This document shows positions 1 through 64,000 of a stretch of 64,000 nucleotides of DNA, piece by piece. The DNA lies in assembly GCF_002305895.1 (NCBI RefSeq), contig NZ_CP022203.1, positions 5,062,501 through 5,126,500 of the forward strand, read 5' to 3'. Under the pieces are notes generated by a model, which did not search any database, was not told where the DNA came from, and saw only the letters and a list, made by a program, of their open reading frames with translations. The stretch comes from Corallococcus macrosporus DSM 14697. GTDB lineage: Bacteria > Myxococcota > Myxococcia > Myxococcales > Myxococcaceae. Positions within the stretch are counted from its first letter, which is position 1; each line of letters opens with the position of its first letter. The translations under genes were made by a program, and so were the position numbers.

Positions 1-54
1 CAGCGAGGAGTCCAGCGAGGCAAGGAGGGCCGAGAATGGATTGACGCGCGCCAT
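1..54 (-). CDS. 5' end of a gene truncated by the window edge
   Basis: Reading leftward from the ATG at 54 gives 18 uninterrupted codons (MARVNPFSALLASLDSSL) running off the window. A GGAGG lies about 17 bases upstream, which is rather far. Too little is visible to assign a function. It points the same way as the next gene, with about 70 bases between them, so the two could share a transcript. It could also be a chance open frame. Confidence 0.4.
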   Translation of the reverse strand, partial: MARVNPFSALLASLDSSL

Positions 55-122
55 GTCGGGGGGAAGGTGGTGCCTCCTGCCCCGCCGTGCCATGGCGCTC
101 GCCAGGTTGCTTCAGGCCGCGT

Positions 123-1553
123 CTACCACCAGACGTTCGTGTACGGCCGTTCCTTCTCCGAGCGGCCGACCATCTTCACGGCCGAACGGTCCACGCTCTC
201 CTCCCACAGCAGGCTCACCGTGGTGATGGCGCCCGCCGAGCCCAGGAAGGACAGGACGTACGGCGTGGACTGGTCGAAACCACCCAGCACCAGACCGGAG
301 ATGAGCAGCACCACCGCGCCCACGCCGCTGCCGAAGATGTTCGCTCGGACGATTTGGGACGGCGTCGGGTTGTAGCGCATGGTGGCCAGCGCCAGCGCGC
401 CCGCGCCGATGCCCGGCGCCAGGAGCAGCGTGTCCCGCCACGTCTTGCCGGACACGGGCGTCCCGGAGAAGTGGATGATGGCCAGCAGCAACGCCGCATA
501 GGCCGCGCCCCAGCCCGCACCGGAGGAGATCAACAGGCCGTCATTGAGCGGGAGCTGCCCTCCGCCAATGCCCGCGGTGAGCCACGCACCCAGCTCCGCG
601 CCCAGGAAGGCGGACCACGTCAGGATGCCCGCGTCCTGCGTGAAGAGGTCCATCAGGCCCGCGGTGAACATGCCGCCCACCACCGAGTTGGCGATGCCGA
701 AGGTCGCCATGGGCCGGTCCACCCAGTTGTTGAACTGCCACCACGACGAGGCACCGAAGCCCAGGCCCGCGCCGATGAGCGTGCCCGCCAGCATCGCCTC
801 ACGCGAGCTCTTGTCGAAGTTGAAGTCGCTGGCGAACGCCTGCGTGAAGAAGCCACCCAGCGCGCCCAGCGCCGTGTGGTGCACGATGAAGCTGAAGCTG
901 CCCGGGCCCGACAGGAACGGTCCCTGGCGCGGCCGGCCGTCCAGCATCACGCCCGTGTCCTCCACCGGAGGCACGCCCCGCTTCGCCATGGCCTGGTCGT
1001 CTGGCGTCAGCGGCGACTGCGGCTTCGTCCGCAGCGAGTCCGGATCCGGGGGCAGCGTGGGCGCGTCGCTCACGGCCGGCTCCTGGGCATCCGGCGAAGG
1101 GTAGGCATCCTGCGCGGGGGGATAGCCCGGCTGCGTCTGCGGCTGCGCGTACGGGTCCACGGGCTGCTGGGACGACGGTTGCCCATACGGGTCCGCCGGT
1201 TGCGCCGACGACGGCGGCTGCGCATACGGGTCCGCGGACGGCTGGGACTGCGGCTGCCCGTACGAATCCACGGGCTGCTGCGCTGGCGGCTGCCCATACG
1301 AATCCACGGGCTGCTGCGGCTGCGGTTGCGCGGACGACGGCGGTTGCGCATACGGGTCCGCGGGCGGCTGCGGCTCCGCTTGGCGATACGTGGGCTGCGG
1401 CGGGGCCGCGTAACCCGCGGGGGCAGGCGGCGGCTGCGAATACCCGGGGGATGGATAGGTTCCGCCCGCCTGCGCCTTCGCGGGCTCCGGAAGGACCAGC
1501 GCGAGAGCGAGGGCGGTGATGGGGAGACAGCTCCAGGTTCTCAGTGATGACAC
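123..1553 (-). CDS. Secreted/membrane protein with Pro-Gln-Tyr tandem repeats and a multi-helix hydrophobic C-terminus
   Basis: This is a 476-residue protein of unknown function. The GTG start at 1553 is preceded by AAGGAG and gives an N-terminal signal-like hydrophobic stretch ending near PAKAQA. Residues of about 30-145 are a low-complexity domain built from degenerate copies of Q-P-V/A-D-P/S-Y-A/G-Q-P, rich in Pro, Gln, Tyr and Ser. The C-terminal half, from about residue 235, is strongly hydrophobic with roughly six to eight Gly/Ala-rich candidate membrane segments. It therefore looks like an integral membrane protein with an exported, disordered, repeat-bearing N-terminus. No catalytic motif was recognised. 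It is divergent from the photolyase gene. Confidence 0.75.
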   Translation of the reverse strand: MSSLRTWSCLPITALALALVLPEPAKAQAGGTYPSPGYSQPPPAPAGYAAPPQPTYRQAEPQPPADPYAQPPSSAQPQPQQPVDSYGQPPAQQPVDSYGQPQSQPSADPYAQPPSSAQPADPYGQPSSQQPVDPYAQPQTQPGYPPAQDAYPSPDAQEPAVSDAPTLPPDPDSLRTKPQSPLTPDDQAMAKRGVPPVEDTGVMLDGRPRQGPFLSGPGSFSFIVHHTALGALGGFFTQAFASDFNFDKSSREAMLAGTLIGAGLGFGASSWWQFNNWVDRPMATFGIANSVVGGMFTAGLMDLFTQDAGILTWSAFLGAELGAWLTAGIGGGQLPLNDGLLISSGAGWGAAYAALLLAIIHFSGTPVSGKTWRDTLLLAPGIGAGALALATMRYNPTPSQIVRANIFGSGVGAVVLLISGLVLGGFDQSTPYVLSFLGSAGAITTVSLLWEESVDRSAVKMVGRSEKERPYTNVWW

Positions 1554-1713
1554 GCAAGGACTCCTTCGGTCCGGCCGGGCGGCAGAAAACCACAACCTGT
1601 CCCCGGGTGCCGGAAATTGGAGCGCCACCCGACCTTCCGTGTCCCCTCGTTCACAGCCACGCACTCCTTTTCTTCCGCGACGCGAACTCGGCTCGCGTAT
1701 CAACTGAGGCCCC

Positions 1714-3180
1714 ATGCCTGAAGGCTTCTCGTGGTCCGAACTCGGCGTCGACTCGGCGCGTGTCCAGGTGGTGAAGGACCTCCCCCTGCCCTCCGGCCGC
1801 CGCGACTTCGTCCTCTATTGGTGCATGGTCAACCATCGCGCCGAACAGAACCACGCGCTGGACGCCGCCATCGGCCTGGGCAACCACCTGGGCCTGCCCG
1901 TCGTCGTCTACCAGGCCATCCGTCCGGACTACCCCTACGCGTCGGACCGGCTCCACGCCTGGGCCCTGGAGGGGATGATGGACATGGCCGCCGGCTGCGC
2001 CGCGCGCGGGCTGCTCTACTGGCTGGAGCTGCCCCGCACCGCGAAGGAGCACCAGCCCCGGCTCGCCTGGCTCGGCCGCCGCGCCGCCGCCGTCGTGTCG
2101 GACCTGTTCCCCACCTTCATCATCCCGGGCCACCTGCGCGGCGCCGCCAGGGCCCTGGACGTTCCGCTGTTCGCCGTGGATGCCTCGTGCGTGGTGCCCA
2201 TGCAGCGCATCGCCACGCGGCAGGTTGGCGCGTACACCCTGCGTCCCAAGCTGAAGAAGCTGTGGCCGGAGTACCTGGAGCGCGCCGTGCCCCACCGCGC
2301 GGTCAAGGCCGCGGCGGCCGGGCGCAAGCTGGAGCCCGGCTTCGCCACGGCTGACGCGCGCGAGGCCCGCGAGTCCCTGGCCACCTTCGACCTCGACCAC
2401 GGCGTGGCGCCCATCCAGGAGCGAGGTGGCCGCAAGGCCGGCCTCCAGGCCCTGCGCGCCTTCGTCCAGCAGCGCCTGGAGGGATACGACACCGGCCGGA
2501 ATGACCCGGGGCTCCAGCAGTCCTCCGGCCTGTCCCCCTACTTCCACTGGGGCAACCTCTTCCCCGGCGAGGCCGCGCGCGCCGCCATCCAGGCCCGCGG
2601 CGCCAACGACGCGTCCGTCCAGGGCTTCATCGAGGAGCTGCTCGTCCGCCGCGAGCTGGGCTTCAACTACTGCTTCCACACGCCCGAGAAGCAGCAGCTC
2701 TCCGTGAGCTCCCTGCCGGCGTGGGCACGAGACACCCTCACCCGGCACCAGCAGGACGCGCGTGAGCACCGCTACTCCCTGAAGCAGTTGGAGACGGCGC
2801 GCACCGCGGACGGCCTGTGGAACGCGGCCCAGCGCGAGCTGGTGGAGCGCGGCCGCATCCACAACTACCTGCGCATGCTGTGGGGGAAGAAGCTCCTGGA
2901 GTGGAGCCCGTCTCCCAAGGTGGCGCTGCAACGCATCGCGTTCCTCAATGACAAGTACGCGGTGGACGGCAGGGACCCCGCGAGCGTCGCCAACTTCATG
3001 TGGGTGCTGGGACTGCACGACCGCCCCTTCCAGGAGCGGAAGGTGCTGGGCAAGGTGCGGCCCATGAGCTCCGCGCGCACGGCGGCCAAGTACAACCTGG
3101 CGCCCTACCTGGAGCGCTGGGGCCGCCCGGAGGACCCACCGGTGAAGCTCAAGCGCGTCCGCAAGACGGCAGGCCCGTGA
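1714..3180 (+). CDS. Deoxyribodipyrimidine photolyase, class II-like
   Basis: A DNA repair flavoenzyme that uses light to split cyclobutane pyrimidine dimers. The 488-residue length fits the family. The N-terminal alpha/beta domain opens with FVLYWCMVNHRAEQNHAL, typical of class II enzymes. The C-terminal helical FAD-binding region carries KKLLEWSPSP followed by YAVDGRDPASVANFMW and HDRPFQERKVLGKVRPMS, the class II version of the substrate/FAD site (Trp, Asn, Asp-Gly-Arg). The family assignment is from these motifs. Which lesion it repairs is inferred. It starts at ATG 1714, divergent from the repeat protein, with its own promoter likely in 1554-1713. Confidence 0.9.
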   Translation: MPEGFSWSELGVDSARVQVVKDLPLPSGRRDFVLYWCMVNHRAEQNHALDAAIGLGNHLGLPVVVYQAIRPDYPYASDRLHAWALEGMMDMAAGCAARGLLYWLELPRTAKEHQPRLAWLGRRAAAVVSDLFPTFIIPGHLRGAARALDVPLFAVDASCVVPMQRIATRQVGAYTLRPKLKKLWPEYLERAVPHRAVKAAAAGRKLEPGFATADAREARESLATFDLDHGVAPIQERGGRKAGLQALRAFVQQRLEGYDTGRNDPGLQQSSGLSPYFHWGNLFPGEAARAAIQARGANDASVQGFIEELLVRRELGFNYCFHTPEKQQLSVSSLPAWARDTLTRHQQDAREHRYSLKQLETARTADGLWNAAQRELVERGRIHNYLRMLWGKKLLEWSPSPKVALQRIAFLNDKYAVDGRDPASVANFMWVLGLHDRPFQERKVLGKVRPMSSARTAAKYNLAPYLERWGRPEDPPVKLKRVRKTAGP

Positions 3181-3283
3181 GCAAGCCTGTTGACATCCGC
3201 GCCCCCAAAAGTGACACGGCGGTTCCATTCCCGCCCGGGCGCGGCTAAACGCTCGGAGCGGGACACCGAGATTGGAGCCAGCC

Positions 3284-3604
3284 ATGGGTATGATGAAATT
3301 CGATATCCCCCACTCCCTCCCCAAGGAGGAGGTCAAGCAGCGCGTCGATCAATTGCTCCAGTACTGGGGCGGCAAGTACGGCGTGAAGGCGGACTGGCAG
3401 GGGGAAGGCGCGAAAATCGTCGGCAAGGTGATGGGCATCCAGATGGACGCCTCGTTTGTCATCACCGACAAGGCCGTCGAGGGTGAAGGCACCGACCCGG
3501 GCATGCTCCTGCGCGGCCAGGCCAAGAGCTACCTGCAGAAGAAGTTCAGCGCCGTGCTGGACCCGAACAAGAGCCTGGACCAGGTGAAGAGCAGCCTGGA
3601 CTGA
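3284..3604 (+). CDS. Polyhydroxyalkanoic acid system family protein
   Basis: A small protein of 106 residues resembling the PHA granule-region family (PF09650 type), which is often near polyhydroxyalkanoate genes but occurs widely elsewhere. The signature is an N-terminal FDIPHSLPKEEVKQRVDQLL, then a W-G-E-G-like turn, a KVMGIQMDASFVITD strand pair and a basic C-terminal helix. The ATG at 3284 has GGAG six bases upstream. A TTG 12 bases earlier is in frame but lacks a comparable site. No signal peptide or membrane segment. It sits alone between photolyase and the convergent frz operon. Function is unproven; the family name is all that motif reading supports. Confidence 0.7.
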   Translation: MGMMKFDIPHSLPKEEVKQRVDQLLQYWGGKYGVKADWQGEGAKIVGKVMGIQMDASFVITDKAVEGEGTDPGMLLRGQAKSYLQKKFSAVLDPNKSLDQVKSSLD

Positions 3605-3622
3605 AGCGCGGCGCCGGGCGCG

Positions 3623-3644
3623 GCCCCTGCCTCAGCGCAGGGGC
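3623..3644. terminator. Bidirectional hairpin ending the frz operon and the small PHA-type gene
   Basis: GCCCCTGC pairs with GCAGGGGC (8 base pairs) across a six-base loop that contains the frzF stop codon. It lies between two convergent genes. There is no U-run, as is usual at this GC content. Confidence 0.55.
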
Positions 3645-5437
3645 TGCTCCTCCAGCGCGGCCAGCGCATACCGCGCCGCGCGAGAGATGGCCTCCGCCGA
3701 GTCCGGCATCTCCGGGTAGTGCCCCGCCAGCGGACGCTGCGGGAAGCGAAGCTGGGCAATGGCGTTGCGGTAGCTGCGCCGCGCCGCCTCGTGGTCCTGC
3801 GTCCGCTCGTGCACCTGGGCCAGCAGGTAGTGGCCAATGGCCAGCGTGGGCTCCAGGAACAGGGCCTTGGCCAGCTCTCCGCGCGCCTCGCCCAGCTCCC
3901 CCGCCTGCAGCGCGGCGACCCCACCGAACACCCGCGCCTCCACGCACAGCGGCTCGCGCTGGATCGCCTGCGCGAAGGCCTCGCGCGCCTCGGGGATGCG
4001 GCCGGTGAGCGAGAACAGGTTGCCCAGCGTCAGCAGCCCGTCCAAGTCACTGGGCTCGTCCGCGAGCAGCCGCTGCACGCCCGCGATGGCCGCGGAGAAG
4101 TCCCCCTGCGTCATCTTCCGCACCGCCATGGCCAGCCGCTCCGCGGGAGGCAGCAGCGTGGGCCACGCGGGCACGTCCACGCTGGAGGCGCGCGGCGGGG
4201 TGGCCACGGCCGGCAGCTCGGTGGTGATGCGCGGCCGCGCGGGCTCCGGGCTCCCCACCGAGGGCAGCTCCGAGGTGATGCGCGAACGCGCGGCGCTGGC
4301 CGTCGGCGAGGCGATGGCGGGCAGCGGCGAGTGCGGTGACACCGCGGGCAGGCGGCCCGGCACCACCGAGCGCGGGCCCGTGGAGGCTCCCACGGCCGGC
4401 AACGTCACGCTGGGCGCGCTGGAGGCCGCCGTGGGCTGCACCGCGGGCAGGCGCGTCGTCAGGGGCACCTCCGGCGGCTGCATCCGCTTGCGCAGGTCCG
4501 AGGCGAACGGCTCCACGGGCACGGGCTTGCGGGCGGCGACGTCCGGCTCGCCCGGGTACGGGGTGATGCGCAGCGGCGGCGCCCGGCCCACCTTGTCGCT
4601 GAGCGGGCGGCGGTACACGAAGGCCCCTTCCACTTCGATCATCTCGAAGCGGTCGTAGACCTTGAACAGGCTCTCCGAATAGCCCAGGAACAGCAGCCCG
4701 CCGGGCCGCAGCGCGGCGAGGAAGCGGTCCATCAACCCGCGGATGGTGGGCAGGTCGAAGTAGATGATGACGTTGCGGCAGAGGATGAGGTCCAGCGACG
4801 CCAGCCCCACCTTGTCGAACACGGGGACGGCCAGGTTCTGCCCGTCGAAGCGGATGTACTCACGCAGCGCGGGCAGCGCCTCGTAGCCCTCCTCCACCGG
4901 CTTGAAGAAGCGCGTCAGCCGCTCCTGGTTGATGCTGATGGCCCGGCGCGACGTGAAGCGCCCCTGCCGCGCGGCCTCCACCGCCGCCAGGTTGAGGTCG
5001 GTGGCCCACAGGTCCACCTCCAGCGACAGCGCGCCCAGCTCCGCCAGCACCATGGCCAGGCTGTAGGGCTCCTCGCCCGTCGCGCAGCCCGCGGACCAGA
5101 TGGACACCTTGCGCATCTCCCGCCGCGAGCGCGACACCAGCTCCGGCAGCACGCTCTTCTCCAGCGCGCGGAACTGCTTGGCGTCACGGAAGAACTCGGT
5201 GTGCCCCACCGTGACGAGCGGCAGGAGCGAGCGCAGCTCCTCCTCGCCTCCGGGCCCCGTCAGGCGCTGGAGGTAGTGCTCGGGCTCGTCCAGGCCCAGC
5301 ACGGGCATGCGCGCGGACAACGCCAGCCGGAGGCTGTGGAAGCCGTCCGGCGTGATTTTCAGCCCCGCGCGCTCCAGGAGCAGCGCGGCCAGTTGCTGCA
5401 GGACTTTCTGGCTCGCCGTCAGCACACTTCCACCCAC
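3632..5437 (-). CDS. frzF: FrzF, CheR-type chemoreceptor methyltransferase with TPR tail
   Basis: It transfers methyl groups from S-adenosylmethionine to glutamates of the receptor FrzCD. Of 601 residues, about 15-285 are a CheR domain, with the N-terminal helical part, the SAM loop [18 protein letters not shown] and the motif [11 protein letters not shown]. Residues of about 286-435 are a Pro/Ala/Thr-rich linker, and about 440-600 are tetratricopeptide repeats, a layout known for M. xanthus FrzF. The TPRs are thought to set substrate-site specificity. The GTG at 5437 overlaps frzG by 19 bases. A GTG at 5425 with a GGTGGAA sequence just upstream is an equally good start. It is the last gene of the frz operon and is followed by a terminator hairpin. 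Confidence 0.93.
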
Positions 5438-6423
5438 TGCATCAGCGCCGCGCCAATCCGGCTCAACGGCAGCACCTCGTGCGCCGCACCCATCAGCACG
5501 GCCTCTCGCGGCATGCCCCAGACGACGCTGGACGCCTCGTCCTGGGCAATGGTCCGACCACCGCGCTCTCGTATCTCTTTCAATCCTCGCGCGCCGTCGC
5601 GCCCCATGCCCGTCAGGATGACCCCGATGCAGCGCGAGCCGAACGACTCGCCCGCGGAAGTGAGCAGCATGTCACAGGACGGTCGGAAACCGCGAAGCGC
5701 CGGGCCGGAGTCCAGCTCCAACCTGCCCTCCGGTCTGACCAACAGGTGACTGCCAGACGGAGCGATGTACACCGTGCCCGGCTCCATGAGCACGTCATGT
5801 TCCGCCTCGAGCACGCGGAGCGCCGTCTCGTTGGCCAGCCAGTGCGCCAGCCCCTCCGTGAAGCCGTCGCTGATGTGCTGGCAGTAGGCGATGGGCGCGG
5901 GGAAGGCGCGCGGAATCATCCGCAGCACCTGCGCCACGGCCTTGGGGCCGCCCAACGACGCCGCGATGGCCACCAGCGGATACGGCGGAGGCGGCTTCGC
6001 CTCGCGCGGCGCCTGTGTCGCCGGCCGCGTCTGCACCTGCCGCACGGCCTTCACCTGCGCCAGCATCACCAGCTTGCGCGACACGCTCGCCCAGAAGTCG
6101 GCCCCCGGCGTCGCGGGGCGCTCCAGCACGTCCAGCGCGCCCATCACCATCGCCTGGAAGGCGTCCTGGCCGGACAGGGCGCCGGGATGCAGCGCCAGCA
6201 CCGGCACCGGGCGCTCGACCATGACCTGCTCGATGGCCACCAGCGCGTCCCGCGACGTCAGGTCCACCAGCACCACGTCCGGGAAGTGCCGCTGCACGGC
6301 CACCAGGGCGCCGGCGAACTCCACCTCCGCCGGCCCCACGGGCACCAGGGACTCCCCATCGAACAGGCCCCGGGCCGCGAGCGCACGCAGCCCCTTGCCC
6401 ACCATGAGCACACGAAACGCCAT
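5419..6423 (-). CDS. frzG: FrzG, CheB-type receptor methylesterase
   Basis: It removes methyl groups from FrzCD. It has 334 residues, and starting at ATG 6423 gives MAFRVLMVG. The C-terminal CheB domain has the catalytic triad in context: Ser in [12 protein letters not shown], His in YCQHISDGF and Asp in [13 protein letters not shown]. The N-terminal 120 residues resemble a receiver but lack the paired acidic residues (MVGKG replaces the usual D-D motif), although an Asp remains in PDVVLVDL. Phosphorylation control of the classical CheB kind is therefore doubtful. It lies 37 bases after frzE and overlaps frzF. Confidence 0.93.
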
Positions 6424-6460
6424 TCCCGCGACTGCCGCGCCACCGCCCAAGCCACGCTCC

Positions 6461-8788
6461 TCAGGTCAGCCGGTCGATGGCCTGCGCGAGTACCTCCACG
6501 CCCAGCTCGCCCTTGACGAGGTACGCGTCCGCGCCCGCGTCCAACCCGCGCCGCTTGTCCTCGGGTGAGGCGAGCGACGACAGGATGATGACTGGAATCC
6601 GGGCCACCGCGGGCGTCGACTTGAGCCGCCGCGCCAGCGAGAACCCGTCCAGCTTGGGCATCTGCACGTCCGTGAGGATGAGGTCGTACGTGTTGTTCTG
6701 CACCTTCACGTAGGCCTCTTCGCCGTCCTGGGCCTCCTCCACCGAGTGCCCCAGCGCCTTCACCAGCGCCCCTTCCGTGGCGCGGGCGATGGGCGAGTCG
6801 TCCACCAGCAGCACCCGGAGGCGCTTGGCGGCCGGAGCCTGGGTGACGGGGCGGGCCATGCGGCGCACCTCCGCCATGATGTCCGGGACGTGCAGCAGCA
6901 CGGCGATGCGGCCGTCCTCCAGCGCCGCGGTGCCGGCGATGAAGGGCGCGCCCTTGAGGAACTCGCCGCCGCAGGGCTTCACGGCGACCTCGCGCTCGTC
7001 CACGAAGCCGTCCACCACCAGGGCCGCGTGGTCCTCGCCGTGACGCACCACCACGGCGGGCGGCTTGTCGAAGCGGTTGCCGCCGTTGAGGCCCAACAGC
7101 GGCCCCAGGGCCACCAGCGCCGTGGGCTTGCCCCGGTGCCGCACCGCCAGCGTGCCGAAGATTTCGAGCCGGTCATCCGGCTTGACGCGCATCACCGCTT
7201 CCACGTCCGCGGCGGGCATGCCGTAGACGTCATCGCCCAGGCGCACCAGCAGCACCTTCATCAACGCCAGCGACTGGGGCAGGCGCAGGGTGATGGTGGA
7301 GCCACGGCCAATGCGGCTGCTCACGCCCACGGAGCCGCCCAGCGTCTCCACCTTGCGCTTCACCACGTCCATGCCCACGCCGCGGCCGGACAGCTCGCTG
7401 ACCTGGTCGCGGGTGGAGAAGCCGGGGCGGAACATGAGCTCGATGGCCTCGCGCTCCGACAGCGCCGCGGCCTGCACCGCGGTGATGAGGCGCTTGGCGA
7501 CGGCGGCCTGGCGCAGCCGCTCCGGGTCGATGCCGCGGCCGTCGTCCTCCACCTCGATGTGGAGCATGTCGCCGTCCACGCGCACGCGGATGCGGATGCG
7601 GCCGTTGAGCGGCTTGCCCAGCTGCTGGCGCGTGTCCGGGGACTCCACGCCGTGGTCCACCGAGTTGCGCAGCAGGTGCACCAGCGCGTCGCGCACGTCG
7701 CCCAGCATGGACCGGTCCACGCCGATGTCGGCGTTCTCGATGACCAGGTCCACTTCCTTGCCCTGCGTGCGCGACATCTCCCGCACCGCGCGCGGGAAGG
7801 CGTCGAACACGGTGGACAGCGGCACCAGCCGGGCCTCGGCCACGTGGTCCGCCATCTTCGCCAGGTTGCCGTGCAGCGTGTTGATGCCGTCGTCGTTGCG
7901 GCGCACGAAGCGGAACGCGTCGTCGCGCAGCATGTGGAGGTCGCTCTCCACGCGGTCCAGCTGCTCACGGACCTCGACCGGGATGTCGAACACCTCCTCC
8001 GCCAGCCGGAGGAAGCGGTCCCCCAGGCGGCTGAAGCGCTCGAACAGCGCCTCCGTCTCCGAGCTGCGCAGCCGGCCGCGGGCGCTCTCCACCAGCAGGT
8101 CGCCCGCGAGCAACCCCAGCGAGTCGAGCACCTCCACGTTGACGCGGATGGTCCGGTCCGCCACCGCGGACTTCGCGGCGCTGGGGGCCTCCTCGTCACG
8201 GCCATGGGCCGCGGGCGGGTGATGCGCCCCTGCCGCCGGCTGCGCGGGCACGGCGGCGTTCCCCACCGGCGCGGCCACGGGGGCCTGCGGCGGAGGCGCG
8301 GCCACCGGAGCCTGCACCGGCGCGGGAGGCGCGGCCACGGCCACCGGCGCCGCGACAGGGGCCGGCGGCGCGGCGGGACGGGCGCCCGCGATGGCGGGCG
8401 GCGTCTGGCCGGAGACCTCCGCGAGCATGCGGACCATCTCCTCGCTGGCCGGGTTGCCCGTGTTCGCGCCGGACAAATCCTCGTTCAGGTCGGAGAGGAC
8501 GTCGCACGCCCTGAGCAGGACGTCGGTGGCCACCTCCGTGGCCGTCTTGCCCTCGCGCTCCGCGCGCAGGACGTCCTCGGCGGCGTGCGCGAGCTGCCCG
8601 ATGGCGGCCAGGCCCAACATGCGGGCCTCGCCCTTCATCGTGTGCAGCTCGCGCGCGACGTCCTCCGCGGCCTGGTCCGCGGTCTCCTTCTCCAGGTCCA
8701 GTACCCCCAGTTGAATCTTCTGGAGGCGGTCGGCGGTGACCTCCTGGAACTTCTTCAGGAGGGATTTCTTGAGAGCCTCGGTGTCCAT
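6461..8788 (-). CDS. frzE: FrzE, CheA-CheY hybrid histidine kinase
   Basis: The central kinase of the Frz reversal pathway, 775 residues. Domain order: Hpt domain with phospho-accepting His49 in ELHTMKGEARMLGL; Pro/Ala linker (about 135-200); dimerisation domain; kinase core with N-box LLRNSVDHGVESP, G1 EDDGRGIDPERL and G2 LSGRGVGMDVVKRKV; CheW-like domain; and a C-terminal receiver with Asp707 in ILTDVQMPKLDGF. In M. xanthus the receiver regulates FrzE kinase activity and the phosphoryl group passes on to FrzZ. The start at ATG 8788 lies 33 bases after the frzCD stop. All key residues are intact. Confidence 0.96.
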   Translation of the reverse strand: MDTEALKKSLLKKFQEVTADRLQKIQLGVLDLEKETADQAAEDVARELHTMKGEARMLGLAAIGQLAHAAEDVLRAEREGKTATEVATDVLLRACDVLSDLNEDLSGANTGNPASEEMVRMLAEVSGQTPPAIAGARPAAPPAPVAAPVAVAAPPAPVQAPVAAPPPQAPVAAPVGNAAVPAQPAAGAHHPPAAHGRDEEAPSAAKSAVADRTIRVNVEVLDSLGLLAGDLLVESARGRLRSSETEALFERFSRLGDRFLRLAEEVFDIPVEVREQLDRVESDLHMLRDDAFRFVRRNDDGINTLHGNLAKMADHVAEARLVPLSTVFDAFPRAVREMSRTQGKEVDLVIENADIGVDRSMLGDVRDALVHLLRNSVDHGVESPDTRQQLGKPLNGRIRIRVRVDGDMLHIEVEDDGRGIDPERLRQAAVAKRLITAVQAAALSEREAIELMFRPGFSTRDQVSELSGRGVGMDVVKRKVETLGGSVGVSSRIGRGSTITLRLPQSLALMKVLLVRLGDDVYGMPAADVEAVMRVKPDDRLEIFGTLAVRHRGKPTALVALGPLLGLNGGNRFDKPPAVVVRHGEDHAALVVDGFVDEREVAVKPCGGEFLKGAPFIAGTAALEDGRIAVLLHVPDIMAEVRRMARPVTQAPAAKRLRVLLVDDSPIARATEGALVKALGHSVEEAQDGEEAYVKVQNNTYDLILTDVQMPKLDGFSLARRLKSTPAVARIPVIILSSLASPEDKRRGLDAGADAYLVKGELGVEVLAQAIDRLT

Positions 8789-8821
8789 GGCCGGCGTACG
8801 CCCCTCCCCTTCCAGGAAGCG

Positions 8822-10075
8822 CTAGTCGGCCTTGAACCGCTTGATGAGCTCGGCCAGCCGTCCGGCCAGCTGCGTCAGCTCCGCGGCCGCGCCGGTGGCC
8901 TGCTTCGACGCCTGCGTCGTCTGGCGCGTCACGTCCTCGATCTCCGCCATGGAGGCCACCACCTGCTCGGTGGCCGTGCGCTGCTGCTGCGTGGCGAGGT
9001 TGATGACGCGGGCCGCGTCGCTCGTCTCCTGGACACCGGCGAGGATGCCTTCCACCGCCTGCGCCGCCACCGCGCCCAGCTTCTCACCGGACTCCGTGGC
9101 GGCCTTGGACGCCTCGGCGGCGCCGGCCGCGGCGGCCGTGGCCTCGCGGATCTCGGTGATGAGGTTCTTGATCTCCTTGGTGGAGTCCAGGACGTTCTCC
9201 GCCAGGCGCCGCATCTCCGCCGCGACGATGGAGAAGCCCTTGCCGGCCTCACCCGCGCGGCTGCCTTCCAGCGCCGCGTTCAGCGCCAGCAGGTCGGAGC
9301 GGTCCGCGATCTCGTCGATGACCTCCACCACCGTGCCGATGCGCTCCACGCGCTTGGACAGCTTCGCGATGGAGTCCGCCACGGCGACGCCGTCGCTGCG
9401 GATCTGCTGCATGGCCTGGATGAACTCGCCAATGGCGCCCCGGCCCGCGCGCGCCGCGCCCAGCGTCTCCTCCGCCACGCGCGCCACGCTGCCCGCGTTC
9501 TCGGCGATCTGCGCCGACGCGTGCTTCAGCTCCTCCATGGTGGCGGTCGTCTCGTGGATGGCCGCCGCCTGCTCCGTGGAGGACGTCTCGTGCTGCGTGG
9601 AGGCCGCCAGCACCTGGTTGGCGGACGAGGACAGGCGCAGCGCCGCCTCGTTGATCTCCCGCACGAAGGTGCGCAGCGTCTCGATGACCTTGCCGAAGCC
9701 CTCCAGCAGGGGCCCGAGCTGGGGGTCTTCCGTGGTGGTGTTCCACCGCGACAGGTCGCCCTCGCGCACCAGGCTGATGAGCGAATCCAGCGCCTGGTCG
9801 ATCTCCTGCGCCGCCACGTGCTTGCGGTGCTCGGAGGCGGCGAACTGGTCCAGCACCTGGTTGAGCAGGTGCGCCAGCTCCGCGCCGGACTCACCCACCA
9901 GCTCCTTGGGCACGCGGGCCTGGAGGTTGCCGGACAGCACCGTCAGCAGCGTGTCGGTGATGGCCTTGGTGGAGGAGACGGTCGACGCCGCGTTGGTGGC
10001 ACCGGCCTTGGAGGCGGGGGCCTTCCGGGCGCGAGCCTTGGCAGCGGGCTTCTCGTTGGGGGTGTCCAGGGACAT
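8822..10075 (-). CDS. frzCD: FrzCD, cytoplasmic methyl-accepting chemoreceptor
   Basis: A 417-residue soluble chemoreceptor, the length I recall for M. xanthus FrzCD. There is no membrane segment or periplasmic sensor domain. The N-terminus is Lys/Ala-rich (KPAAKARARKAPASKAG), a region implicated in nucleoid binding in M. xanthus. It is followed by a helical region and a conserved MCP signalling hairpin around IADRSDLLALNAALEGSRAG. The ATG at 10075 has AAGGAAGG upstream. The gene sits five bases after frzB. Glutamate-rich heptads flanking the hairpin are the expected methylation helices served by FrzF and FrzG. Confidence 0.97.
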   Translation of the reverse strand: MSLDTPNEKPAAKARARKAPASKAGATNAASTVSSTKAITDTLLTVLSGNLQARVPKELVGESGAELAHLLNQVLDQFAASEHRKHVAAQEIDQALDSLISLVREGDLSRWNTTTEDPQLGPLLEGFGKVIETLRTFVREINEAALRLSSSANQVLAASTQHETSSTEQAAAIHETTATMEELKHASAQIAENAGSVARVAEETLGAARAGRGAIGEFIQAMQQIRSDGVAVADSIAKLSKRVERIGTVVEVIDEIADRSDLLALNAALEGSRAGEAGKGFSIVAAEMRRLAENVLDSTKEIKNLITEIREATAAAAGAAEASKAATESGEKLGAVAAQAVEGILAGVQETSDAARVINLATQQQRTATEQVVASMAEIEDVTRQTTQASKQATGAAAELTQLAGRLAELIKRFKAD

Positions 10076-10080
10076 GTGTC

Positions 10081-10455
10081 TCAGTGCCTTCCTTGAGTCC
10101 TTGCGGTTTCGACCAGGTCGATGAGCAGCACGGTGCGGGCCTCTTCCAGGCACACACCGACTGCGTAGGCTGCGGCGCCGGCCGTGGGGGGCATCCGGCG
10201 CAGGGAATTGACGGGGATGGAGCGCACGCCGTGCACGGCGTCCACCTTGAGGTGGGCCTCGCCCTCCGGGGTGTCGAAGACGATGGCCCGGTTGCCCCGG
10301 TGGGGCAGCCCCAGCTCCGCCAGCGTGAGGTCCTCCGGCAGCGCGCGGTCGATGCGCAGCACCTGGGACGCGTCCGTGCCGTAGAGCGTGGCGCCGATGT
10401 CGAAGAAGAGCAGGTCCACCTCTTCCTCCTTCTCATGGAGGGCGTCGTCGTTCAT
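10081..10455 (-). CDS. frzB: FrzB, CheW-like coupling protein
   Basis: A 124-residue CheW-family protein, part of the receptor-kinase arm of the Frz system. After an acidic N-terminus (HEKEEEVDLL) come the CheW folds: FFDIGATLYGTDASQVLRI, a LGLPHRGNRAIVFD segment and the C-terminal TVLLIDLVE. The ATG overlaps the frzA stop as ATGA, implying translational coupling. The domain is short and divergent compared with FrzA, in line with reports that FrzB does not simply bridge receptor and FrzE. Confidence 0.92.
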   Translation of the reverse strand: MNDDALHEKEEEVDLLFFDIGATLYGTDASQVLRIDRALPEDLTLAELGLPHRGNRAIVFDTPEGEAHLKVDAVHGVRSIPVNSLRRMPPTAGAAAYAVGVCLEEARTVLLIDLVETARTQGRH

Positions 10456-10934
10456 CGCGCCACCGCCCGCTGCCGCGCCGTCTGGAGCAGCTTGGAGAAG
10501 TTGAGGAGGTTGATGGCCTCCTGGTTGCCGCTGGCCTGCACCACGCCCAGCAGGTGCTCGGCCGCGGCGTCCCCGCCCAGGGGCGGTGGGAGGATGTCCG
10601 CCACGGGAACGCGGCGCAACCCCAGCACCGTGTCCGCGACGACGCCGGCCACGTAGCTGCCCGTGACGCCGACGAACAGCCGGGTGCGCGGGCCAATGCG
10701 GGCCTCCCCCTTGGAGAGGAAGCGCAGCAGGTCCAGCACCGGGAGCACCTCACCCCGGTGACCGGTGACGCCCATGATGAAGGACGGGGTGCGCGGCAGG
10801 GGCGTGAGCAGCCCGGCCCGGAGCACTTCGAGCACGTTCTCACTGGGCACGCCCAGGCGGAGGTCGCCCACGCGGAAGCAGAAGAACTCCTGCTCCGGCC
10901 GGGCCTGGGCGGCCAAGGCGCGGTCCGGAGCCAT
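10452..10934 (-). CDS. frzA: FrzA, CheW coupling protein
   Basis: A 160-residue CheW homologue that couples FrzCD to FrzE. The core is typical: FFCFRVGDLRLGVPSENVLEV, then FIMGVTGHRGEVLPVLDLLRF and VGVTGSYVAGVVADTVLGL. I chose ATG 10934. An in-frame TTG at 10973 lies only nine bases past the likely -10 element, so it falls at or before the transcription start. First gene of the frz operon, divergent from frzZ. Confidence 0.93.
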   Translation of the reverse strand: MAPDRALAAQARPEQEFFCFRVGDLRLGVPSENVLEVLRAGLLTPLPRTPSFIMGVTGHRGEVLPVLDLLRFLSKGEARIGPRTRLFVGVTGSYVAGVVADTVLGLRRVPVADILPPPLGGDAAAEHLLGVVQASGNQEAINLLNFSKLLQTARQRAVAR

Positions 10935-10981
10935 CCGGAGTGCTCGCTGGAGGGGAGTCGAGGTCGTGGTCAAGGCGCCAA

Positions 10982-11010
10982 AGTATCCGGAGGCGACGAA
11001 TAGCGGTCAA
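10982..11010 (-). promoter_or_regulatory. Sigma-70-type promoter of the frz operon
   Basis: On the minus strand TTGACC (11010-11005) is separated by exactly 17 bases from GATACT (10987-10982). These match the -35 and -10 consensus at 5/6 and 4/6 positions. Transcription would begin near 10975, leaving a leader of about 40 bases before the frzA ATG. Seen in sequence; activity is inferred. Confidence 0.6.
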
Positions 11011-11104
11011 GAGGACCCGACGGCCAGCCCGCCTGGTCGCCGTTTCGATGGTCCGCGCTGCACCAAAGGTGTAGGGTTCCACTGCGAAGCCCTTGAGGAG
11101 GACG

Positions 11105-11982
11105 ATGTCGCGCGTACTGGTCATTGACGACAGCCCGATGCTGGTGGAGCTCACCGTCCGGGCACTCACCGCCGCCGGCTACCAGGCGAGCGGCGCGCAG
11201 GACCTGGCCAGCCTCGAGCAGAAGCTCGCCGAGGGGCCGTTCGCGCTCATCCTCATGGACGTCAACATGCCGGAGATGTTCGGCGATGACGTCGTGGAGT
11301 ACCTCCGCCGCCAGAAGAAGGTCACCGCGAAGCTGGTCCTCTATTCCGACATCTCCGAGGCGGAGCTGGACGGGAAGACGAAGGCGTCCGGGGCGGATGG
11401 CTACATCCTGAAGAGCGGCGGGCTGGAGGCCGTGCTGGGCGGGGTCATGGGTCTCATCGGCCCCCCTGCCCTGGGTGTCCCCACCGCGGTGCCCGCGCCG
11501 GCCGCGGCCCCGTCGCCGCGCCCGCAGCGCCGGCGCCGGCCCCCAGCGCTCCCGCCGCCGCCCCCGCCGCGACGGGCCTCAAGGCCGCGCCCACCACGGG
11601 CGGGCGCAAGCCGCGCATCCTCATCGTGGATGACAGCGAGATGACGGCCCGCATCATTGAAGCGGACCTGGTGGCCAAGGGCTTCGAGGTCCACGTCGCC
11701 GACACGGCCGACAAGGCCACGAAGATCATCCTCAAGAAGCAGACGCGCCCGGACCTGGTGCTGCTGGATGTGCGCATGCCCAACGTGAACGGCGAGCAGT
11801 TCTGCCGCTTCATCAAGAGCAACAGCCTCTTCAAGGGCATCAAGGTGCTGCTGTGCTCCGGGGAGAACGTCGAGGAGCTGCAGCGCATCTGCCGCGAGGC
11901 GGGCGCCGACGGCTACATCCCCAAGGACGCGGTGATGGGGAACCTGGTGGCCAAGGAGCTGATGCCCACCGGCAACGAGTAG
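11105..11982 (+). CDS. frzZ: FrzZ, dual response-receiver protein, interrupted by a frameshift in the linker
   Basis: The output protein of the Frz pathway, with two CheY-like receivers joined by an Ala/Pro linker. ATG 11105 has GAGGAGG upstream. Receiver 1 (RVLVIDDSPM, phospho-Asp in LILMDVNMPEMFGDD) is in one frame. Receiver 2 (RILIVDDSEM, VLLDVRMPNVNGE) is in the -1 frame. As given, the first frame becomes Arg-rich after 11511 and stops at 11644, giving 179 residues. The other frame reads a clean Ala/Pro linker from there (VAAPAAPAPAPSAP). One missing C in the CCCC run at 11508-11511 explains it. Restoring it gives 292 residues, near the M. xanthus length of about 290. It may be a sequencing error, a real mutation or recoding. 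Confidence 0.85.
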
Positions 11983-11993
11983 ACGTTCCGGGG

Positions 11994-12016
11994 TGGGGGC
12001 CGTGGCTCAGCCCCCA
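11994..12016. terminator. Hairpin between frzZ and the convergent radical SAM gene
   Basis: TGGGGGC pairs with GCCCCCA across a nine-base loop, in the 47-base gap between the two stop codons. It can serve both strands. Confidence 0.5.
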
Positions 12017-12029
12017 GCCCTCCCGGGCG

Positions 12030-13334
12030 CTACCGAGGCCCCGCGGCGTTCTCGCGCTCTTCCAGTCCCCGCGCGAAGTTGCCCACGACGAGCCCCGGCC
12101 GCGCCGCCTTCAGCCGCTGGAGCAGCGTGCGGATGCCCACCGGCTCACCGCCCGCGCCCCGCTCGCGCGCCACCTCCAGGTACTGCAAGGGGTCGATGCA
12201 CAGCGAGCGCGTCTGCACCTGGTCCACGCGGTACTTCTTCACCAGCCGCTCCAGCGCCCGCACCTCGCCCTCGCGGTCGGTGACGCCGGGGAACAGCAGC
12301 AGGTTCAGCGCCAGGTACGCGCCGCGCTCGCGCGCCAGGGCGATGGACGCCTCCACGTCCTCCCAGCCGTACTTCACCGGCTTGTAGTAGGCCTCGTAGA
12401 GGTCCTTCACCGCCGAGTTGAGCGACACGCGGATGGCGTCCAGCCCCGCGTCGAACAGCGCCTCCAGGCCGCGCGTGAGGCTGGCGTTGGTGTTGATGTT
12501 GATGGAGCCCGCCTGCGTGCGCGCGCGCATGTAGCGGATGGCCTCGGCGATCTGCTTCCAGCGCGTGAGCGGCTCGCCCTCGCAGCCCTGGCCGAAGCTC
12601 ACCATGGTGCGGCCCGGCGCGTGCTCCAGGTGGAAGAGGCCAATCTGGCCCATCTCCTCCCCCGTGGGTCCGTCATCCATGCGCTCGTGTGACGCCGGCG
12701 GGCCGTCCGCGGGCTGGTCGGAGATGCAGCCCACGCAGCGCGCGTTGCACATCACGGACGCGGGGATGGCGGCCTCGTCCCGCACGTAGAAGGTGTTCTG
12801 CGACGTGAAGCAACTGTAGACGAGCGCGCACGTCTTGAGCTGCTTGAGCACCCGGTTGTCCGGGAAGCGCGCCAGGTGCTGCGCCACCAGCCCCTTCATC
12901 TCCGGCGTGGAGAAGCGCTCCGGGTTCCAGTGCGAGCGGCGGTCCGTGTGGATGGCCCACGCCACCGGCCCGTCCCCCACCCACGCGGCGGCGGTATAGG
13001 CCCACTGCGGCAGCACCGGCCCGCTCCCCTTCACCTCACCGGGGAGGAACGTCCGCGTGTAGCCCGGGGGCAGCAGCGCGCCCACCGCGTTGGGGACGAA
13101 CGTCTTGCCGCCCACCTTCATCTCCCGGACGAGCTCCAGCTCGCCCGTCTCCGGGTGCAGCCCCACGGGGAGGCGGCCCGGCAGGTGGACGAGCCGCCCG
13201 GCGGACGGCAGCGGAATGGGCTTGTCCTGCGGCGGAACGAGCTCCTCGCCGCTGCGCAGCGTGGCGAGCAGGTACGGATGTTCCATCACCCGTCCCTTGG
13301 GGTCCGCGAATAGGAGCTTCGGGGCAGACGTCAT
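12030..13334 (-). CDS. Radical SAM protein of unknown substrate
   Basis: A 434-residue radical SAM protein. The cluster-binding motif is C-x3-C-x2-C (MCNARCVGC), followed by the SAM-binding SFGQGCEGEPL and the strand INTNASL. About 210 residues precede the cluster motif, containing a Pro-rich start and WVGDGPVAWAIHTDRRSHW. The C-terminal part (VDQVQTRSLCIDPLQYLEV) completes the barrel. The ATG at 13334 has a CAGGGAC sequence upstream; longer in-frame starts have none. The gene sits between frzZ and aldA, convergent with the former and divergent from the latter. No partner gene or peptide substrate is visible. Confidence 0.8.
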   Translation of the reverse strand: MTSAPKLLFADPKGRVMEHPYLLATLRSGEELVPPQDKPIPLPSAGRLVHLPGRLPVGLHPETGELELVREMKVGGKTFVPNAVGALLPPGYTRTFLPGEVKGSGPVLPQWAYTAAAWVGDGPVAWAIHTDRRSHWNPERFSTPEMKGLVAQHLARFPDNRVLKQLKTCALVYSCFTSQNTFYVRDEAAIPASVMCNARCVGCISDQPADGPPASHERMDDGPTGEEMGQIGLFHLEHAPGRTMVSFGQGCEGEPLTRWKQIAEAIRYMRARTQAGSININTNASLTRGLEALFDAGLDAIRVSLNSAVKDLYEAYYKPVKYGWEDVEASIALARERGAYLALNLLLFPGVTDREGEVRALERLVKKYRVDQVQTRSLCIDPLQYLEVARERGAGGEPVGIRTLLQRLKAARPGLVVGNFARGLEERENAAGPR

Positions 13335-13444
13335 GTCCCTGGTAACTAACACGAGCGCCGCGCGCTTCATCACGCATCGCATCCAACGCCTCGCGTCATG
13401 TCTCCAGGGGGAGATGGCCCCATGCGGGGCTGTCCGCCAGCGCC

Positions 13445-13473
13445 TTGATTCCCCCTTGGGCCCCCGTTAGGGT
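13445..13473 (+). promoter_or_regulatory. Candidate promoter of aldA
   Basis: TTGATT and TAGGGT are separated by 17 bases, with the likely start site about 30 bases before the aldA GTG. Matches to consensus are 4/6 and 3/6, so this is a moderate candidate. Confidence 0.35.
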
Positions 13474-13510
13474 CCGCGCGCTTTTTTATGTCCCCCTCTC
13501 GGAGGCAGTC

Positions 13511-14635
13511 GTGATCGTCGGAGTTCCCAAGGAGATCAAAACCCGCGAGTACCGCGTTGGCATGGTGCCGGCTGGCGTGAGCGCCTTCATCGCCGCGGGT
13601 CACACGGTCCTGATCGAGACGAACGCCGGCGTTGGCTCCGGCATCCCCGATTCGGAGTTCCAGCGCGTCGGCGCTCAGATCGTCGCCAGCGCGGACGAGC
13701 TCTGGAAGCGCTCGGAGATGATCATCAAGGTCAAGGAGCCCATCGCGCCCGAGTACGCGCGCATCCAGCCCGGACAGATCATCTACACGTACTTCCACCT
13801 GGCCGGCGTGGACCCGGAGCTGACCAGGACGCTGATTCAGAAGAAGGCCGCGGCCGTGGCGTATGAGACGCTGCAGCTCGATGACGGCAGCCTGCCGCTG
13901 CTCAAGCCCATGAGCGAGGTGGCCGGGAAGATGGCCATCCAGGTGGGCGCCAAGTGCCTGGAGAAGGCGCACGGCGGCAAGGGCATCCTCCTGGGCGGCG
14001 TGCCCGGCGTGCGCCGCGGCCGCGTCACCGTCATCGGCGGCGGCGTCGTGGGCCTGTGCGCCGCCAAGGTGGCCCTGGGCATGGGCGCCGAGGTCACCAT
14101 CCTCGACGTCAACATGGAGCGCCTCACCTACCTGGACGACGTGTTCCTCGGCCGCGTCGGCGTGCTGGCGTCGGACTCGGAGAGCATCGCCCGCTCCGTG
14201 CGCGAGGCCGACCTCGTGGTGGGCGCGGTGCTCATCCCCGGCGGCAAGGCCCCGAAGCTCGTCTCCGAGGCCCTCATCTCGGAGATGACCCCGGGCGCCG
14301 TGGTGGTCGACGTCGCGGTGGACCAGGGCGGCTGCATCGAGACGTGCAAGCCCACCACCCACGACAACCCCACCTTCGAGGTCCACGGCGTCGTCCACTA
14401 CTGCGTGGCCAACATGCCGGGCGCCGTGCCCCAGACGTCCACCTACGCCCTCACCAACGTCACCCGCCCCCACTCGCGGAAGATCGCCGACATGGGCCTG
14501 ATTGAGGCCGTGAAGTCCGACCGCGCCCTCGCGCGTGCGCTGAACACCTACAACGGCCACGTCACCTACGAGGCCGTCGCGAAGGACATGGGCTACCCCT
14601 ACATGCCCATCAACGACGCGCTCGCCGGCAAGTAA
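13511..14635 (+). CDS. aldA: Alanine dehydrogenase
   Basis: NAD-dependent oxidative deamination of L-alanine to pyruvate and ammonia. The 374-residue length is typical. Visible features are the N-terminal [18 protein letters not shown], the substrate-side Lys in IIKVKEP, the His in YTYFHLAG, the Rossmann glycine loop [13 protein letters not shown] with Asp in ILDVN, and [12 protein letters not shown] with the catalytic Asp. The GTG start has GGAGGC just upstream. In M. xanthus, disruption of aldA near frz impairs development, and this gene occupies the same neighbourhood. It is followed by a strong hairpin, so it is probably monocistronic. Confidence 0.95.
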
Positions 14636-14668
14636 GCCCGGCAAGCAGGGAGACGACGCGGTCCCTGG

Positions 14669-14703
14669 CGGGGAGGTTCGGATGGCGACATCCGGCCTCC
14701 CCG
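14669..14703 (+). terminator. Nested hairpin terminator after aldA
   Basis: Outer arms CGGGGAGG/CCTCCCCG (8 base pairs) enclose inner arms CGGATG/CATCCG with a GCGA loop, followed by TTCGTT. It lies 34 bases after the aldA stop and upstream of the sigma factor gene. Confidence 0.7.
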
Positions 14704-14793
14704 TTCGTTATCTCTGCTGGGGAATATGTTTCCCTGGCCGGCGTCGTGTATTCCCGAAGCGGGCGTGCGGGCGGGTGTAGCGGGATGCCGTTG

Positions 14794-14821
14794 TTGCCCT
14801 GGTTGTTCCCGTGCATACATT
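14794..14821 (+). promoter_or_regulatory. Candidate promoter of the ECF sigma factor gene
   Basis: TTGCCC and TACATT are 16 bases apart, each matching consensus at 4/6. The start codon is about 50 bases past the expected transcription start. An inverted repeat GGGAA-N5-TTCCC at 14720-14734 lies farther upstream. Whether the sigma factor also acts on its own promoter cannot be told from this. Confidence 0.35.
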
Positions 14822-14877
14822 TGACGGGTAAGCGACAACTCATTCCCCATTTGTTTCGGGCCCTTGGAAGGCGGGAC

Positions 14878-15519
14878 ATGTTGGATTTCAGGCAACCCAA
14901 CCGGACGAAGCAGGAATTCGAAGAGCTGGCGCTAGCCCACCTGGACCCGCTCTACTCGGCGGCCCTGCGCCTGACGAAGAACGAGCGTGACGCCGAGGAC
15001 CTGGTGCAGGACACCTGCATGCGGGCCTACCGCTTCTTCGACAAGTTCGAGCGCGGGACGAACATCAAGGCCTGGCTCTTCAAGATCCTCACCAACACCT
15101 TCATCAACCGCTACCGCCGCAAGGTGAAGGAGCGCACGGTGGTGGAGGGCGTGGAGCGGGAGGCCGTCCACGAGCGCTTCGTGAGCCGGGACGCGACGGA
15201 CTTCGCGGCCAACCCGGAGCAGTACTTCTTCGACCGACTCCTGTCGGACGACGTGCTGCGGGCCATCGACTCGCTGCCCATCGACTTCCGGCTGGTGGTC
15301 ATCCTCGCGGACCTCCAGGAGTTCTCCTACAAGGAGATCGCGGAGATTCTGGAGTGCCCGGTGGGCACGGTGATGAGCCGCCTGTTCCGCGGGCGCAAGC
15401 TCCTGCAGAAGAACCTGCGCGAGTACGCGGAGGGCCAGGGCGTCTTCCGGCATGATGGAGAGCCGGTGAACGCCCCCGCGGACCTGGAAGAGTATCGCCA
15501 CAGGAAGAAGACAGGGTAG
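14878..15519 (+). CDS. rpoE1: ECF sigma factor, RpoE1-like
   Basis: An extracytoplasmic-function RNA polymerase sigma factor of 213 residues. Region 2 includes [20 protein letters not shown] and [15 protein letters not shown]. Region 4 is [20 protein letters not shown] with the helix-turn-helix [18 protein letters not shown] linker of about 45 residues separates them. The ATG at 14878 follows GGAAGGCGGGAC. The gene is followed after 22 bases by a zinc-finger anti-sigma protein. In M. xanthus an ECF factor at this position near frz, RpoE1, affects motility behaviour. The symbol rests on that shared order. Confidence 0.9.
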
Positions 15520-15541
15520 AACCCGGTTCCTAGCGCGCCCC

Positions 15542-16441
15542 ATGAACTGCCAGGACCTCGAACGGCTGCTCTATCCGTACCTCGACGGCGAATTCCAGCC
15601 CGAGGAACGAGTGGACCTCGAAACCCACCTCTCCGGGTGCGCTGCTTGCCGGCGCCGCGCGGAGGAAGAGAAGCAGATGCAGCAGGCGCTGCGGCGAGCC
15701 GCGCGCCACTCCGTTTCTGGCATGCGGGCCCCCGCCTCGCTCCGGGCCGGCATCCAGGTGGGCCTCAAGCAGGAGCAGCGCCGTGCCCAGGTTGGGGTGT
15801 GGCTGCGCGCCGGGGCCATGGCGCTGGTGGTGGTGACGGTGGGCGGCGGCTGGGCCGCGTTCCACACCGAGCAACGCCTGAGCGCCGCGCGGACGGAGGC
15901 GGTGCAGCGCCACAGCAAGAGCAAGGCGCTCCCCTTTGAAATCGCCTCCAACACCCCGGAGCAGGTGGAGGAGTGGTTCAAGGACAAGGTGGATCCGCGC
16001 ATCACCGTCCCGCAGCTCCCCAAGGCCAAGCCGCTGGGCGGGCGCATCTCCATCCTCAACGGCCGCGAGGTCGCCTACATCAGCTACGAGACGCTGCCGG
16101 ACAACGAAGACGAGCCGCGCCGCAGGCTGGGCGTCTTCGTGCTCCCCGGTGACGACGAAGGCGCCCTCCCGAAGTTCCAGGCGCTGCAGGCCGTGGAGGT
16201 GGACTCCGCGCAGGGCTTCAACGTGGTGACGTGGCGCGACGACGAAATCGTCTACGAGATGGTCACCGACATGGACGAAAGCGACATCCGCCGGATGCTC
16301 GCCGAGCGCGACAGCGGCGAGAAGCTCGCGCGCAAGTCCGCGCCGGAGTCCGATGAGCCGCTTTACTCGCTCCCTCCCGCGGTCCGCCCTCCGTACTCCC
16401 GGCCCCCCATCTCCATCGAGCCGGTGACGTACCCGCAGTGA
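15542..16441 (+). CDS. Membrane anti-sigma factor with ZAS zinc-binding domain
   Basis: A 299-residue partner of the preceding sigma factor. The N-terminal ZAS domain has Cys3 and the H-x3-C-x2-C motif in HLSGCAAC (residues 29-36), expected to hold the sigma factor inactive. A single membrane segment follows near residues 95-112 (AMALVVVTVGGGWAAF). The remaining 185 residues would be periplasmic and include GGRISILNGREVAYISYE, resembling the domain seen in other myxobacterial anti-sigma proteins. What releases the sigma factor is not visible. It ends about 40 bases before a terminator hairpin. Confidence 0.87.
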   Translation: MNCQDLERLLYPYLDGEFQPEERVDLETHLSGCAACRRRAEEEKQMQQALRRAARHSVSGMRAPASLRAGIQVGLKQEQRRAQVGVWLRAGAMALVVVTVGGGWAAFHTEQRLSAARTEAVQRHSKSKALPFEIASNTPEQVEEWFKDKVDPRITVPQLPKAKPLGGRISILNGREVAYISYETLPDNEDEPRRRLGVFVLPGDDEGALPKFQALQAVEVDSAQGFNVVTWRDDEIVYEMVTDMDESDIRRMLAERDSGEKLARKSAPESDEPLYSLPPAVRPPYSRPPISIEPVTYPQ

Positions 16442-16478
16442 CGGAAACGTCGGCTGCACGACGGCGCTCGCCCGCTCT

Positions 16479-16502
16479 CCGGGCGGCCAGGATTCCGCCC
16501 GG
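16479..16502 (+). terminator. Hairpin after the sigma/anti-sigma operon
   Basis: CCGGGCGG pairs with CCGCCCGG across eight bases. It separates the sigma/anti-sigma operon from frzS. Confidence 0.6.
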
Positions 16503-16510
16503 TCCGAACA

Positions 16511-16539
16511 TTGACGCTCCCGCGCATGGCCGATAGCCT
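16511..16539 (+). promoter_or_regulatory. Candidate promoter of frzS
   Basis: TTGACG (5/6) and TAGCCT (3/6) are 17 bases apart, just past the preceding terminator and about 80 bases upstream of the frzS start. Confidence 0.4.
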
Positions 16540-16617
16540 CGACGCACATCATCTCCTTGCGCGTCGCGGCTGGTAGGGCGTTGGCGCGCGCCGCACACCA
16601 GGACGGGCCGTCCCTCC

Positions 16618-18309
16618 ATGTCGAAGAAAATCCTGATCGTCGAAAGCGACACCGCGCTCTCCGCCTCCCTGCGCTCGGCCCTGGAGGGCCGGGGCTTCAC
16701 GGTCGACGAGACGACCGACGGCAAGGGCAGCGTGGAGCAGATCCGCAGGGACCGGCCGGACCTGGTGGTGCTCGCGGTGGACCTGTCCGCCGGACAGAAT
16801 GGCTACCTCATCTGCGGCAAGCTGAAGAAGGACGATGACCTCAAGAACGTCCCCATCGTCATCATCGGCAACCCGGACGGCTTCGCGCAGCACCGCAAGC
16901 TGAAGGCCCACGCCGACGAGTACGTCGCCAAGCCGGTGGACGCGGACCTGCTGGTGGACCGCGTGGGCGCGCTGATCGGCTTCCCCGAGCTGCCCGCCGC
17001 CGCCCTCGAGGACGTCGTCGATGAGAGCCTCACGCTGGACGCGCTCGGCGACGAGCCGATGACGGCGGACTTCGGCGAGGAGATCTCCGTCGAGACGGCG
17101 GAGGAGCCGCCCGTGACGGGCGAGGAGCTGGACCTGGACGCCGCCTTCGGCGACCTGTCCGCCCCCGAGGAGACGCCCGCCTTCGAGGAGGAGGTCGTCG
17201 TCGCGCCGCCCGAGGCGGTGGTGGAGGGCGTGGAGGAGGACTTCTCCACGCTGGACTCGCTGGGCACCGACGCCGAGGACGCGCTCGACGGGCTGGACGA
17301 CTCCGAGAAGACGGTGGTCGGCTTCCTCGCCCCCGCGCCTACCCCGGCCGCGCCTCCGCCGGAGCCGCCCCGGGCCGTGGCCCCGCCCCCCGCGCCCCGG
17401 GCCGTGGCTCCGCCCCGCCCTGCCCCGCCGCCCGTCTCGGTGGCGCCGGCCGCGGACGCCGTGGAGCTGCGCGGCCTGCGCGCGAAGGTGGCCGAGCTCC
17501 AGGCCGAGCTCGACGACTCGCGAGGCACGGCCTCCCACGCCGAGGAGCGCGTGCGCGACCTGGAGGTCCAGTTGGAGGCCCAGGCCACCGAGCTGGAAGC
17601 GGCGCGTGCCTCCTCCGGGAAGAACGACAAGGACACCTTCGCCCTTCGTGACGCGGCCAACAAGAAGGACAAGGAGATCCTCCGCCTCAAGACGGAGCTG
17701 AACCAGAAGGACCAGGAGATCATCGAGCTCAAGGACCAGAACCTGGAGCTGGAGCAGAAGGCCAGCACCGCAGAGTCCGAGCTCACCCAGCGCGACGCCC
17801 AGCTCAAGACGCTGAGCGCCCGGGCGGATTCGCTCGCCGCGGACCGCAAGCGCGTGGACCAGCAGCTCTCCGCCGCCAAGGACGAGGCCCGGAGCGCCTC
17901 GGCGCAGCTCACCGCGCTCCAGGCGGAGCTGGATCAGCACCAGGCCCAGGCGCACGCCTACGCCGCGGAGCTGGAGGACCTCCGCGCACGCGCGGGGCAG
18001 CTCGAGGCGGACGTCCAGGCCGCGCGGAGCGAGGCCGAGGACCTGCGCGTCCAGTTGGGCCAGGCCCAGGTCGAGCTGTCCGAGCAGAGCAGCCGCGCCA
18101 ACGCGGAGGCCGAGGAGCTGCGCGGCCGCATCGCCGAGCTGGAGGCCGCCACGGCCCGCAGCGAGGAGCGCGTGACGCGCCTCTACGCGCGCATCAAGAG
18201 CGAGGAGAAGCTGCGCGAGAAGACGAAGAAGGCGCTCGTCATCGCCCAGCAGCTCCTGGAGGAGCCCGCCTCCGCCGTGGCGGACGACGCCAGCGAGGCC
18301 GCGGCCTGA
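16618..18309 (+). CDS. frzS: FrzS, polar social-motility protein with pseudo-receiver and coiled coil
   Basis: A 563-residue protein required for type IV pilus-dependent social motility in M. xanthus, where it moves between cell poles. Residues 1-122 form a receiver-like domain. In LVVLAVDLSAGQNGY the position matching the usual phospho-Asp is Ala53, and the Ser/Thr switch position reads VIIGN, so it is an atypical receiver. The Lys in YVAKPVD is kept. Residues of about 125-280 are acidic then Pro/Ala-rich. From about 285 to 545 there is continuous heptad coiled coil (Glu/Lys/Gln/Leu-rich, DQEIIELKDQNLELEQKA), then a short tail. It is flanked by terminators, so it is its own transcription unit. 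Confidence 0.95.
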   Translation: MSKKILIVESDTALSASLRSALEGRGFTVDETTDGKGSVEQIRRDRPDLVVLAVDLSAGQNGYLICGKLKKDDDLKNVPIVIIGNPDGFAQHRKLKAHADEYVAKPVDADLLVDRVGALIGFPELPAAALEDVVDESLTLDALGDEPMTADFGEEISVETAEEPPVTGEELDLDAAFGDLSAPEETPAFEEEVVVAPPEAVVEGVEEDFSTLDSLGTDAEDALDGLDDSEKTVVGFLAPAPTPAAPPPEPPRAVAPPPAPRAVAPPRPAPPPVSVAPAADAVELRGLRAKVAELQAELDDSRGTASHAEERVRDLEVQLEAQATELEAARASSGKNDKDTFALRDAANKKDKEILRLKTELNQKDQEIIELKDQNLELEQKASTAESELTQRDAQLKTLSARADSLAADRKRVDQQLSAAKDEARSASAQLTALQAELDQHQAQAHAYAAELEDLRARAGQLEADVQAARSEAEDLRVQLGQAQVELSEQSSRANAEAEELRGRIAELEAATARSEERVTRLYARIKSEEKLREKTKKALVIAQQLLEEPASAVADDASEAAA

Positions 18310-18317
18310 CCGTCCGC

Positions 18318-18342
18318 GCCCCGGGCCACCCGCGCCCGGGGC
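18318..18342. terminator. Bidirectional hairpin after frzS
   Basis: GCCCCGGG pairs with CCCGGGGC across nine bases, between the convergent frzS and the leftward housekeeping run. Confidence 0.6.
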
Positions 18343-18353
18343 ACCGCGCCGGC

Positions 18354-19487
18354 CTACCCCTGCTTCTTGGGGGTCGTCTTCTTCTCGTGCAGCTTCTTCG
18401 CGAAGCCCTGCACGGCCGCGGGCACGTTCTTGTCGCGGCTGAGGTCCTTCAGCTCGGCGTCGCGGAACGCGTTGAGGAACTTCATGGTGACGGTGAGCGG
18501 GACCTTGGGGTTCTTCACCAGCGCCATCTTCACCTTGTGGTTCTTCGTCCACTCGCGGTTGCTGTAGATGACGCGCAGCACGTCATCCATCATCGCGCGG
18601 TTGGCGGCGCACGCGAGCACCTCGCCGTCGGTGATGCGCGGACTGCGGATGACGGCCACCGCCACCAGCTTGTTCGTCTCGCGGATGAGCGCGGTGCGGG
18701 CCTCCTTGTTGCCCAGCGTGGCCAGCTTGATCTTCTCCGCGATGGACATGCGCATGATGCGCTGGGCCAGCGTCAGGCGCTTGCCCTCCTCCATGGGCGC
18801 GGCGCTCTCATCCGCGGCCTCCTGGAACTCCTGAAGCACCTCCTCGGCCGTGGGGCCCTGGGGCGGCGGCGTCTCCGCGGCCTCGGGGCCGAAGACGCGC
18901 ACGCGCGCCGCCTTCATCTGCGGCACGTCCAGGAGCTGCATCCCGCTGCGCACCGCGAAGTCGCAGACGTTGTCGATGAGCGACACCGGCGCGCTCGCGT
19001 TGGCGCATAGGTTCCGGAGGATGTCCTCGTGGCGCAGCAGGCGGAGCTGGTTCTGCCCGATGATCTCCGCCAGCTTCGGGCCGCAGTCCTTCGCCACGTC
19101 CGCCACCGCGTCGTCCGGCGTGCTGGCGTTGAGGACCAGCATCTCCGCGTAGGCCTCCTTGTCCTTGACGAGCCCCAGGAAGTACCCGAGCACCTGCGGC
19201 TGCACCTCCTCGTCACGCAGCGCGGAGCCCAGGATCTTGTCCGGCAGCATCGCGGCCGTCTTCGCCACCGTCTCGCGCACGCCCGCGTCCGGATCGAAGG
19301 TGAGCATGTAGAGCGCACCCAGCATGTCGGACGGATTGAGCGGGACGAGCGTCTTGGCGGCCATCATCCGCAGCGGCACCGGCGCGGCCGGGTCCACGTG
19401 CTTGCGCATGTTGGGCGGCAGGAACTCCGCGTCGAAGGGGCACCCCGGTGGCGGCGCCGGGACGTTGTTGGGAGCGGCAGTGGTCAT
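18354..19487 (-). CDS. Conserved helical-repeat protein of unknown function
   Basis: A 377-residue protein, almost entirely alpha-helical by composition, with HEAT-like helical pairs (for example [18 protein letters not shown] and [15 protein letters not shown]). There is no signal peptide or membrane segment, so it is probably cytoplasmic. A Pro-rich acidic linker lies at about residues 205-235 and the C-terminus is Lys-rich. No catalytic motif was found. Its ATG overlaps the coaX stop as ATGA, so it is translationally coupled to pantothenate kinase. That reflects operon structure and does not show shared function. Confidence 0.75.
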
Positions 19488-20254
19488 GACGCGTGATTCC
19501 TTCCGTAGATGATGCGCAGCCCTTCGAGCGTGAGGAACTCATCCACCTGGTGGATGGCCTTGGACTCGCTGGCCACGAGTGACGCAAGCCCGCCGGTGGC
19601 GACGACCTTCACCGGGAAGCCCAGCTCCGCCTGCATCCGGGCGCAGATGCCGTCCACCAGGCCCACGAAGCCGTAGACGAGCCCGGCCTGCATGGAGTGC
19701 ACGGTGTTGCGCCCGATGACGTGCGGAGGCCGCGCGAACTCCACGCGCGGCAGCTTGGAGGCATTCTGGAACAGCGCCTCCATGGAGATGTTGATGCCGG
19801 GGCAGATGCAGCCGCCCAGGTACTCGCCCTTGGGCGACACCGCGTCGAACGTCGTGGCGGTGCCGAAGTCCACCACGAGCACGCCCGCGTGGTGCTTTTC
19901 ATACGCGGCCACGGCGTTGACGATGCGGTCCGCGCCCACCTCACGGGGGTTGTCGTAGAAGATGGGCATGCCCGTCTTCACGCCAGGGCCGACGAACATG
20001 GGGCGGAGCTTGAAGTAGCGCTCGCTCATCTTCTCCAGGTTGGACTGGAGCGGCGGCACCACGCTGGAGACGGCCACCGCCGTCACCTTCGCCGGGTCGA
20101 TGCCGCGGTGGGTGAAGAGCTGTCGGACCAGGATGCCGTACTCATCCGACGTGCGGCGCGTGCTGGTCTCCATGCGCCAGTGGTCGAGCAGGCGCCGGCC
20201 CTCGAACACCCCGAGCGCGGTATTGGTATTGCCGACGTCGATGGCCAGGAGCAT
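19484..20254 (-). CDS. coaX: Type III pantothenate kinase
   Basis: It phosphorylates pantothenate, the first step of coenzyme A synthesis. It is 256 residues, typical length. ASKHA-fold motifs are the phosphate loop [16 protein letters not shown], the [17 protein letters not shown] segment, [13 protein letters not shown] with the catalytic Asp, and ATGGLASLV near the end. The ATG at 20254 is used; a GTG immediately before it is possible. It lies 13 bases after birA, a linkage seen in many bacteria, where both enzymes make or attach essential cofactors. Confidence 0.95.
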
Positions 20255-20267
20255 CACACCGCGCACT

Positions 20268-21272
20268 CTACCGCCGCGGGCGGAGCTGCTCCACGTCACC
20301 CGCCAACACGCGCTCGAGCGAGCCCCCTTCCGTCCGGACCAGGAGCGCCCCGGAGGGGTCGATGTCCTCGGCGTGCCCCCGCAGCGCCTGCCGGTCCGTG
20401 CGCACCAGCACGTCCTGCCCCAGCGTGGACGACAGGGCCTTCCAGCGGGCACGCACCGCGTCGAAGCCCGTCTCCAGGTACAGGTCCAGCCACTCCTCCA
20501 GCCGCGTCCAGAGGGCGGCGGTGAACGGCGCCCGCTTCACGGGATGCCCCAGCGCCAGGGCCAGCGACGTGGCGGTGGCGCGCAGCTCCTCCGGGAAGTG
20601 CTCGGCCAGGGCGTTGAGGTTGACCCCCACGCCCACCACGACGAAGTGGACGCGCTCCGGTTCGGCGGACAGCTCGGTGAGGATGCCGGCCACCTTGCGC
20701 CCGTCGATGTGGACGTCGTTGGGCCACTTGATGGCGGCGTCCGCGCCCGCGTCGCGCAGCGCCTCCGCCAGCGCCACGGCGGCCACCAGGGTCAGCTCCG
20801 GCGCGCGCTGGGGCGGCAGCTCCGGACGGAGGATGGCGGAGAAGTACAGGTTGAGCCCGGACGGGGAGACCCAGGTGCGGCCCCGGCGCCCCTTGCCCGC
20901 GGTCTGCTGCTCGGCCACCACCACCTCGCCGTGCCCGGCGCCATCCTGGGCCAGCCGGAAGGCCCTCTCGTTGGTGGACGGCAGCGACTCATGGTGGTGG
21001 ACGGTGCGGCCCAGGTCGTGGGTGTCCAGCAGCGGGCCGATTTCGAGCGAGGTCAGCCGGTCGGGGACCTCCACCAGCCGGTAGCCCCGCGCGGGCACCG
21101 CCTCGATGCGGTAGCCCTTGGCGCGGAGGGACTCCACGTGCTTCCACACCGCCGTGCGGGACAGGCCCAGCTTGCTGGAGAGCGCCTCGCCGGACGTGTA
21201 GTCACTCCCGCTCTCGGAGAGGAAGCTCAGGATGAGCGCTTCCTGGGACTGTTCGTTCACCTGGACGGGCAC
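20268..21272 (-). CDS. birA: Bifunctional biotin protein ligase / biotin repressor
   Basis: It activates biotin as biotinyl-AMP and attaches it to acetyl-CoA carboxylase and related carriers. It is 334 residues. The N-terminal 70 residues are a winged helix ([20 protein letters not shown]), so a repressor role is possible. The ligase core has [20 protein letters not shown] for biotin and adenylate binding, then [18 protein letters not shown] with the catalytic Lys. The C-terminal SH3-like domain follows. GTG start at 21272 with GAGGTG upstream. No biotin synthesis genes are in the window. Confidence 0.94.
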
Positions 21273-21305
21273 GGCGGCACCTCGTGAAGAAAAGCTGCGG
21301 GCCTC

Positions 21306-21911
21306 TCAGCCCGAAGGTGGCGCCGCGCCGTCGCGGAGCTGCCACGCCGTCAGCTCCAACAAGGTCTGCGGCACGAGCTGGCCGTTGGCCTCCACCACCG
21401 TTTCGATGCGGACCATGCCGACGCCGGGGGCGAAGGTCATCGTGTTCACCATCGTGGCCTTGGCGTCCATCCGGTTGCGGGCCTCCACCTGGACACAGCG
21501 CGGGAAGGTGCCCGCGAGCGTCTGGCACGACTCCCCCGCCTGGACGATGCGGTAGCGCTCCGTGGACGACACGGACACCACGTTCGTCCAGGAGTGCCCC
21601 TCCTTCAGCGGGCCGCGCAGCAGGTAGCGCTTTGGATCCCTCAGGCCATAGCCGTCCAGGAAGAGCTGCCCGCCCTGGTTGTCGTGGAAGACGCCGGCCT
21701 CCTCCTTGAGGATCTCCACCGTGACTTCCTTGTCCTCGCGGCCGTTGAGCCGGTACGTCCAGCGGTTGCCCACCGCGAGCGGGTAGTACTCGGCCACGTC
21801 GCCCGTGCTGGCGCCCGAGTCCGCCGCCGCTTCCACGTTCTTGGAACAGCCGGTGCCCAGCATCAGGGCGCCGAGCACCACCGCTCCGCCCACGCCGAAT
21901 GAACGCTTCAT
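21306..21911 (-). CDS. Lipoprotein of the YYPLAVGNRWTY type
   Basis: A 201-residue predicted lipoprotein. The ATG at 21911 gives MKRSFGVGGAVVLGALMLGTGC, with the Cys as the lipidation site. The mature part begins with an Ala/Ser spacer and the stretch EYYPLAVGNRWTYRLNGRED, then mainly beta-strand sequence ending in PQTLLELTAW. Similar sequences are common as surface or periplasmic lipoproteins in myxobacteria, but no activity is known to me. It starts seven bases after the next lipoprotein gene upstream, so the two are cotranscribed. Confidence 0.8.
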   Translation of the reverse strand: MKRSFGVGGAVVLGALMLGTGCSKNVEAAADSGASTGDVAEYYPLAVGNRWTYRLNGREDKEVTVEILKEEAGVFHDNQGGQLFLDGYGLRDPKRYLLRGPLKEGHSWTNVVSVSSTERYRIVQAGESCQTLAGTFPRCVQVEARNRMDAKATMVNTMTFAPGVGMVRIETVVEANGQLVPQTLLELTAWQLRDGAAPPSG

Positions 21912-21918
21912 CTCGATG

Positions 21919-22833
21919 TCAGTCCGCGCGGCCTGGGCCACGCGCCTCCGCGGGTGAGTGCTTCCGTGATGCATAGAGTGTGTCCAGCGCCTGCTGCGCG
22001 GCGGCCTGGACGGCGGGCGCATCATGCCCCTGCGCCATCGTGTAGAGGTAGGCCTCCGCTTCGGGGCCGCCGATTTCGCCCACCGCGAAGACAATCTCCT
22101 GCACGAAGCCCAGGTCACGGCCCCGCGCCAGGTCGATGAGCACCGGCACCGCGACCCGCGCCTTCATCTCCACGAGCGCGCCCATCGTCCGGCGCACCGT
22201 CTCCGCGTCGGTGGCCTCCTTGAGGCGGTCGATGAGCAGCGGCGCGGCCGCCGGGTGCTGCCGCTCCGCCAGCGTGCGGAGGCTGAACTCCCGGACGCGG
22301 GCGTCCGTCGCCTTGAGGTCGAGCACCAGCTCGTCGTCGGTGCGGTCCAGGGCGGTCAGTTGCATGATGGCCGACTCGGTGACCTGGCGCAGGACGTTGG
22401 CCAGCGCGGTGCGCATCGCCTTCTGCCGTCCCGCGGGCGAGTCCTCCTCGACGGGGGCTTCTCCGAGTCCCACCAGCTCATAACGCTGGGGCAGGCGCCC
22501 GCCGAACCGCTCCAGGACCAGGTTGGCGCCGACCTCGGCGAAGCTGCGGGGGTCGCCGTCCTTCAGCACCTCCCGGGTGAAGGGCACGTCCAGCGTCAGC
22601 CGCCAGGGCCGCTCCTCGCGAGGCGCGTCCTCGCCCTTCTGCTCGAAGCGGCCGGAGTCCTTCAGCGCCACGGTGAAGAGCGTGGCGACGCCCTCGGGAG
22701 CGAGTCCCAGCAGGGCGTTGTCCTGTAGCGTGACCCCGGTCAGCTCCACCGGCGCCACCGGGTAGCGCGGCGCCCGCCAGCGGCAGGCACCAAGCAGGAC
22801 GACGCAGGAGGCGAGCAGCAGGACCGGCTTCAT
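21919..22833 (-). CDS. HEAT-repeat lipoprotein
   Basis: A 304-residue predicted lipoprotein. MKPVLLLASCVVLLGAC gives a clear lipobox (LLGAC). Residues of about 20-140 are a beta-rich domain with PWRLTLDVPFTREVLKDGD. From about 175 to 290 there are HEAT-like repeats (VREFSLRTLAERQHPAAAPL, RRTMGALVEMKARVAVPVL, VFAVGEIGGPEAEAYLY). Probably a protein-binding scaffold facing the periplasm. Its position directly upstream of another lipoprotein suggests a joint role in the envelope, which is an inference only. Confidence 0.8.
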   Translation of the reverse strand: MKPVLLLASCVVLLGACRWRAPRYPVAPVELTGVTLQDNALLGLAPEGVATLFTVALKDSGRFEQKGEDAPREERPWRLTLDVPFTREVLKDGDPRSFAEVGANLVLERFGGRLPQRYELVGLGEAPVEEDSPAGRQKAMRTALANVLRQVTESAIMQLTALDRTDDELVLDLKATDARVREFSLRTLAERQHPAAAPLLIDRLKEATDAETVRRTMGALVEMKARVAVPVLIDLARGRDLGFVQEIVFAVGEIGGPEAEAYLYTMAQGHDAPAVQAAAQQALDTLYASRKHSPAEARGPGRAD

Positions 22834-22899
22834 CGCTCTCCAGGGTAACACCTGGGGAGCGACCGCGCCGACCAAACCCTCACCTCCCGCGGCGCCGCG

Positions 22900-25734
<2,835 letters not shown>

Positions 25735-25805
25735 TTACAAAAATGTAGGTCCGTATAGGCGGCGGATGCTAGCCATCGCTAAACTGGCTTGTCAACGAAC
25801 GCAAG

Positions 25806-28010
25806 ATGACCCGCATACGCATCGGACAGCGCTGGAAACGCGAACCCGCGGCTTCCCCGCTCGATTCCATCGCACTGGAATTGGACGGGGTGGACCTTCT
25901 GTCCGGGGCCGTGGAGGAATCTCTAGCAGAAGTCGTCCCCTCCCTGGTGCGCTCAGTTGCGGCGCTGGCCGGGGGACGGCAGAAACTGGCCCAGGTCTCC
26001 CTGCCTGAAGCCCACCTGGAGCTGGTGCTCCGGCGCGTGGGCCCGGAGGTGGAGCTCCTGGTGGCCAACCTCTCACGCCCCGCCCGGCTGATGCGCCCCC
26101 CCGTCCGGGTGGAGCTGGAAGAGCTGGTGGAGGCCGTCCGTGAAGCCGGCGAGCGCTTCCTCGCCGACGTCACCCGGGCCGGGCCCAAGGCGCTGGCCAC
26201 CCCCCTGGGGCAGGCGCTCAAGGAGCCGTTGAAGAGCCTGAAGCGGCCCGCCCGCCCCCCGGACGAAGTCCCCGCCCGCCCCGCCACGAGGCGGCTGGAG
26301 CCCGCGGAGGTCCCGGGCTTCGGCTTCGAGCTCCGGGACGCGGGGCTGCCCACCGGCGCGGGCCGCGGCGCCGCGCGAGGCACGGCCGGCCTGCTGGCCC
26401 CGCTGCTCGCGGGCGGCGAGGTCTGGCTGTCCCTCCCAGGCAGACCGGACGCCTGGCGCGTCCCGGGCCCTCCGTTCCTCACGGTGCTGGAGCTGTCGCG
26501 GCTGGCGGTGGAGCTGGCCCGCGCGGTGGAGCTGGGCGAGCGCCGCTTCGAGCTGGCCCCCGCGGGCGCGAAGCCCCCGCTGCTGCTGGACTTGAAGACG
26601 GGCCAGGCCAGGGCCGGCCGCACCGGGGCGCCCTTCCCGCTCCCGGGCTCCGTGCTCGCCGCCGCCCTCTTCCACCTGGGCGAGTCCCTGGCCGCGGCCT
26701 TCGCGGAGGCGGACCGGGCCCTGGTGGGCAACCCCTACCGGGCGGAGCTGGCGGAGCGCTGCAGGGAGGGCCTCTCCCACCTGCGCGGCCCCGTCCAGCC
26801 CCCCGAGGCGCAGGGCGCGGCCCGCGAGAAGAAGGCCCGCGCGAAGGGTCAGGGCACCTCGCGTCCGCTCAAGGTCCCCGGCCGCCTGCGCCGGCTGCGC
26901 TTCGAGAAGCTGTGGGAGAAGCGAGGCCTGCCGGACGCGGAAGAGGCGCGGCTGCTGCTGGGCCGGCATGGGCCGGTCTACTGCGCCCCGCAGCTCACCT
27001 CCGCGTTCTCCCGGAAGGACGGCGCGCTGCTGTGGAAGCGCGCCGCGGCGCTGGGCGTGGCCGCGTCGGCGGACGGCCACGCGGTGGCGGCGGACATCGC
27101 GCGCGTGTACGGCTTCACGGGCCGGGGCAGCGGCGCCCGCTGGCTGCACGACCACGACGGCATCCCCCTGGGCCCGCTGCTGCTGCGCAAGGATGGCCTG
27201 CTCCTCACCCTGTCCGAGGACCGCACCGTCGTGGCCTTCGCGGAGGCCACCGGCCGCGAGGTGTGGCGCCTGGCGCCGCCCCGGACGCAGCGGAGCTGGC
27301 TGGCCACGCAGGGGCACCGCGCGCTGGTGGGGACGGACTCGGGCTACCTCTATGGGCTGGACCTGGAGGACGGCCAGGTCCGCTACCGCATGCGGGCGCC
27401 CATGCCCTTCCACGGCGCGCCGGTGGCGTGGGGCAAGCGCTTCCTGGCCATGCTGGGCCGGGGCTCGCACTGGGCGCTGCTGCTCGCGGACGCGCACACC
27501 GGTGAAGCCGTGTGGACGTACGAGCCGGACCTGTCGCACCTGTCGGCGCCGCTGCCCGTGGGCTCGCGGGTGTTCATCGCCGGGGAGCGCGAGCGCGAAG
27601 GCGTGCTGCTCTGCCTGGACGCGAAGGGCCGGCGCCTCTGGGAGCGCCCGCTGAACCTGGGCCCCGGCCCCTATGCGCTGGCGCCCCTGCCCCGCGCGGT
27701 GGTGGTGACGAGCGCGTCCGGCGCCGCCACGCGGGTGGCGGCCTCCGGCACGGTGGACTGGCGCGTGGGCGCGGCGGGCGAGCCGCTCATCGGCGCGCTC
27801 CCGGCCCACACCGCCCGGGACGTCACGCTGGTGCCGGGTGAGCGGGTCCGCGCGGTGGACCCCCGCGGCGGGCAGGTGCTCGCGGAGGTCCAGGCCGGCG
27901 TGGGGCTCGTCGCGCTCCAGGCCGACGTGCGCCTCAACCTCTACTTCCTGGACGACGCCGGCACGCTGTCCGCGTACCGGCTCGGCTCTCACTTCACGGT
28001 GGTGGAGTAG
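25806..28010 (+). CDS. Cytoplasmic PQQ-type beta-propeller protein
   Basis: A 734-residue protein with no signal peptide. The first 370 residues are Arg/Leu/Ala-rich helical sequence of unknown fold with a basic linker near 340-365. From about 390 to the end come repeated beta-propeller blades with WD/PQQ-like signatures: FSRKDGALLWKRAAALGV, FAEATGREVWRLAPP, LDLEDGQVRYRMRAP, ADAHTGEAVWTYEPD, LDAKGRRLWERPLNLGP and VDPRGGQVLAEVQAG. Such propellers usually bind proteins. Absence of a leader suggests a cytoplasmic partner. ATG at 25806 follows a 98-base divergent spacer. Confidence 0.78.
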   Translation: MTRIRIGQRWKREPAASPLDSIALELDGVDLLSGAVEESLAEVVPSLVRSVAALAGGRQKLAQVSLPEAHLELVLRRVGPEVELLVANLSRPARLMRPPVRVELEELVEAVREAGERFLADVTRAGPKALATPLGQALKEPLKSLKRPARPPDEVPARPATRRLEPAEVPGFGFELRDAGLPTGAGRGAARGTAGLLAPLLAGGEVWLSLPGRPDAWRVPGPPFLTVLELSRLAVELARAVELGERRFELAPAGAKPPLLLDLKTGQARAGRTGAPFPLPGSVLAAALFHLGESLAAAFAEADRALVGNPYRAELAERCREGLSHLRGPVQPPEAQGAAREKKARAKGQGTSRPLKVPGRLRRLRFEKLWEKRGLPDAEEARLLLGRHGPVYCAPQLTSAFSRKDGALLWKRAAALGVAASADGHAVAADIARVYGFTGRGSGARWLHDHDGIPLGPLLLRKDGLLLTLSEDRTVVAFAEATGREVWRLAPPRTQRSWLATQGHRALVGTDSGYLYGLDLEDGQVRYRMRAPMPFHGAPVAWGKRFLAMLGRGSHWALLLADAHTGEAVWTYEPDLSHLSAPLPVGSRVFIAGEREREGVLLCLDAKGRRLWERPLNLGPGPYALAPLPRAVVVTSASGAATRVAASGTVDWRVGAAGEPLIGALPAHTARDVTLVPGERVRAVDPRGGQVLAEVQAGVGLVALQADVRLNLYFLDDAGTLSAYRLGSHFTVVE

Positions 28011-28012
28011 CC

Positions 28013-28038
28013 GCCGCGCGGGCTCAATCCCGCGCGGC
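28013..28038. terminator. Strong bidirectional hairpin
   Basis: GCCGCGCGGG pairs perfectly with CCCGCGCGGC (10 base pairs) around the loop CTCAAT, which overlaps the stop codon of the leftward gene. It separates two convergent genes. Confidence 0.7.
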
Positions 28039-28941
28039 CTTCGACGGGTCGATCTCCTCCTCGGGGCGCTCCTCCTGGGTGGCGCCCTCCCACGACTCGC
28101 CGGCGCCCAGCTTCCAATCCGAGGGGACCTCGTCCACCTTCCACACGTAGGTGGACGTCGCGGTGCCCCCCGAGGCCGCGCTGGAGGTGAGGTTGATGGT
28201 CATCTCCATCTTCGACACCTCGTTCGGCAGCAGGTCCAGGTCGTAGTGGCCCAGCACCATCTGCGGGGGGAACGCCTTGATGAAGCGCTCCGGGTGGTCA
28301 ATCTTCATGGACGGGTCGGCGCCGCGCATCTCGCCCAGCAGCTTCCCCTTCGCGTCGGTGAGCTTCCACACCGTGTCGAACGCGGCGCTGGTCACCATCT
28401 TCAGCACCTTGCCGTCGTCCTTGAGCGTGCGCTGCGCGCCCCACACCGCGAGCTGAAGCCGGATCTGGGGCTTGCCCAGCACCATCACCACGTCGGAGGA
28501 GATGAGGTCCAGGCGCATGCCCTTGTCCGTCGCCGTCCACACCGGGCGGTAGCGGCCCTCGCGCATGCTGTCGAACGTCTTGCGCGCGTACTCGTAGAAG
28601 GCCTTGCGGTCATTGGCGCGGTCATCCTTCGCGCCGCGCTCCTCCCGCTGCTCCAGCTCCAGGAGGTAGTCGTCGAACTTCGTGTTCCCCTGGAAGCGCG
28701 TCAGGTGGTCGTCCACCTGCTCGAAATAGTTCTTGAAGAAGGGCTTCAGCTCGTCGCGGTAGCTGGCCTCATCCGGGTTGGAGCGCATCCAGCCGACCCG
28801 CTCCAGGTACTCCGCATGGATTCGCTGTTGATCTGCTTCCCGCTGCGCCTCGAGCGCGCGGCCACTGGCGCTGCGGTAGCTCATGACGGCGCCCAGCAGC
28901 ACCCCCGCGACGATGACGATGACTCCGAAGTAGCGCTTCAC
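28024..28941 (-). CDS. Membrane-anchored periplasmic protein of unknown function
   Basis: A 305-residue protein. GTG at 28941 with AGGAG upstream gives KRYFGVIVIVAGVLLGAVMS, an uncleaved anchor or signal. A helical, charged region follows (about 25-140), then a beta-rich domain (DLISSDVVMVLGKPQIRLQLAVWG; EMTINLTSSAASGG) and an acidic C-terminus. No known motif. It is divergent from the MetX-like gene across 51 bases, so the two may share a regulatory region. Confidence 0.7.
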   Translation of the reverse strand: MKRYFGVIVIVAGVLLGAVMSYRSASGRALEAQREADQQRIHAEYLERVGWMRSNPDEASYRDELKPFFKNYFEQVDDHLTRFQGNTKFDDYLLELEQREERGAKDDRANDRKAFYEYARKTFDSMREGRYRPVWTATDKGMRLDLISSDVVMVLGKPQIRLQLAVWGAQRTLKDDGKVLKMVTSAAFDTVWKLTDAKGKLLGEMRGADPSMKIDHPERFIKAFPPQMVLGHYDLDLLPNEVSKMEMTINLTSSAASGGTATSTYVWKVDEVPSDWKLGAGESWEGATQEERPEEEIDPSKAARD

Positions 28942-28992
28942 GCGGCAGTCTCCTGTGCCTTTGTCCTGGCAGTGATATGAAAATTCCCCAAC

Positions 28993-30024
28993 GTGATCCA
29001 GGCCACCGGGACCCACCTGTTCACCACGCCCCTTCCCTTGGAGGAAGGAGAGCTGCTGGGCAACCCCCAGGTGGCCTGGGCCGCTTATGGAGAACCATCA
29101 GACGGCAAAGCGGTGGTGCTGCTGCACGACCTCGCGCACTCGCACCTCGCGTTGGGCCCGCCGGAGGACTCGGCGTACCAGCCTTCGGGGTGGGGGCGCG
29201 CGCTGGTGGGGACGAACCTCGCGTTGGATCCGGCCGTCACGCCGGTCCTCGCGCCCGGGCTGCTGGGCAGCCCCTTCGGCAGCACGTCCCCCGCGACGGT
29301 GAACCCCGCGTCGGGCGAGCGCTGGGGGCTGGAGCTGCCGCCGCTCACCGTGCAGGACATGGCGCGCGCCGTGTCAGCCACGCTGCGCGCATGCGGGCTG
29401 AGCCACGTGCGCGCGCTGGTGGGCGTGGGCCTGGGCGGCCACGTGGCGCTGCGGCTGGCGTCCCTCTTCCCGGACCTGGCGGACGGCGTGGTGACCCTTG
29501 GCGCGGCGCGCGCGCTGCCGGAGGCCGTCCGCGAGAAGCTGGGCCTGTCCTGGCAGGTGCTGCGCGCGGACCCGGACTACCGCGACGGCCTCTACGCGCT
29601 GGACGCGCCGCCGCGCAAGACGATGCGCAAGCTGCGCCTGGACTTCCAGAAGCTGCTGGCCGGACGCGAGCACCTCACCGCCACCTACCGTGACGCCGAG
29701 TCCGCCCGCGCCGCGCTGGACGCCGAGGCGGACGCGTTCGCCGACGCCTTCGACGCGGTGTCCTGGGCGTCGCTGTGCTCGGCGTACGCGGGCAGTGACG
29801 TGTCGGACGGCTTCGCGCGGATCCGCTCGCGCGTGCTCCTCATCGCGGGGGCGTCGGACGCCATGGCGCCGGTGAACCGGGTGCGGGACACCTATCACCT
29901 GCTGAGCGCCGCGGGGGTGAGCGCCCGCTTCCTGGAGCTGCCGGGGCCCGGGGACCATGCGGCGCTGCTCCAGGATTCGGAGCGGCTCCATGGCCCGCTG
30001 AGCGACTTCCTGCGGCGGTGCTGA
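28993..30024 (+). CDS. MetX-like alpha/beta-hydrolase lacking the nucleophile serine
   Basis: A 343-residue homologue of homoserine O-acetyltransferase. Family landmarks are VVLLHDLAHSHLAL, the segment SPFGSTSPATVNPASGERWG and LPPLTVQDMARA. The nucleophile elbow, normally G-G-S-M-G-G, reads G-V-G-L-G-G in ALVGVGLGGHVALRLA, so the catalytic Ser is Gly. The acid (ASDAMAP) and a His (GDHAALL in place of GHDAF) remain. It is probably not an acyltransferase in the usual way and may be a binding protein or use another mechanism. GTG start at 28993. Its stop abuts the uridine kinase stop with no spacer. Confidence 0.8.
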   Translation: MIQATGTHLFTTPLPLEEGELLGNPQVAWAAYGEPSDGKAVVLLHDLAHSHLALGPPEDSAYQPSGWGRALVGTNLALDPAVTPVLAPGLLGSPFGSTSPATVNPASGERWGLELPPLTVQDMARAVSATLRACGLSHVRALVGVGLGGHVALRLASLFPDLADGVVTLGAARALPEAVREKLGLSWQVLRADPDYRDGLYALDAPPRKTMRKLRLDFQKLLAGREHLTATYRDAESARAALDAEADAFADAFDAVSWASLCSAYAGSDVSDGFARIRSRVLLIAGASDAMAPVNRVRDTYHLLSAAGVSARFLELPGPGDHAALLQDSERLHGPLSDFLRRC

Positions 30025-30660
30025 CTAGTCCCGCTGCGCGACCCCGGAGAGCTTGCCGCGCAGCGCGCCCACCAGCATCCCGATGGCGATCTCGTTGTTG
30101 CCGCCGTGCGGGATGATGATGTCCGCGAAGTGCTTGGACGGCTCCACGAAGCCCATGTGCATGGGCCGCACGTGGCGCAGGTACTGGCTCACCACGTGGT
30201 CGAAGTCGCGGCCGCGGTCCTTGATGTCGCGGGTGAGGCGCCGGAGGATGCGGAGGTCGTCGTCCGCGTCGACGTAGATCTTCACGTCCATCTCATCCCG
30301 GACCTCCTTCATGTGGAGGACCAGGATGCCCTCGATGAGGATGATGTCGCCGGGCTCCACGTTCTTCGTCTGCGGCTGACGGGACGAGGTGACGAAGTCG
30401 TAGACGGGCTTCTGGATGGGCTGCCCGGACTTCAGCGCCTTCAGGTGCTTGACCAGCAGCTCCCTGTCGAAGGCATCCGGGTGGTCGAAGTTCACCTCGC
30501 GCCGGTCCGCCAGCGGCAGGTCCTTCAGGTCCCGGTAATACGAATCCTGATCGATGAAGGCCACACGACAATCGGCCAATGCCTCGCGAACCTTGCGGGC
30601 AACGGTGGTCTTGCCGGATGCGGTACCGCCCGCGATTCCGACGACGAGGGGGGACGCCAT
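30025..30660 (-). CDS. udk: Uridine kinase
   Basis: It phosphorylates uridine and cytidine in pyrimidine salvage. It is 211 residues, typical. Walker A is GIAGGTASGKTTVARKV. FIDQDSYYRDL and NFDHPDAFDRELL form the nucleoside site, IILIEGILVLHMKEVRDEMD the Walker B region, and RRLTRDIKDRGRDFD the lid. The HVRPMHMGFVEPSKHFADII segment is characteristic. It is convergent with the MetX-like gene and their stop codons touch (TGA at 30022-30024, TAG at 30027-30025), with no room for a terminator between them. Confidence 0.95.
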   Translation of the reverse strand: MASPLVVGIAGGTASGKTTVARKVREALADCRVAFIDQDSYYRDLKDLPLADRREVNFDHPDAFDRELLVKHLKALKSGQPIQKPVYDFVTSSRQPQTKNVEPGDIILIEGILVLHMKEVRDEMDVKIYVDADDDLRILRRLTRDIKDRGRDFDHVVSQYLRHVRPMHMGFVEPSKHFADIIIPHGGNNEIAIGMLVGALRGKLSGVAQRD

Positions 30661-30728
30661 GGCGGCGCGACTATCTTATCCAGGCCGGCCAGCGCAAGGG
30701 TTCGGTCCAATCCCGGACATTTCTTGTC

Positions 30729-32384
30729 CTATCCACGGCGGATCAGCCCACGCTGCCTTGCCTCCTCCACGAGCCCGGGCGCCACCTCGGCCTCGGTCAA
30801 CGGCTGGACAGCGAGCATTCTCAGGAATTCACCCATAGCTGGTGACACCGTCGTGACCTCCAGCCCGCCTGCCCTGCGCCGCGCGGTGAAGGACCAGGGG
30901 CCGGGCCCCGCCCTTCGCGCCACCTGGTTCAGCGACTCCAGGCCGGACAGCTCCAGCACGCCAGACGCCCACGCACGCGCGGTGAGGTGACGGCGCACGG
31001 CTCGGGCGGCATGGACCAGCTCGGACAGGTCCACGGGGAGCGACCCGGCCCGCACGTCCTCCATCAGCCCCACCTGCCCCGGCGCGGGCGCGGGCACCCG
31101 GCGCAGGAAGAGCGAGGGCAGCAACATCTCCAGGGTCAACGCCGCCGAGCCCCCCTCGTCCGGCGACTCGCGCAGGCGCCGCATGGCCCACGAGGCGAAG
31201 GCCTGCCCCGGCGAGCGGCCCAGGGGACTGAAGAGCTTCCGGAACTCCTTCGAGCCGGTGAAGGCCGCGAGCGCCTCCCGCGTGCCCGCGAGCAGCAACC
31301 GGGTGAGGGGCCAGTCGCGATCCAACACCTCCGCGACCACCGCCAGGCGGAAGTCCTGGTCCGCCAGCGTGCCGGCCTCGTCCTCCACGGAGGTCACGGG
31401 CGCGGCCCCATAGCCGGCGTCGAACAACGCCCAGGGCTGGCTGTCCTCCGTCAGCGCTGGCACGGGCGCGGCGCTGGCCTCCGGGACGCGCCACGTCAGC
31501 GGCGGCCGCGCGCCGGCGGGCACCAGCTCGCGCAGGCGGCGCAAGGAGGCCGCGGCCACCTCGGGCGGGTGGCCGTCCCCCTCGAAGGTGACGGCGCGCA
31601 GCGACGGGCAGCGGGGAATCAGCGAGGCCAGCAGCTCGAACAGCTCCTCGCGCACCGGCTGCGTGTGGTCGTCCACGTAGAAGCGGCGCGGCCCCCGGTG
31701 CGTGACGACGCCTCCGGCGATGTGCAGCTCGATGACCTGGTCGAGCGGAAAGCCCTCCAGCCCTGTCTCCAGCGGCAGGCCGGCGGAGAGCTGGTGGCTG
31801 AACAGGTGCCCCAGGTCGAGCAGCAGCGGCGCGCCGGTGCGCGCGTGCAGCTTCGCCATGAAGTCCAGCACGTGCCACTGCCCGCGCCGCGCCAGCACGG
31901 CCGGGTTCTCCAGCACCAGCGGCATGGACAGGTGCCGCTGGACGTGGAGCGCGTGCGCCACGCTGGCCTCCAGGCCCGCTTCATTGAACGGCGGCGTGAA
32001 GTAGAGGTAGCCCGGGAAGGGCTGACCCTCCACGTGCCACCAGCCCACGTCGTTGCCCACCCACGGGCTCTCCACGGCGCGCGCGTGGGCGTCCAGCTCC
32101 ACCAGGGCCCGTGCGGGTTCCAGGCCGGGTCCCCAGAGGTTGAGGTGGACGGGGTGGAACAACACCGGGACGTCCTGGCGGCGGCGCCACATCTCCGGGA
32201 ACAGCGAGGCGTGCGCCTTGGATTCTTCCAAGGAGAGCGGCGCGCTGTATTCCACGTAGTCGAAGAGCCCCGGCGACGCGTCCAGCAACCGGTAGGGCTG
32301 CGGCACGTCGGCCATGCTCAGGTTGCTGCTCAGCCCCAGGCCTCGCCAGGGCAGTGTCCAACTCGGGGGCGCCGCGTGCGTCAT
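30729..32384 (-). CDS. DUF692 (MNIO-family) protein fused to an unknown C-terminal domain
   Basis: A 551-residue protein. Residues of about 12-290 match the DUF692 barrel, now called multinuclear non-heme iron oxidative enzymes, which modify Cys or other residues in ribosomally made peptides. Candidate metal ligands are in VLFHPVHLNLW, VLENPAVLARRG, LLLDLGHLFSH, VIELHIAGGV and YVDDHTQP. The remaining 250 residues (DFRLAVVAEVLDRDWP; FRKLFSPLGRSPGQAF) are helical and could be a fused partner/leader-binding module, which is an inference. No precursor peptide or DUF2063 gene was seen beside it. ATG 32384 has GAGGAG unusually close upstream. Confidence 0.8.
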   Translation of the reverse strand: MTHAAPPSWTLPWRGLGLSSNLSMADVPQPYRLLDASPGLFDYVEYSAPLSLEESKAHASLFPEMWRRRQDVPVLFHPVHLNLWGPGLEPARALVELDAHARAVESPWVGNDVGWWHVEGQPFPGYLYFTPPFNEAGLEASVAHALHVQRHLSMPLVLENPAVLARRGQWHVLDFMAKLHARTGAPLLLDLGHLFSHQLSAGLPLETGLEGFPLDQVIELHIAGGVVTHRGPRRFYVDDHTQPVREELFELLASLIPRCPSLRAVTFEGDGHPPEVAAASLRRLRELVPAGARPPLTWRVPEASAAPVPALTEDSQPWALFDAGYGAAPVTSVEDEAGTLADQDFRLAVVAEVLDRDWPLTRLLLAGTREALAAFTGSKEFRKLFSPLGRSPGQAFASWAMRRLRESPDEGGSAALTLEMLLPSLFLRRVPAPAPGQVGLMEDVRAGSLPVDLSELVHAARAVRRHLTARAWASGVLELSGLESLNQVARRAGPGPWSFTARRRAGGLEVTTVSPAMGEFLRMLAVQPLTEAEVAPGLVEEARQRGLIRRG

Positions 32385-32500
32385 CTCCTCAACGTAGACG
32401 CGCCCCGCGGCCACCGCCACACACGACTGCCTCCGAGTGCAACGCTGGAGGCCCGCGGCATGGGGTACGCTCGCCGATTCCCCCAATCCCAGGAGCCCCG

Positions 32501-33316
32501 ATGCCCCCTGCCTCACGCGCCGAGATTGACGAATCCAACGCGCAGTACCGTGGAGCCTGGAGGCTGTTCGCCCTGGGCAGCAAGGCCGGCGAGGTGGTGG
32601 AGCGCCCGGACGTCTACATCACCGCCTGCAACGTCGCCTGGTCCATGATGAACGCCGCCTTCCTGCGCGCGCCGGTCGAAACGGAGCAGGCGCTCGCGGC
32701 CGCGGCGGCCTCCGCGGCGCGCTACTTTTCCGCGGGCAAGCATGGCTGGAGCTTCCTCATCTGCGACGACTGGCTCGCCCCCGCCGTGCGCGACAACGCG
32801 CCGTCCATCCTCGACTGGTATGGGCTCAAGCCCGAGCTGGTCGTCACCGGAATGGTCGCCGACCGCCTGCAACCCTCCCTCCATCCCCCATCGCCGTTCG
32901 ACCTCCGCCCCGTGACGGATGCCGGGGGACGCCAGGCCGTGGCCGACATCAACGCCCTCTCCTACGACGTCCCCCAACACCTCGGCCGCGAGGCGTTCGA
33001 CGAGGCCACCCTCTACAACGCGGACTGCCAGGGCTTCGTCGCCTGCCGCGACGAGGAGCCCGCCGCCAGCACCGTGGTGCTGCGCGTGGACGCCGCCGCC
33101 TACGTCGCCCTGGTCGCCACGCATCCCCAGCACCGCCGCCAGGGCGCCGCCGAGGCCGTGATGCGGCACGCCCTGGCCAGGGCCCGCCAGGACTGGGGCA
33201 CCGAGCGCACCGTCCTCCACGCCACGGAGGCGGGCCAGCCCGTCTACACCCGCCTGGGCTACCGGCCCGTGACGCGCTTCCGCATGTACCTGGCGCCACC
33301 GCCGGGACAGGGCTGA
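32501..33316 (+). CDS. GNAT-family N-acetyltransferase
   Basis: A 271-residue protein with a C-terminal GNAT acetyltransferase domain. The acetyl-CoA loop is in VALVATHPQHRRQGAAEAVM (R/Q-x-x-G-x-A) and the terminal strand in GQPVYTRLGYRPVTRFRMY. The N-terminal 130 residues form a second, degenerate GNAT-like or unique domain (KAGEVVERPDVYITACNVAW). The substrate is unknown. ATG 32501 has AGGAG eight bases upstream. It is divergent from the DUF692 gene, so a functional pairing is possible but unproven. Confidence 0.82.
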   Translation: MPPASRAEIDESNAQYRGAWRLFALGSKAGEVVERPDVYITACNVAWSMMNAAFLRAPVETEQALAAAAASAARYFSAGKHGWSFLICDDWLAPAVRDNAPSILDWYGLKPELVVTGMVADRLQPSLHPPSPFDLRPVTDAGGRQAVADINALSYDVPQHLGREAFDEATLYNADCQGFVACRDEEPAASTVVLRVDAAAYVALVATHPQHRRQGAAEAVMRHALARARQDWGTERTVLHATEAGQPVYTRLGYRPVTRFRMYLAPPPGQG

Positions 33317-33494
33317 GATGCCGTCAGGGCCAGGCGGGGGAGTAGAACCAGACTCCCATTCGCGACGCGCTGTAGAATGCCGCTCCTGCATGAACTGCGG
33401 CCCACATTCTTCGACGGCGCGGAGGTTATGGCAGACTGATCCGTGAGGGGGCTTGCCGCACGTCTTGCATCGCCCAGCCACACGGAGTCCGCAC

Positions 33495-34328
33495 ATGGCC
33501 AAGTGGGATGATCTCGTCCTGGCGATTCCACCGCATGCGGGCGGGAGGCTCGAAGTGCCCGCCCCGGCGGCGCTGCTGGAGACACTGCTCGGCCTCCACA
33601 ACGTCCAGCTCACCCTCCTCCGCGGGTTGCGCCGCGAGCTCCGGCCGCTTCAGGAAGGCCCCTTCCACGCCGGCCGGACGCACCTGGAGGCCGCGCGCGT
33701 CGCCCACGCCAGCCGCGACGAACAGCTCGAACGGCTGAAGGCCGCCCGGGGCTGCTTCACCGAGGCCATGGGCATGGAGCGAGACAAGGCGCGGCTGTCC
33801 TTCATCGCCCTGCACCTGGGCCTCTGCTGGCTGCTGCTGGGCGCGGAGCGGGACGCGCGGGAGTGGACGCAGCTCGCGCACCGCACCGCCGTGGAGGCCA
33901 TGAAGGACATCCTGGTTGACGCCTCGAAGCACCAGGGCCTCACGCGCAACCGGTACCTGGCTCCGGCCATCACCTTCTTCATGTTCTTCACCAGCGCGGC
34001 CACGCTGGGCGCCGGCTACCTCTTCTGGGACCGCGTGCTCAGCAAGCGCACCGGCACGGTGATGCGGCGCGCGCTGGTGCAGATGCAGTCCCTGGCGGAC
34101 TACGTGGACGCGCTGGGGGAGATCCGCCTCCGCCTGGGAGAGCTCTCCCATGACGTCGCCCGGTACGAGCTGACCCACGGCGTGGACGAGCAGCAGTTCG
34201 TCGCCCGCATCACCATCCGGAAGCTCATCAACGACCGGGAGGCCATCTACTTCAACGGCCGGGAGACCCGGAAGGTCACCTGGAACGACCAGGAGCGCTC
34301 CGAGGTCATCACCCGCGAGCTGCTCTGA
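33495..34328 (+). CDS. Single-pass membrane protein of unknown function
   Basis: A 277-residue protein. The N-terminal 150 residues are helical and resemble a TPR-like or four-helix bundle (LERLKAARGCFTEAMG; LSFIALHLGLCWLLLGAERD). One membrane segment is near 155-178 (APAITFFMFFTSAATLGAGY). The C-terminal 100 residues are charged and helical. GGAG lies a few bases before the ATG at 33495. There are no recognisable motifs, and no neighbour suggests a role. Its upstream spacer (33317-33494) has lower GC at third positions and a Cys-rich antisense frame, described under findings. Confidence 0.65.
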   Translation: MAKWDDLVLAIPPHAGGRLEVPAPAALLETLLGLHNVQLTLLRGLRRELRPLQEGPFHAGRTHLEAARVAHASRDEQLERLKAARGCFTEAMGMERDKARLSFIALHLGLCWLLLGAERDAREWTQLAHRTAVEAMKDILVDASKHQGLTRNRYLAPAITFFMFFTSAATLGAGYLFWDRVLSKRTGTVMRRALVQMQSLADYVDALGEIRLRLGELSHDVARYELTHGVDEQQFVARITIRKLINDREAIYFNGRETRKVTWNDQERSEVITRELL

Positions 34329-34422
34329 CGGCCCGCGCCGTCACCGCCCTGTCAAATCCTGTTTTCAGGATTGCCGCGAGCGAAACGTCAGCCCCCCCCG
34401 CCATAGTAGCGGCACTTCCTTG

Positions 34423-34530
34423 ATGGGGGCGAAGGTGACGGCGCAGACGATGCTCGTGTTCATTCCAGTGATTCTCCTACTCGCCGCGGCGGTTGTGATT
34501 CCGCGGCCCCGCCGGCGTTCACGCCGGTAG
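34423..34530 (+). CDS. Possible 35-residue single-pass membrane peptide
   Basis: The 307-base gap between 34328 and 34636 contains a short open frame from ATG 34423 to TAG 34528. It starts MGAKVTAQTMLVFIPVILLL, continues AAAVVIPRPRRRSRR, and is one hydrophobic helix with a strongly basic tail, as in small membrane proteins. There is no good ribosome-binding site, so it may be chance. The rest of the gap holds only the promoter region of the response regulator and no other gene I can support. Confidence 0.25.
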   Translation: MGAKVTAQTMLVFIPVILLLAAAVVIPRPRRRSRR

Positions 34531-34635
34531 TCGCAGTCGCAGGCACGGCCGGGGCGCATCCCCGGCCGTCTCCCCGGCCCGGATGGGGGTGTGTAGAGTG
34601 CGGCCGTTGTCGCAACCCTCCCCTCCCGAGCCGCC

Positions 34636-35328
34636 GTGGCCGAACGTCCCACAGTCCTGGTCGTCGACGATGATCCACACCTGAGGGAGATCGTCCGCTT
34701 CGCGCTGGAGCAGGGAGGCTTCCGGGTGGACGAGGCCACGGACGGCCGCGCCGCCCTGGCGCAGGTCGACCGGGCCCTCCCGGCGCTCATCGTCCTGGAC
34801 ATCATGATGCCGGAGCTGGACGGGCTCGCCGTGTGCCGGGAGGTCCGGCGCAAGCATGAGCTGCCCATCGTCTTCCTCTCCTCGCGCGACGACGAGGTCG
34901 ACCGCATCCTCGGCCTGGAGCTGGGCGGCGACGACTACCTCACCAAGCCCTTCAGCCCGCGCGAGCTGGTGGCCCGCGTGAAGGCGGTGCTGCGGCGCGC
35001 CCGGCCCGCGCCGGAAGCCGAGGCGCCCCCCGCGAGGATGCAGTCGCGGGGCCCGCTGCGCATGGACGCGGAGCGCTGGCGCGCGTGGTGGCGGGACACG
35101 GAGGTGGTGCTCACGGTGACGGAGTTCCAGCTCCTGGCCACGCTGCTCCGCGTGCCGGGCAAGGTCTTCACCCGCGACGAGCTGATGAACCGCGTCTACG
35201 ACGACGTGGTGGTCAGCGACCGGACCATCGACAGCCACGTGCGCCGCGTCCGGCAGAAGTTCGCGAGCGCGGGCGGAGACGTCATCGAGACGGTGCATGG
35301 CCTTGGCTATCGGCTCGCCCTCCCCTGA
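34636..35328 (+). CDS. OmpR-family response regulator
   Basis: A 230-residue DNA-binding regulator. The receiver has VLVVDDDPHLREIV, phospho-Asp in LIVLDIMMPELDGLA and Lys in YLTKPFSPRELV. The C-terminal winged helix has TEFQLLATLLRVPGKVFTRD, DRTIDSHVRRVRQKF and the ending VHGLGYRLALP. GTG start at 34636. It overlaps the following kinase gene by 32 bases, so the two are translationally linked. The nearby CreD-like gene suggests a CreB-type role, an inference from context. Confidence 0.93.
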   Translation: MAERPTVLVVDDDPHLREIVRFALEQGGFRVDEATDGRAALAQVDRALPALIVLDIMMPELDGLAVCREVRRKHELPIVFLSSRDDEVDRILGLELGGDDYLTKPFSPRELVARVKAVLRRARPAPEAEAPPARMQSRGPLRMDAERWRAWWRDTEVVLTVTEFQLLATLLRVPGKVFTRDELMNRVYDDVVVSDRTIDSHVRRVRQKFASAGGDVIETVHGLGYRLALP

Positions 35329-36937
35329 GCGCCGCGCGCGCCCGCGCCTGTGGCTGGTGTTCGCCGCGGTGGGCGTGGCGGGGTTCGCGCTCACGCTCGC
35401 GGGGCTCGCCTTCGTGCGCGTCTACGACAACCAGCTCATCCGCCAGACGGAGTCGGAGCTGATCGCCCAGGGCGCGGTCATCGCCGAAGTCTTCCGCGAG
35501 CGCCTGCGCGACGCCGAGCCCAGGGACGACCATGGCCGGGAGCGCACCGCCCCCTGGCCCTTCCCCCTCCCCGACGACACGCGCCTGCGCCCCATTCTCC
35601 CCTCCCTGAGGGCCTCGGATGCCACGCTCCCCTCGGGGGGCACGCCCCAGCCCTCGCGCGTCCCCGCGGAGCCGCTGGCACACGCCGCGGGACTGCGACT
35701 GACGCCCTTGCTGGAGCAGGTGCGCGCGGCGACGCTGGCCGGCATCCGCGTGGTGGACCCGGAGGGCGTGGTGGTGGCCAGCAGCAGCGCCTCGCTGCTC
35801 GGGACCACGCTGGCGGACCGCACGGAGGTCCAACGGGCGCTGCGCGGCGAGCCCGTCAGCGTGCTGCGCCGCCGCGTCGCCGAGCCCGAGGACACCCCAC
35901 TGGCCTCGCTCAGCCGAGACACCGGAATCCGCGTGTCGGTGGCGCTGCCCGTGCTGGACGGCGAGCGTGTCTGGGGCGCGGTGGTGCTGACGCGCACGCC
36001 CATGACATTCGCCAAGGCGACGTACGCGGACCGGTGGAACCTCACCGCCACCGGCTTCGTGTTGCTGGGCGTGGTGGCGTTGATGTCGCTGGCCGCCGCC
36101 GCGCTGGTGGGCCGGCCAGTGCGCGCGCTGATGCGCCAGACGCGCGCCATCGCGCTGAGCGACCCCTCGGGCTTCGAACCCGTGGCCCGCCCCGTGGTGG
36201 CCGAGCTGGCCGAGCTCTCCGAGTCCCTGGCCGGAATGGCCACCGCGCTGCGGGACAGGAACCAGTACATCCGCTCCTTCGCGGCGAACGTGTCCCACGA
36301 GTTCAAGACGCCGCTGGCCTCCATCCAGGGCGCGGTGGAGCTGCTGCGAGACAGCGCCGACGCGATGTCTCCCGAACAGCGCGCCCGCTTCCTCGCCAAC
36401 GTGGACGCGGATGCCCGCCGGCTCACCCGCCTGGTGCAGCGCCTGCTGGAGCTGGCCCGGGCGGACTCCATGACGGCCACGCCCGCGCAGGTGGCGCTGG
36501 GCCCGCTGCTGGAGGGGCTCGCCCTCCGCGCCCGCGCCGAAGGTGCCCTGGACATCCACGTGACGCCGCCACCCGCGGGCCTGACGATGGGGCTCCCGCA
36601 GGAGGTGCTCGACGACGTGCTGTGGCAGCTCGTCACCAATGCCCGCCAGCACGGCGGGGACACCGTCCGCGTGGACCTGTCGGTGGAGCAGGCCCCGGAG
36701 GCGGACCTGGTGCGCGTGGTGGTGAAGGACAGCGGCCGCGGCATCTCCGAGGCCAACCGGGCCCGCATCTTCGACGCCTTCTTCACCACCGCCCGCGCGC
36801 GCGGGGGCACGGGCCTGGGCCTGACGATTGCCCAGTCCATGCTGCGCGCCTTCAACGCGAGGCTGGAGCTCCTCCCCTCCGCCACGGGCACCACCTTCGC
36901 GGTGGTGGCGCCCGTGCGCGGGCTTCAGCGGAAGTAG
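35297..36937 (+). CDS. Membrane sensor histidine kinase, CreC-like arrangement
   Basis: A 546-residue kinase partner of the preceding regulator. Two membrane segments (about 18-42 and 245-268) enclose a periplasmic sensor of about 200 residues with a cache-like stretch IRVVDPEGVVVASSSASLLG. A HAMP region follows, then the dimerisation helix FAANVSHEFKTPLASIQGAV with the phospho-His. The ATPase has the N-box WQLVTNARQHGG, G1 VKDSGRGISEANRARIFDAF and G2 GGTGLGLTIAQSML. The gene ends 13 bases inside the convergent CreD-side operon, so the 3' ends overlap. Confidence 0.92.
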   Translation: MALAIGSPSPERRARPRLWLVFAAVGVAGFALTLAGLAFVRVYDNQLIRQTESELIAQGAVIAEVFRERLRDAEPRDDHGRERTAPWPFPLPDDTRLRPILPSLRASDATLPSGGTPQPSRVPAEPLAHAAGLRLTPLLEQVRAATLAGIRVVDPEGVVVASSSASLLGTTLADRTEVQRALRGEPVSVLRRRVAEPEDTPLASLSRDTGIRVSVALPVLDGERVWGAVVLTRTPMTFAKATYADRWNLTATGFVLLGVVALMSLAAAALVGRPVRALMRQTRAIALSDPSGFEPVARPVVAELAELSESLAGMATALRDRNQYIRSFAANVSHEFKTPLASIQGAVELLRDSADAMSPEQRARFLANVDADARRLTRLVQRLLELARADSMTATPAQVALGPLLEGLALRARAEGALDIHVTPPPAGLTMGLPQEVLDDVLWQLVTNARQHGGDTVRVDLSVEQAPEADLVRVVVKDSGRGISEANRARIFDAFFTTARARGGTGLGLTIAQSMLRAFNARLELLPSATGTTFAVVAPVRGLQRK

Positions 36938-38103
36938 CTGTCGGAGATGTCCACGGAGTACCCCAGCTCCAGCGTGGGCGCGGACGCCGCCACCAGGAAC
37001 TGGCGGAAGTGCAGCGCCTTGCCGGGCAGGCCCGACGTCTCCGGCGTCGCGCTCTCCGGAGACTCATACTGCTCCAGGCTGCCGCCCTCCCGCCGGTAGT
37101 TGAACACCGCGGGGAAGTGCGCCTTGGCGCGCAGCTCCGCCACGGGCCAGGACACGCGCGGCAGCGCCAGCTTCAGCCGCCCGGAGAGGTGGAAGACGCC
37201 CAGCTCGCGCGACAGCACCACCTCCAGCGTGCCGCCCGTCTCCCCCAGCCGCGCCGGGGCGGCCTTCAACGTCAGCGTGCCCTCCTGCGACTCCACGGGC
37301 ACGGGGATGGCGTTGAGGGTGACGCGCTCCAGCCGGTGGCCCTCCGGCAGCACCAGCTCCAGCGGCTGTTCGCGGTCCAGGCTCAGCGCGTAGCTGACGC
37401 GCAACGTGGCGCGGCCCTCCAGCGTGGACACCCAGGACGCGGTGGCTTCGGTGATGCGCGGCTCGAGCGGCGGGCGCACCTGCTGCTTCTGGCTGCTCGC
37501 GGCCCGCGCCACCGACGCGCGCCAGCCGACGCGCAGCGCCCCCTGCACCGGATAGACGGCGTGGGACTCGCCGCCCAGAGAGGCCAGGGGCTCCGTGAGC
37601 GTGAAGACGGAGGTGTCCGCCTCCAGCGCCAGCGGCACCGGGGGCGCATGCGGCCCGAAGCGCAACCGGGCCCGGCGCTCCGGCCCCGTGCCCGGCGAGC
37701 GGATGGAGACGCCCACGTCGAAGACGTAGCGCCCCGCCTTCCGCGTGAGCAGGCAGAGGTAGCCATCCACCACGCCCACGGTGCCCCCCTCCAGCGAGGG
37801 CAGCGTGGCCGGGTAGGTGTCCGCGTCGAGCTGGAGCAGGCGCACCTGCGTCCAGCGTCCATCCGCGAGCACCTCCACGTCGAAGTGCCCGTCCACGAAG
37901 AGGGCATCCGCCGTGAGCCGGCCCTTGAGCTGGCTCTTCACCAGCGCGTCCGTTGGCGGCGGCGTCGCGGGCGCGTCCTGGCGCTGCGCGTAGAGGGGAA
38001 TCAGCTCCTGCAGCGGCACGGTGGCGGTGCCGGAGGGCGTCGAGGCGGCCGCGGCATCGGCCGTGGTCAGCAGCAGTCCAACGAAGAGCGGTACGGTCCA
38101 CAT
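36925..38103 (-). CDS. Exported beta-rich protein beside a CreD-like gene
   Basis: A 392-residue protein with a leader (MWTVPLFVGLLLTTADAAAA). The mature part is rich in beta-strands, with PLQELIPLYAQ, FVDGHFDVEVLADGRWTQV, LLQLDADTYPATLPSLEGG and the C-terminal LELGYSVDISDSYFR. No catalytic motif was recognised. It lies seven bases after the CreD-like membrane protein gene, so the pair forms an operon that faces the two-component genes. It may be an envelope partner of the CreD-like protein or a target of the regulator. Confidence 0.7.
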   Translation of the reverse strand: MWTVPLFVGLLLTTADAAAASTPSGTATVPLQELIPLYAQRQDAPATPPPTDALVKSQLKGRLTADALFVDGHFDVEVLADGRWTQVRLLQLDADTYPATLPSLEGGTVGVVDGYLCLLTRKAGRYVFDVGVSIRSPGTGPERRARLRFGPHAPPVPLALEADTSVFTLTEPLASLGGESHAVYPVQGALRVGWRASVARAASSQKQQVRPPLEPRITEATASWVSTLEGRATLRVSYALSLDREQPLELVLPEGHRLERVTLNAIPVPVESQEGTLTLKAAPARLGETGGTLEVVLSRELGVFHLSGRLKLALPRVSWPVAELRAKAHFPAVFNYRREGGSLEQYESPESATPETSGLPGKALHFRQFLVAASAPTLELGYSVDISDSYFR

Positions 38104-38110
38104 GGCGGAA

Positions 38111-39436
38111 TCAGCTCGCTTCCGGGGTGACGGGGGTGGAGGCAGCGGGAGGCGCGGCGTCGCGCGGAGGCGCACCGGGCGGCGACAAGTCGGAGAGGAA
38201 GGCGCGCACCCCGGCGCGGGTGGAGAGCACCATCAGCCCGAGCAACGCGGCCAGGATCTCCAGCGTGTAGATGAGGCCCGTGTAGCCCTGGAGGATGACG
38301 GCGCCGGTGGGGACCACCAGCGTGGCGCCCCACAGCCCCGCGAGCACGGGCAGGCGCTCCTTCGGGAAGAGCCAGCGGACGTAGCCCACCACCGCCGCGC
38401 CCAGGCCCAGCGCGCAGAGCGCATAGGCGGCGTAGAAGTTCATGAAGGCCGCCAGGTACGCCAGCAGCACGAAGAAGAAGCCGTACACGGCGGCCAGCAG
38501 GTACGTCTCGTGGAGCGCCAGCGTGCGGCGGTGGCGCAGCCCCAGGGCGGCCAGCAGCGCGAGCAGGGCCAGGAAGGGCACCCAGGCCCGGGTGGCCATG
38601 GTGCCCACCATCGCGTCGAAGGTCTTCTCCGAGGGCAGGATGACGCCCAGGTTCACCCCTGACTCCAGCGACTGGAAGGCCCAGTCCAGCGTCACCGCGT
38701 CCGCCGTGGTGTTCACCGACGACGCGGCCAGCACGCCCGACGGGTAGTCGTAGTTCTCCCCGCCCTCCACCGCGACGTGGACGCGCACGTCCCGCGCCGG
38801 CAGCGCCGGATCCAACCGGTACACGAACGAGTTCAGCCCCCGGGCCCGGTAGCGGATGGTGAAGCGGGACGTGGCGCCCTTGGCGATGCGGCCCGTCCAC
38901 ACCAGGCGGTTGCCGGCCTCACCCAGGTCCAGGCTGGACTCCTGCCCGTCCACCAGGAACTGGAGCTCCGACAGCAGCACCTGCGACTTGTCCATCTCCA
39001 TGGGGAAGATGAACGCCACGTCGATGTCCGTGCTCTCGCGGTTGACCACCGCGTAGTCGGCGTTGAGGGTGAAGTCGAAGCCGGAGAAGTAGCGCAGCCC
39101 GCGCTTGCGGTAGTTCATCTTCGCCTGCACCTCGACGTGCTGACGGTCGAAGGGCAGCGGCTTCAGCTCCGTGAAGATGGTGCCGCTGTGCACGTAGCGC
39201 AGGGACGGCGCGGGCTGGGTGACGGGCGCGCCCCAGCGGTCCTCCACCCCGGCCGCCAGCTCCGAGTTGGCGAAGTCCGTCCGGTCCGCCACCTGCCCGG
39301 CGATGACGGCCGTGGCGAAGACGACGATGACCAGGCTGCCGAAGACGTGGTGCGCCACGAGCCAGCGCAGGGCCCGGCGCAGGGCGCCGTCGGGCGCTCG
39401 CGGCGGACGGGGAGGAAGCGGAGGAGGTGCGTTCAT
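38111..39436 (-). CDS. CreD-like inner membrane protein
   Basis: A 441-residue membrane protein resembling CreD in architecture: one N-terminal membrane helix (FGSLVIVVFATAVIAGQVA), a large exported beta-rich domain (about 55-270), and a C-terminal bundle of about six helices (VPFLALLALLAALGLRHRRT; YGFFFVLLAYLAAFMNFYAA). The exported domain includes TDIDVAFIFPMEMDKSQVLL, in line with the family. CreD is linked with CreBC two-component systems and envelope stress or beta-lactam responses. Here it lies next to, but convergent with, such a pair. The family call is from topology and the terminal bundle; moderate confidence. Confidence 0.65.
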   Translation of the reverse strand: MNAPPPLPPRPPRAPDGALRRALRWLVAHHVFGSLVIVVFATAVIAGQVADRTDFANSELAAGVEDRWGAPVTQPAPSLRYVHSGTIFTELKPLPFDRQHVEVQAKMNYRKRGLRYFSGFDFTLNADYAVVNRESTDIDVAFIFPMEMDKSQVLLSELQFLVDGQESSLDLGEAGNRLVWTGRIAKGATSRFTIRYRARGLNSFVYRLDPALPARDVRVHVAVEGGENYDYPSGVLAASSVNTTADAVTLDWAFQSLESGVNLGVILPSEKTFDAMVGTMATRAWVPFLALLALLAALGLRHRRTLALHETYLLAAVYGFFFVLLAYLAAFMNFYAAYALCALGLGAAVVGYVRWLFPKERLPVLAGLWGATLVVPTGAVILQGYTGLIYTLEILAALLGLMVLSTRAGVRAFLSDLSPPGAPPRDAAPPAASTPVTPEAS

Positions 39437-39612
39437 GGGCGCAGGTTCGCCGCCCCCCGTGCAAGGGTGATGTCCCCCGTGTGCGGCCCCCGTGGAATGT
39501 TCGTGCAGATTTCGTGCAGGCCGGGGTGCAGCTTTCCCCCGCCCCGGGTACACTCGCAGTCCGTACCGCGTGCCGGACGCGGCCCTCTTCCCGAAGCCCC
39601 GACAAGGTCGTC

Positions 39613-40140
39613 ATGTCCGTCCCTGGAATTGGCTTCCCTGGCCCCTGGCGGCTCCGCGCTGGAGCCGAAGAATACGAGCTGCGCGTCGCGCGGGCCGTCA
39701 CCGCCCTCGACGAGCAGGCGTGCGTCCCCGCCGAGCACATCGCGTGGCAGCTCGACCACTGGCTGACCTCCGCCCGCCGCCCCCTGCTGGAGATGTACGA
39801 GGCCCTGGGCGGCATCCTCCCGTGGAACGCCAGCTCGCTGGAGCGGCCCCGGCAGGACCTGCGCGTGCGGGAGCGGCTGGTGGCGGCCCTGGAGCGCGGC
39901 GAGCTGGTGGCCCTGCGCGTGAAGCGCCGCGCCGCCGCCTGGGCGTGGCCGGAGCCCGCCCTGCCGCCGCCCCGGCCGGAGCCCGAGGTCACCCCCATCG
40001 CGCGCGCGCCGGTGGAGGTCTTCACCCTCTTCCCCGACCCCGCACGGCAGGCGGAGGCCCTGCGTCAGGCCGCCGCGGCGGGTGTGCCCTTCTGCGAGGA
40101 GTGCGAGAAGCGGAAGCAGCAGCGGGCGGCGGCGGCGTGA
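39613..40140 (+). CDS. Unknown protein coupled to a DUF4123 adaptor
   Basis: A 175-residue protein without leader or membrane segments. It opens with MSVPGIGFPGPWRLRAGAEE, has a helical centre with LDHWLTSARRPLLEMYEALG, then a Pro-rich stretch, and ends with a short Cys pair in PFCEECEKRKQQRAAAA. It ends in GTGA overlapping the start of the DUF4123 gene, so the two proteins are made together. The Cys pair could bind metal or be redox-active. The partner suggests a place in type VI secretion effector loading, but I do not recognise this family. Confidence 0.7.
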   Translation: MSVPGIGFPGPWRLRAGAEEYELRVARAVTALDEQACVPAEHIAWQLDHWLTSARRPLLEMYEALGGILPWNASSLERPRQDLRVRERLVAALERGELVALRVKRRAAAWAWPEPALPPPRPEPEVTPIARAPVEVFTLFPDPARQAEALRQAAAAGVPFCEECEKRKQQRAAAA

Positions 40141-40709
40141 GCGCGCCCGTCGCCCCCCAGCTCCCCGGCCTCTTGCGGTGGATGCGGCAGGCCACGGAGG
40201 ACGCGCCCACCTCGGCCATCTACGCCATCCTGGATGGCGCGCGGGCGCCCCACATCCACCGGCTGGTCCTCTCCTGCGGCCTGACGCAGAGCTGCCTCTA
40301 CGCGGGCAAGCTGCCTCCGGAGCTGGTGGAGGTGGCGCCCTACCTGGTGCAGCTCAGGCCCGGCGCGCCCGCCACGGAGCAGCTCCTCGCCGCGGGCTGG
40401 GGCAAGAGCTGGGGCATCTTCGTGCAGAGCCCGGCCCACCCGGACGCGCTGCGGCGGCACCTGCGGCGCTTCCTCAAGGTCAAGGACGCCCACGGCAAGT
40501 CCCTGGTGTTCCGCTACTACGACCCGCGCGTGCTGCGCGTCTACCTGCCCACCTGCACGGACGACGAGCTGGACTTCCTCTTCGGCCCCATCGAGCAGTT
40601 CTTCGCCGAGTCGGAGGACGGCGGCAGCATGCTCGCCTACGCACGCCGCCCCGAGGACGCCCCCCTGGACGCGCCGCCGCTCTCCATCCTGCCGACGCCG
40701 CTCGTCTGA
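40137..40709 (+). CDS. DUF4123 type VI secretion effector adaptor
   Basis: A 190-residue protein with the DUF4123 (Tap/TEC) pattern: AIYAILDGARAPHIHRLVLS, APYLVQLRPGAPATEQLL, GWGKSWGIFVQSPAHPDALR, RHLRRFLKVKDAHGKSLVFR, YYDPRVLRVYLPTCTDDELD and a terminal FFGP-like FLFGPIEQFF. Members load specific effectors onto VgrG tips of the type VI secretion system. No VgrG, PAAR or toxin gene is nearby; the next gene is an unrelated lipoprotein behind a terminator. It is therefore an isolated adaptor pair with its partner elsewhere or lost. Confidence 0.82.
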   Translation: MSAPVAPQLPGLLRWMRQATEDAPTSAIYAILDGARAPHIHRLVLSCGLTQSCLYAGKLPPELVEVAPYLVQLRPGAPATEQLLAAGWGKSWGIFVQSPAHPDALRRHLRRFLKVKDAHGKSLVFRYYDPRVLRVYLPTCTDDELDFLFGPIEQFFAESEDGGSMLAYARRPEDAPLDAPPLSILPTPLV

Positions 40710-40718
40710 GACGGGCGG

Positions 40719-40746
40719 GGGCGCACCGTCGAGCCGGTGCGCCCCT
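40719..40746. terminator. Strong bidirectional hairpin
   Basis: GGGGCGCACCG pairs with CGGTGCGCCCC (11 base pairs) around TCGAGC. It lies between the adaptor pair and the convergent lipoprotein gene. Confidence 0.75.
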
Positions 40747-40767
40747 GTCATACGACCCCTCCCCGCG

Positions 40768-42543
40768 TCAGTGCGCGGAGAGCAGCCGCCGGTCGAACGC
40801 GCGCGCCAGGCAGGCCTGGTTCGCCACGCTGTCCAGGTTCGTCGTGCGCATCTGGATTTCGAAGAACGGACGGCTCACCGACGTCACGACGGGGTCCGGC
40901 ACCCAGAAGGGCGTGGACGGGACCGTCATGCCCGTGGCGAGGAACGGCGAGAGGTCGCCGTTCTCGTCGATGTGCGTGAAGGCGGTGCGCGCCTCGCGGC
41001 CGTGGCAGCCGCTGCACGTGTTCAGGGAGAACTGGTGCCGGGCGTTGTTGTTCGCGATGCCCGCCGCGCGCCAGAACGAGTCCGTCGGCGACGTCATCCA
41101 CGGGAACGCGCCGAGGAACGGCGTGCTCGCGGAGGGGAACGTCGGCGGCACGGTGTAGCTGTTGGCCAGGATGGCGGGCGTGTTCGCGTTGATGAAGTCG
41201 CGCAGCACGGTCGTGTTGTTGTGCGAGTCGCCCGGCGTCAGCACCGTGGGCTGGCCCAGCAGCCGGTTCACCGCGGGGCCCGAGCCCATCAGGTGGAACT
41301 CACGCAGCTCCCACGGGTAGCGCAGCCACTCCTCGTTGGTGCGGATCTGGTTGATGGCGCTGCCGTTCGGCTTGCGGGGCGCGGCGTTGCGCACCACCAC
41401 CTGCTGCGTGAGGCTGGCCAGCGCCGCGTTGTACGCCGAGCTGCCCAGAATCATGGACGGCGACGACAGGTTCAACCAGCCCCGCGCCCACGTCCGGACC
41501 GCGTCACAGCTCGCGTGCGGGACGCCGTACTCGAAGATGACCAGGAAGGGCCGCGTGGCGCAGGTTCCGCTCGTCCGGTCCACCGCCGCGAAGACGAAGC
41601 GCAGCTCGCCCGCGTTGCCGGAGGCGTAGGCGGACGGCCCCGCGTCCCCGCCCAGGTCCAGGCGGTTGACGATGGCCACCAGCTTGAACGGCGACCGCGC
41701 CAGCTCCAGCGCGCCGCCCGTGCGAGGCCACGGCGTGAGGATGCGCGCCGTCATCGCCGGGCGGGCCGGCACCGTCCAGCCGTTGATGTTCTGGTTCACC
41801 GTCCACTGACGCAGCCAGTGCTCCGTCAGGGTGGCCGGCGGGATGTACGAGCTCGCCATCTCCCGCATCAGGTGGTTGAACGTCCACACCCCGTTCGGGT
41901 TGCCCGCGTTCGTGCACGGGTCATAGGTGCGCGTCGGGTCATTCACCACGCCGGGGTGGGTGATGATGAGCGAGTTCTCCGGCTTCACCGCGGGGGAGAT
42001 GCCCACGGGGGTGATGGGGATGGGGACGCCCGGCACGAAGACGCTGGGCGACAACGGCGTGAGGACCCGGTCGGAGACGCGGACGCGGTTGTCGAAGGTG
42101 GGGTGCGTCAGCGGCGTCTGCGGAGTGCGCGCCTGGAACTCGCGGATGCGGTCCTGCGTGGCCCGGAGCGTGACGAAGTCCACGTCGCCAATGGCGGAGA
42201 ACAGGCCGTCCCCCGCGCGCTCGTCGCCGTTGAGGCCCTGGTCGTTCAGCACCAGCGCCTGGCCCGAGTCCGACGTCACGGGCACCTGCTGGAACGCCTG
42301 CCCCTGCGCGAGCCGCGCGCGGATGAGGCTGCGCGTCTTCGCCGTCAGCGCGCCGTCGAGCGCGATGGCGTCCATGGACTCGATGACGGGCCTGGCGCCC
42401 GTCTGCGCCTGCTCCTGGGTGGCGGCCGTGGGCTCCTCCGAAGGGAGGGACTCAGCGCCGCCGCACCCCACCACCAGGGACGCGGCGACGACACCAGACC
42501 AGGCGCGCACTGCGCCTGGAATCTTCTTGAAAGACAGTTTCAT
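40768..42543 (-). CDS. Large lipoprotein with a single c-type heme motif
   Basis: A 591-residue predicted lipoprotein (leader ending SLVVGCGG). The ATG at 42543 has GAGGAG upstream. Residues of about 70-125 resemble an exported beta-domain with LNDQGLNGDERAGDGLFSA. A central region contains PFKLVAIVNRLDLGGDAG and FLVIFEYGVPHASC. Near the C-terminus LNTCSGCHGREARTAF supplies one C-x-x-C-H heme-attachment motif, followed by a Met-rich stretch that could offer an axial ligand. Only one heme site is present in a very long protein. Whether it is an electron carrier or an oxidase is unknown. The 258 bases upstream (42544-42801) contain no gene I can support. Confidence 0.78.
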   Translation of the reverse strand: MKLSFKKIPGAVRAWSGVVAASLVVGCGGAESLPSEEPTAATQEQAQTGARPVIESMDAIALDGALTAKTRSLIRARLAQGQAFQQVPVTSDSGQALVLNDQGLNGDERAGDGLFSAIGDVDFVTLRATQDRIREFQARTPQTPLTHPTFDNRVRVSDRVLTPLSPSVFVPGVPIPITPVGISPAVKPENSLIITHPGVVNDPTRTYDPCTNAGNPNGVWTFNHLMREMASSYIPPATLTEHWLRQWTVNQNINGWTVPARPAMTARILTPWPRTGGALELARSPFKLVAIVNRLDLGGDAGPSAYASGNAGELRFVFAAVDRTSGTCATRPFLVIFEYGVPHASCDAVRTWARGWLNLSSPSMILGSSAYNAALASLTQQVVVRNAAPRKPNGSAINQIRTNEEWLRYPWELREFHLMGSGPAVNRLLGQPTVLTPGDSHNNTTVLRDFINANTPAILANSYTVPPTFPSASTPFLGAFPWMTSPTDSFWRAAGIANNNARHQFSLNTCSGCHGREARTAFTHIDENGDLSPFLATGMTVPSTPFWVPDPVVTSVSRPFFEIQMRTTNLDSVANQACLARAFDRRLLSAH

Positions 42544-42801
42544 GGGGGACTCCTCGCGGATGAACTGCACCGCGGCCTTGTGCACCCCGCAGGCCAGAGT
42601 CCATTTCACAGGCGGCCCCCGGCAACCCCCGCGTCACGGCGGGCGCCAATGACAAACCACGCCACAGCGTGACTCGCCTTGTAACACCAGACGTCACAGC
42701 TTCACCTCGAAAGCCGAGGAGACGCGACTTCCAGCTTCAAGGGTGTCATTGCCGTCCCAGGGTGTTGAATTGCAGCAGGGCCACCCGGGTCCCCCGCACC
42801 G

Positions 42802-43794
42802 TCAATCCGCCGGGAGCGGCCTCACCTCCAGTTGCTTGGACGCGAGGAACTCCGGATTGAACACCTTGGAGGCGTAGCGGCTGCCATGGTCGCAGAGGAA
42901 GGTGACGATGCGCAGGCCCTCGCCCCGGTGACGGCGCGCCAGCTCCCAGGCCGCGCGCACGTTGAGGGCCGCGGACGTGCCCACCACCAGCGCGTCCTCG
43001 CGGGCCAGGTGGTAGAGCATCTCCACCATCTCCTGGTCGCCCAGGCGCATGGCCTCATCCACGCGGGCGCGGCGGAAGTTCTCCGTGAGGCGCATGATGC
43101 CAATGCCCTCGGTGATGGAGGAGCCCGGCCCCTCCATGCGCCCTTCGCGCACGAAGGAGAAGAGCCCGGAGCCCGGCGGGTCCACCAGCACCACGCGCAG
43201 GTGGGGGTTCTTCTCCTTCAGGTAGCGGCTGACGCCGCCCAGGGTGCCGCCGCTGCCCACGGACGCCACCAGCACGTCCACGCGCCCCTCGCACTGCTCC
43301 CAGATTTCAGGGCCCGTCGTCTCGTAGTGGGCGTCGCCGTTGGCCGGGTTCTCGAACTGGTTCGCCCAGAAGCCGCCCTCCGCCTCCGCCAGCACGCGCG
43401 CCTGGTGGAAGAAGTGGCTCGGGTTGGCGAAGGGCACGGCCGGGAGCTTGCGGACCTCCACGCCCATGGCCTCCAGCAGCTCGTACTTCTCGCGGGCCTG
43501 GTTGTCCGGCATCGTGACGACCACGCGGTAGCCGCGCTCGCGGCCCAGCAGGCCCAGGCCGATGCCGGTGTTGCCCGCGGTGCCCTCGAAGATGGCGCCG
43601 CCCGGCTCGAGCAGGCCCCGCGCCTCCGCGCCCTGAATCATCCCCTTGGCGGCGCGGTCCTTGATGCTGCCGCCGGGGTTCATGAACTCGGCCTTCGCGA
43701 GAATTTCACACCCCGTCCGCCGGCTCAGCGAGCCAATGCGGAGCAGCGGGGTGTTTCCGACGGAGTCCCAGAGCGTTCCGATGCGAGGCGCCAT
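42802..43794 (-). CDS. Cysteine synthase-type PLP enzyme
   Basis: A fold-type II PLP enzyme of 330 residues, most like O-acetylserine sulfhydrylase. The PLP Lys is in NPGGSIKDRAAKGMI; the substrate loop is EGTAGNTGIGLGLL, where Ser of the usual T-S-G-N-T is Ala; the phosphate loop is VGSGGTLGGV. The centre contains NPANGDAHYETTGPEIWEQ and ITEGIG, as in the family. It would make cysteine from O-acetylserine and sulfide. The Ala change and its place outside any sulfur operon leave room for a different beta-replacement substrate. Its own transcription unit after the efflux operon terminator. Confidence 0.88.
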   Translation of the reverse strand: MAPRIGTLWDSVGNTPLLRIGSLSRRTGCEILAKAEFMNPGGSIKDRAAKGMIQGAEARGLLEPGGAIFEGTAGNTGIGLGLLGRERGYRVVVTMPDNQAREKYELLEAMGVEVRKLPAVPFANPSHFFHQARVLAEAEGGFWANQFENPANGDAHYETTGPEIWEQCEGRVDVLVASVGSGGTLGGVSRYLKEKNPHLRVVLVDPPGSGLFSFVREGRMEGPGSSITEGIGIMRLTENFRRARVDEAMRLGDQEMVEMLYHLAREDALVVGTSAALNVRAAWELARRHRGEGLRIVTFLCDHGSRYASKVFNPEFLASKQLEVRPLPAD

Positions 43795-43812
43795 GGGCGG
43801 TGCTTAACGCGA

Positions 43813-43845
43813 AGGGCGGGGCCCGTCACCGGGAACCACCGCCCT
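43813..43845 (-). terminator. Nested hairpin near the end of the efflux operon
   Basis: AGGGCGG pairs with CCGCCCT around an inner CCCG-TCAC-CGGG hairpin. It lies between the last efflux gene and cysteine synthase, both leftward. Confidence 0.5.
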
Positions 43846-43849
43846 GCCC

Positions 43850-45082
43850 TCAATCCGCCCGCATGGCCTCCACCGGGTCCAGCTTCGCCGCGCGGGCCGC
43901 CGGGTAGATGCCGAACAGCAGCCCCACGCCGCAGCTCATGAACAGGGCCAGGCCCACCGCCCAGGGCGGCACCTGCATGGGGAAGCCCATCATCCAGTTC
44001 CCCAGGAACACCAGGCCGAAGCCCAGCCCCAGGCCCAGGGCGCCGCCCAGCAGCGACAGCAGCACCGCCTCGGTGGCGAACTGGCCCAGGATGCGGCGCT
44101 TGCGCGCGCCCAGCGCCTTGCGCACGCCAATCTCCCGCGTCCGCTCCATCACCGACACCAGCATGATGTTGAGGATGCCGATGCCGCCCACCACGAGCGA
44201 CAGCAGGCACACGCCCACGCCCGCGATGGTGATGACCTGGGAGAGCTGATTGAACGACGCCGTCACCGACTCGTTCGTGTGGATTTCAAAGTCGTTGGGC
44301 AGGTTCGCCGGCACGTCGCGGCGCCGGCGCATCAGGTTGGCGACCTCGTCCTGCGCCTTGCTGAACAGCTCCGGGGACGTCGCCTGCACGCTGATGTCCA
44401 GCGAGCGCCGCTTCCCGAAGAGCTGGTGGAAGACGGTCAGCGGGATCATCACCTGGTTGTCCATGCTGAACATGCCCAGCATGCTCCCCCGCTTCTCCAG
44501 CAGGCCGATGACGCGGAAGGGCCGGCCCTTGATGCGCACCTCGTGCCCCACGGGGTTCATGCCCGGAAACAGCGAGTCCGACACATCCGTCCCCAGGAGC
44601 ACCACGTAGCGCCCGTCCAGCGCCTCCACCTCGTTGAAGTAGCGCCCCGCCTGCACCGACACGCCGCTGACCAGCGGGTAGTTGGCGGGCGTGCCGAACA
44701 CGCGAACCGACGGCGCCGTCTCCTGGCTCGCGGTGGACAGCTTCTCGCCCCCCTCGTCATCCGTGGGCACCACCACGCCCACCGACGGGCAGAACTCCTC
44801 GATGGCGCGCGCGTCGGACATCTCCAGGTCCTTGCGCTTGGCGTACTTGGCCCAGTTGATGCGCCCGAAGCCGCCCGCGGGCCACTTCGTCACCTGGAAG
44901 GTGTGGGCCCCCATCCGCCCCAGGTCGTTGTTCACCTTGATGCGCAGGCCCTCGATGAGCCCCATCATGGTGATGACCGTGGCCACGCCGATGACGATGC
45001 CCAGCAGCGTCAACAGCGAGCGCAGCGGGTTGCCCAGGAAGGTGCCCAGCGCCAGCCGCAGATTGTCCAGGAACGCTCGCAT
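43850..45082 (-). CDS. MacB-like ABC transporter permease, second copy
   Basis: A 410-residue permease with the MacB/FtsX layout: an N-terminal membrane helix (SLLTLLGIVIGVATVITMM), a periplasmic domain of about 200 residues, and three C-terminal helices including GVGVCLLSLVVGGIGILNIM with the conserved [20 protein letters not shown] loop. It ends PAARAAKLDPVEAMRAD. It is distinct from the neighbouring permease; the two probably form a heterodimer with the ATPase. Last gene of the efflux operon, four bases after the first permease. Confidence 0.92.
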   Translation of the reverse strand: MRAFLDNLRLALGTFLGNPLRSLLTLLGIVIGVATVITMMGLIEGLRIKVNNDLGRMGAHTFQVTKWPAGGFGRINWAKYAKRKDLEMSDARAIEEFCPSVGVVVPTDDEGGEKLSTASQETAPSVRVFGTPANYPLVSGVSVQAGRYFNEVEALDGRYVVLLGTDVSDSLFPGMNPVGHEVRIKGRPFRVIGLLEKRGSMLGMFSMDNQVMIPLTVFHQLFGKRRSLDISVQATSPELFSKAQDEVANLMRRRRDVPANLPNDFEIHTNESVTASFNQLSQVITIAGVGVCLLSLVVGGIGILNIMLVSVMERTREIGVRKALGARKRRILGQFATEAVLLSLLGGALGLGLGFGLVFLGNWMMGFPMQVPPWAVGLALFMSCGVGLLFGIYPAARAAKLDPVEAMRAD

Positions 45083-45086
45083 CGGG

Positions 45087-46325
45087 CTACTCGTAACGGA
45101 GGGCTTCCACGGGGTCCAGGTTCGCCGCGCGCGCCGCCGGCCAGATGCCGAACAGCAGGCCCACCAGCGCGGCGAAGCCCACCCCCGCCACCACCGTCAT
45201 CGGCTGCACGTCCGCGGCCAGCGGCGTGATGAGCGACACCACCTTGGCCGTCCCCAACCCCACCGTGGTGCCCAGCAGGCCGCCCACCGCGGACACGCTG
45301 GAGGCCTCCATCAGGAACTGGAAGACGATGGTCCGCTTCCGCGCCCCCAGCGCGCGCCGCACGCCAATCTCCCGCGTCCGCTCGCGCACCGACACCAGCA
45401 TGATGTTCATGATGCCAATGCCGCCCACCAGCAGCGTGATGAGGCCCACGCCCACGGCCACGCCGTAGAGCGCGCCGGTGAGCTGCTCGTATGTCTGCGC
45501 CATGGCCTCCGGCCGGTTGATGGAGAAGTCGTCGTCCGCCCCCGGCGGCGTGGAGCGCACGCGCCGCATGATGCCGGTGAGCTGGTCCTCCGCGGACCGC
45601 ATCTGGGTGGCGTCCGCCACCGCCAGGGCAATCTCGAAGCGGCGGCCCTTGCCGAAGCTCGAATAGAACGTCTTGAAGGGGATGAAGACGATGAGGTCCA
45701 TGCTCTCGCCCATCACCTTCCCCTTCCGGCTGAGCGTGCCCACCACCTGGAAGCTGCGGTTGTCCACGCGAATCGACTGGCCCACGGGGCTGACGCCCGG
45801 GAAGAGCCCGTCCGCCACGTCCGCGCCAATCACCGCCACCGGGCGCGTCGTCGCGTCATCCGCGTCGGTGAGGAAGCGCCCCGCGGTGACTTCGTAGCCG
45901 GAGATGTCCAGGTACTCGTACGTCACGCCCTGGATGCGCACGGTGGACATCTGCTCGCCGCCGTGCGCCACGTCCGACAACTTCGACACCGACGGGGACA
46001 AGGACGTCACGAAGGGCGCCAGCGCGCGCAGCCGGTGCACCTGGTCCAGGGTGAAGTTCTTCCGGTTGCGGTACTTCCACCAGTCGCCCTTGATCATCCA
46101 GGGGAACTTGGACACGTACATCGTGTTCGCGCCGAAGGTCGCGAGCTGCTTGTGGAACGACGTGTTGAGCCCCTGGATGATGCCGACGATGGCCAGCAGC
46201 GTGGCCACGCCGATACCGATGCCCAGGGTGGTCAGCACCGTGCGCAGGCGGTTGGCCCGCAGGGAGAACACGGCGATGCGCGCGCCTTCCAGCACATCCA
46301 CGCGGAAGGCGGACCGCTGGCTCAT
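45087..46325 (-). CDS. MacB-like ABC transporter permease, first copy
   Basis: A 412-residue permease of the MacB/FtsX type. The N-terminal helix is in [20 protein letters not shown]. The periplasmic domain contains [19 protein letters not shown]. The C-terminal three helices include [20 protein letters not shown], then [20 protein letters not shown], ending [17 protein letters not shown]. Its ATG overlaps the ATPase stop (ATGA). There is no fused nucleotide-binding domain, unlike E. coli MacB, so it relies on the separate ATPase upstream. Confidence 0.92.
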
Positions 46326-47074
46326 GCGCCCCCCGCGCTCAACACGTCCGTCGCCGTCCCCAGGGCCACCTGGCGCCCGTCACCGTCGGCGACAATCTCA
46401 CCGTCGCTCAGACGGATGGCCCGGGGGCAGCGCGCCGCCAGCTTGGGCTCGTGCGTCACGAGCACCAGCGTGTGGCCCGCCTTGTGGAGCTGCTCGAACA
46501 GGCGGACGATCTCCTCACCCGTGGCCGAGTCCAGGTTGCCCGTGGGCTCGTCGGCCAGGAGCATGGAGGGCTCGGACACCAGCGCGCGGGCAATGGCCAC
46601 GCGCTGGCGCTGACCACCGGACAGCTCGTTGGGCCGGTGGTGCATGCGGTGGGCGAGCTGCACCTTCTCCAGCGCCGCCGTGGCCCGCGCGCGCCGCTCC
46701 CGCGCGCTGACGCCCCGGTACACCAGCGGCAGCTCCACGTTGGCCAGGGCCGTCTCCTTGGGCAGGAGCTGGAAGGTCTGGAAGATGAAGCCAATCTCCA
46801 CGTTGCGGATGACGGCCAGCTCGTCGTCGCTCATGCGCGACACGTCCTTGCCGTTCAGCATGTACCGGCCGCTGCTGGGCGTATCCAGGCAGCCGAGCAC
46901 GTTCATCATCGTGCTCTTGCCAGAGCCGGACTGGCCGATGATGGCCACCCATTCGCCCCGGTTGACGCCGAAGGAGACGCCGCGCAGCGCGCGCACCTCT
47001 TCACCGCCCACGTGGAAGACGCGGGTGATGTTCTCCACCTGGATGAGCGGCCCCGCGCCGCTGGCCTCACTCAC
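46322..47074 (-). CDS. ABC transporter ATPase, LolD/MacB type
   Basis: A 250-residue nucleotide-binding protein driving the two permeases. Walker A is [14 protein letters not shown]-loop [14 protein letters not shown], signature [16 protein letters not shown], Walker [15 protein letters not shown] and the H-loop LVLVTHEP. It overlaps the adaptor gene before it and the permease gene after it by four bases each. The substrate cannot be read from the ATPase; macrolides, peptides, siderophores or lipids are all handled by relatives. Confidence 0.95.
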
Positions 47075-48330
47075 GACTTCCGACCGCCCTTCATTCCCGC
47101 GCCCTGCTCGGGCTCGCGCACGATGTCGCCGTCGTTCAGCTCCTTCGACAGCGTCCGGTATGGACCTTCAATCACCCGGTCGCCCTCGTTGATTCCGGTG
47201 ACGATCTCCAGCTCCGTGTCGGAGGCGATGCCCGTCTGCACCCGGCGCACCTGCGCCTTGTTGTTGCCGTCCACGACGAACACGACCTTGGCCAGCGACT
47301 CCGTGCGCTTCGCCGTCAGCCCGCCGCCCTCGATGGGCGCCTTGTAGTCCGGCAGCGTGCGCTCCGAGCGCACCGTCACCGCCTGGATGGGCACCAGCAC
47401 CACGTCGTTGTGCGTCTCCGCGGAGATGCGCGCCTCGGCGCTCATGCCGGGCAGCACGTTGGGCGGGCGGGTGTCCAGCGCGACGGTGATGGGGAAGCTC
47501 GTCACCTCGGCCTCCGTGCCCTCGTTCTTGATGAGCGCCTTCTGGGCGATCTCCACCACGGAGCCCGAGTACGTCTGGCCCTCCAGCGCGTCCAGGGTGA
47601 TCTCCGCGGGCTGGCCCGTGCGCAGGTGCACCACCTCGTGCTCGCCCACCTCGAACTTCACCTCCATGGCGCTGAGCGCGGCGATGGTCATCACCACGTC
47701 CTCGGACAGGTCCGAGCCACGCACGCGCTCACCGACCTCGCGCGACAGCTCGATGACGTTGCCGTCGATGGGCGACACCAGCGTGGTGCGCGTGAGGTCC
47801 GTCTGCGCCTGGTCCACGATGGCCCCGTTGCGCGCCAGCATCTGCTTGGCGGACGTCAGCCGCGCATCCGCCGTGCTCTTCGTGGCCCGCGCCGTGTCCA
47901 CCTCGGCGGTGGACGCCAGGCCCTTCTTCGCCAGGTCCTCCACGCGCTGGAGCTCGAGCTGCGCGCGGCCCACCTCCACCTCCGCCACCTGCACGTCGGC
48001 GCGCGAGGCGTTCAGCGACGCCAGCGCCTGCTTGTGCGCGGCCTGGTAGAGGCGCGGGTCGATGCGGCCCAGCACCTGGCCCTTCGTCACCGCCTCGCCG
48101 TCCTTCACCGCCAGCTCCACCAGGTCACCGGAGAGGCTGGACGAGATCTTCACCGTCGTGGCCGCCTGCACCTTGCCCGCGCCGGTGATGGTGCGGGTGA
48201 TGGTGCCCTTGCGGGCCTTCGAAAGCTGGACCTCGAGCGACGGCGGAGGACGGTCCTTCAAGCCGCCCGCCGTGATGGCCGCGGCACCCACGAACAACGC
48301 GCCGGCAATGGCACCCTTCCACCACTTCAT
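47071..48330 (-). CDS. MacA-like periplasmic adaptor protein
   Basis: A 419-residue membrane-fusion protein linking the inner-membrane pump to the TolC-type channel. It has a short N-terminal anchor ([19 protein letters not shown]), a first lipoyl half ([40 protein letters not shown]), a coiled-coil hairpin rich in Ala/Glu (about 85-165), the second lipoyl half ([20 protein letters not shown]), and beta-barrel and membrane-proximal domains. The sequence [15 protein letters not shown] near the end is typical. Four-base overlaps on both sides couple it to the TolC and ATPase genes. Confidence 0.93.
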
Positions 48331-49673
48331 TTCGACTCTCCCGGGCTCAGCGCGCCCATGGCCCGCAGCAACGAATAGCGGGCGATTTCGACATCAATCC
48401 TGTTTTCCAACAAGGCAAGCTCGGCGCGCGTCAGGCTCAACTGGGCGTCGCGGACCTCCAGGGTGGAGCCCACGCCAGCGCGGAAGCGCTGCTCCTGCAT
48501 GTCGAGCCCCTGGGCGGCGGCCTCGACGTTCTGCGCGGCCAGGCGAGCGGCCTCCAACTGCGTCTCCAACGTGCGGTGCGCGGCGCGCACCTCGGCTTCA
48601 ATCTCCCGGGCGGTCTGCTCCAGCGTGAGCTGCGCCTTGCGGGTGTCCGCCTCGGCGCGGCGCGCGCTGGCCCCGGTGGACAGGCCGGTGAAGAGGTCCC
48701 AGCTCAACCCGACGGCCGCCGTGAAGCGGTTCTGCAGGCGCGGCTCGGTGAACACCAGCGAGGCGTCCGGACCGCCGCGGTTGTAGAGGCCCTGGGCCAC
48801 CAGGCGCGGCAGGTACTCCGAGCGCGCGATGGACTGCTGCAGCTCGGCGGCGCGGATGCGCAGCTCCAGCGTCTTGAGCAGCGGCCGGTAGGCCCGGGCC
48901 GTCGCGAGCGCCTCGTTGATGGACGGCGCGGGCGGCGGCTCGGTCGTGAGCACGCCGGGGTCCTGCGCCGTCAGGGCCTCGGTGCCCGGCCGGGCCAGCC
49001 ACACCGCGAGCTGGGACTGGTCGTTGACCAACTGCCCCAGCGTGGAGGTGTAGCTGATGCGGTCCGTCCCCAGGTTCACCGTGGCGGTGATCTCCTCGTT
49101 CTTCCCCGCGCGGCCCGCCTCGAAGAGGGCCTGGGCGCGCTCCACCTGCTGCTCGCTGCGCTCCACGGTGGCCTTCAGCACCTGGAGCGTGGCCTGGGTG
49201 CGGTACAGGGTGAAGAAGCGGCGGATGGCCTCCAGCTCGGAGGTGTCCGCCTCTTCCCGGGCCTGGCCCTTCTGCGCGTCACGGATCACGCCGCTCTGCT
49301 CCAGTTGCTTCCAGCGGGCGCGGTCGTAGATGACCTGCGTGAGCGACATGCCCAGGTCGTAGTTCTGGGTGCTGGTGGAGGGCGTCTCGACGGCGTTGCG
49401 GATGAACTGGCCCGGGTTGGCCGGGTCCGGAACCGTGGTGAACTCCTGCCGGCGGCCGAACCAGATCTTCCCCGCCGACGCATCCATTGAAAGCCGCGGC
49501 AGCAGCGCCGAGCGTGACAGCTTCACGTCCTCGTCCGCGATGGCCACGTCGAGCAGGGCCTGGATGGCGGAGACGTTCTTGCGGCCCTCGGCGCGGGCCT
49601 GCTCCAGGGAGATGGGCGTGCCGGAGTCCACGGGCGCGGCGGCCAGCGCGGCCGCGAGTACGAGCGCGTTCAT
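48327..49673 (-). CDS. TolC-family outer membrane channel
   Basis: A 448-residue outer-membrane efflux protein with a short leader (MNALVLAAALAAAP). Two similar halves of long amphipathic helices follow. Conserved pieces are SLEQARAEGRKNVSAIQALL and SALLPRLSMDAS in half one, INEALATARAYRPLLKTLEL and RSEYLPRLVAQG in half two, and the C-terminal FRAGVGSTLEVRDAQLSLTR. It would trimerise to a channel spanning outer membrane and periplasm. ATG overlaps the YIP1 stop by four bases. Confidence 0.93.
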   Translation of the reverse strand: MNALVLAAALAAAPVDSGTPISLEQARAEGRKNVSAIQALLDVAIADEDVKLSRSALLPRLSMDASAGKIWFGRRQEFTTVPDPANPGQFIRNAVETPSTSTQNYDLGMSLTQVIYDRARWKQLEQSGVIRDAQKGQAREEADTSELEAIRRFFTLYRTQATLQVLKATVERSEQQVERAQALFEAGRAGKNEEITATVNLGTDRISYTSTLGQLVNDQSQLAVWLARPGTEALTAQDPGVLTTEPPPAPSINEALATARAYRPLLKTLELRIRAAELQQSIARSEYLPRLVAQGLYNRGGPDASLVFTEPRLQNRFTAAVGLSWDLFTGLSTGASARRAEADTRKAQLTLEQTAREIEAEVRAAHRTLETQLEAARLAAQNVEAAAQGLDMQEQRFRAGVGSTLEVRDAQLSLTRAELALLENRIDVEIARYSLLRAMGALSPGESK

Positions 49674-50374
49674 TGCGCACCTGCCTGGGCCGGGAGGCCG
49701 ATGAGGAAGATGCCCGCGTACATGGCGTACAGCGCGAAGGCGAGCAGCAGCGCCCGCCCCCGGCTCATGCCAGTGGCCGCGGAGAAGCCCAGGCCCAACA
49801 GGCCCGTGCTCCAGAGGTTGAAGAAATCCACGGTGGACGCCACGCGCTGCAGCTTCGGACTCAGGCCTTGCAACACCGCTCCCAGGTTGGACGGTACGAG
49901 GTTCATCACGCGCGCCACGGTGATGGAATGCTGCGCCGCGACGCAGAGGGTCAGGATGAGGTGGTAGAGCGCGATGGGCAGCAGCGCCAGCACCGCCGCG
50001 GACAGGAGCTGCTCGAAGGGCGCGGGCCGGTCGAAGAGCCAGCTCGCCACCCACAGGATGCAGGCCAGCAGCAGCGCCATCAGGGGCATCACGATGACGC
50101 CCTTGGCGATGCCGCCGACGAGCGCCTTGCGCGACTCCGTCTGGATCTTGTCGGTGAGGTCCGCCTCCGACAGGCCCATCAGCTCGCCGGAGCCCTGGAG
50201 CTGGCGGATGACGTCAGGCGCGGCGTCCCAGCGGAGGGAAAACAGCGTCCCGGAAGCGGACACGCACAGCGCCAGAATCAGGAGAGGCCACACCCAGCGG
50301 CGCGCCTCGACGGCGGCACGAGTCCCATCGAGGGGATCGATGAAGACGCGGGCCGGTTGAGCAAGAGAAGTCAT
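49670..50374 (-). CDS. YIP1-family membrane protein, first gene of the efflux operon
   Basis: A 234-residue integral membrane protein with about five helices, for example WVWPLLILALCVSASGTLF, GVIVMPLMALLLACILWVAS and RALLLAFALYAMYAGIFLIG, and the family feature of helix-breaking prolines between hydrophobic blocks. YIP1 proteins are poorly understood; some sit in efflux or envelope operons. The four-base overlap with the TolC gene shows it belongs to the same operon. It may assist assembly or act as a membrane sensor (inferred). The ATG at 50374 has a GAGAAG sequence close by. Confidence 0.78.
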   Translation of the reverse strand: MTSLAQPARVFIDPLDGTRAAVEARRWVWPLLILALCVSASGTLFSLRWDAAPDVIRQLQGSGELMGLSEADLTDKIQTESRKALVGGIAKGVIVMPLMALLLACILWVASWLFDRPAPFEQLLSAAVLALLPIALYHLILTLCVAAQHSITVARVMNLVPSNLGAVLQGLSPKLQRVASTVDFFNLWSTGLLGLGFSAATGMSRGRALLLAFALYAMYAGIFLIGLPAQAGAQ

Positions 50375-50412
50375 ATGGTGGGGGTCTCGGAGCGAAGTAC
50401 GTCGCTCGCCCT

Positions 50413-50426
50413 CAGGCAATTGCCTG
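50413..50426. promoter_or_regulatory. Perfect 14-base palindrome upstream of the efflux operon
   Basis: CAGGCAATTGCCTG is a perfect inverted repeat 39 bases upstream of the YIP1 start, in the spacer shared with the divergent Clp gene. The shape suits a dimeric repressor. No regulator gene is adjacent, so the binding protein is unknown. Confidence 0.4.
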
Positions 50427-50534
50427 GCCAGCCGAAGAAAGGCGCCGAACAGGCAGGCAGCCAGCCAAATTCCGCTGGCGGACGCTTTCTACTCCAGTGC
50501 TTTAAGGCACATGTAGCGCCCTGTAGCGGAAATT

Positions 50535-50563
50535 TTGCCGGACACCCCGAGAGGGTGTATTGC
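50535..50563 (+). promoter_or_regulatory. Candidate promoter of the Clp ATPase gene with an inverted repeat in its spacer
   Basis: TTGCCG (4/6) and TATTGC (3/6) are 17 bases apart. Between them lies ACACCC-CGAGA-GGGTGT (50542-50558), an inverted repeat positioned to block polymerase if bound. The start codon is about 28 bases past the -10. Confidence 0.35.
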
Positions 50564-50591
50564 GCTCGTCTGGCCGCTTGCCGGAGTTCGA

Positions 50592-53117
50592 ATGGTCGAT
50601 AGCACGGACCTCGCGCAGGTCCTCCACGAAGCGAATGACATCGCACAGAGCGTGGTGCAGCGGGTCACCTCCGCCCACGTGCTCCTGGCGCTCTTCACGG
50701 TGGAGAACCGTGCACAGGTGCTGCTCAAGGAGCGAGGCGTGGACGAGGACGCCATCCTCCAGCTCCTGACGGCCGCGCCGGCCGAGCCGGATGGCCTGCT
50801 CCGCGAGCTGCGCGAGAAGACCCGGGAGATCGCCGCCAATGTGGGCTCGCAGGAGGCGGACTGCCTCCACCTGCTCATCGCCGTGGCCCGGGTGCGCTGC
50901 GCCGCCCAGGAGCTGCTGCAGCAGGCCGGGCTGGACCTGGGCGGTCTCATGCGCACGGCCATGTCCTACTTCACCAGCGGCCACATGCCGCGCCGCCTCC
51001 AGTTGGGCCGCTCGCAGACGCTGGGCCCCCGGCCCGCGAGCCGCCCCCTGGGTGCGCCGCCCTCCCCGCTGCCGGCCTCCGCCGTGACGCTGAGCCTGCC
51101 GCGCACCCGGCCCGGGGCCCCGCCGACGCCCCCGCCCTTCGTCGCGCCGCCGCCAACGCCGCGCTACAGCACGCCCGCGCTGTCCCCCCGGGACCTCATC
51201 GACGTGGACGAGGAGCCGGAGGCGCTCCCGCCGCCGCCTCCCCCCGCGCCCGTGGCCCGCGCGGCGCCGGCGCCCGCTCCGGCTCCCACCGCCGCGCCCG
51301 CGGCGCGACCGGCGCAGCCCGCCTCCGCGTCGCCGGTGCTCGACGCCAAGGCGTACCCCCTGCTCACCTCGCTGGGCCGCAACCTGAGCCAGGCCGCCCA
51401 CGAGGGCCGGTTGGATCCGGTGGTGGGCCGCGCGCGCGAGGTCGAGGAGGTCATCGACATCCTGGGCAAGCGCCGCACCAACAACCCCTGCCTGCTGGGC
51501 GAGCCCGGCGTGGGCAAGACGGCGGTGGTGGAGGGCGTGGCGCAGCGGCTGCTGGCGCTGCGCGGGTCGCTGTCGGAGAAGGTGCTGGTGGAGCTGGACA
51601 TGGCCACGCTGGTGGCCGGCACGCAGCTTCGCGGCTCGTTCTCCGAGAAGCTCAACGCGCTGAAGGAGGAGGTCCGCCGCGCCGAGGGCCGCGTGGTGGT
51701 CTTCATCGACGAAATCCACACCCTGGTGGGCGCGGGCTCCACGGGGGACGGTCCGCAGGACGCGGCCAACGAGCTGAAGACGGCCATGGCGCGCGGCGAG
51801 TTCCCCTGCATCGGCGCCACCACGCACGACGAGTACCGCAAGTTCATCAGCACCGACCCGGCCCTGGAGCGCCGCTTCACCGCCGTGGTCGTCAACGAGC
51901 CCTCCGTGCCGGAGACGGTGGAGATCCTCCGCGGCATCATCGGCCGCTACGAGGAGCACCACGGGCTGCGCTACACGCCGGAGGCGCTGGAGGCCGCCGC
52001 GTCCCTGGCCAGTCGCTACGTGACGGACCGGTTCATGCCGGACAAGGCCATCTCCGTGGTGGACCTGGCGGGCAGCCGCTGCCACCGCGAGGGCCGCGAC
52101 GTGGTGGAGCCCTCGGACGTGGCGCGCGTGGTGGCCAAGCTCGCGGGCGTCCCCGAGGAGCGCCTGCTGATGAACGACTCGTCGCGCCTGCTGCGGCTGG
52201 AGCAGGACCTGGCGGAGCGCGTCATCGGGCACGCGGAGGCGGTGACGCGCATCGCCCGGGTCATCCGCCGCAACTACGCGGGCTTCGCGTCGCGCCGTCC
52301 CATGGGCAGCTTCCTCTTCCTGGGCCCCACGGGCGTGGGCAAGACGGAGATGGCGCGCGCGCTGGCGGACGTGCTGTTCGGCAACCGGGACGCGTTGGTG
52401 CGCCTGGACATGAGCGAGATGTCCGAGCAGCACGGCGTCTCGCGCCTCATCGGCTCCCCCGCCGGCTACGTGGGCTTCGGCGAGGGTGGCCAGCTCACCG
52501 AGCCGGTGCGCCGCCGCCCCTCGTCGGTGGTGGTGCTGGACGAAATCGAGAAGGCGCACCGCGAGGTGCAGATGCTCCTCCTCCAGGTGCTGGAGGAAGG
52601 CCGCCTGACGGACGGCAAGGGGCGCCACATCGACTTCTCCAACACGGTCATCGTCATGACGACGAACCTGGGCGCGGAGGCCTTCTCCCGCACGGGCCGC
52701 CCGGTGGGCTTCGGCGCAGACGCCGCGGGCCCCGGGGACGCCATGGACACGGCGTCTTCGGTGGCGCGCAAGGCGCTGCCGCCGGAGCTGTGGAACCGCA
52801 TCGACGAACGGCTCCCCTTCCGCCCGCTGGCGGAGGTGGAGGTGGCGCGCATCGCCACGCTGCTGCTGGAGGAGAGCAGCAAGCGCCTGGCCACCGAGCG
52901 CGGCATCGAATACTTCGCCGGTGATGACGTGGTGGGCCACCTCCTGAAGTCCGGCGGGTTCGACCCGCAGCTCGGCGCGCGCCCCATGCGGCAGATGGTG
53001 CAGCGCCTGGTGGAGGGCCCCCTGGCGGAGCGCATCCTGTCGGGTGAGTTCGGCACGGGCGACCGCGTGCGCATCGCGGTGCGCTCCGGGCAGCTCCAGT
53101 TCCAGCGCGAGCGATGA
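50592..53117 (+). CDS. Clp-family AAA+ unfoldase (ClpA/ClpC-like) with Pro-rich linker
   Basis: An 841-residue double-AAA unfoldase. Residues 1-145 are the Clp N-domain (VTSAHVLLALFTVENRAQVL). About 150-255 is a Pro/Ala-rich linker not usual in ClpA or ClpC. AAA1 has GEPGVGKTAVVEGVA and VVVFIDEIHTLVGAGS; AAA2 has LGPTGVGKTEMARAL, SEQHGVSRLIGSPAGYVGFG and VVVLDEIEKAH. No coiled-coil M-domain separates the modules, so it is not ClpB. A PVGFG sequence sits where ClpA/ClpC/ClpX carry the ClpP-binding loop. It probably feeds a ClpP peptidase encoded elsewhere. GGAG precedes ATG 50592. Confidence 0.9.
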   Translation: MVDSTDLAQVLHEANDIAQSVVQRVTSAHVLLALFTVENRAQVLLKERGVDEDAILQLLTAAPAEPDGLLRELREKTREIAANVGSQEADCLHLLIAVARVRCAAQELLQQAGLDLGGLMRTAMSYFTSGHMPRRLQLGRSQTLGPRPASRPLGAPPSPLPASAVTLSLPRTRPGAPPTPPPFVAPPPTPRYSTPALSPRDLIDVDEEPEALPPPPPPAPVARAAPAPAPAPTAAPAARPAQPASASPVLDAKAYPLLTSLGRNLSQAAHEGRLDPVVGRAREVEEVIDILGKRRTNNPCLLGEPGVGKTAVVEGVAQRLLALRGSLSEKVLVELDMATLVAGTQLRGSFSEKLNALKEEVRRAEGRVVVFIDEIHTLVGAGSTGDGPQDAANELKTAMARGEFPCIGATTHDEYRKFISTDPALERRFTAVVVNEPSVPETVEILRGIIGRYEEHHGLRYTPEALEAAASLASRYVTDRFMPDKAISVVDLAGSRCHREGRDVVEPSDVARVVAKLAGVPEERLLMNDSSRLLRLEQDLAERVIGHAEAVTRIARVIRRNYAGFASRRPMGSFLFLGPTGVGKTEMARALADVLFGNRDALVRLDMSEMSEQHGVSRLIGSPAGYVGFGEGGQLTEPVRRRPSSVVVLDEIEKAHREVQMLLLQVLEEGRLTDGKGRHIDFSNTVIVMTTNLGAEAFSRTGRPVGFGADAAGPGDAMDTASSVARKALPPELWNRIDERLPFRPLAEVEVARIATLLLEESSKRLATERGIEYFAGDDVVGHLLKSGGFDPQLGARPMRQMVQRLVEGPLAERILSGEFGTGDRVRIAVRSGQLQFQRER

Positions 53118-53983
53118 GCCCCGGGCCCCGCCGCCGCGCTGGGCCTTCGACGCGGCGCCCGCCCGTGGTGGTCGTCGGGGTGGGCCGCCTGGGGGGCGCG
53201 CTGGCGCTCGCGCTCCAGGCGAAGCGCTGGCCGGTGCGCATCCACTCGCGCACGGCCGCGGGGCGCCAACGCGCCGAGGCCCTGGGCCTGAAGGCCGCCT
53301 CGCCCGCGGACCTGAAGCGGGCCCGCGTCGTCCTCCTGTGCGTCCCGGACGCGTCGGTGCCCTCCGTCGCGCGGGGCCTCTCCACCACCCTGCCCCGTAC
53401 GGCCGCGCTGGTGCACACCGCGGGCGCCCTGCCGCTCGACGCGCTGGGCACCACCAGGGGCCGGCCGCGAGGCTCGTTCCACCCCCTGTGCGCCGTCTCC
53501 TCGCCGCATGACTCGCTGGCGGGGAGCACGGTGGCGGTGAGCACGCCGTCGCGCGCGCTGCGGGACGTGCTGCGCCGCATGGCGGCGGACGCGGGGCTGC
53601 GTGTCATTGAAGTCCCCGAGGCCCACCGCGCGGCCTACCACGCCGGGGCGGTGCTGAGCGCGGGGGGGCTGGTGTCCCTGGCGGACGCGGCCGTGGCGGC
53701 GCTGGGCGCGTCAGGCATTCCTCCCGCGGACGCGCTGGCGGCCCTGCTGCCGCTGATGCACTCGGCGCTGCGGGGACTGGAGACCCGGGGCCTCGCGGGG
53801 GGCCTCACCGGGCCCATCGTCCGCGGAGACTCCGGCGTGGTGGCGGCGCACCTGGAGGCGCTCCCGGCGGACGTCGCCCCCCTCTACCGGCTGCTGTCGA
53901 GGCGCGCGCTGGGGCTGGCCGGAGACCGGCTGGAGCCCACGTCGCGCGCCGCGCTGGAGCGGCTGCTCAAGCCGTCAGGATGA
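53114..53983 (+). CDS. Rossmann-like / DUF2520 oxidoreductase
   Basis: A 289-residue protein. After a basic start comes a dinucleotide-binding Rossmann domain (VVVVGVGRLGGALALAL), with VVLLCVPDASVPSVARGL, then the DUF2520 part beginning RGSFHPLCAVSS and the helical HRAAYHAGAVLSAGGLVSLA. It resembles F420- or NADP-dependent ketopantoate/pyrroline-type reductases, but the substrate is unknown. Its ATG overlaps the stop of the Clp gene (ATGA), so both are made together; a functional link is unproven. The last 17 bases overlap a convergent gene. Confidence 0.85.
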   Translation: MSPGPRRRAGPSTRRPPVVVVGVGRLGGALALALQAKRWPVRIHSRTAAGRQRAEALGLKAASPADLKRARVVLLCVPDASVPSVARGLSTTLPRTAALVHTAGALPLDALGTTRGRPRGSFHPLCAVSSPHDSLAGSTVAVSTPSRALRDVLRRMAADAGLRVIEVPEAHRAAYHAGAVLSAGGLVSLADAAVAALGASGIPPADALAALLPLMHSALRGLETRGLAGGLTGPIVRGDSGVVAAHLEALPADVAPLYRLLSRRALGLAGDRLEPTSRAALERLLKPSG

Positions 53984-55292
53984 TGGAGCCCTGCAGGGCC
54001 TTGCGCACCACGGCCAGGGCCTGCTCGGACGCGGCCTCGGCCTCGGTGAGGCGGCGAAGGGCGAGCACGCCGCCCTCGACCTGCGTCACGGAGCGCTTCA
54101 GGTCGGAGAGCAGCGTCAGCGCCGCCTGCAGCATCTCCTTGCCCTGCGGCGACTCGGTGGCGGGCTTGCCGGCCGCCTTCGCCACGTACTCCGTGAAGCG
54201 CTGCAGCGTCTCCGCCGTCTTCGCGGGGTCGAACTGCTCCAGCAGCGGCTGGATGCGCGCGGCGTTGATGCGGATGAGGCGGAGCGCGCCCACCCGGCCA
54301 AAGCCCTGGTGCACCAGGCCGATGTCGCTCATCTCGAAGGCGCCCAGCAGGCCCTCGTCGGGGGCCTTGTGCGCGTGCGGCACCATGTCCACGAAGAGCG
54401 GCAGCGGATCCGCGCCCTGGCGGAACATCTCCAGCTCCTCATCATCCAGCGGCGGGAAGCTCGCCGGGGTGCCGATGAACAGCAGCGGCAGCACCAGGTC
54501 GTGCCAGAAGTCCTCCGGCGCCGAGCCCGTCCCACCCACAGTGCCGAACAGGTGCGCCATCAGCTCCGCCAGCCGCGGCGCGCGCTCGGCCTGGTCGATG
54601 AGCGACTTGGTGGTGTCCAGGCGCTGGAGGGACTGGACAATCTGCCCCTCGAACTGCTGACGCGCCTCGGGAGGCAGCGGCGGCTGGGTGCGGCCCAGCG
54701 CGTTGCGCACGTCCCGGGCGAGCCCGTCCGGCTTCGTCTCCAGGGCCGTGGCGGCCTTCTTCGTGTCCAGGACCACGAACTGGAGGAACCCGGGGTCGAA
54801 CAGGCGCTGGTAGTCCACCGGCGTCAGCTTCGGCGCCTGGCCACCCAGGGCCTGCGCCGGGTTGGCGCCAAAGCGGGCCTGCCCCAGCGAACGGCGGATG
54901 TCCGCGGCCAGGTCCTCCAGGCGGGCCAGCTTGCCCTGCGCCAGCGAGTCCATCACCGCGCCGAACGGCGACAGCATGATGATGGCCTCCGGGAAGCCCA
55001 GCGTGGCGCCCTCGGGCGAGTCCCGGTTGGGGAACCAGAAGGCCTGGTGCTCCTGGATGAGGCGCAGGGCGAACGCGCCCGCCAGCCCCAGCGCGATGGT
55101 CTGGTGCTCCGGCTGGTTCACCTGGAACGGGCCCCCCGTCAGCTTCGCGATGGCGGGCTCAATCTCCGCCCAGGGCGCCTTGAGGAGATCGACCGGCGCG
55201 CCGGTGGCCTGCTCCAGGGCCGCGGCGACCTGCATCTGGGCATTGTGAACGTGCTGCGGAACGGGATGCGCCTGGGTGGCGGGTTCGGACAT
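53967..55292 (-). CDS. Conserved protein of unknown function
   Basis: A 441-residue protein without leader, mainly helical, rich in Leu, Ala, Gln and Pro. Blocks that look conserved include PEHQTIALGLAGAFALRLIQ, FPEAIIMLSPFGAVMDSLAQ, YQRLFDPGFLQFVVLDTKKA and DDEELEMFRQGADPLPLFVD. No catalytic motif or repeat family was recognised. The ATG at 55292 is the first after a stretch of unlikely sequence. It overlaps the DUF2520 gene by 17 bases at the 3' end and is divergent from the large protease-barrel gene, 89 bases away. Confidence 0.7.
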   Translation of the reverse strand: MSEPATQAHPVPQHVHNAQMQVAAALEQATGAPVDLLKAPWAEIEPAIAKLTGGPFQVNQPEHQTIALGLAGAFALRLIQEHQAFWFPNRDSPEGATLGFPEAIIMLSPFGAVMDSLAQGKLARLEDLAADIRRSLGQARFGANPAQALGGQAPKLTPVDYQRLFDPGFLQFVVLDTKKAATALETKPDGLARDVRNALGRTQPPLPPEARQQFEGQIVQSLQRLDTTKSLIDQAERAPRLAELMAHLFGTVGGTGSAPEDFWHDLVLPLLFIGTPASFPPLDDEELEMFRQGADPLPLFVDMVPHAHKAPDEGLLGAFEMSDIGLVHQGFGRVGALRLIRINAARIQPLLEQFDPAKTAETLQRFTEYVAKAAGKPATESPQGKEMLQAALTLLSDLKRSVTQVEGGVLALRRLTEAEAASEQALAVVRKALQGSIILTA

Positions 55293-55381
55293 GGCGGAAT
55301 CCAGACTCGGAAATAGGGAGGCGACGGGGGCATCCCTTACCGTGAAAATCGCGGTCGTGGCTACGATTACTGACCTGTAGG

Positions 55382-58300
55382 ATGGCCTGCATGCCCGCTT
55401 CCCGCTGGTGGCTTCGCTGGGCTGTCCTCGCCACCTGTCTCCTGCTGACAAACGGCGGGTGTGCCTTCGTCACACCCCGTTTCCCCCAGAACATCCAGGC
55501 CTCGTTCGCTCGGGACGAGATGCGCAAGCTCACCACGGAGTCCCTGGAGCTCTACTACCCGGCCCACCTCCGGGCAGAGGCCCTGCGCATGGCGTCGCGG
55601 CTGGAGGGCTGCGTGGCGAGCCTCCATCAGCAGACGTGGCGCAAGAAGCAGCGGGACAGGGTGCTCGTCTACCTGACGAGCTCCAACTTCAACAACGCCT
55701 ACGTCGTCCCCGACTACGCCAGCACGCCGCAGCAGATGGTGATGCCCTCCCACCTGACGCTGGAGCTGTTCCACCTGTTCAACCTGGGCGAGGTGGACGT
55801 GGGCGACGTGGCCTGCCACGAGGCCGTCCACTACGTGCAGCTCCAGCAGACGGACGGCGTCTGGGGCTTCCTCAACCTCGTCACCGGCGGGCTGTTCCAG
55901 CCCAACTCCTATACGGAGTCCTGGTTCCTGGAGGGGCTGGCCACCTACTACGAGGGCCGCTTCGACAAGGACGCTGGCCGGCCGCACAGCCCCATCTGGC
56001 GCGGCTGGTATGACTCGGTGGTGCAGGCCACCGGGGGGCGGCTCAACCCGGGCTACCTGTCCCCCGAGCAGCGCGCGCTGGACCCGTTTGGCGGCAACTA
56101 CATCACCGGCATGCACTTCGTGGAGTACCTCGCGGAGCGCTACGGCGAAGCCAGGCTGTGGAAGCTGGTGGATGAGCAAGGCGACTCCCTGGTGCCGCCG
56201 CTGGCGGTGACGCTGCGCTTCAAGCGCGTGTACGGGCGGGACATCGGCTCGCTGTTCGCGGAGTACACGCGGACGCTGCGGGAGGACCTCCAGGTCCGCG
56301 AGCGGCCCGCGTCGCAGCGGACGTGGGTGAAGGACGGCGGGTACTTCTCCCGGCTGGCCGCGCATACGGCCAGCGGCGTCACCGCGACGGTGAGCGTGGG
56401 GCGCGAGCGCTACACCCGGCTGACGGTGCTGGAGCCGGATGGCCGCGTGCGCTTCGAACGTCCGCTGGTGGAGCTGCTCCCCTTCCGCCGCTGGGTGCTG
56501 GGCTCCGCGACGCTGGTCAGCGGCATGTCGTTCAGCCGTGACGGCGCGTGGCTGTACCTGGTGATGGCGGACCTTAACGCGCAAGGGGGCTACACGGCGC
56601 GGCTGTGGAAGGTGGACGCGCGCACAGGAAACGTCACGCGGCTCTGGGACGACGTGGCCGGCATGGGCGGGAGCATCACGCCGGATGAAGCGGCCTATGT
56701 GTACGTCCGCGTCGAAGGTGACTCGGCCAACGTGGTGCGGCTGGAGCTGGAGACGGGCCAGCGAACGGCGCTCACGGACTTCGGCGCCAGCACCTCCGTG
56801 GGGCCGCCCTCGGTGGCCCCGGACGGCGAGCGCGTCGTCTTCCCCCTGTCGGGTGACGCGGGTTGGGACCTGGTGCTGCGGGAGTCGGATGGCCGCCTCC
56901 GCTGGCTGACGCGCGATGGGCGCTTCAACTATTCGCCGAGGTGGCTGGACGACGAACGCCTCGTGTTCCTCCGGGAGCACGAGGGGCGGCTGCAGGCCCA
57001 CGTCCTCACGGTGGAGACGCGGGAGGTGGTTCGCATCACGGACGCGCCCCATGTGGTGATGGACGTCCATCCAGTGGGGACCGACGAGGTCGTGTTCCTC
57101 AATCGGGATGGGCTGAACTTCACCATCGACCGGGCCCCCGTGGTCGCCATCGTCCCCAAGGAGGACGAAGGCGCCACGGCGCGCACGGACACGTCACCGG
57201 GAGCGGAGGGCACCGCGCCCCTCGCGCTCACCGCGCACCCTCCACCGGCATCCCCGGACGCGCCACTGGCTCCAGGCGTCGTGGCGCCTGATATCTCCAC
57301 GGTGCTCTCCGGCCTCGACGCGCCCGTCGAGGCGCCACCCGACCCGGGCACCGAACTCCAGATCATCTCGGACAAGCCCTACTCGACGCTGGAGCGCTTC
57401 TTCATCCCCGAGCTCCGCGCGCCCTACCTGCTCGCCGCGACCGACCCCGACGACACGGACGAGACGTATGTGATGGGCGCGCTGGCGCTCGCGGGACAGG
57501 ACCGGCTCGGCTTCCACGCGTACTCCCTGCTGCTCTCCTTCGACTCACGCGAGGACGCCCCCAGCATCTCCCTGGCGTACGGCAACGCGACGCTTTCGCC
57601 CTGGTACATCCAGGTGTCGGGCGCCCACGTCCGTCAGAATGGGCGCACGGACCTCCAGGCCGCGGCCTTCGCGTCTCGCAGCTTCTGGACCACGCCGGTG
57701 ACGTTCGGCGTACTGGCGCTGCGCCGCGAGTACGACGCGACGGAGCAATTCCCCGGCCTCCGGACGCAGATCGTCGGCCCGGAGATCTCCGCGTCCTACT
57801 TCGCCGGCGACGCCACCTCCTATGGGAGCACGCAGCGAGGCCTGGGCATCACGATGTCCGCGGGCGTGTATCCGGGCGCCTTCCGCCAGGACTCCACCAT
57901 GGGCGATGTCCGCCTGGGGCTCGACGGCTTCACCGGCGGCCTGCCCTTCACGGGACGCGACAACCTCCGCCTCACCGCGGTGGGCCGGTTCCTCCCCGGA
58001 GCTCCGTCCAGGCTGCTCCAGGTGGGCGGACTGAACGCGGGCCAGCTCTGGTACACCAACCGCACGAGCCAGCAGACCGCGCCCCTGCCCTTGCAGCTCC
58101 AGCCGGGCATCGCCTTCAGCGAGTACCTCCGCGGCTACGAGGACCTGGAGATTCGCGCCCGCGACGCGCTCATCGGGTCCGCGACGTACCAGTACCGCGT
58201 CCCCATCGACTACGGCTGGGCCTCCACGCTGTGGCTCTTCCCGTCCCTCTTCGTGCGCGACGTCGGCTTCGAGGCCTTCGGCTCGCTGGCGCGGACCGAC

Positions 58301-58447
58301 AACCGCGCCAACCACGCGGCCGTGGGCGCGTCCGCGTCACTGAGCCTCACCTTCGGGCAGGCCGTGCCCGTGTCGCTCTACTACCAATACGCCTACCGCT
58401 TCGAGCAGGGACTGGACCACCTGCACCTGGTCGGCTTCGGCCTGTGA
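55382..58447 (+). CDS. Lipoprotein fusing a zinc-peptidase domain, a beta-propeller and an outer-membrane-barrel-like domain
   Basis: A 1021-residue protein. The leader ends in LLLTNGGC, a lipobox. Residues of about 45-320 are a gluzincin-type peptidase: CHEAVHYVQL gives HExxH at 146-150 and WFLEGLATYYE gives the third ligand Glu184. About 330-610 is a TolB/WD40-like propeller (SFSRDGAWLYLVM; LWKVDARTGNVTRLWDD; SVAPDGERVVFPL; RLRWLTRDGRFNYSPRW). A Pro-rich linker follows. From about 680 the sequence alternates hydrophobic and polar residues with aromatic girdles, ending DHLHLVGFGL, as in outer-membrane barrels. It is predicted to sit at the outer membrane. ATG 55382 or 55391. Confidence 0.83.
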   Translation: MACMPASRWWLRWAVLATCLLLTNGGCAFVTPRFPQNIQASFARDEMRKLTTESLELYYPAHLRAEALRMASRLEGCVASLHQQTWRKKQRDRVLVYLTSSNFNNAYVVPDYASTPQQMVMPSHLTLELFHLFNLGEVDVGDVACHEAVHYVQLQQTDGVWGFLNLVTGGLFQPNSYTESWFLEGLATYYEGRFDKDAGRPHSPIWRGWYDSVVQATGGRLNPGYLSPEQRALDPFGGNYITGMHFVEYLAERYGEARLWKLVDEQGDSLVPPLAVTLRFKRVYGRDIGSLFAEYTRTLREDLQVRERPASQRTWVKDGGYFSRLAAHTASGVTATVSVGRERYTRLTVLEPDGRVRFERPLVELLPFRRWVLGSATLVSGMSFSRDGAWLYLVMADLNAQGGYTARLWKVDARTGNVTRLWDDVAGMGGSITPDEAAYVYVRVEGDSANVVRLELETGQRTALTDFGASTSVGPPSVAPDGERVVFPLSGDAGWDLVLRESDGRLRWLTRDGRFNYSPRWLDDERLVFLREHEGRLQAHVLTVETREVVRITDAPHVVMDVHPVGTDEVVFLNRDGLNFTIDRAPVVAIVPKEDEGATARTDTSPGAEGTAPLALTAHPPPASPDAPLAPGVVAPDISTVLSGLDAPVEAPPDPGTELQIISDKPYSTLERFFIPELRAPYLLAATDPDDTDETYVMGALALAGQDRLGFHAYSLLLSFDSREDAPSISLAYGNATLSPWYIQVSGAHVRQNGRTDLQAAAFASRSFWTTPVTFGVLALRREYDATEQFPGLRTQIVGPEISASYFAGDATSYGSTQRGLGITMSAGVYPGAFRQDSTMGDVRLGLDGFTGGLPFTGRDNLRLTAVGRFLPGAPSRLLQVGGLNAGQLWYTNRTSQQTAPLPLQLQPGIAFSEYLRGYEDLEIRARDALIGSATYQYRVPIDYGWASTLWLFPSLFVRDVGFEAFGSLARTDNRANHAAVGASASLSLTFGQAVPVSLYYQYAYRFEQGLDHLHLVGFGL

Positions 58448-58459
58448 CGGGCGGCGCCA

Positions 58460-59020
58460 CTACGGCGTCGGCTTGAGGCCATAGAGGCCGTGCTCACGCG
58501 CGTAGGCGATGGCGCGCGCGGGCACCAGGTCCGACGGCGCCTCGCCCCGCGCGAGCAGCTCCCGAATCAGCGTCGACGACACCTCGGCCAGCGGCGGTCC
58601 CAACGTGTTCGGAGCCGGGTAGCCCGCGCGGTTGAGCACCATCACCCGCGCCAGCTCCTCGATGCGGTGGAAGTCCTTCCAGTGCGGAAGGTCGCGCAGG
58701 ATGTCGCTGCCGATGATGATCGACCAGCGGATGTCCGGATGCCGCGCCACCAGCAGGGACAGCGTGTCCACCGTGCGGCCGCTGAGCCCCGGCTCCTGCT
58801 CGATGCGGCTCGTCTTCAGCCAGCCCGACGTCTCCGCGCAGAGCGCCTCGCACATGGCGACGCGGTGCTCGAAGTCCTCCATCTGCTTGCCGAACGGGTG
58901 CTGCCAGGACGGCATCAGCCACACCTCGTCCACGGCCTGGGTGGCATGGACGTAGGCGGCGGCCATGAGGTGCCCCACATGGGGCGGATTGAACGAGCCT
59001 CCGAGGAGCGCGACCTGCAC
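58460..59020 (-). CDS. nadD: Nicotinate-nucleotide adenylyltransferase
   Basis: It adenylates nicotinate mononucleotide in NAD synthesis. It is 186 residues. QVALLGGSFNPPHVGHL carries the nucleotidyltransferase GGSFNPxHxGH signature, and EVSSTLIRELLARGE the ISSTxIR motif; SWQHPFGKQMEDFEHRVAM is typical. I chose GTG 59020, with TGAGG six bases upstream. A GTG at 59032 is in frame but lacks a site. It follows the phosphoesterase-like gene closely. Confidence 0.93.
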   Translation of the reverse strand: MQVALLGGSFNPPHVGHLMAAAYVHATQAVDEVWLMPSWQHPFGKQMEDFEHRVAMCEALCAETSGWLKTSRIEQEPGLSGRTVDTLSLLVARHPDIRWSIIIGSDILRDLPHWKDFHRIEELARVMVLNRAGYPAPNTLGPPLAEVSSTLIRELLARGEAPSDLVPARAIAYAREHGLYGLKPTP

Positions 59021-59033
59021 GGCGGGCCTCACG

Positions 59034-59705
59034 TCACTTGAGGGACAACTTCGGGGACTTCTTCTCCAGCACGATGACCTGGGGCTCCAGCACGACGTGC
59101 CCGTCCAGGCGGAAGGCGGAGTAGCGCAGGTCGCGGTCCACCTTCTCCAGCAGCGCGCACGTCTGCTCGGCGGCGCCCACCAGCCGCCCGGGCGTCAGGA
59201 AGTAGCGGGGGCCAATCCGCACCACCTTGGGCTCCGGCTCCTTGCCGTGGACGAAGAGGAGCGCGTTGAGCAGGTCATCCCGCGTCAGGTCGTTCTTGTC
59301 GTGCACCACGCAGCACAGCGTGTCCCCCATCAGGTCCATGACCTTGTTGTTGATGGAGGGGTCCCGGTACTGGAGCGACTCGCGCTCGGGGACCCGGATG
59401 AACCGCTCCATGACGAGCCGGCGGTCATCCTCGGAGGCCACGTCCGCGGGCACCTCCGCGCGCGACGGCGTGCGAGGCAGCGCGTCCTGGCTGCCCAGCC
59501 AGTTCGTCACGTCCGCCAGGAAGTCCGCGTCCGAGTACTCACGCCCGCCCCGGCTCTTCTGCCGCCGCCAGAGGACCCACTCGTCCAGGTCCGTGTAGCG
59601 CGCGCCCGCGAAGAGGAAGCGCCGCGCCCCCTTGGCGCGCAGCAGCTCGTAGGCCGCGTCGAAGGCTTCCAGGTCCCCATGGCTGTCGGAGAAGACACCG
59701 ATCAC
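59034..59705 (-). CDS. Degenerate calcineurin-like phosphoesterase
   Basis: A 223-residue protein. It opens with GVFSDSHGDLEAFDAAYELL, matching the first metal-binding motif (D-x-H) of YfcE-type phosphoesterases. The later motifs are weak: FAGARYTDLDE in place of G-D-x-x-D, and VVHDKNDL in place of G-N-H-D. Metal binding and activity are therefore uncertain. The central insert (about 50-120) is charged. GTG start, three bases after the muramidase stop, and followed closely by nadD. Confidence 0.72.
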   Translation of the reverse strand: MIGVFSDSHGDLEAFDAAYELLRAKGARRFLFAGARYTDLDEWVLWRRQKSRGGREYSDADFLADVTNWLGSQDALPRTPSRAEVPADVASEDDRRLVMERFIRVPERESLQYRDPSINNKVMDLMGDTLCCVVHDKNDLTRDDLLNALLFVHGKEPEPKVVRIGPRYFLTPGRLVGAAEQTCALLEKVDRDLRYSAFRLDGHVVLEPQVIVLEKKSPKLSLK

Positions 59706-59708
59706 GCC

Positions 59709-60890
59709 TCAAGCGTATAGCAGGTAGGGCGCCCTGTGCCGCGCGAACGTCTCCGTCTGGGCGGAGAACCCCTCCAGCAACCGCTCCAGCGGCCACCCCG
59801 CCTCGATACCGCGGCGCACCTGGTCCGTCCCGCAGAGCAGGTCGAAGGCGGGCACGTCCTCCACGAACTCATACGCGTCCGCGCGCCAGGCGAAGTCGCC
59901 CGGATGGAGGTCACGCAGCGCCTGGAAGATGGCGATGCCGGTGCGCAGCGGCTGGAAGGCCTGCCGGTCCGTGACGTGGATGAAGGCGCCGTTGCACGAC
60001 TGGCCCGTGTACTTGTCGAACGTCGGCGTGAAGCCCACGGCCCGGAAGGCGACGCCGGGCAGGTCCTCCTTCGCCAGCCGCGCCAGCAGCTTGTCGGTGT
60101 CCACCCACGGCGCGCCGAACTGCTCGAAGGGGCGGCACGTGCCGCGGCCCTCCGAGACATTCGTGCCCTCTCCCAGGCACATGCCCGGGTACACCAGCGC
60201 GGTGTCCGCGGTGGGCATGTTCGGCGACGGGGAGATGAACGGCAGCCCCGTCTCATCCCAGAACTGACCCCGGCGCCAGCCCTCGCACGCCACCACGGTG
60301 AGTTCGCAGCCGAAGCCCTCCTGGGTGTTGAAGAGGCGGGCCAGCTCCCCCGCCGTCATGCCATGCCGGTTGGGCAGCGCGTAGAGGCCCACGAAGGAGC
60401 GGAAGCCCTCCCCCACCAGGTTGCCTTCCATGGCCACGCCGTTGAGCGGGTTGGGCCGGTCCAGCACGTAGAAGGGCACGCGCGCCTTCGCCGCGGCCTT
60501 CATGGCCAGCGCCATGGTGTAGACGTAGGTGTAGTAGCGGCTGCCCACGTCCTGGATGTCGAAGACGAGCGCGTCCAGGCCCTGGAGCGACTCCTGACGC
60601 GGCGACAGCGACTCGAAGGTGGAGCCGTAGAGGCTGTACACCGGCACGCCGGTGCGGCGATCCCTCGCCTCGTCCACCGCCACCATGTACTGCGCCTCGC
60701 CCCGGATGCCGTGCTCCGGACCGAACAGCGCCGCCAGCGTGACGCCCTCCGCGCCCGCCAGCAGGTCCGCCAGGTGGCGGAAGCGAGCATCCACGCTGGT
60801 GGGGTTCACGATGGCCCCCACGCGCTTGCCCTTCAGCGCGGAGAAGCCCTGCGCCACCCACACGTCCAGTCCCGTCTTCACCTTCGTCAC
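59709..60890 (-). CDS. namZ: Exo-beta-N-acetylmuramidase NamZ (DUF1343, GH171)
   Basis: It cleaves terminal MurNAc from peptidoglycan fragments in cell-wall recycling. It is 393 residues from GTG 60890, which has GGAAGGGAAGG upstream; an ATG at 60929 is less likely. Family landmarks are KRVGAIVNPTSVD, LFGPEHGIRG, LVFDIQDVGSRYYTYVYTMA, YVLDRPNPLNG, NRHGMTAGELARLFN, PFISPSPNMPTADTALVYPG and CLGEGTNVSEGRGTCRPFE. Known family members are often exported; no leader is visible here, so it may act in the cytoplasm or be exported by another route. Confidence 0.9.
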   Translation of the reverse strand: MTKVKTGLDVWVAQGFSALKGKRVGAIVNPTSVDARFRHLADLLAGAEGVTLAALFGPEHGIRGEAQYMVAVDEARDRRTGVPVYSLYGSTFESLSPRQESLQGLDALVFDIQDVGSRYYTYVYTMALAMKAAAKARVPFYVLDRPNPLNGVAMEGNLVGEGFRSFVGLYALPNRHGMTAGELARLFNTQEGFGCELTVVACEGWRRGQFWDETGLPFISPSPNMPTADTALVYPGMCLGEGTNVSEGRGTCRPFEQFGAPWVDTDKLLARLAKEDLPGVAFRAVGFTPTFDKYTGQSCNGAFIHVTDRQAFQPLRTGIAIFQALRDLHPGDFAWRADAYEFVEDVPAFDLLCGTDQVRRGIEAGWPLERLLEGFSAQTETFARHRAPYLLYA

Positions 60891-60928
60891 GGCCTTCCCT
60901 TCCTCAGCCAGCCCCGAGGGCCGACACA

Positions 60929-62251
60929 TCAACGCCCCTTGAAGCCCTTGAGCGCGCTCTCCGCGGCCTGCTTGGAGTCGCACTTGGACAAGCCGAACAG
61001 GCCCGTCCGCGATCCGTCATCCGGCCCGCCGTCCTCCTGCAAGTCCTCCAGCGCGCTCACGGCCCGCTGCAACTGGAGCCGGCTCACCGTGGACGCGGCG
61101 TCCGAGCGCACGTCGCAGCGCCCGTGCGACAGCATCTCGATGAGGCGGTCCTCCGCGGCGCGGCTGCCGGCCTTCACGGCGGTGGCATAGACCTTCAGCG
61201 CGTCATCCGGCTTGCCCGTCGCCTCCGTGAGGCGGCCCAGCAGGAAGTTGCGCCGCCCGGCCTCCTCCTCCTTCATGATGAGGGTCCGGACGTCCTTCGC
61301 CAGCGCGGCCCGCTCCTCCTCCGGGGCCCGCTCCACCGCCTTGATGGCGCGCACCGTCTCATCGCCGCCGAAGGCCAGCATGGCGACACCGGCGAGCAGG
61401 ACGACGACGCCCACGCCCACCCACGCGCGGTGCCGCTGCACCTTCGGCGGCAGCGCCGCCACGCCGCGCGAGAAGAGCGAACCGCCCACCGTGCGCGCCT
61501 GCCGCCCGAGCACCGCGGCCTGCTGCCCCAGCACCGAGGCCTGCGCGGCCGCGCGCTGGCTGATGACCGCCGCGCCCGCGGCCGCCCGCTGGCCCAGCTC
61601 GGACAGGTCCACCGCCGCGCCCGACGGCGCCGCCGCGGCCTCCGCCACGCGGGACAGCGCCAGGTTCCCGAAGGGCGGCATCGTCTCGGCGCCCGGCGCC
61701 TCCGCGATGGCGGCGGCCGAGGGGGCCTCCACGCGGTACGGCGCGCGGGGCACGTGAAAGACGCGAATCTTCCCGGGGATGCCCTTCAGCTCGAAGGCGC
61801 CCACCTCCTTGGAGGGCACCTCCGCCTTGTTCATCGACAGGTAGACGGCCTCGGTGAAGTACACCTCGCCCGCCTCGGCGATGCCCTCCACCCGGGCGGC
61901 GATGTTGACGGGCTCACCGAAGATGTCGTTCCCATCCAGCCGCACCTCGCCCACGTTGATGGCCACGCGGACGTGAAGCTGCTCCGGCGCCTCCACCGCC
62001 CGGTTGTGGTGCCAGAGCCGGTCCTGGATGGCGATGCCGCTGAGCACGGCCTGGGTGGGCGACTCAAAGGTGACGAGGTACGCGTCCCCGATGGACTTGA
62101 CGATGCGCCCGCCAAACGCCTTGAACAACGGCGCCAGCAGGGCCTCGTGGACCTGGAGCAGGCGCTGGTTCTCCTCCAGCGTCTGCCGGCTGGTCCGCTC
62201 GGTGAAGCCCTTGATGTCGGTGAAGACGATGGCGAGGTTGGCGGTCTTCAA
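60929..62251 (-). CDS. Class III adenylate cyclase with C-terminal membrane segment
   Basis: A 440-residue cyclase. The catalytic domain comes first: AIVFTDIKGFTERTS with metal Asp, VKSIGDAYLVTF with the second Asp and an ATP-selecting Lys, and DIFGEPVNIAARVEGI with the Asp, Asn and Arg of transition-state binding. All key residues are present, so it should make cAMP. An Ala/Gln-rich helical linker follows (about 205-265), then a membrane helix (WVGVGVVVLLAGVAMLAF), and a C-terminal domain with TPR- or SEL1-like features. The start is probably TTG 62251 since the domain begins immediately. It lies 38 bases upstream of namZ. Confidence 0.88.
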   Translation of the reverse strand: MKTANLAIVFTDIKGFTERTSRQTLEENQRLLQVHEALLAPLFKAFGGRIVKSIGDAYLVTFESPTQAVLSGIAIQDRLWHHNRAVEAPEQLHVRVAINVGEVRLDGNDIFGEPVNIAARVEGIAEAGEVYFTEAVYLSMNKAEVPSKEVGAFELKGIPGKIRVFHVPRAPYRVEAPSAAAIAEAPGAETMPPFGNLALSRVAEAAAAPSGAAVDLSELGQRAAAGAAVISQRAAAQASVLGQQAAVLGRQARTVGGSLFSRGVAALPPKVQRHRAWVGVGVVVLLAGVAMLAFGGDETVRAIKAVERAPEEERAALAKDVRTLIMKEEEAGRRNFLLGRLTEATGKPDDALKVYATAVKAGSRAAEDRLIEMLSHGRCDVRSDAASTVSRLQLQRAVSALEDLQEDGGPDDGSRTGLFGLSKCDSKQAAESALKGFKGR

Positions 62252-62319
62252 AGCCCGCGCAGTGTATGCGCCACCGTCGAGCGTGCAATCGCAACTGCGT
62301 ACCGCGTGGCCGCCTGCTG

Positions 62320-63048
62320 TCAGCGACGTGATGGTTTGAGCTCACGCATGCGGCGCTTCGGCGGCGCCTCCAGCGACGCCCGCACCTTCTCCGCGAGCCT
62401 CGGCCGGCCCGTGCGCGCGTAGAAGTCGGCGAGCCGCCGGAGGACCAGGGCGCTGGTCGGCTGGAGCCCTCGCGCGGCCAGCAGCTCCTTCTCCGCGTCC
62501 AGCGGGCGCTCCTGCTTCTCCAGCACCTCCGCGAGCTGGAGGCGCACCTGCACCCACTCCGGCTTCAGCCGCGCCAGGTAGCGGAGGTGCAGCTCCGACT
62601 TGAGCAGGTCCCCCAGGTCCAGCCAGAGCGTGCCGAGCCGGAAGCGGGCCTCCTCGTAGGAGGCGCGGAGCTGCACGGCCCGCTCGTACGCCTGGACGGC
62701 CTGCCGGCGGTCACCCCGCTCCTCCCACAACAACCCCCGCAGATACCAGGCGCGGGGATTATGGGGAGCCTGCTGGAGGGCGGCGGCCAGATGGGCCTCC
62801 GCCTGCTCCAGCGCGCCGCCCGTCTTCAGCAGGAGCCGGGCCATCTCCAGCCGGGGCAGCTCCCACGCGGGTTGGGCCCGCACCAGGGACTCCAGCGCGG
62901 CCAGGGCCCCTGCGTCATCTCCTGCCGCTTCGAGGGCCAGTGCGTCCGGGAGCGTCACCGCCGTCCGGGATGATGGCGGTGTCAGGGCGGAAGGCTCCGC
63001 CGCGTCAGTCGCGCCCGCCAGCAAGGCCACCAGGAGGACCCACCTCAT
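62320..63048 (-). CDS. Exported TPR protein
   Basis: A 242-residue protein with a leader (MRWVLLVALLAGATDAAEP) and about five tetratricopeptide repeats from residue 40 onward, for example NPRAWYLRGLLWEERGDRRQ, YEEARFRLGTLWLDLGDLLK and SALVLRRLADFYARTGRPRL. The last 15 residues are very basic. It is a periplasmic scaffold by inference. It is divergent from mutS2 and upstream of the adenylate cyclase in the same direction, 68 bases apart. Confidence 0.82.
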   Translation of the reverse strand: MRWVLLVALLAGATDAAEPSALTPPSSRTAVTLPDALALEAAGDDAGALAALESLVRAQPAWELPRLEMARLLLKTGGALEQAEAHLAAALQQAPHNPRAWYLRGLLWEERGDRRQAVQAYERAVQLRASYEEARFRLGTLWLDLGDLLKSELHLRYLARLKPEWVQVRLQLAEVLEKQERPLDAEKELLAARGLQPTSALVLRRLADFYARTGRPRLAEKVRASLEAPPKRRMRELKPSRR

Positions 63049-63114
63049 GTGTGGCTGATAGCAGAGCCGACCCGGGCGCCTCAATAGATCCTCTTGACGG
63101 CCGAACGGCCGCGC

Positions 63115-64000
63115 ATGAAACCCATGACCGTGCAGATATCGCAAAGAACGCTGGAAGACCTGGGCTTCGCGGACGTGCTCCGCGCGCTGGCGCAACGTTG
63201 CAGGACGGAGCCTGGCAGAGAGCGGGTGCTCGCCCGGCCCTTCCTGGACACTCCCGAGGCGGTGACGGAGGCCCTGGCGCTGGTCGCCGAGGCCCGCGCC
63301 CTGTCCCAGGAGCAGTTCTCCCTCCCCCTGGGCGGCGTGACGGACCTGCGCACGCCCGTGGGCCATGCCGCCAAGGGCGGCATGCTGGAGCCCCGCCAGC
63401 TCATCGACGCGGCGCAGCTCCTCTTCGCCTTCGTCCGCACCCGCGAGGCCCTGGACGAGCGCAAGGCCCGCGTCCCCCGGCTGGTGGAGCTCTCCCGCCG
63501 GATGCCCGCCCTGGAGGCGCTGGCCCGCCGCATCGACCAGTGTTTCGAACCGGACGGTGAAATTTCCGACCGCGCCAGCCCGGAGCTCCGTGAGGCGCGT
63601 GACAGGGCGCGCGGCCTGCACCGGCGCATCAAGTCCCGCCTGGACGAGCTGCTCCACGACGAGGCCTTCACGACCAGGCTGCGCGAGAACTACTACACGA
63701 TCCGCAACGGGCGTTACGTGGTGCCGGTGGTGGCCAACTACCGCTCGGAGGTGGACGGCATCGTCCACAACGCCAGCCAGACGGGCCAGACGCTCTTCAT
63801 GGAGCCCCAGGCCATGGTGGGCCTGGGCAACGACCTGGCCATCGCGCAGTCCGAGGTCCTGGAGGAGGAGCGCAAGGTGCTCCAGGCGCTGAGCGACCAG
63901 TTGGGGCGCGAGTCGGAGCGCATCCTCGAAGGCATCGACGCCGTCGCGGAGCTGGACGAGGTCGAGTCCGTGGCCATCCTGTCCGCCGACCTGGGCGCGA
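63115..64000 (+). CDS. mutS2: Endonuclease MutS2, 5' part, cut by the window end
   Basis: The first 295 codons of a MutS2-type ATPase, which acts against recombination between diverged DNA or in ribosome rescue, depending on species. It begins MKPMTVQISQRTLEDLGF; ATG 63115 or 63124 could be used, and neither has a clear ribosome-binding site. Family sequence includes SPELREARDRARGLHRRIKS, ENYYTIRNGRYVVPV and VHNASQTGQTLFMEPQAMV. The Walker ATPase and Smr nuclease domains lie past 64000 and cannot be checked. Confidence 0.88.
   Translation, partial: MKPMTVQISQRTLEDLGFADVLRALAQRCRTEPGRERVLARPFLDTPEAVTEALALVAEARALSQEQFSLPLGGVTDLRTPVGHAAKGGMLEPRQLIDAAQLLFAFVRTREALDERKARVPRLVELSRRMPALEALARRIDQCFEPDGEISDRASPELREARDRARGLHRRIKSRLDELLHDEAFTTRLRENYYTIRNGRYVVPVVANYRSEVDGIVHNASQTGQTLFMEPQAMVGLGNDLAIAQSEVLEEERKVLQALSDQLGRESERILEGIDAVAELDEVESVAILSADLGA

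Follow-up and report, generated by a model that had tools for sequence, protein, structure and literature searches.

In the deposited genome sequence of Myxococcus macrosporus DSM 14697 (listed as Corallococcus macrosporus), the motility-signaling gene frzZ does not encode its two receiver domains in one reading frame. This raises the question of whether the strain produces the two halves of this Frz regulator separately, joins them by recoding, has recently lost the second one, or carries an ordinary frzZ from which the assembly has dropped a base. We addressed this question by analyzing the deposited gene, its relatives, and the frequency of comparable frame breaks in the same genome.

Organization of frzZ and its neighborhood

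The gene lies in a window of 64,000 nt at genome positions 5,062,501-5,126,500, the whole stretch of DNA analyzed here, to which all positions refer unless genome coordinates are given. It shares with other FrzZ proteins (dual-receiver Frz regulators) the two receivers, the Asp residue in both, the Ala/Pro linker, and a location adjoining the frz cluster in divergent orientation. The frzB/frzA/frzCD/frzE-like genes of this cluster are found at 6464-11006 on the opposite strand. No frame breaks were found in the rest of the frz cluster within the window, either in the scans against a congener or, for FrzE and its linker, by inspection of the frame. The intact FrzE-like linker serves as a control, which shows that Ala/Pro linkers are not all broken. 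The relevant features are as follows.

6464..8821, minus strand: FrzE-like gene (CheA-CheY), an intact open frame of 786 codons that likewise contains an Ala/Pro linker (up to 75% Ala+Pro)
10452..10973, minus strand: neighboring frz gene, CheW-like, in the frzB position, intact, divergent from frzZ and without a frame switch in the scans
11105..11644, plus strand: 5' part of frzZ as deposited, with receiver 1 (Asp52), linker, out-of-frame Arg/Pro-rich tail, and stop at 11642-11644
11455..11610, plus strand: Ala/Pro-rich linker between the receivers, site of the frame change; linkers of congeners contain 64-70% Ala+Pro and vary in length
11501..11521, plus strand: interval most likely holding the frame change, with the C4 run at 11508-11511 as one candidate
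11611..11982, plus strand: 3' part of frzZ as deposited, with receiver 2 in the other frame, Asp codon at 11767, and stop at 11980-11982
11626..11628, plus strand: GTG, putative separate start of receiver 2, lacking a Shine-Dalgarno sequence and encoding the Val of the intradomain IVDDS motif

As deposited, frzZ measures 878 nt (292 x 3 + 2), and its reading frame is broken by one base within the Ala/Pro linker, leaving receiver 1 (from 11105) and receiver 2 (to 11982) in different frames. The frame starting at ATG 11105 encodes 179 aa: an intact receiver 1 (MSRVLVIDDSPML...) with Asp52 within LILMDVNMPEM is followed by the Ala/Pro linker, which turns Arg-rich before the stop at 11642-11644. 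Receiver 2 (RKPRILIVDDSEMT...) is intact as well, with its Asp within LLDVRMPN (codon at 11767), and its frame contains stops at 11125, 11287, and 11980 only, being open from 11290 on. The Pfam domain PF00072 (Response_reg) matches both halves with E-values of 2e-16 and 2e-20, and the phospho-acceptor Asp is present in each receiver. The initial annotation had described a frzZ with a one-base break in its linker and with two intact, conserved receivers in different frames; both points are borne out, the latter also by the mostly synonymous substitutions described below.

The two frames overlap across the linker, the receiver 1 frame being open to 11641 and the receiver 2 frame from 11290. A single-base length change therefore accounts for the split, as was proposed initially. 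Its placement at the CCCC run (11508-11511) needs to be relaxed: both frames give an Ala/Pro-like reading over approximately 11501-11521, so the change could sit anywhere in this interval without any single base being fixed, and the C4 run is a possible site but not the sole one.

Conservation of frzZ among relatives

DNA of frzZ was found in all 27 genus genomes examined, DSM 14697 included. Orthology of the present gene with frzZ is predicted from a DNA identity of 92-93% across its whole length, and apart from the break in the deposited sequence it is an ordinary frzZ. All 21 full-length Myxococcus orthologs, each with the gene on one contig, have a length of 852-879 nt that is divisible by three and lack an internal stop. 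Their linkers join the receivers in one frame, unlike that of the deposited 878 nt, and the frame break in DSM 14697 is therefore not attributable to chance. The 20 full-length loci taken from named records, with identities as low as 46%, likewise all have a single open frame; they represent Myxococcus, Pyxidicoccus, Citreicoccus, Corallococcus, Hyalangium, Archangium, and more distant MAGs, and partly derive from the same genomes as the set of 21 congeners.

Across the relatives, the linker is highly variable in length and sequence while the receivers are nearly constant. Those of DSM 14697 are nearly identical to the receivers of its congeners, and the protein sequence of the receiver 2 part (11611..11982) is identical to that of close congeners. 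Besides the one-base break, the gene differs from frzZ elsewhere only in a linker that is slightly longer than in several congeners. Substitutions relative to congeners are overwhelmingly synonymous, with ratios of synonymous to nonsynonymous changes from 14:1 to 21:3 in receiver 1 and from 10:0 to 16:3 in receiver 2. Judged by these ratios, purifying selection is acting on both receivers, with no sign of decay. Such receivers, together with unbroken relatives, speak against both an ancient loss and recoding as an ancestral trait. The comparison with sister genomes, proposed at the outset as a check, thus points to an error or, less likely, to a very recent private mutation. A second M. macrosporus strain was not found in the collections searched, and the text of a signaling survey covering DSM 14697 contains no mention of frz.

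Two observations on the relatives stand apart. Two Archangium FrzZ proteins (L107:303-1880 and L115:267-1900) contain, in one open frame, a linker of about 290-340 residues made of Pro/Ala/Arg-rich repeats, compared to about 40-45 residues in Myxococcus, with almost unchanged receivers; the linker length thus seems nearly free. In addition, a contig titled ‘Comamonas sp. KCTC 72670’ (L079) carries a typical Myxococcus frzZ with 94% identity, and this record is probably misnamed.

Assembly method and frame breaks elsewhere in the genome

The genome of M. macrosporus DSM 14697 is a single contig of 8,973,512 bp, sequenced with two PacBio RSII SMRT cells and assembled with HGAP at 83-fold coverage, and short-read polishing is unmentioned (PMC5629066). 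Its authors used BLASTP to spot possible frameshifts and dropped the genes concerned from the annotation (PMC5629066). The effect of such a procedure on GC-rich DNA is illustrated by Streptomyces albus SM254 (73% GC), in which HGAP/Quiver at 262x left 205 indels that were corrected with Illumina data, nearly all of them within G or C homopolymers (PMC4832174). The frzZ break resembles the errors of such PacBio-only assemblies before Illumina polishing in being a single-base length change in a C-rich context of an HGAP assembly with a GC content of about 71%. Two features expected of a consensus error are indeed present, namely long noisy reads without short-read polishing (PMC5629066) and another break of the same type in the assembly, a second gene that is one base short in an Ala/Pro linker.

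This second gene emerged from a comparison of three 400-kb stretches (4.9-5.3, 1.0-1.4, and 3.0-3.4 Mb) with a colinear congener (G024), the first stretch being compared with a further congener (G007) as well; the resulting break rate accordingly rests on 1.2 Mb and not on 9 Mb. A strict scan, in which coding-like substitution patterns were demanded on both sides of the switch, returned one switch per 400-kb stretch in DSM 14697, of which frzZ alone survived inspection. A relaxed scan of about 670 open reading frames (930 kb of aligned coding sequence) returned 23 candidates. Inspection of the alignments left two genuine breaks, frzZ and the gene listed below, while the remaining candidates resemble starts of genes or frames extended antisense through non-coding DNA. 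A first-pass figure of seven to eight breaks per 400 kb was dropped, since alignment revealed nearly all of them as stop-to-stop extensions, upstream or antisense, through non-coding DNA. At the level of the scan, the single-contig genome of G007 (9.49 Mb) shows two candidate frame switches of its own in conserved genes relative to DSM 14697 over a 400-kb stretch (L158-L177).

Genome positions 1,359,067-1,361,777, minus strand: DnaJ/TPR-type gene (L262; function judged by eye from the sequence), second break

The deposited match of the DnaJ/TPR-type gene is 2711 nt long, which leaves a remainder of 2 as in frzZ, i.e., it is one base short, and the gene is split in an Ala/Pro/Gly linker. In three congeners (G022, G023, and G024), it has a length divisible by three and a single frame. 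Stretches of 40 codons in which Ala+Pro reach at least 50% account for 1.2% of codons. Both breaks fall in this type of linker, which points to a cause tied to the type of sequence, be it base-calling in C/G runs or slippage. The frzZ break was known beforehand, so that the independent evidence is the DnaJ/TPR-type gene alone, and a break in an Ala/Pro linker, where all frames remain open, may be detected more readily.

Linkers of this kind are also a hard spot in draft genomes. In 13 drafts (M. vastator, Myxococcus sp. CA023, M. xanthus AM003, Pyxidicoccus fallax, strain AM401, Archangium violaceum, and seven Corallococcus), contigs end within the frzZ linker, with the receivers on different contigs or only one of them found; Illumina drafts break within the linker of the DnaJ/TPR-type gene too. 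The secondary structure of the linker DNA shows no excess over shuffled sequences (z 0.00). The linker thus folds no better than shuffled DNA, and composition rather than a special structure is therefore likely behind the contig breaks. These are mostly a matter of short-read trouble and have only an indirect bearing on PacBio data. Surveys of draft genomes may nevertheless score frzZ as split or missing (L094-L122, 13 drafts).

Recoding, separate receivers, mutation, or error

It hardly deserves credence that programmed -1 ribosomal frameshifting, or transcriptional slippage, at the C run yields a 179-residue and a full-length form, although a short C run lies near the meeting point of the frames and the step into the downstream frame is -1, as in dnaX-type frameshifting. 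Unlike in dnaX-type systems, inspection of 11501-11521 revealed no slippery heptamer (X XXY YYZ) in the correct phase, and the downstream RNA fold, with no excess over 200 shuffles (z 0.18), is what base composition gives. Conservation is also absent: the frame offset occurs in none of the 21 congeners and none of the 20 named loci, all relatives encoding the long form unshifted. A C4 run is, moreover, far shorter than the runs known to cause polymerase slippage. We consider it just as implausible that receiver 1 stands alone and receiver 2 is re-initiated at GTG 11626, from which a 118-aa open reading frame mechanically begins. This GTG encodes the Val of IVDDS inside the receiver; the frame starting there is therefore not a whole receiver, as beta strand 1 would be missing. 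Furthermore, the 20 bases upstream of it contain no Shine-Dalgarno sequence, and the receiver 2 frame holds no other ATG, GTG, or TTG from its stop at 11287 up to the domain. Recoding at the C run and a separate receiver 2, both raised in the initial annotation, thus find no backing. The same applies to the uncoupling of the two receivers as a biological state, which lacks a usable receiver 2 start and is shared by no relative.

A real, recent, strain-specific frameshift is unlikely but deserves more weight. Receiver 1 with an Arg/Pro-rich tail (179 aa) would then be made and receiver 2 lost, leaving a viable strain with a partial or complete FrzZ deficiency. Slippage occurs naturally at C-run microrepeats, and mutations of this kind can arise in type strains during their maintenance in collections; replication slippage in C runs would give the same picture as an error. 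Loss of frzZ appears tolerable, since M. xanthus frzZ mutants retain Frz-dependent reversals at a lower frequency, FrzZ raising the gain of the pathway, and since D52 of receiver 1 is important for polar localization in M. xanthus, while D220 is not (PMC4546325). There is accordingly a small chance that DSM 14697 is a natural low-gain reversal strain with a broken frzZ, which has only a free receiver 1 and still fruits. Several points stand against a real frameshift. Receiver 2 shows no decay, the break is common to none of the 21 congeners and 20 named loci, a second gene has the same type of break, and errors of this type are predicted by the sequencing method (PMC5629066, PMC4832174). In addition, DSM 14697 formed fruiting bodies prior to sequencing (PMC5629066), though fruiting alone may not need FrzZ.

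The frame break in frzZ thus very probably reflects an error, namely the loss of one base from the consensus of a PacBio-only assembly. The observations behind this reading are the break as deposited, the unbroken frames of all relatives, the intact receivers, the PacBio RSII-only assembly method, and the second break of the same type; they support the sequencing error that had been named initially as the simplest alternative. Some considerations weigh against an error. With only two genuine breaks in approximately 930 kb of aligned coding sequence, the assembly is fairly clean, which makes an error in any given gene rare a priori. The Ala/Pro linker of FrzE in the same window is intact, and the contig breaks in Illumina drafts reflect short-read difficulty, a different failure from a PacBio indel.

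With a consensus error as the cause, the missing base would belong to the Ala/Pro linker, rich in GC and in C runs, of a frzZ gene that is ordinary in other respects, and a normal FrzZ, about 292 residues long and with its receivers joined, is most likely produced in the cell. By analogy with M. xanthus, this protein would be phosphorylated by FrzE and act upstream of RomR/MglA. If the break were real instead, this fruiting reference strain, a relative of M. xanthus, would amount to a naturally occurring frzZ mutant in which the role of receiver 2 in reversal control could be studied. If it is an error, frzZ is expected to be missing from the original annotation by the procedure of the authors, other genes with long Ala/Pro linkers may be hit likewise, and surveys could wrongly call the Frz output regulator absent from the species.
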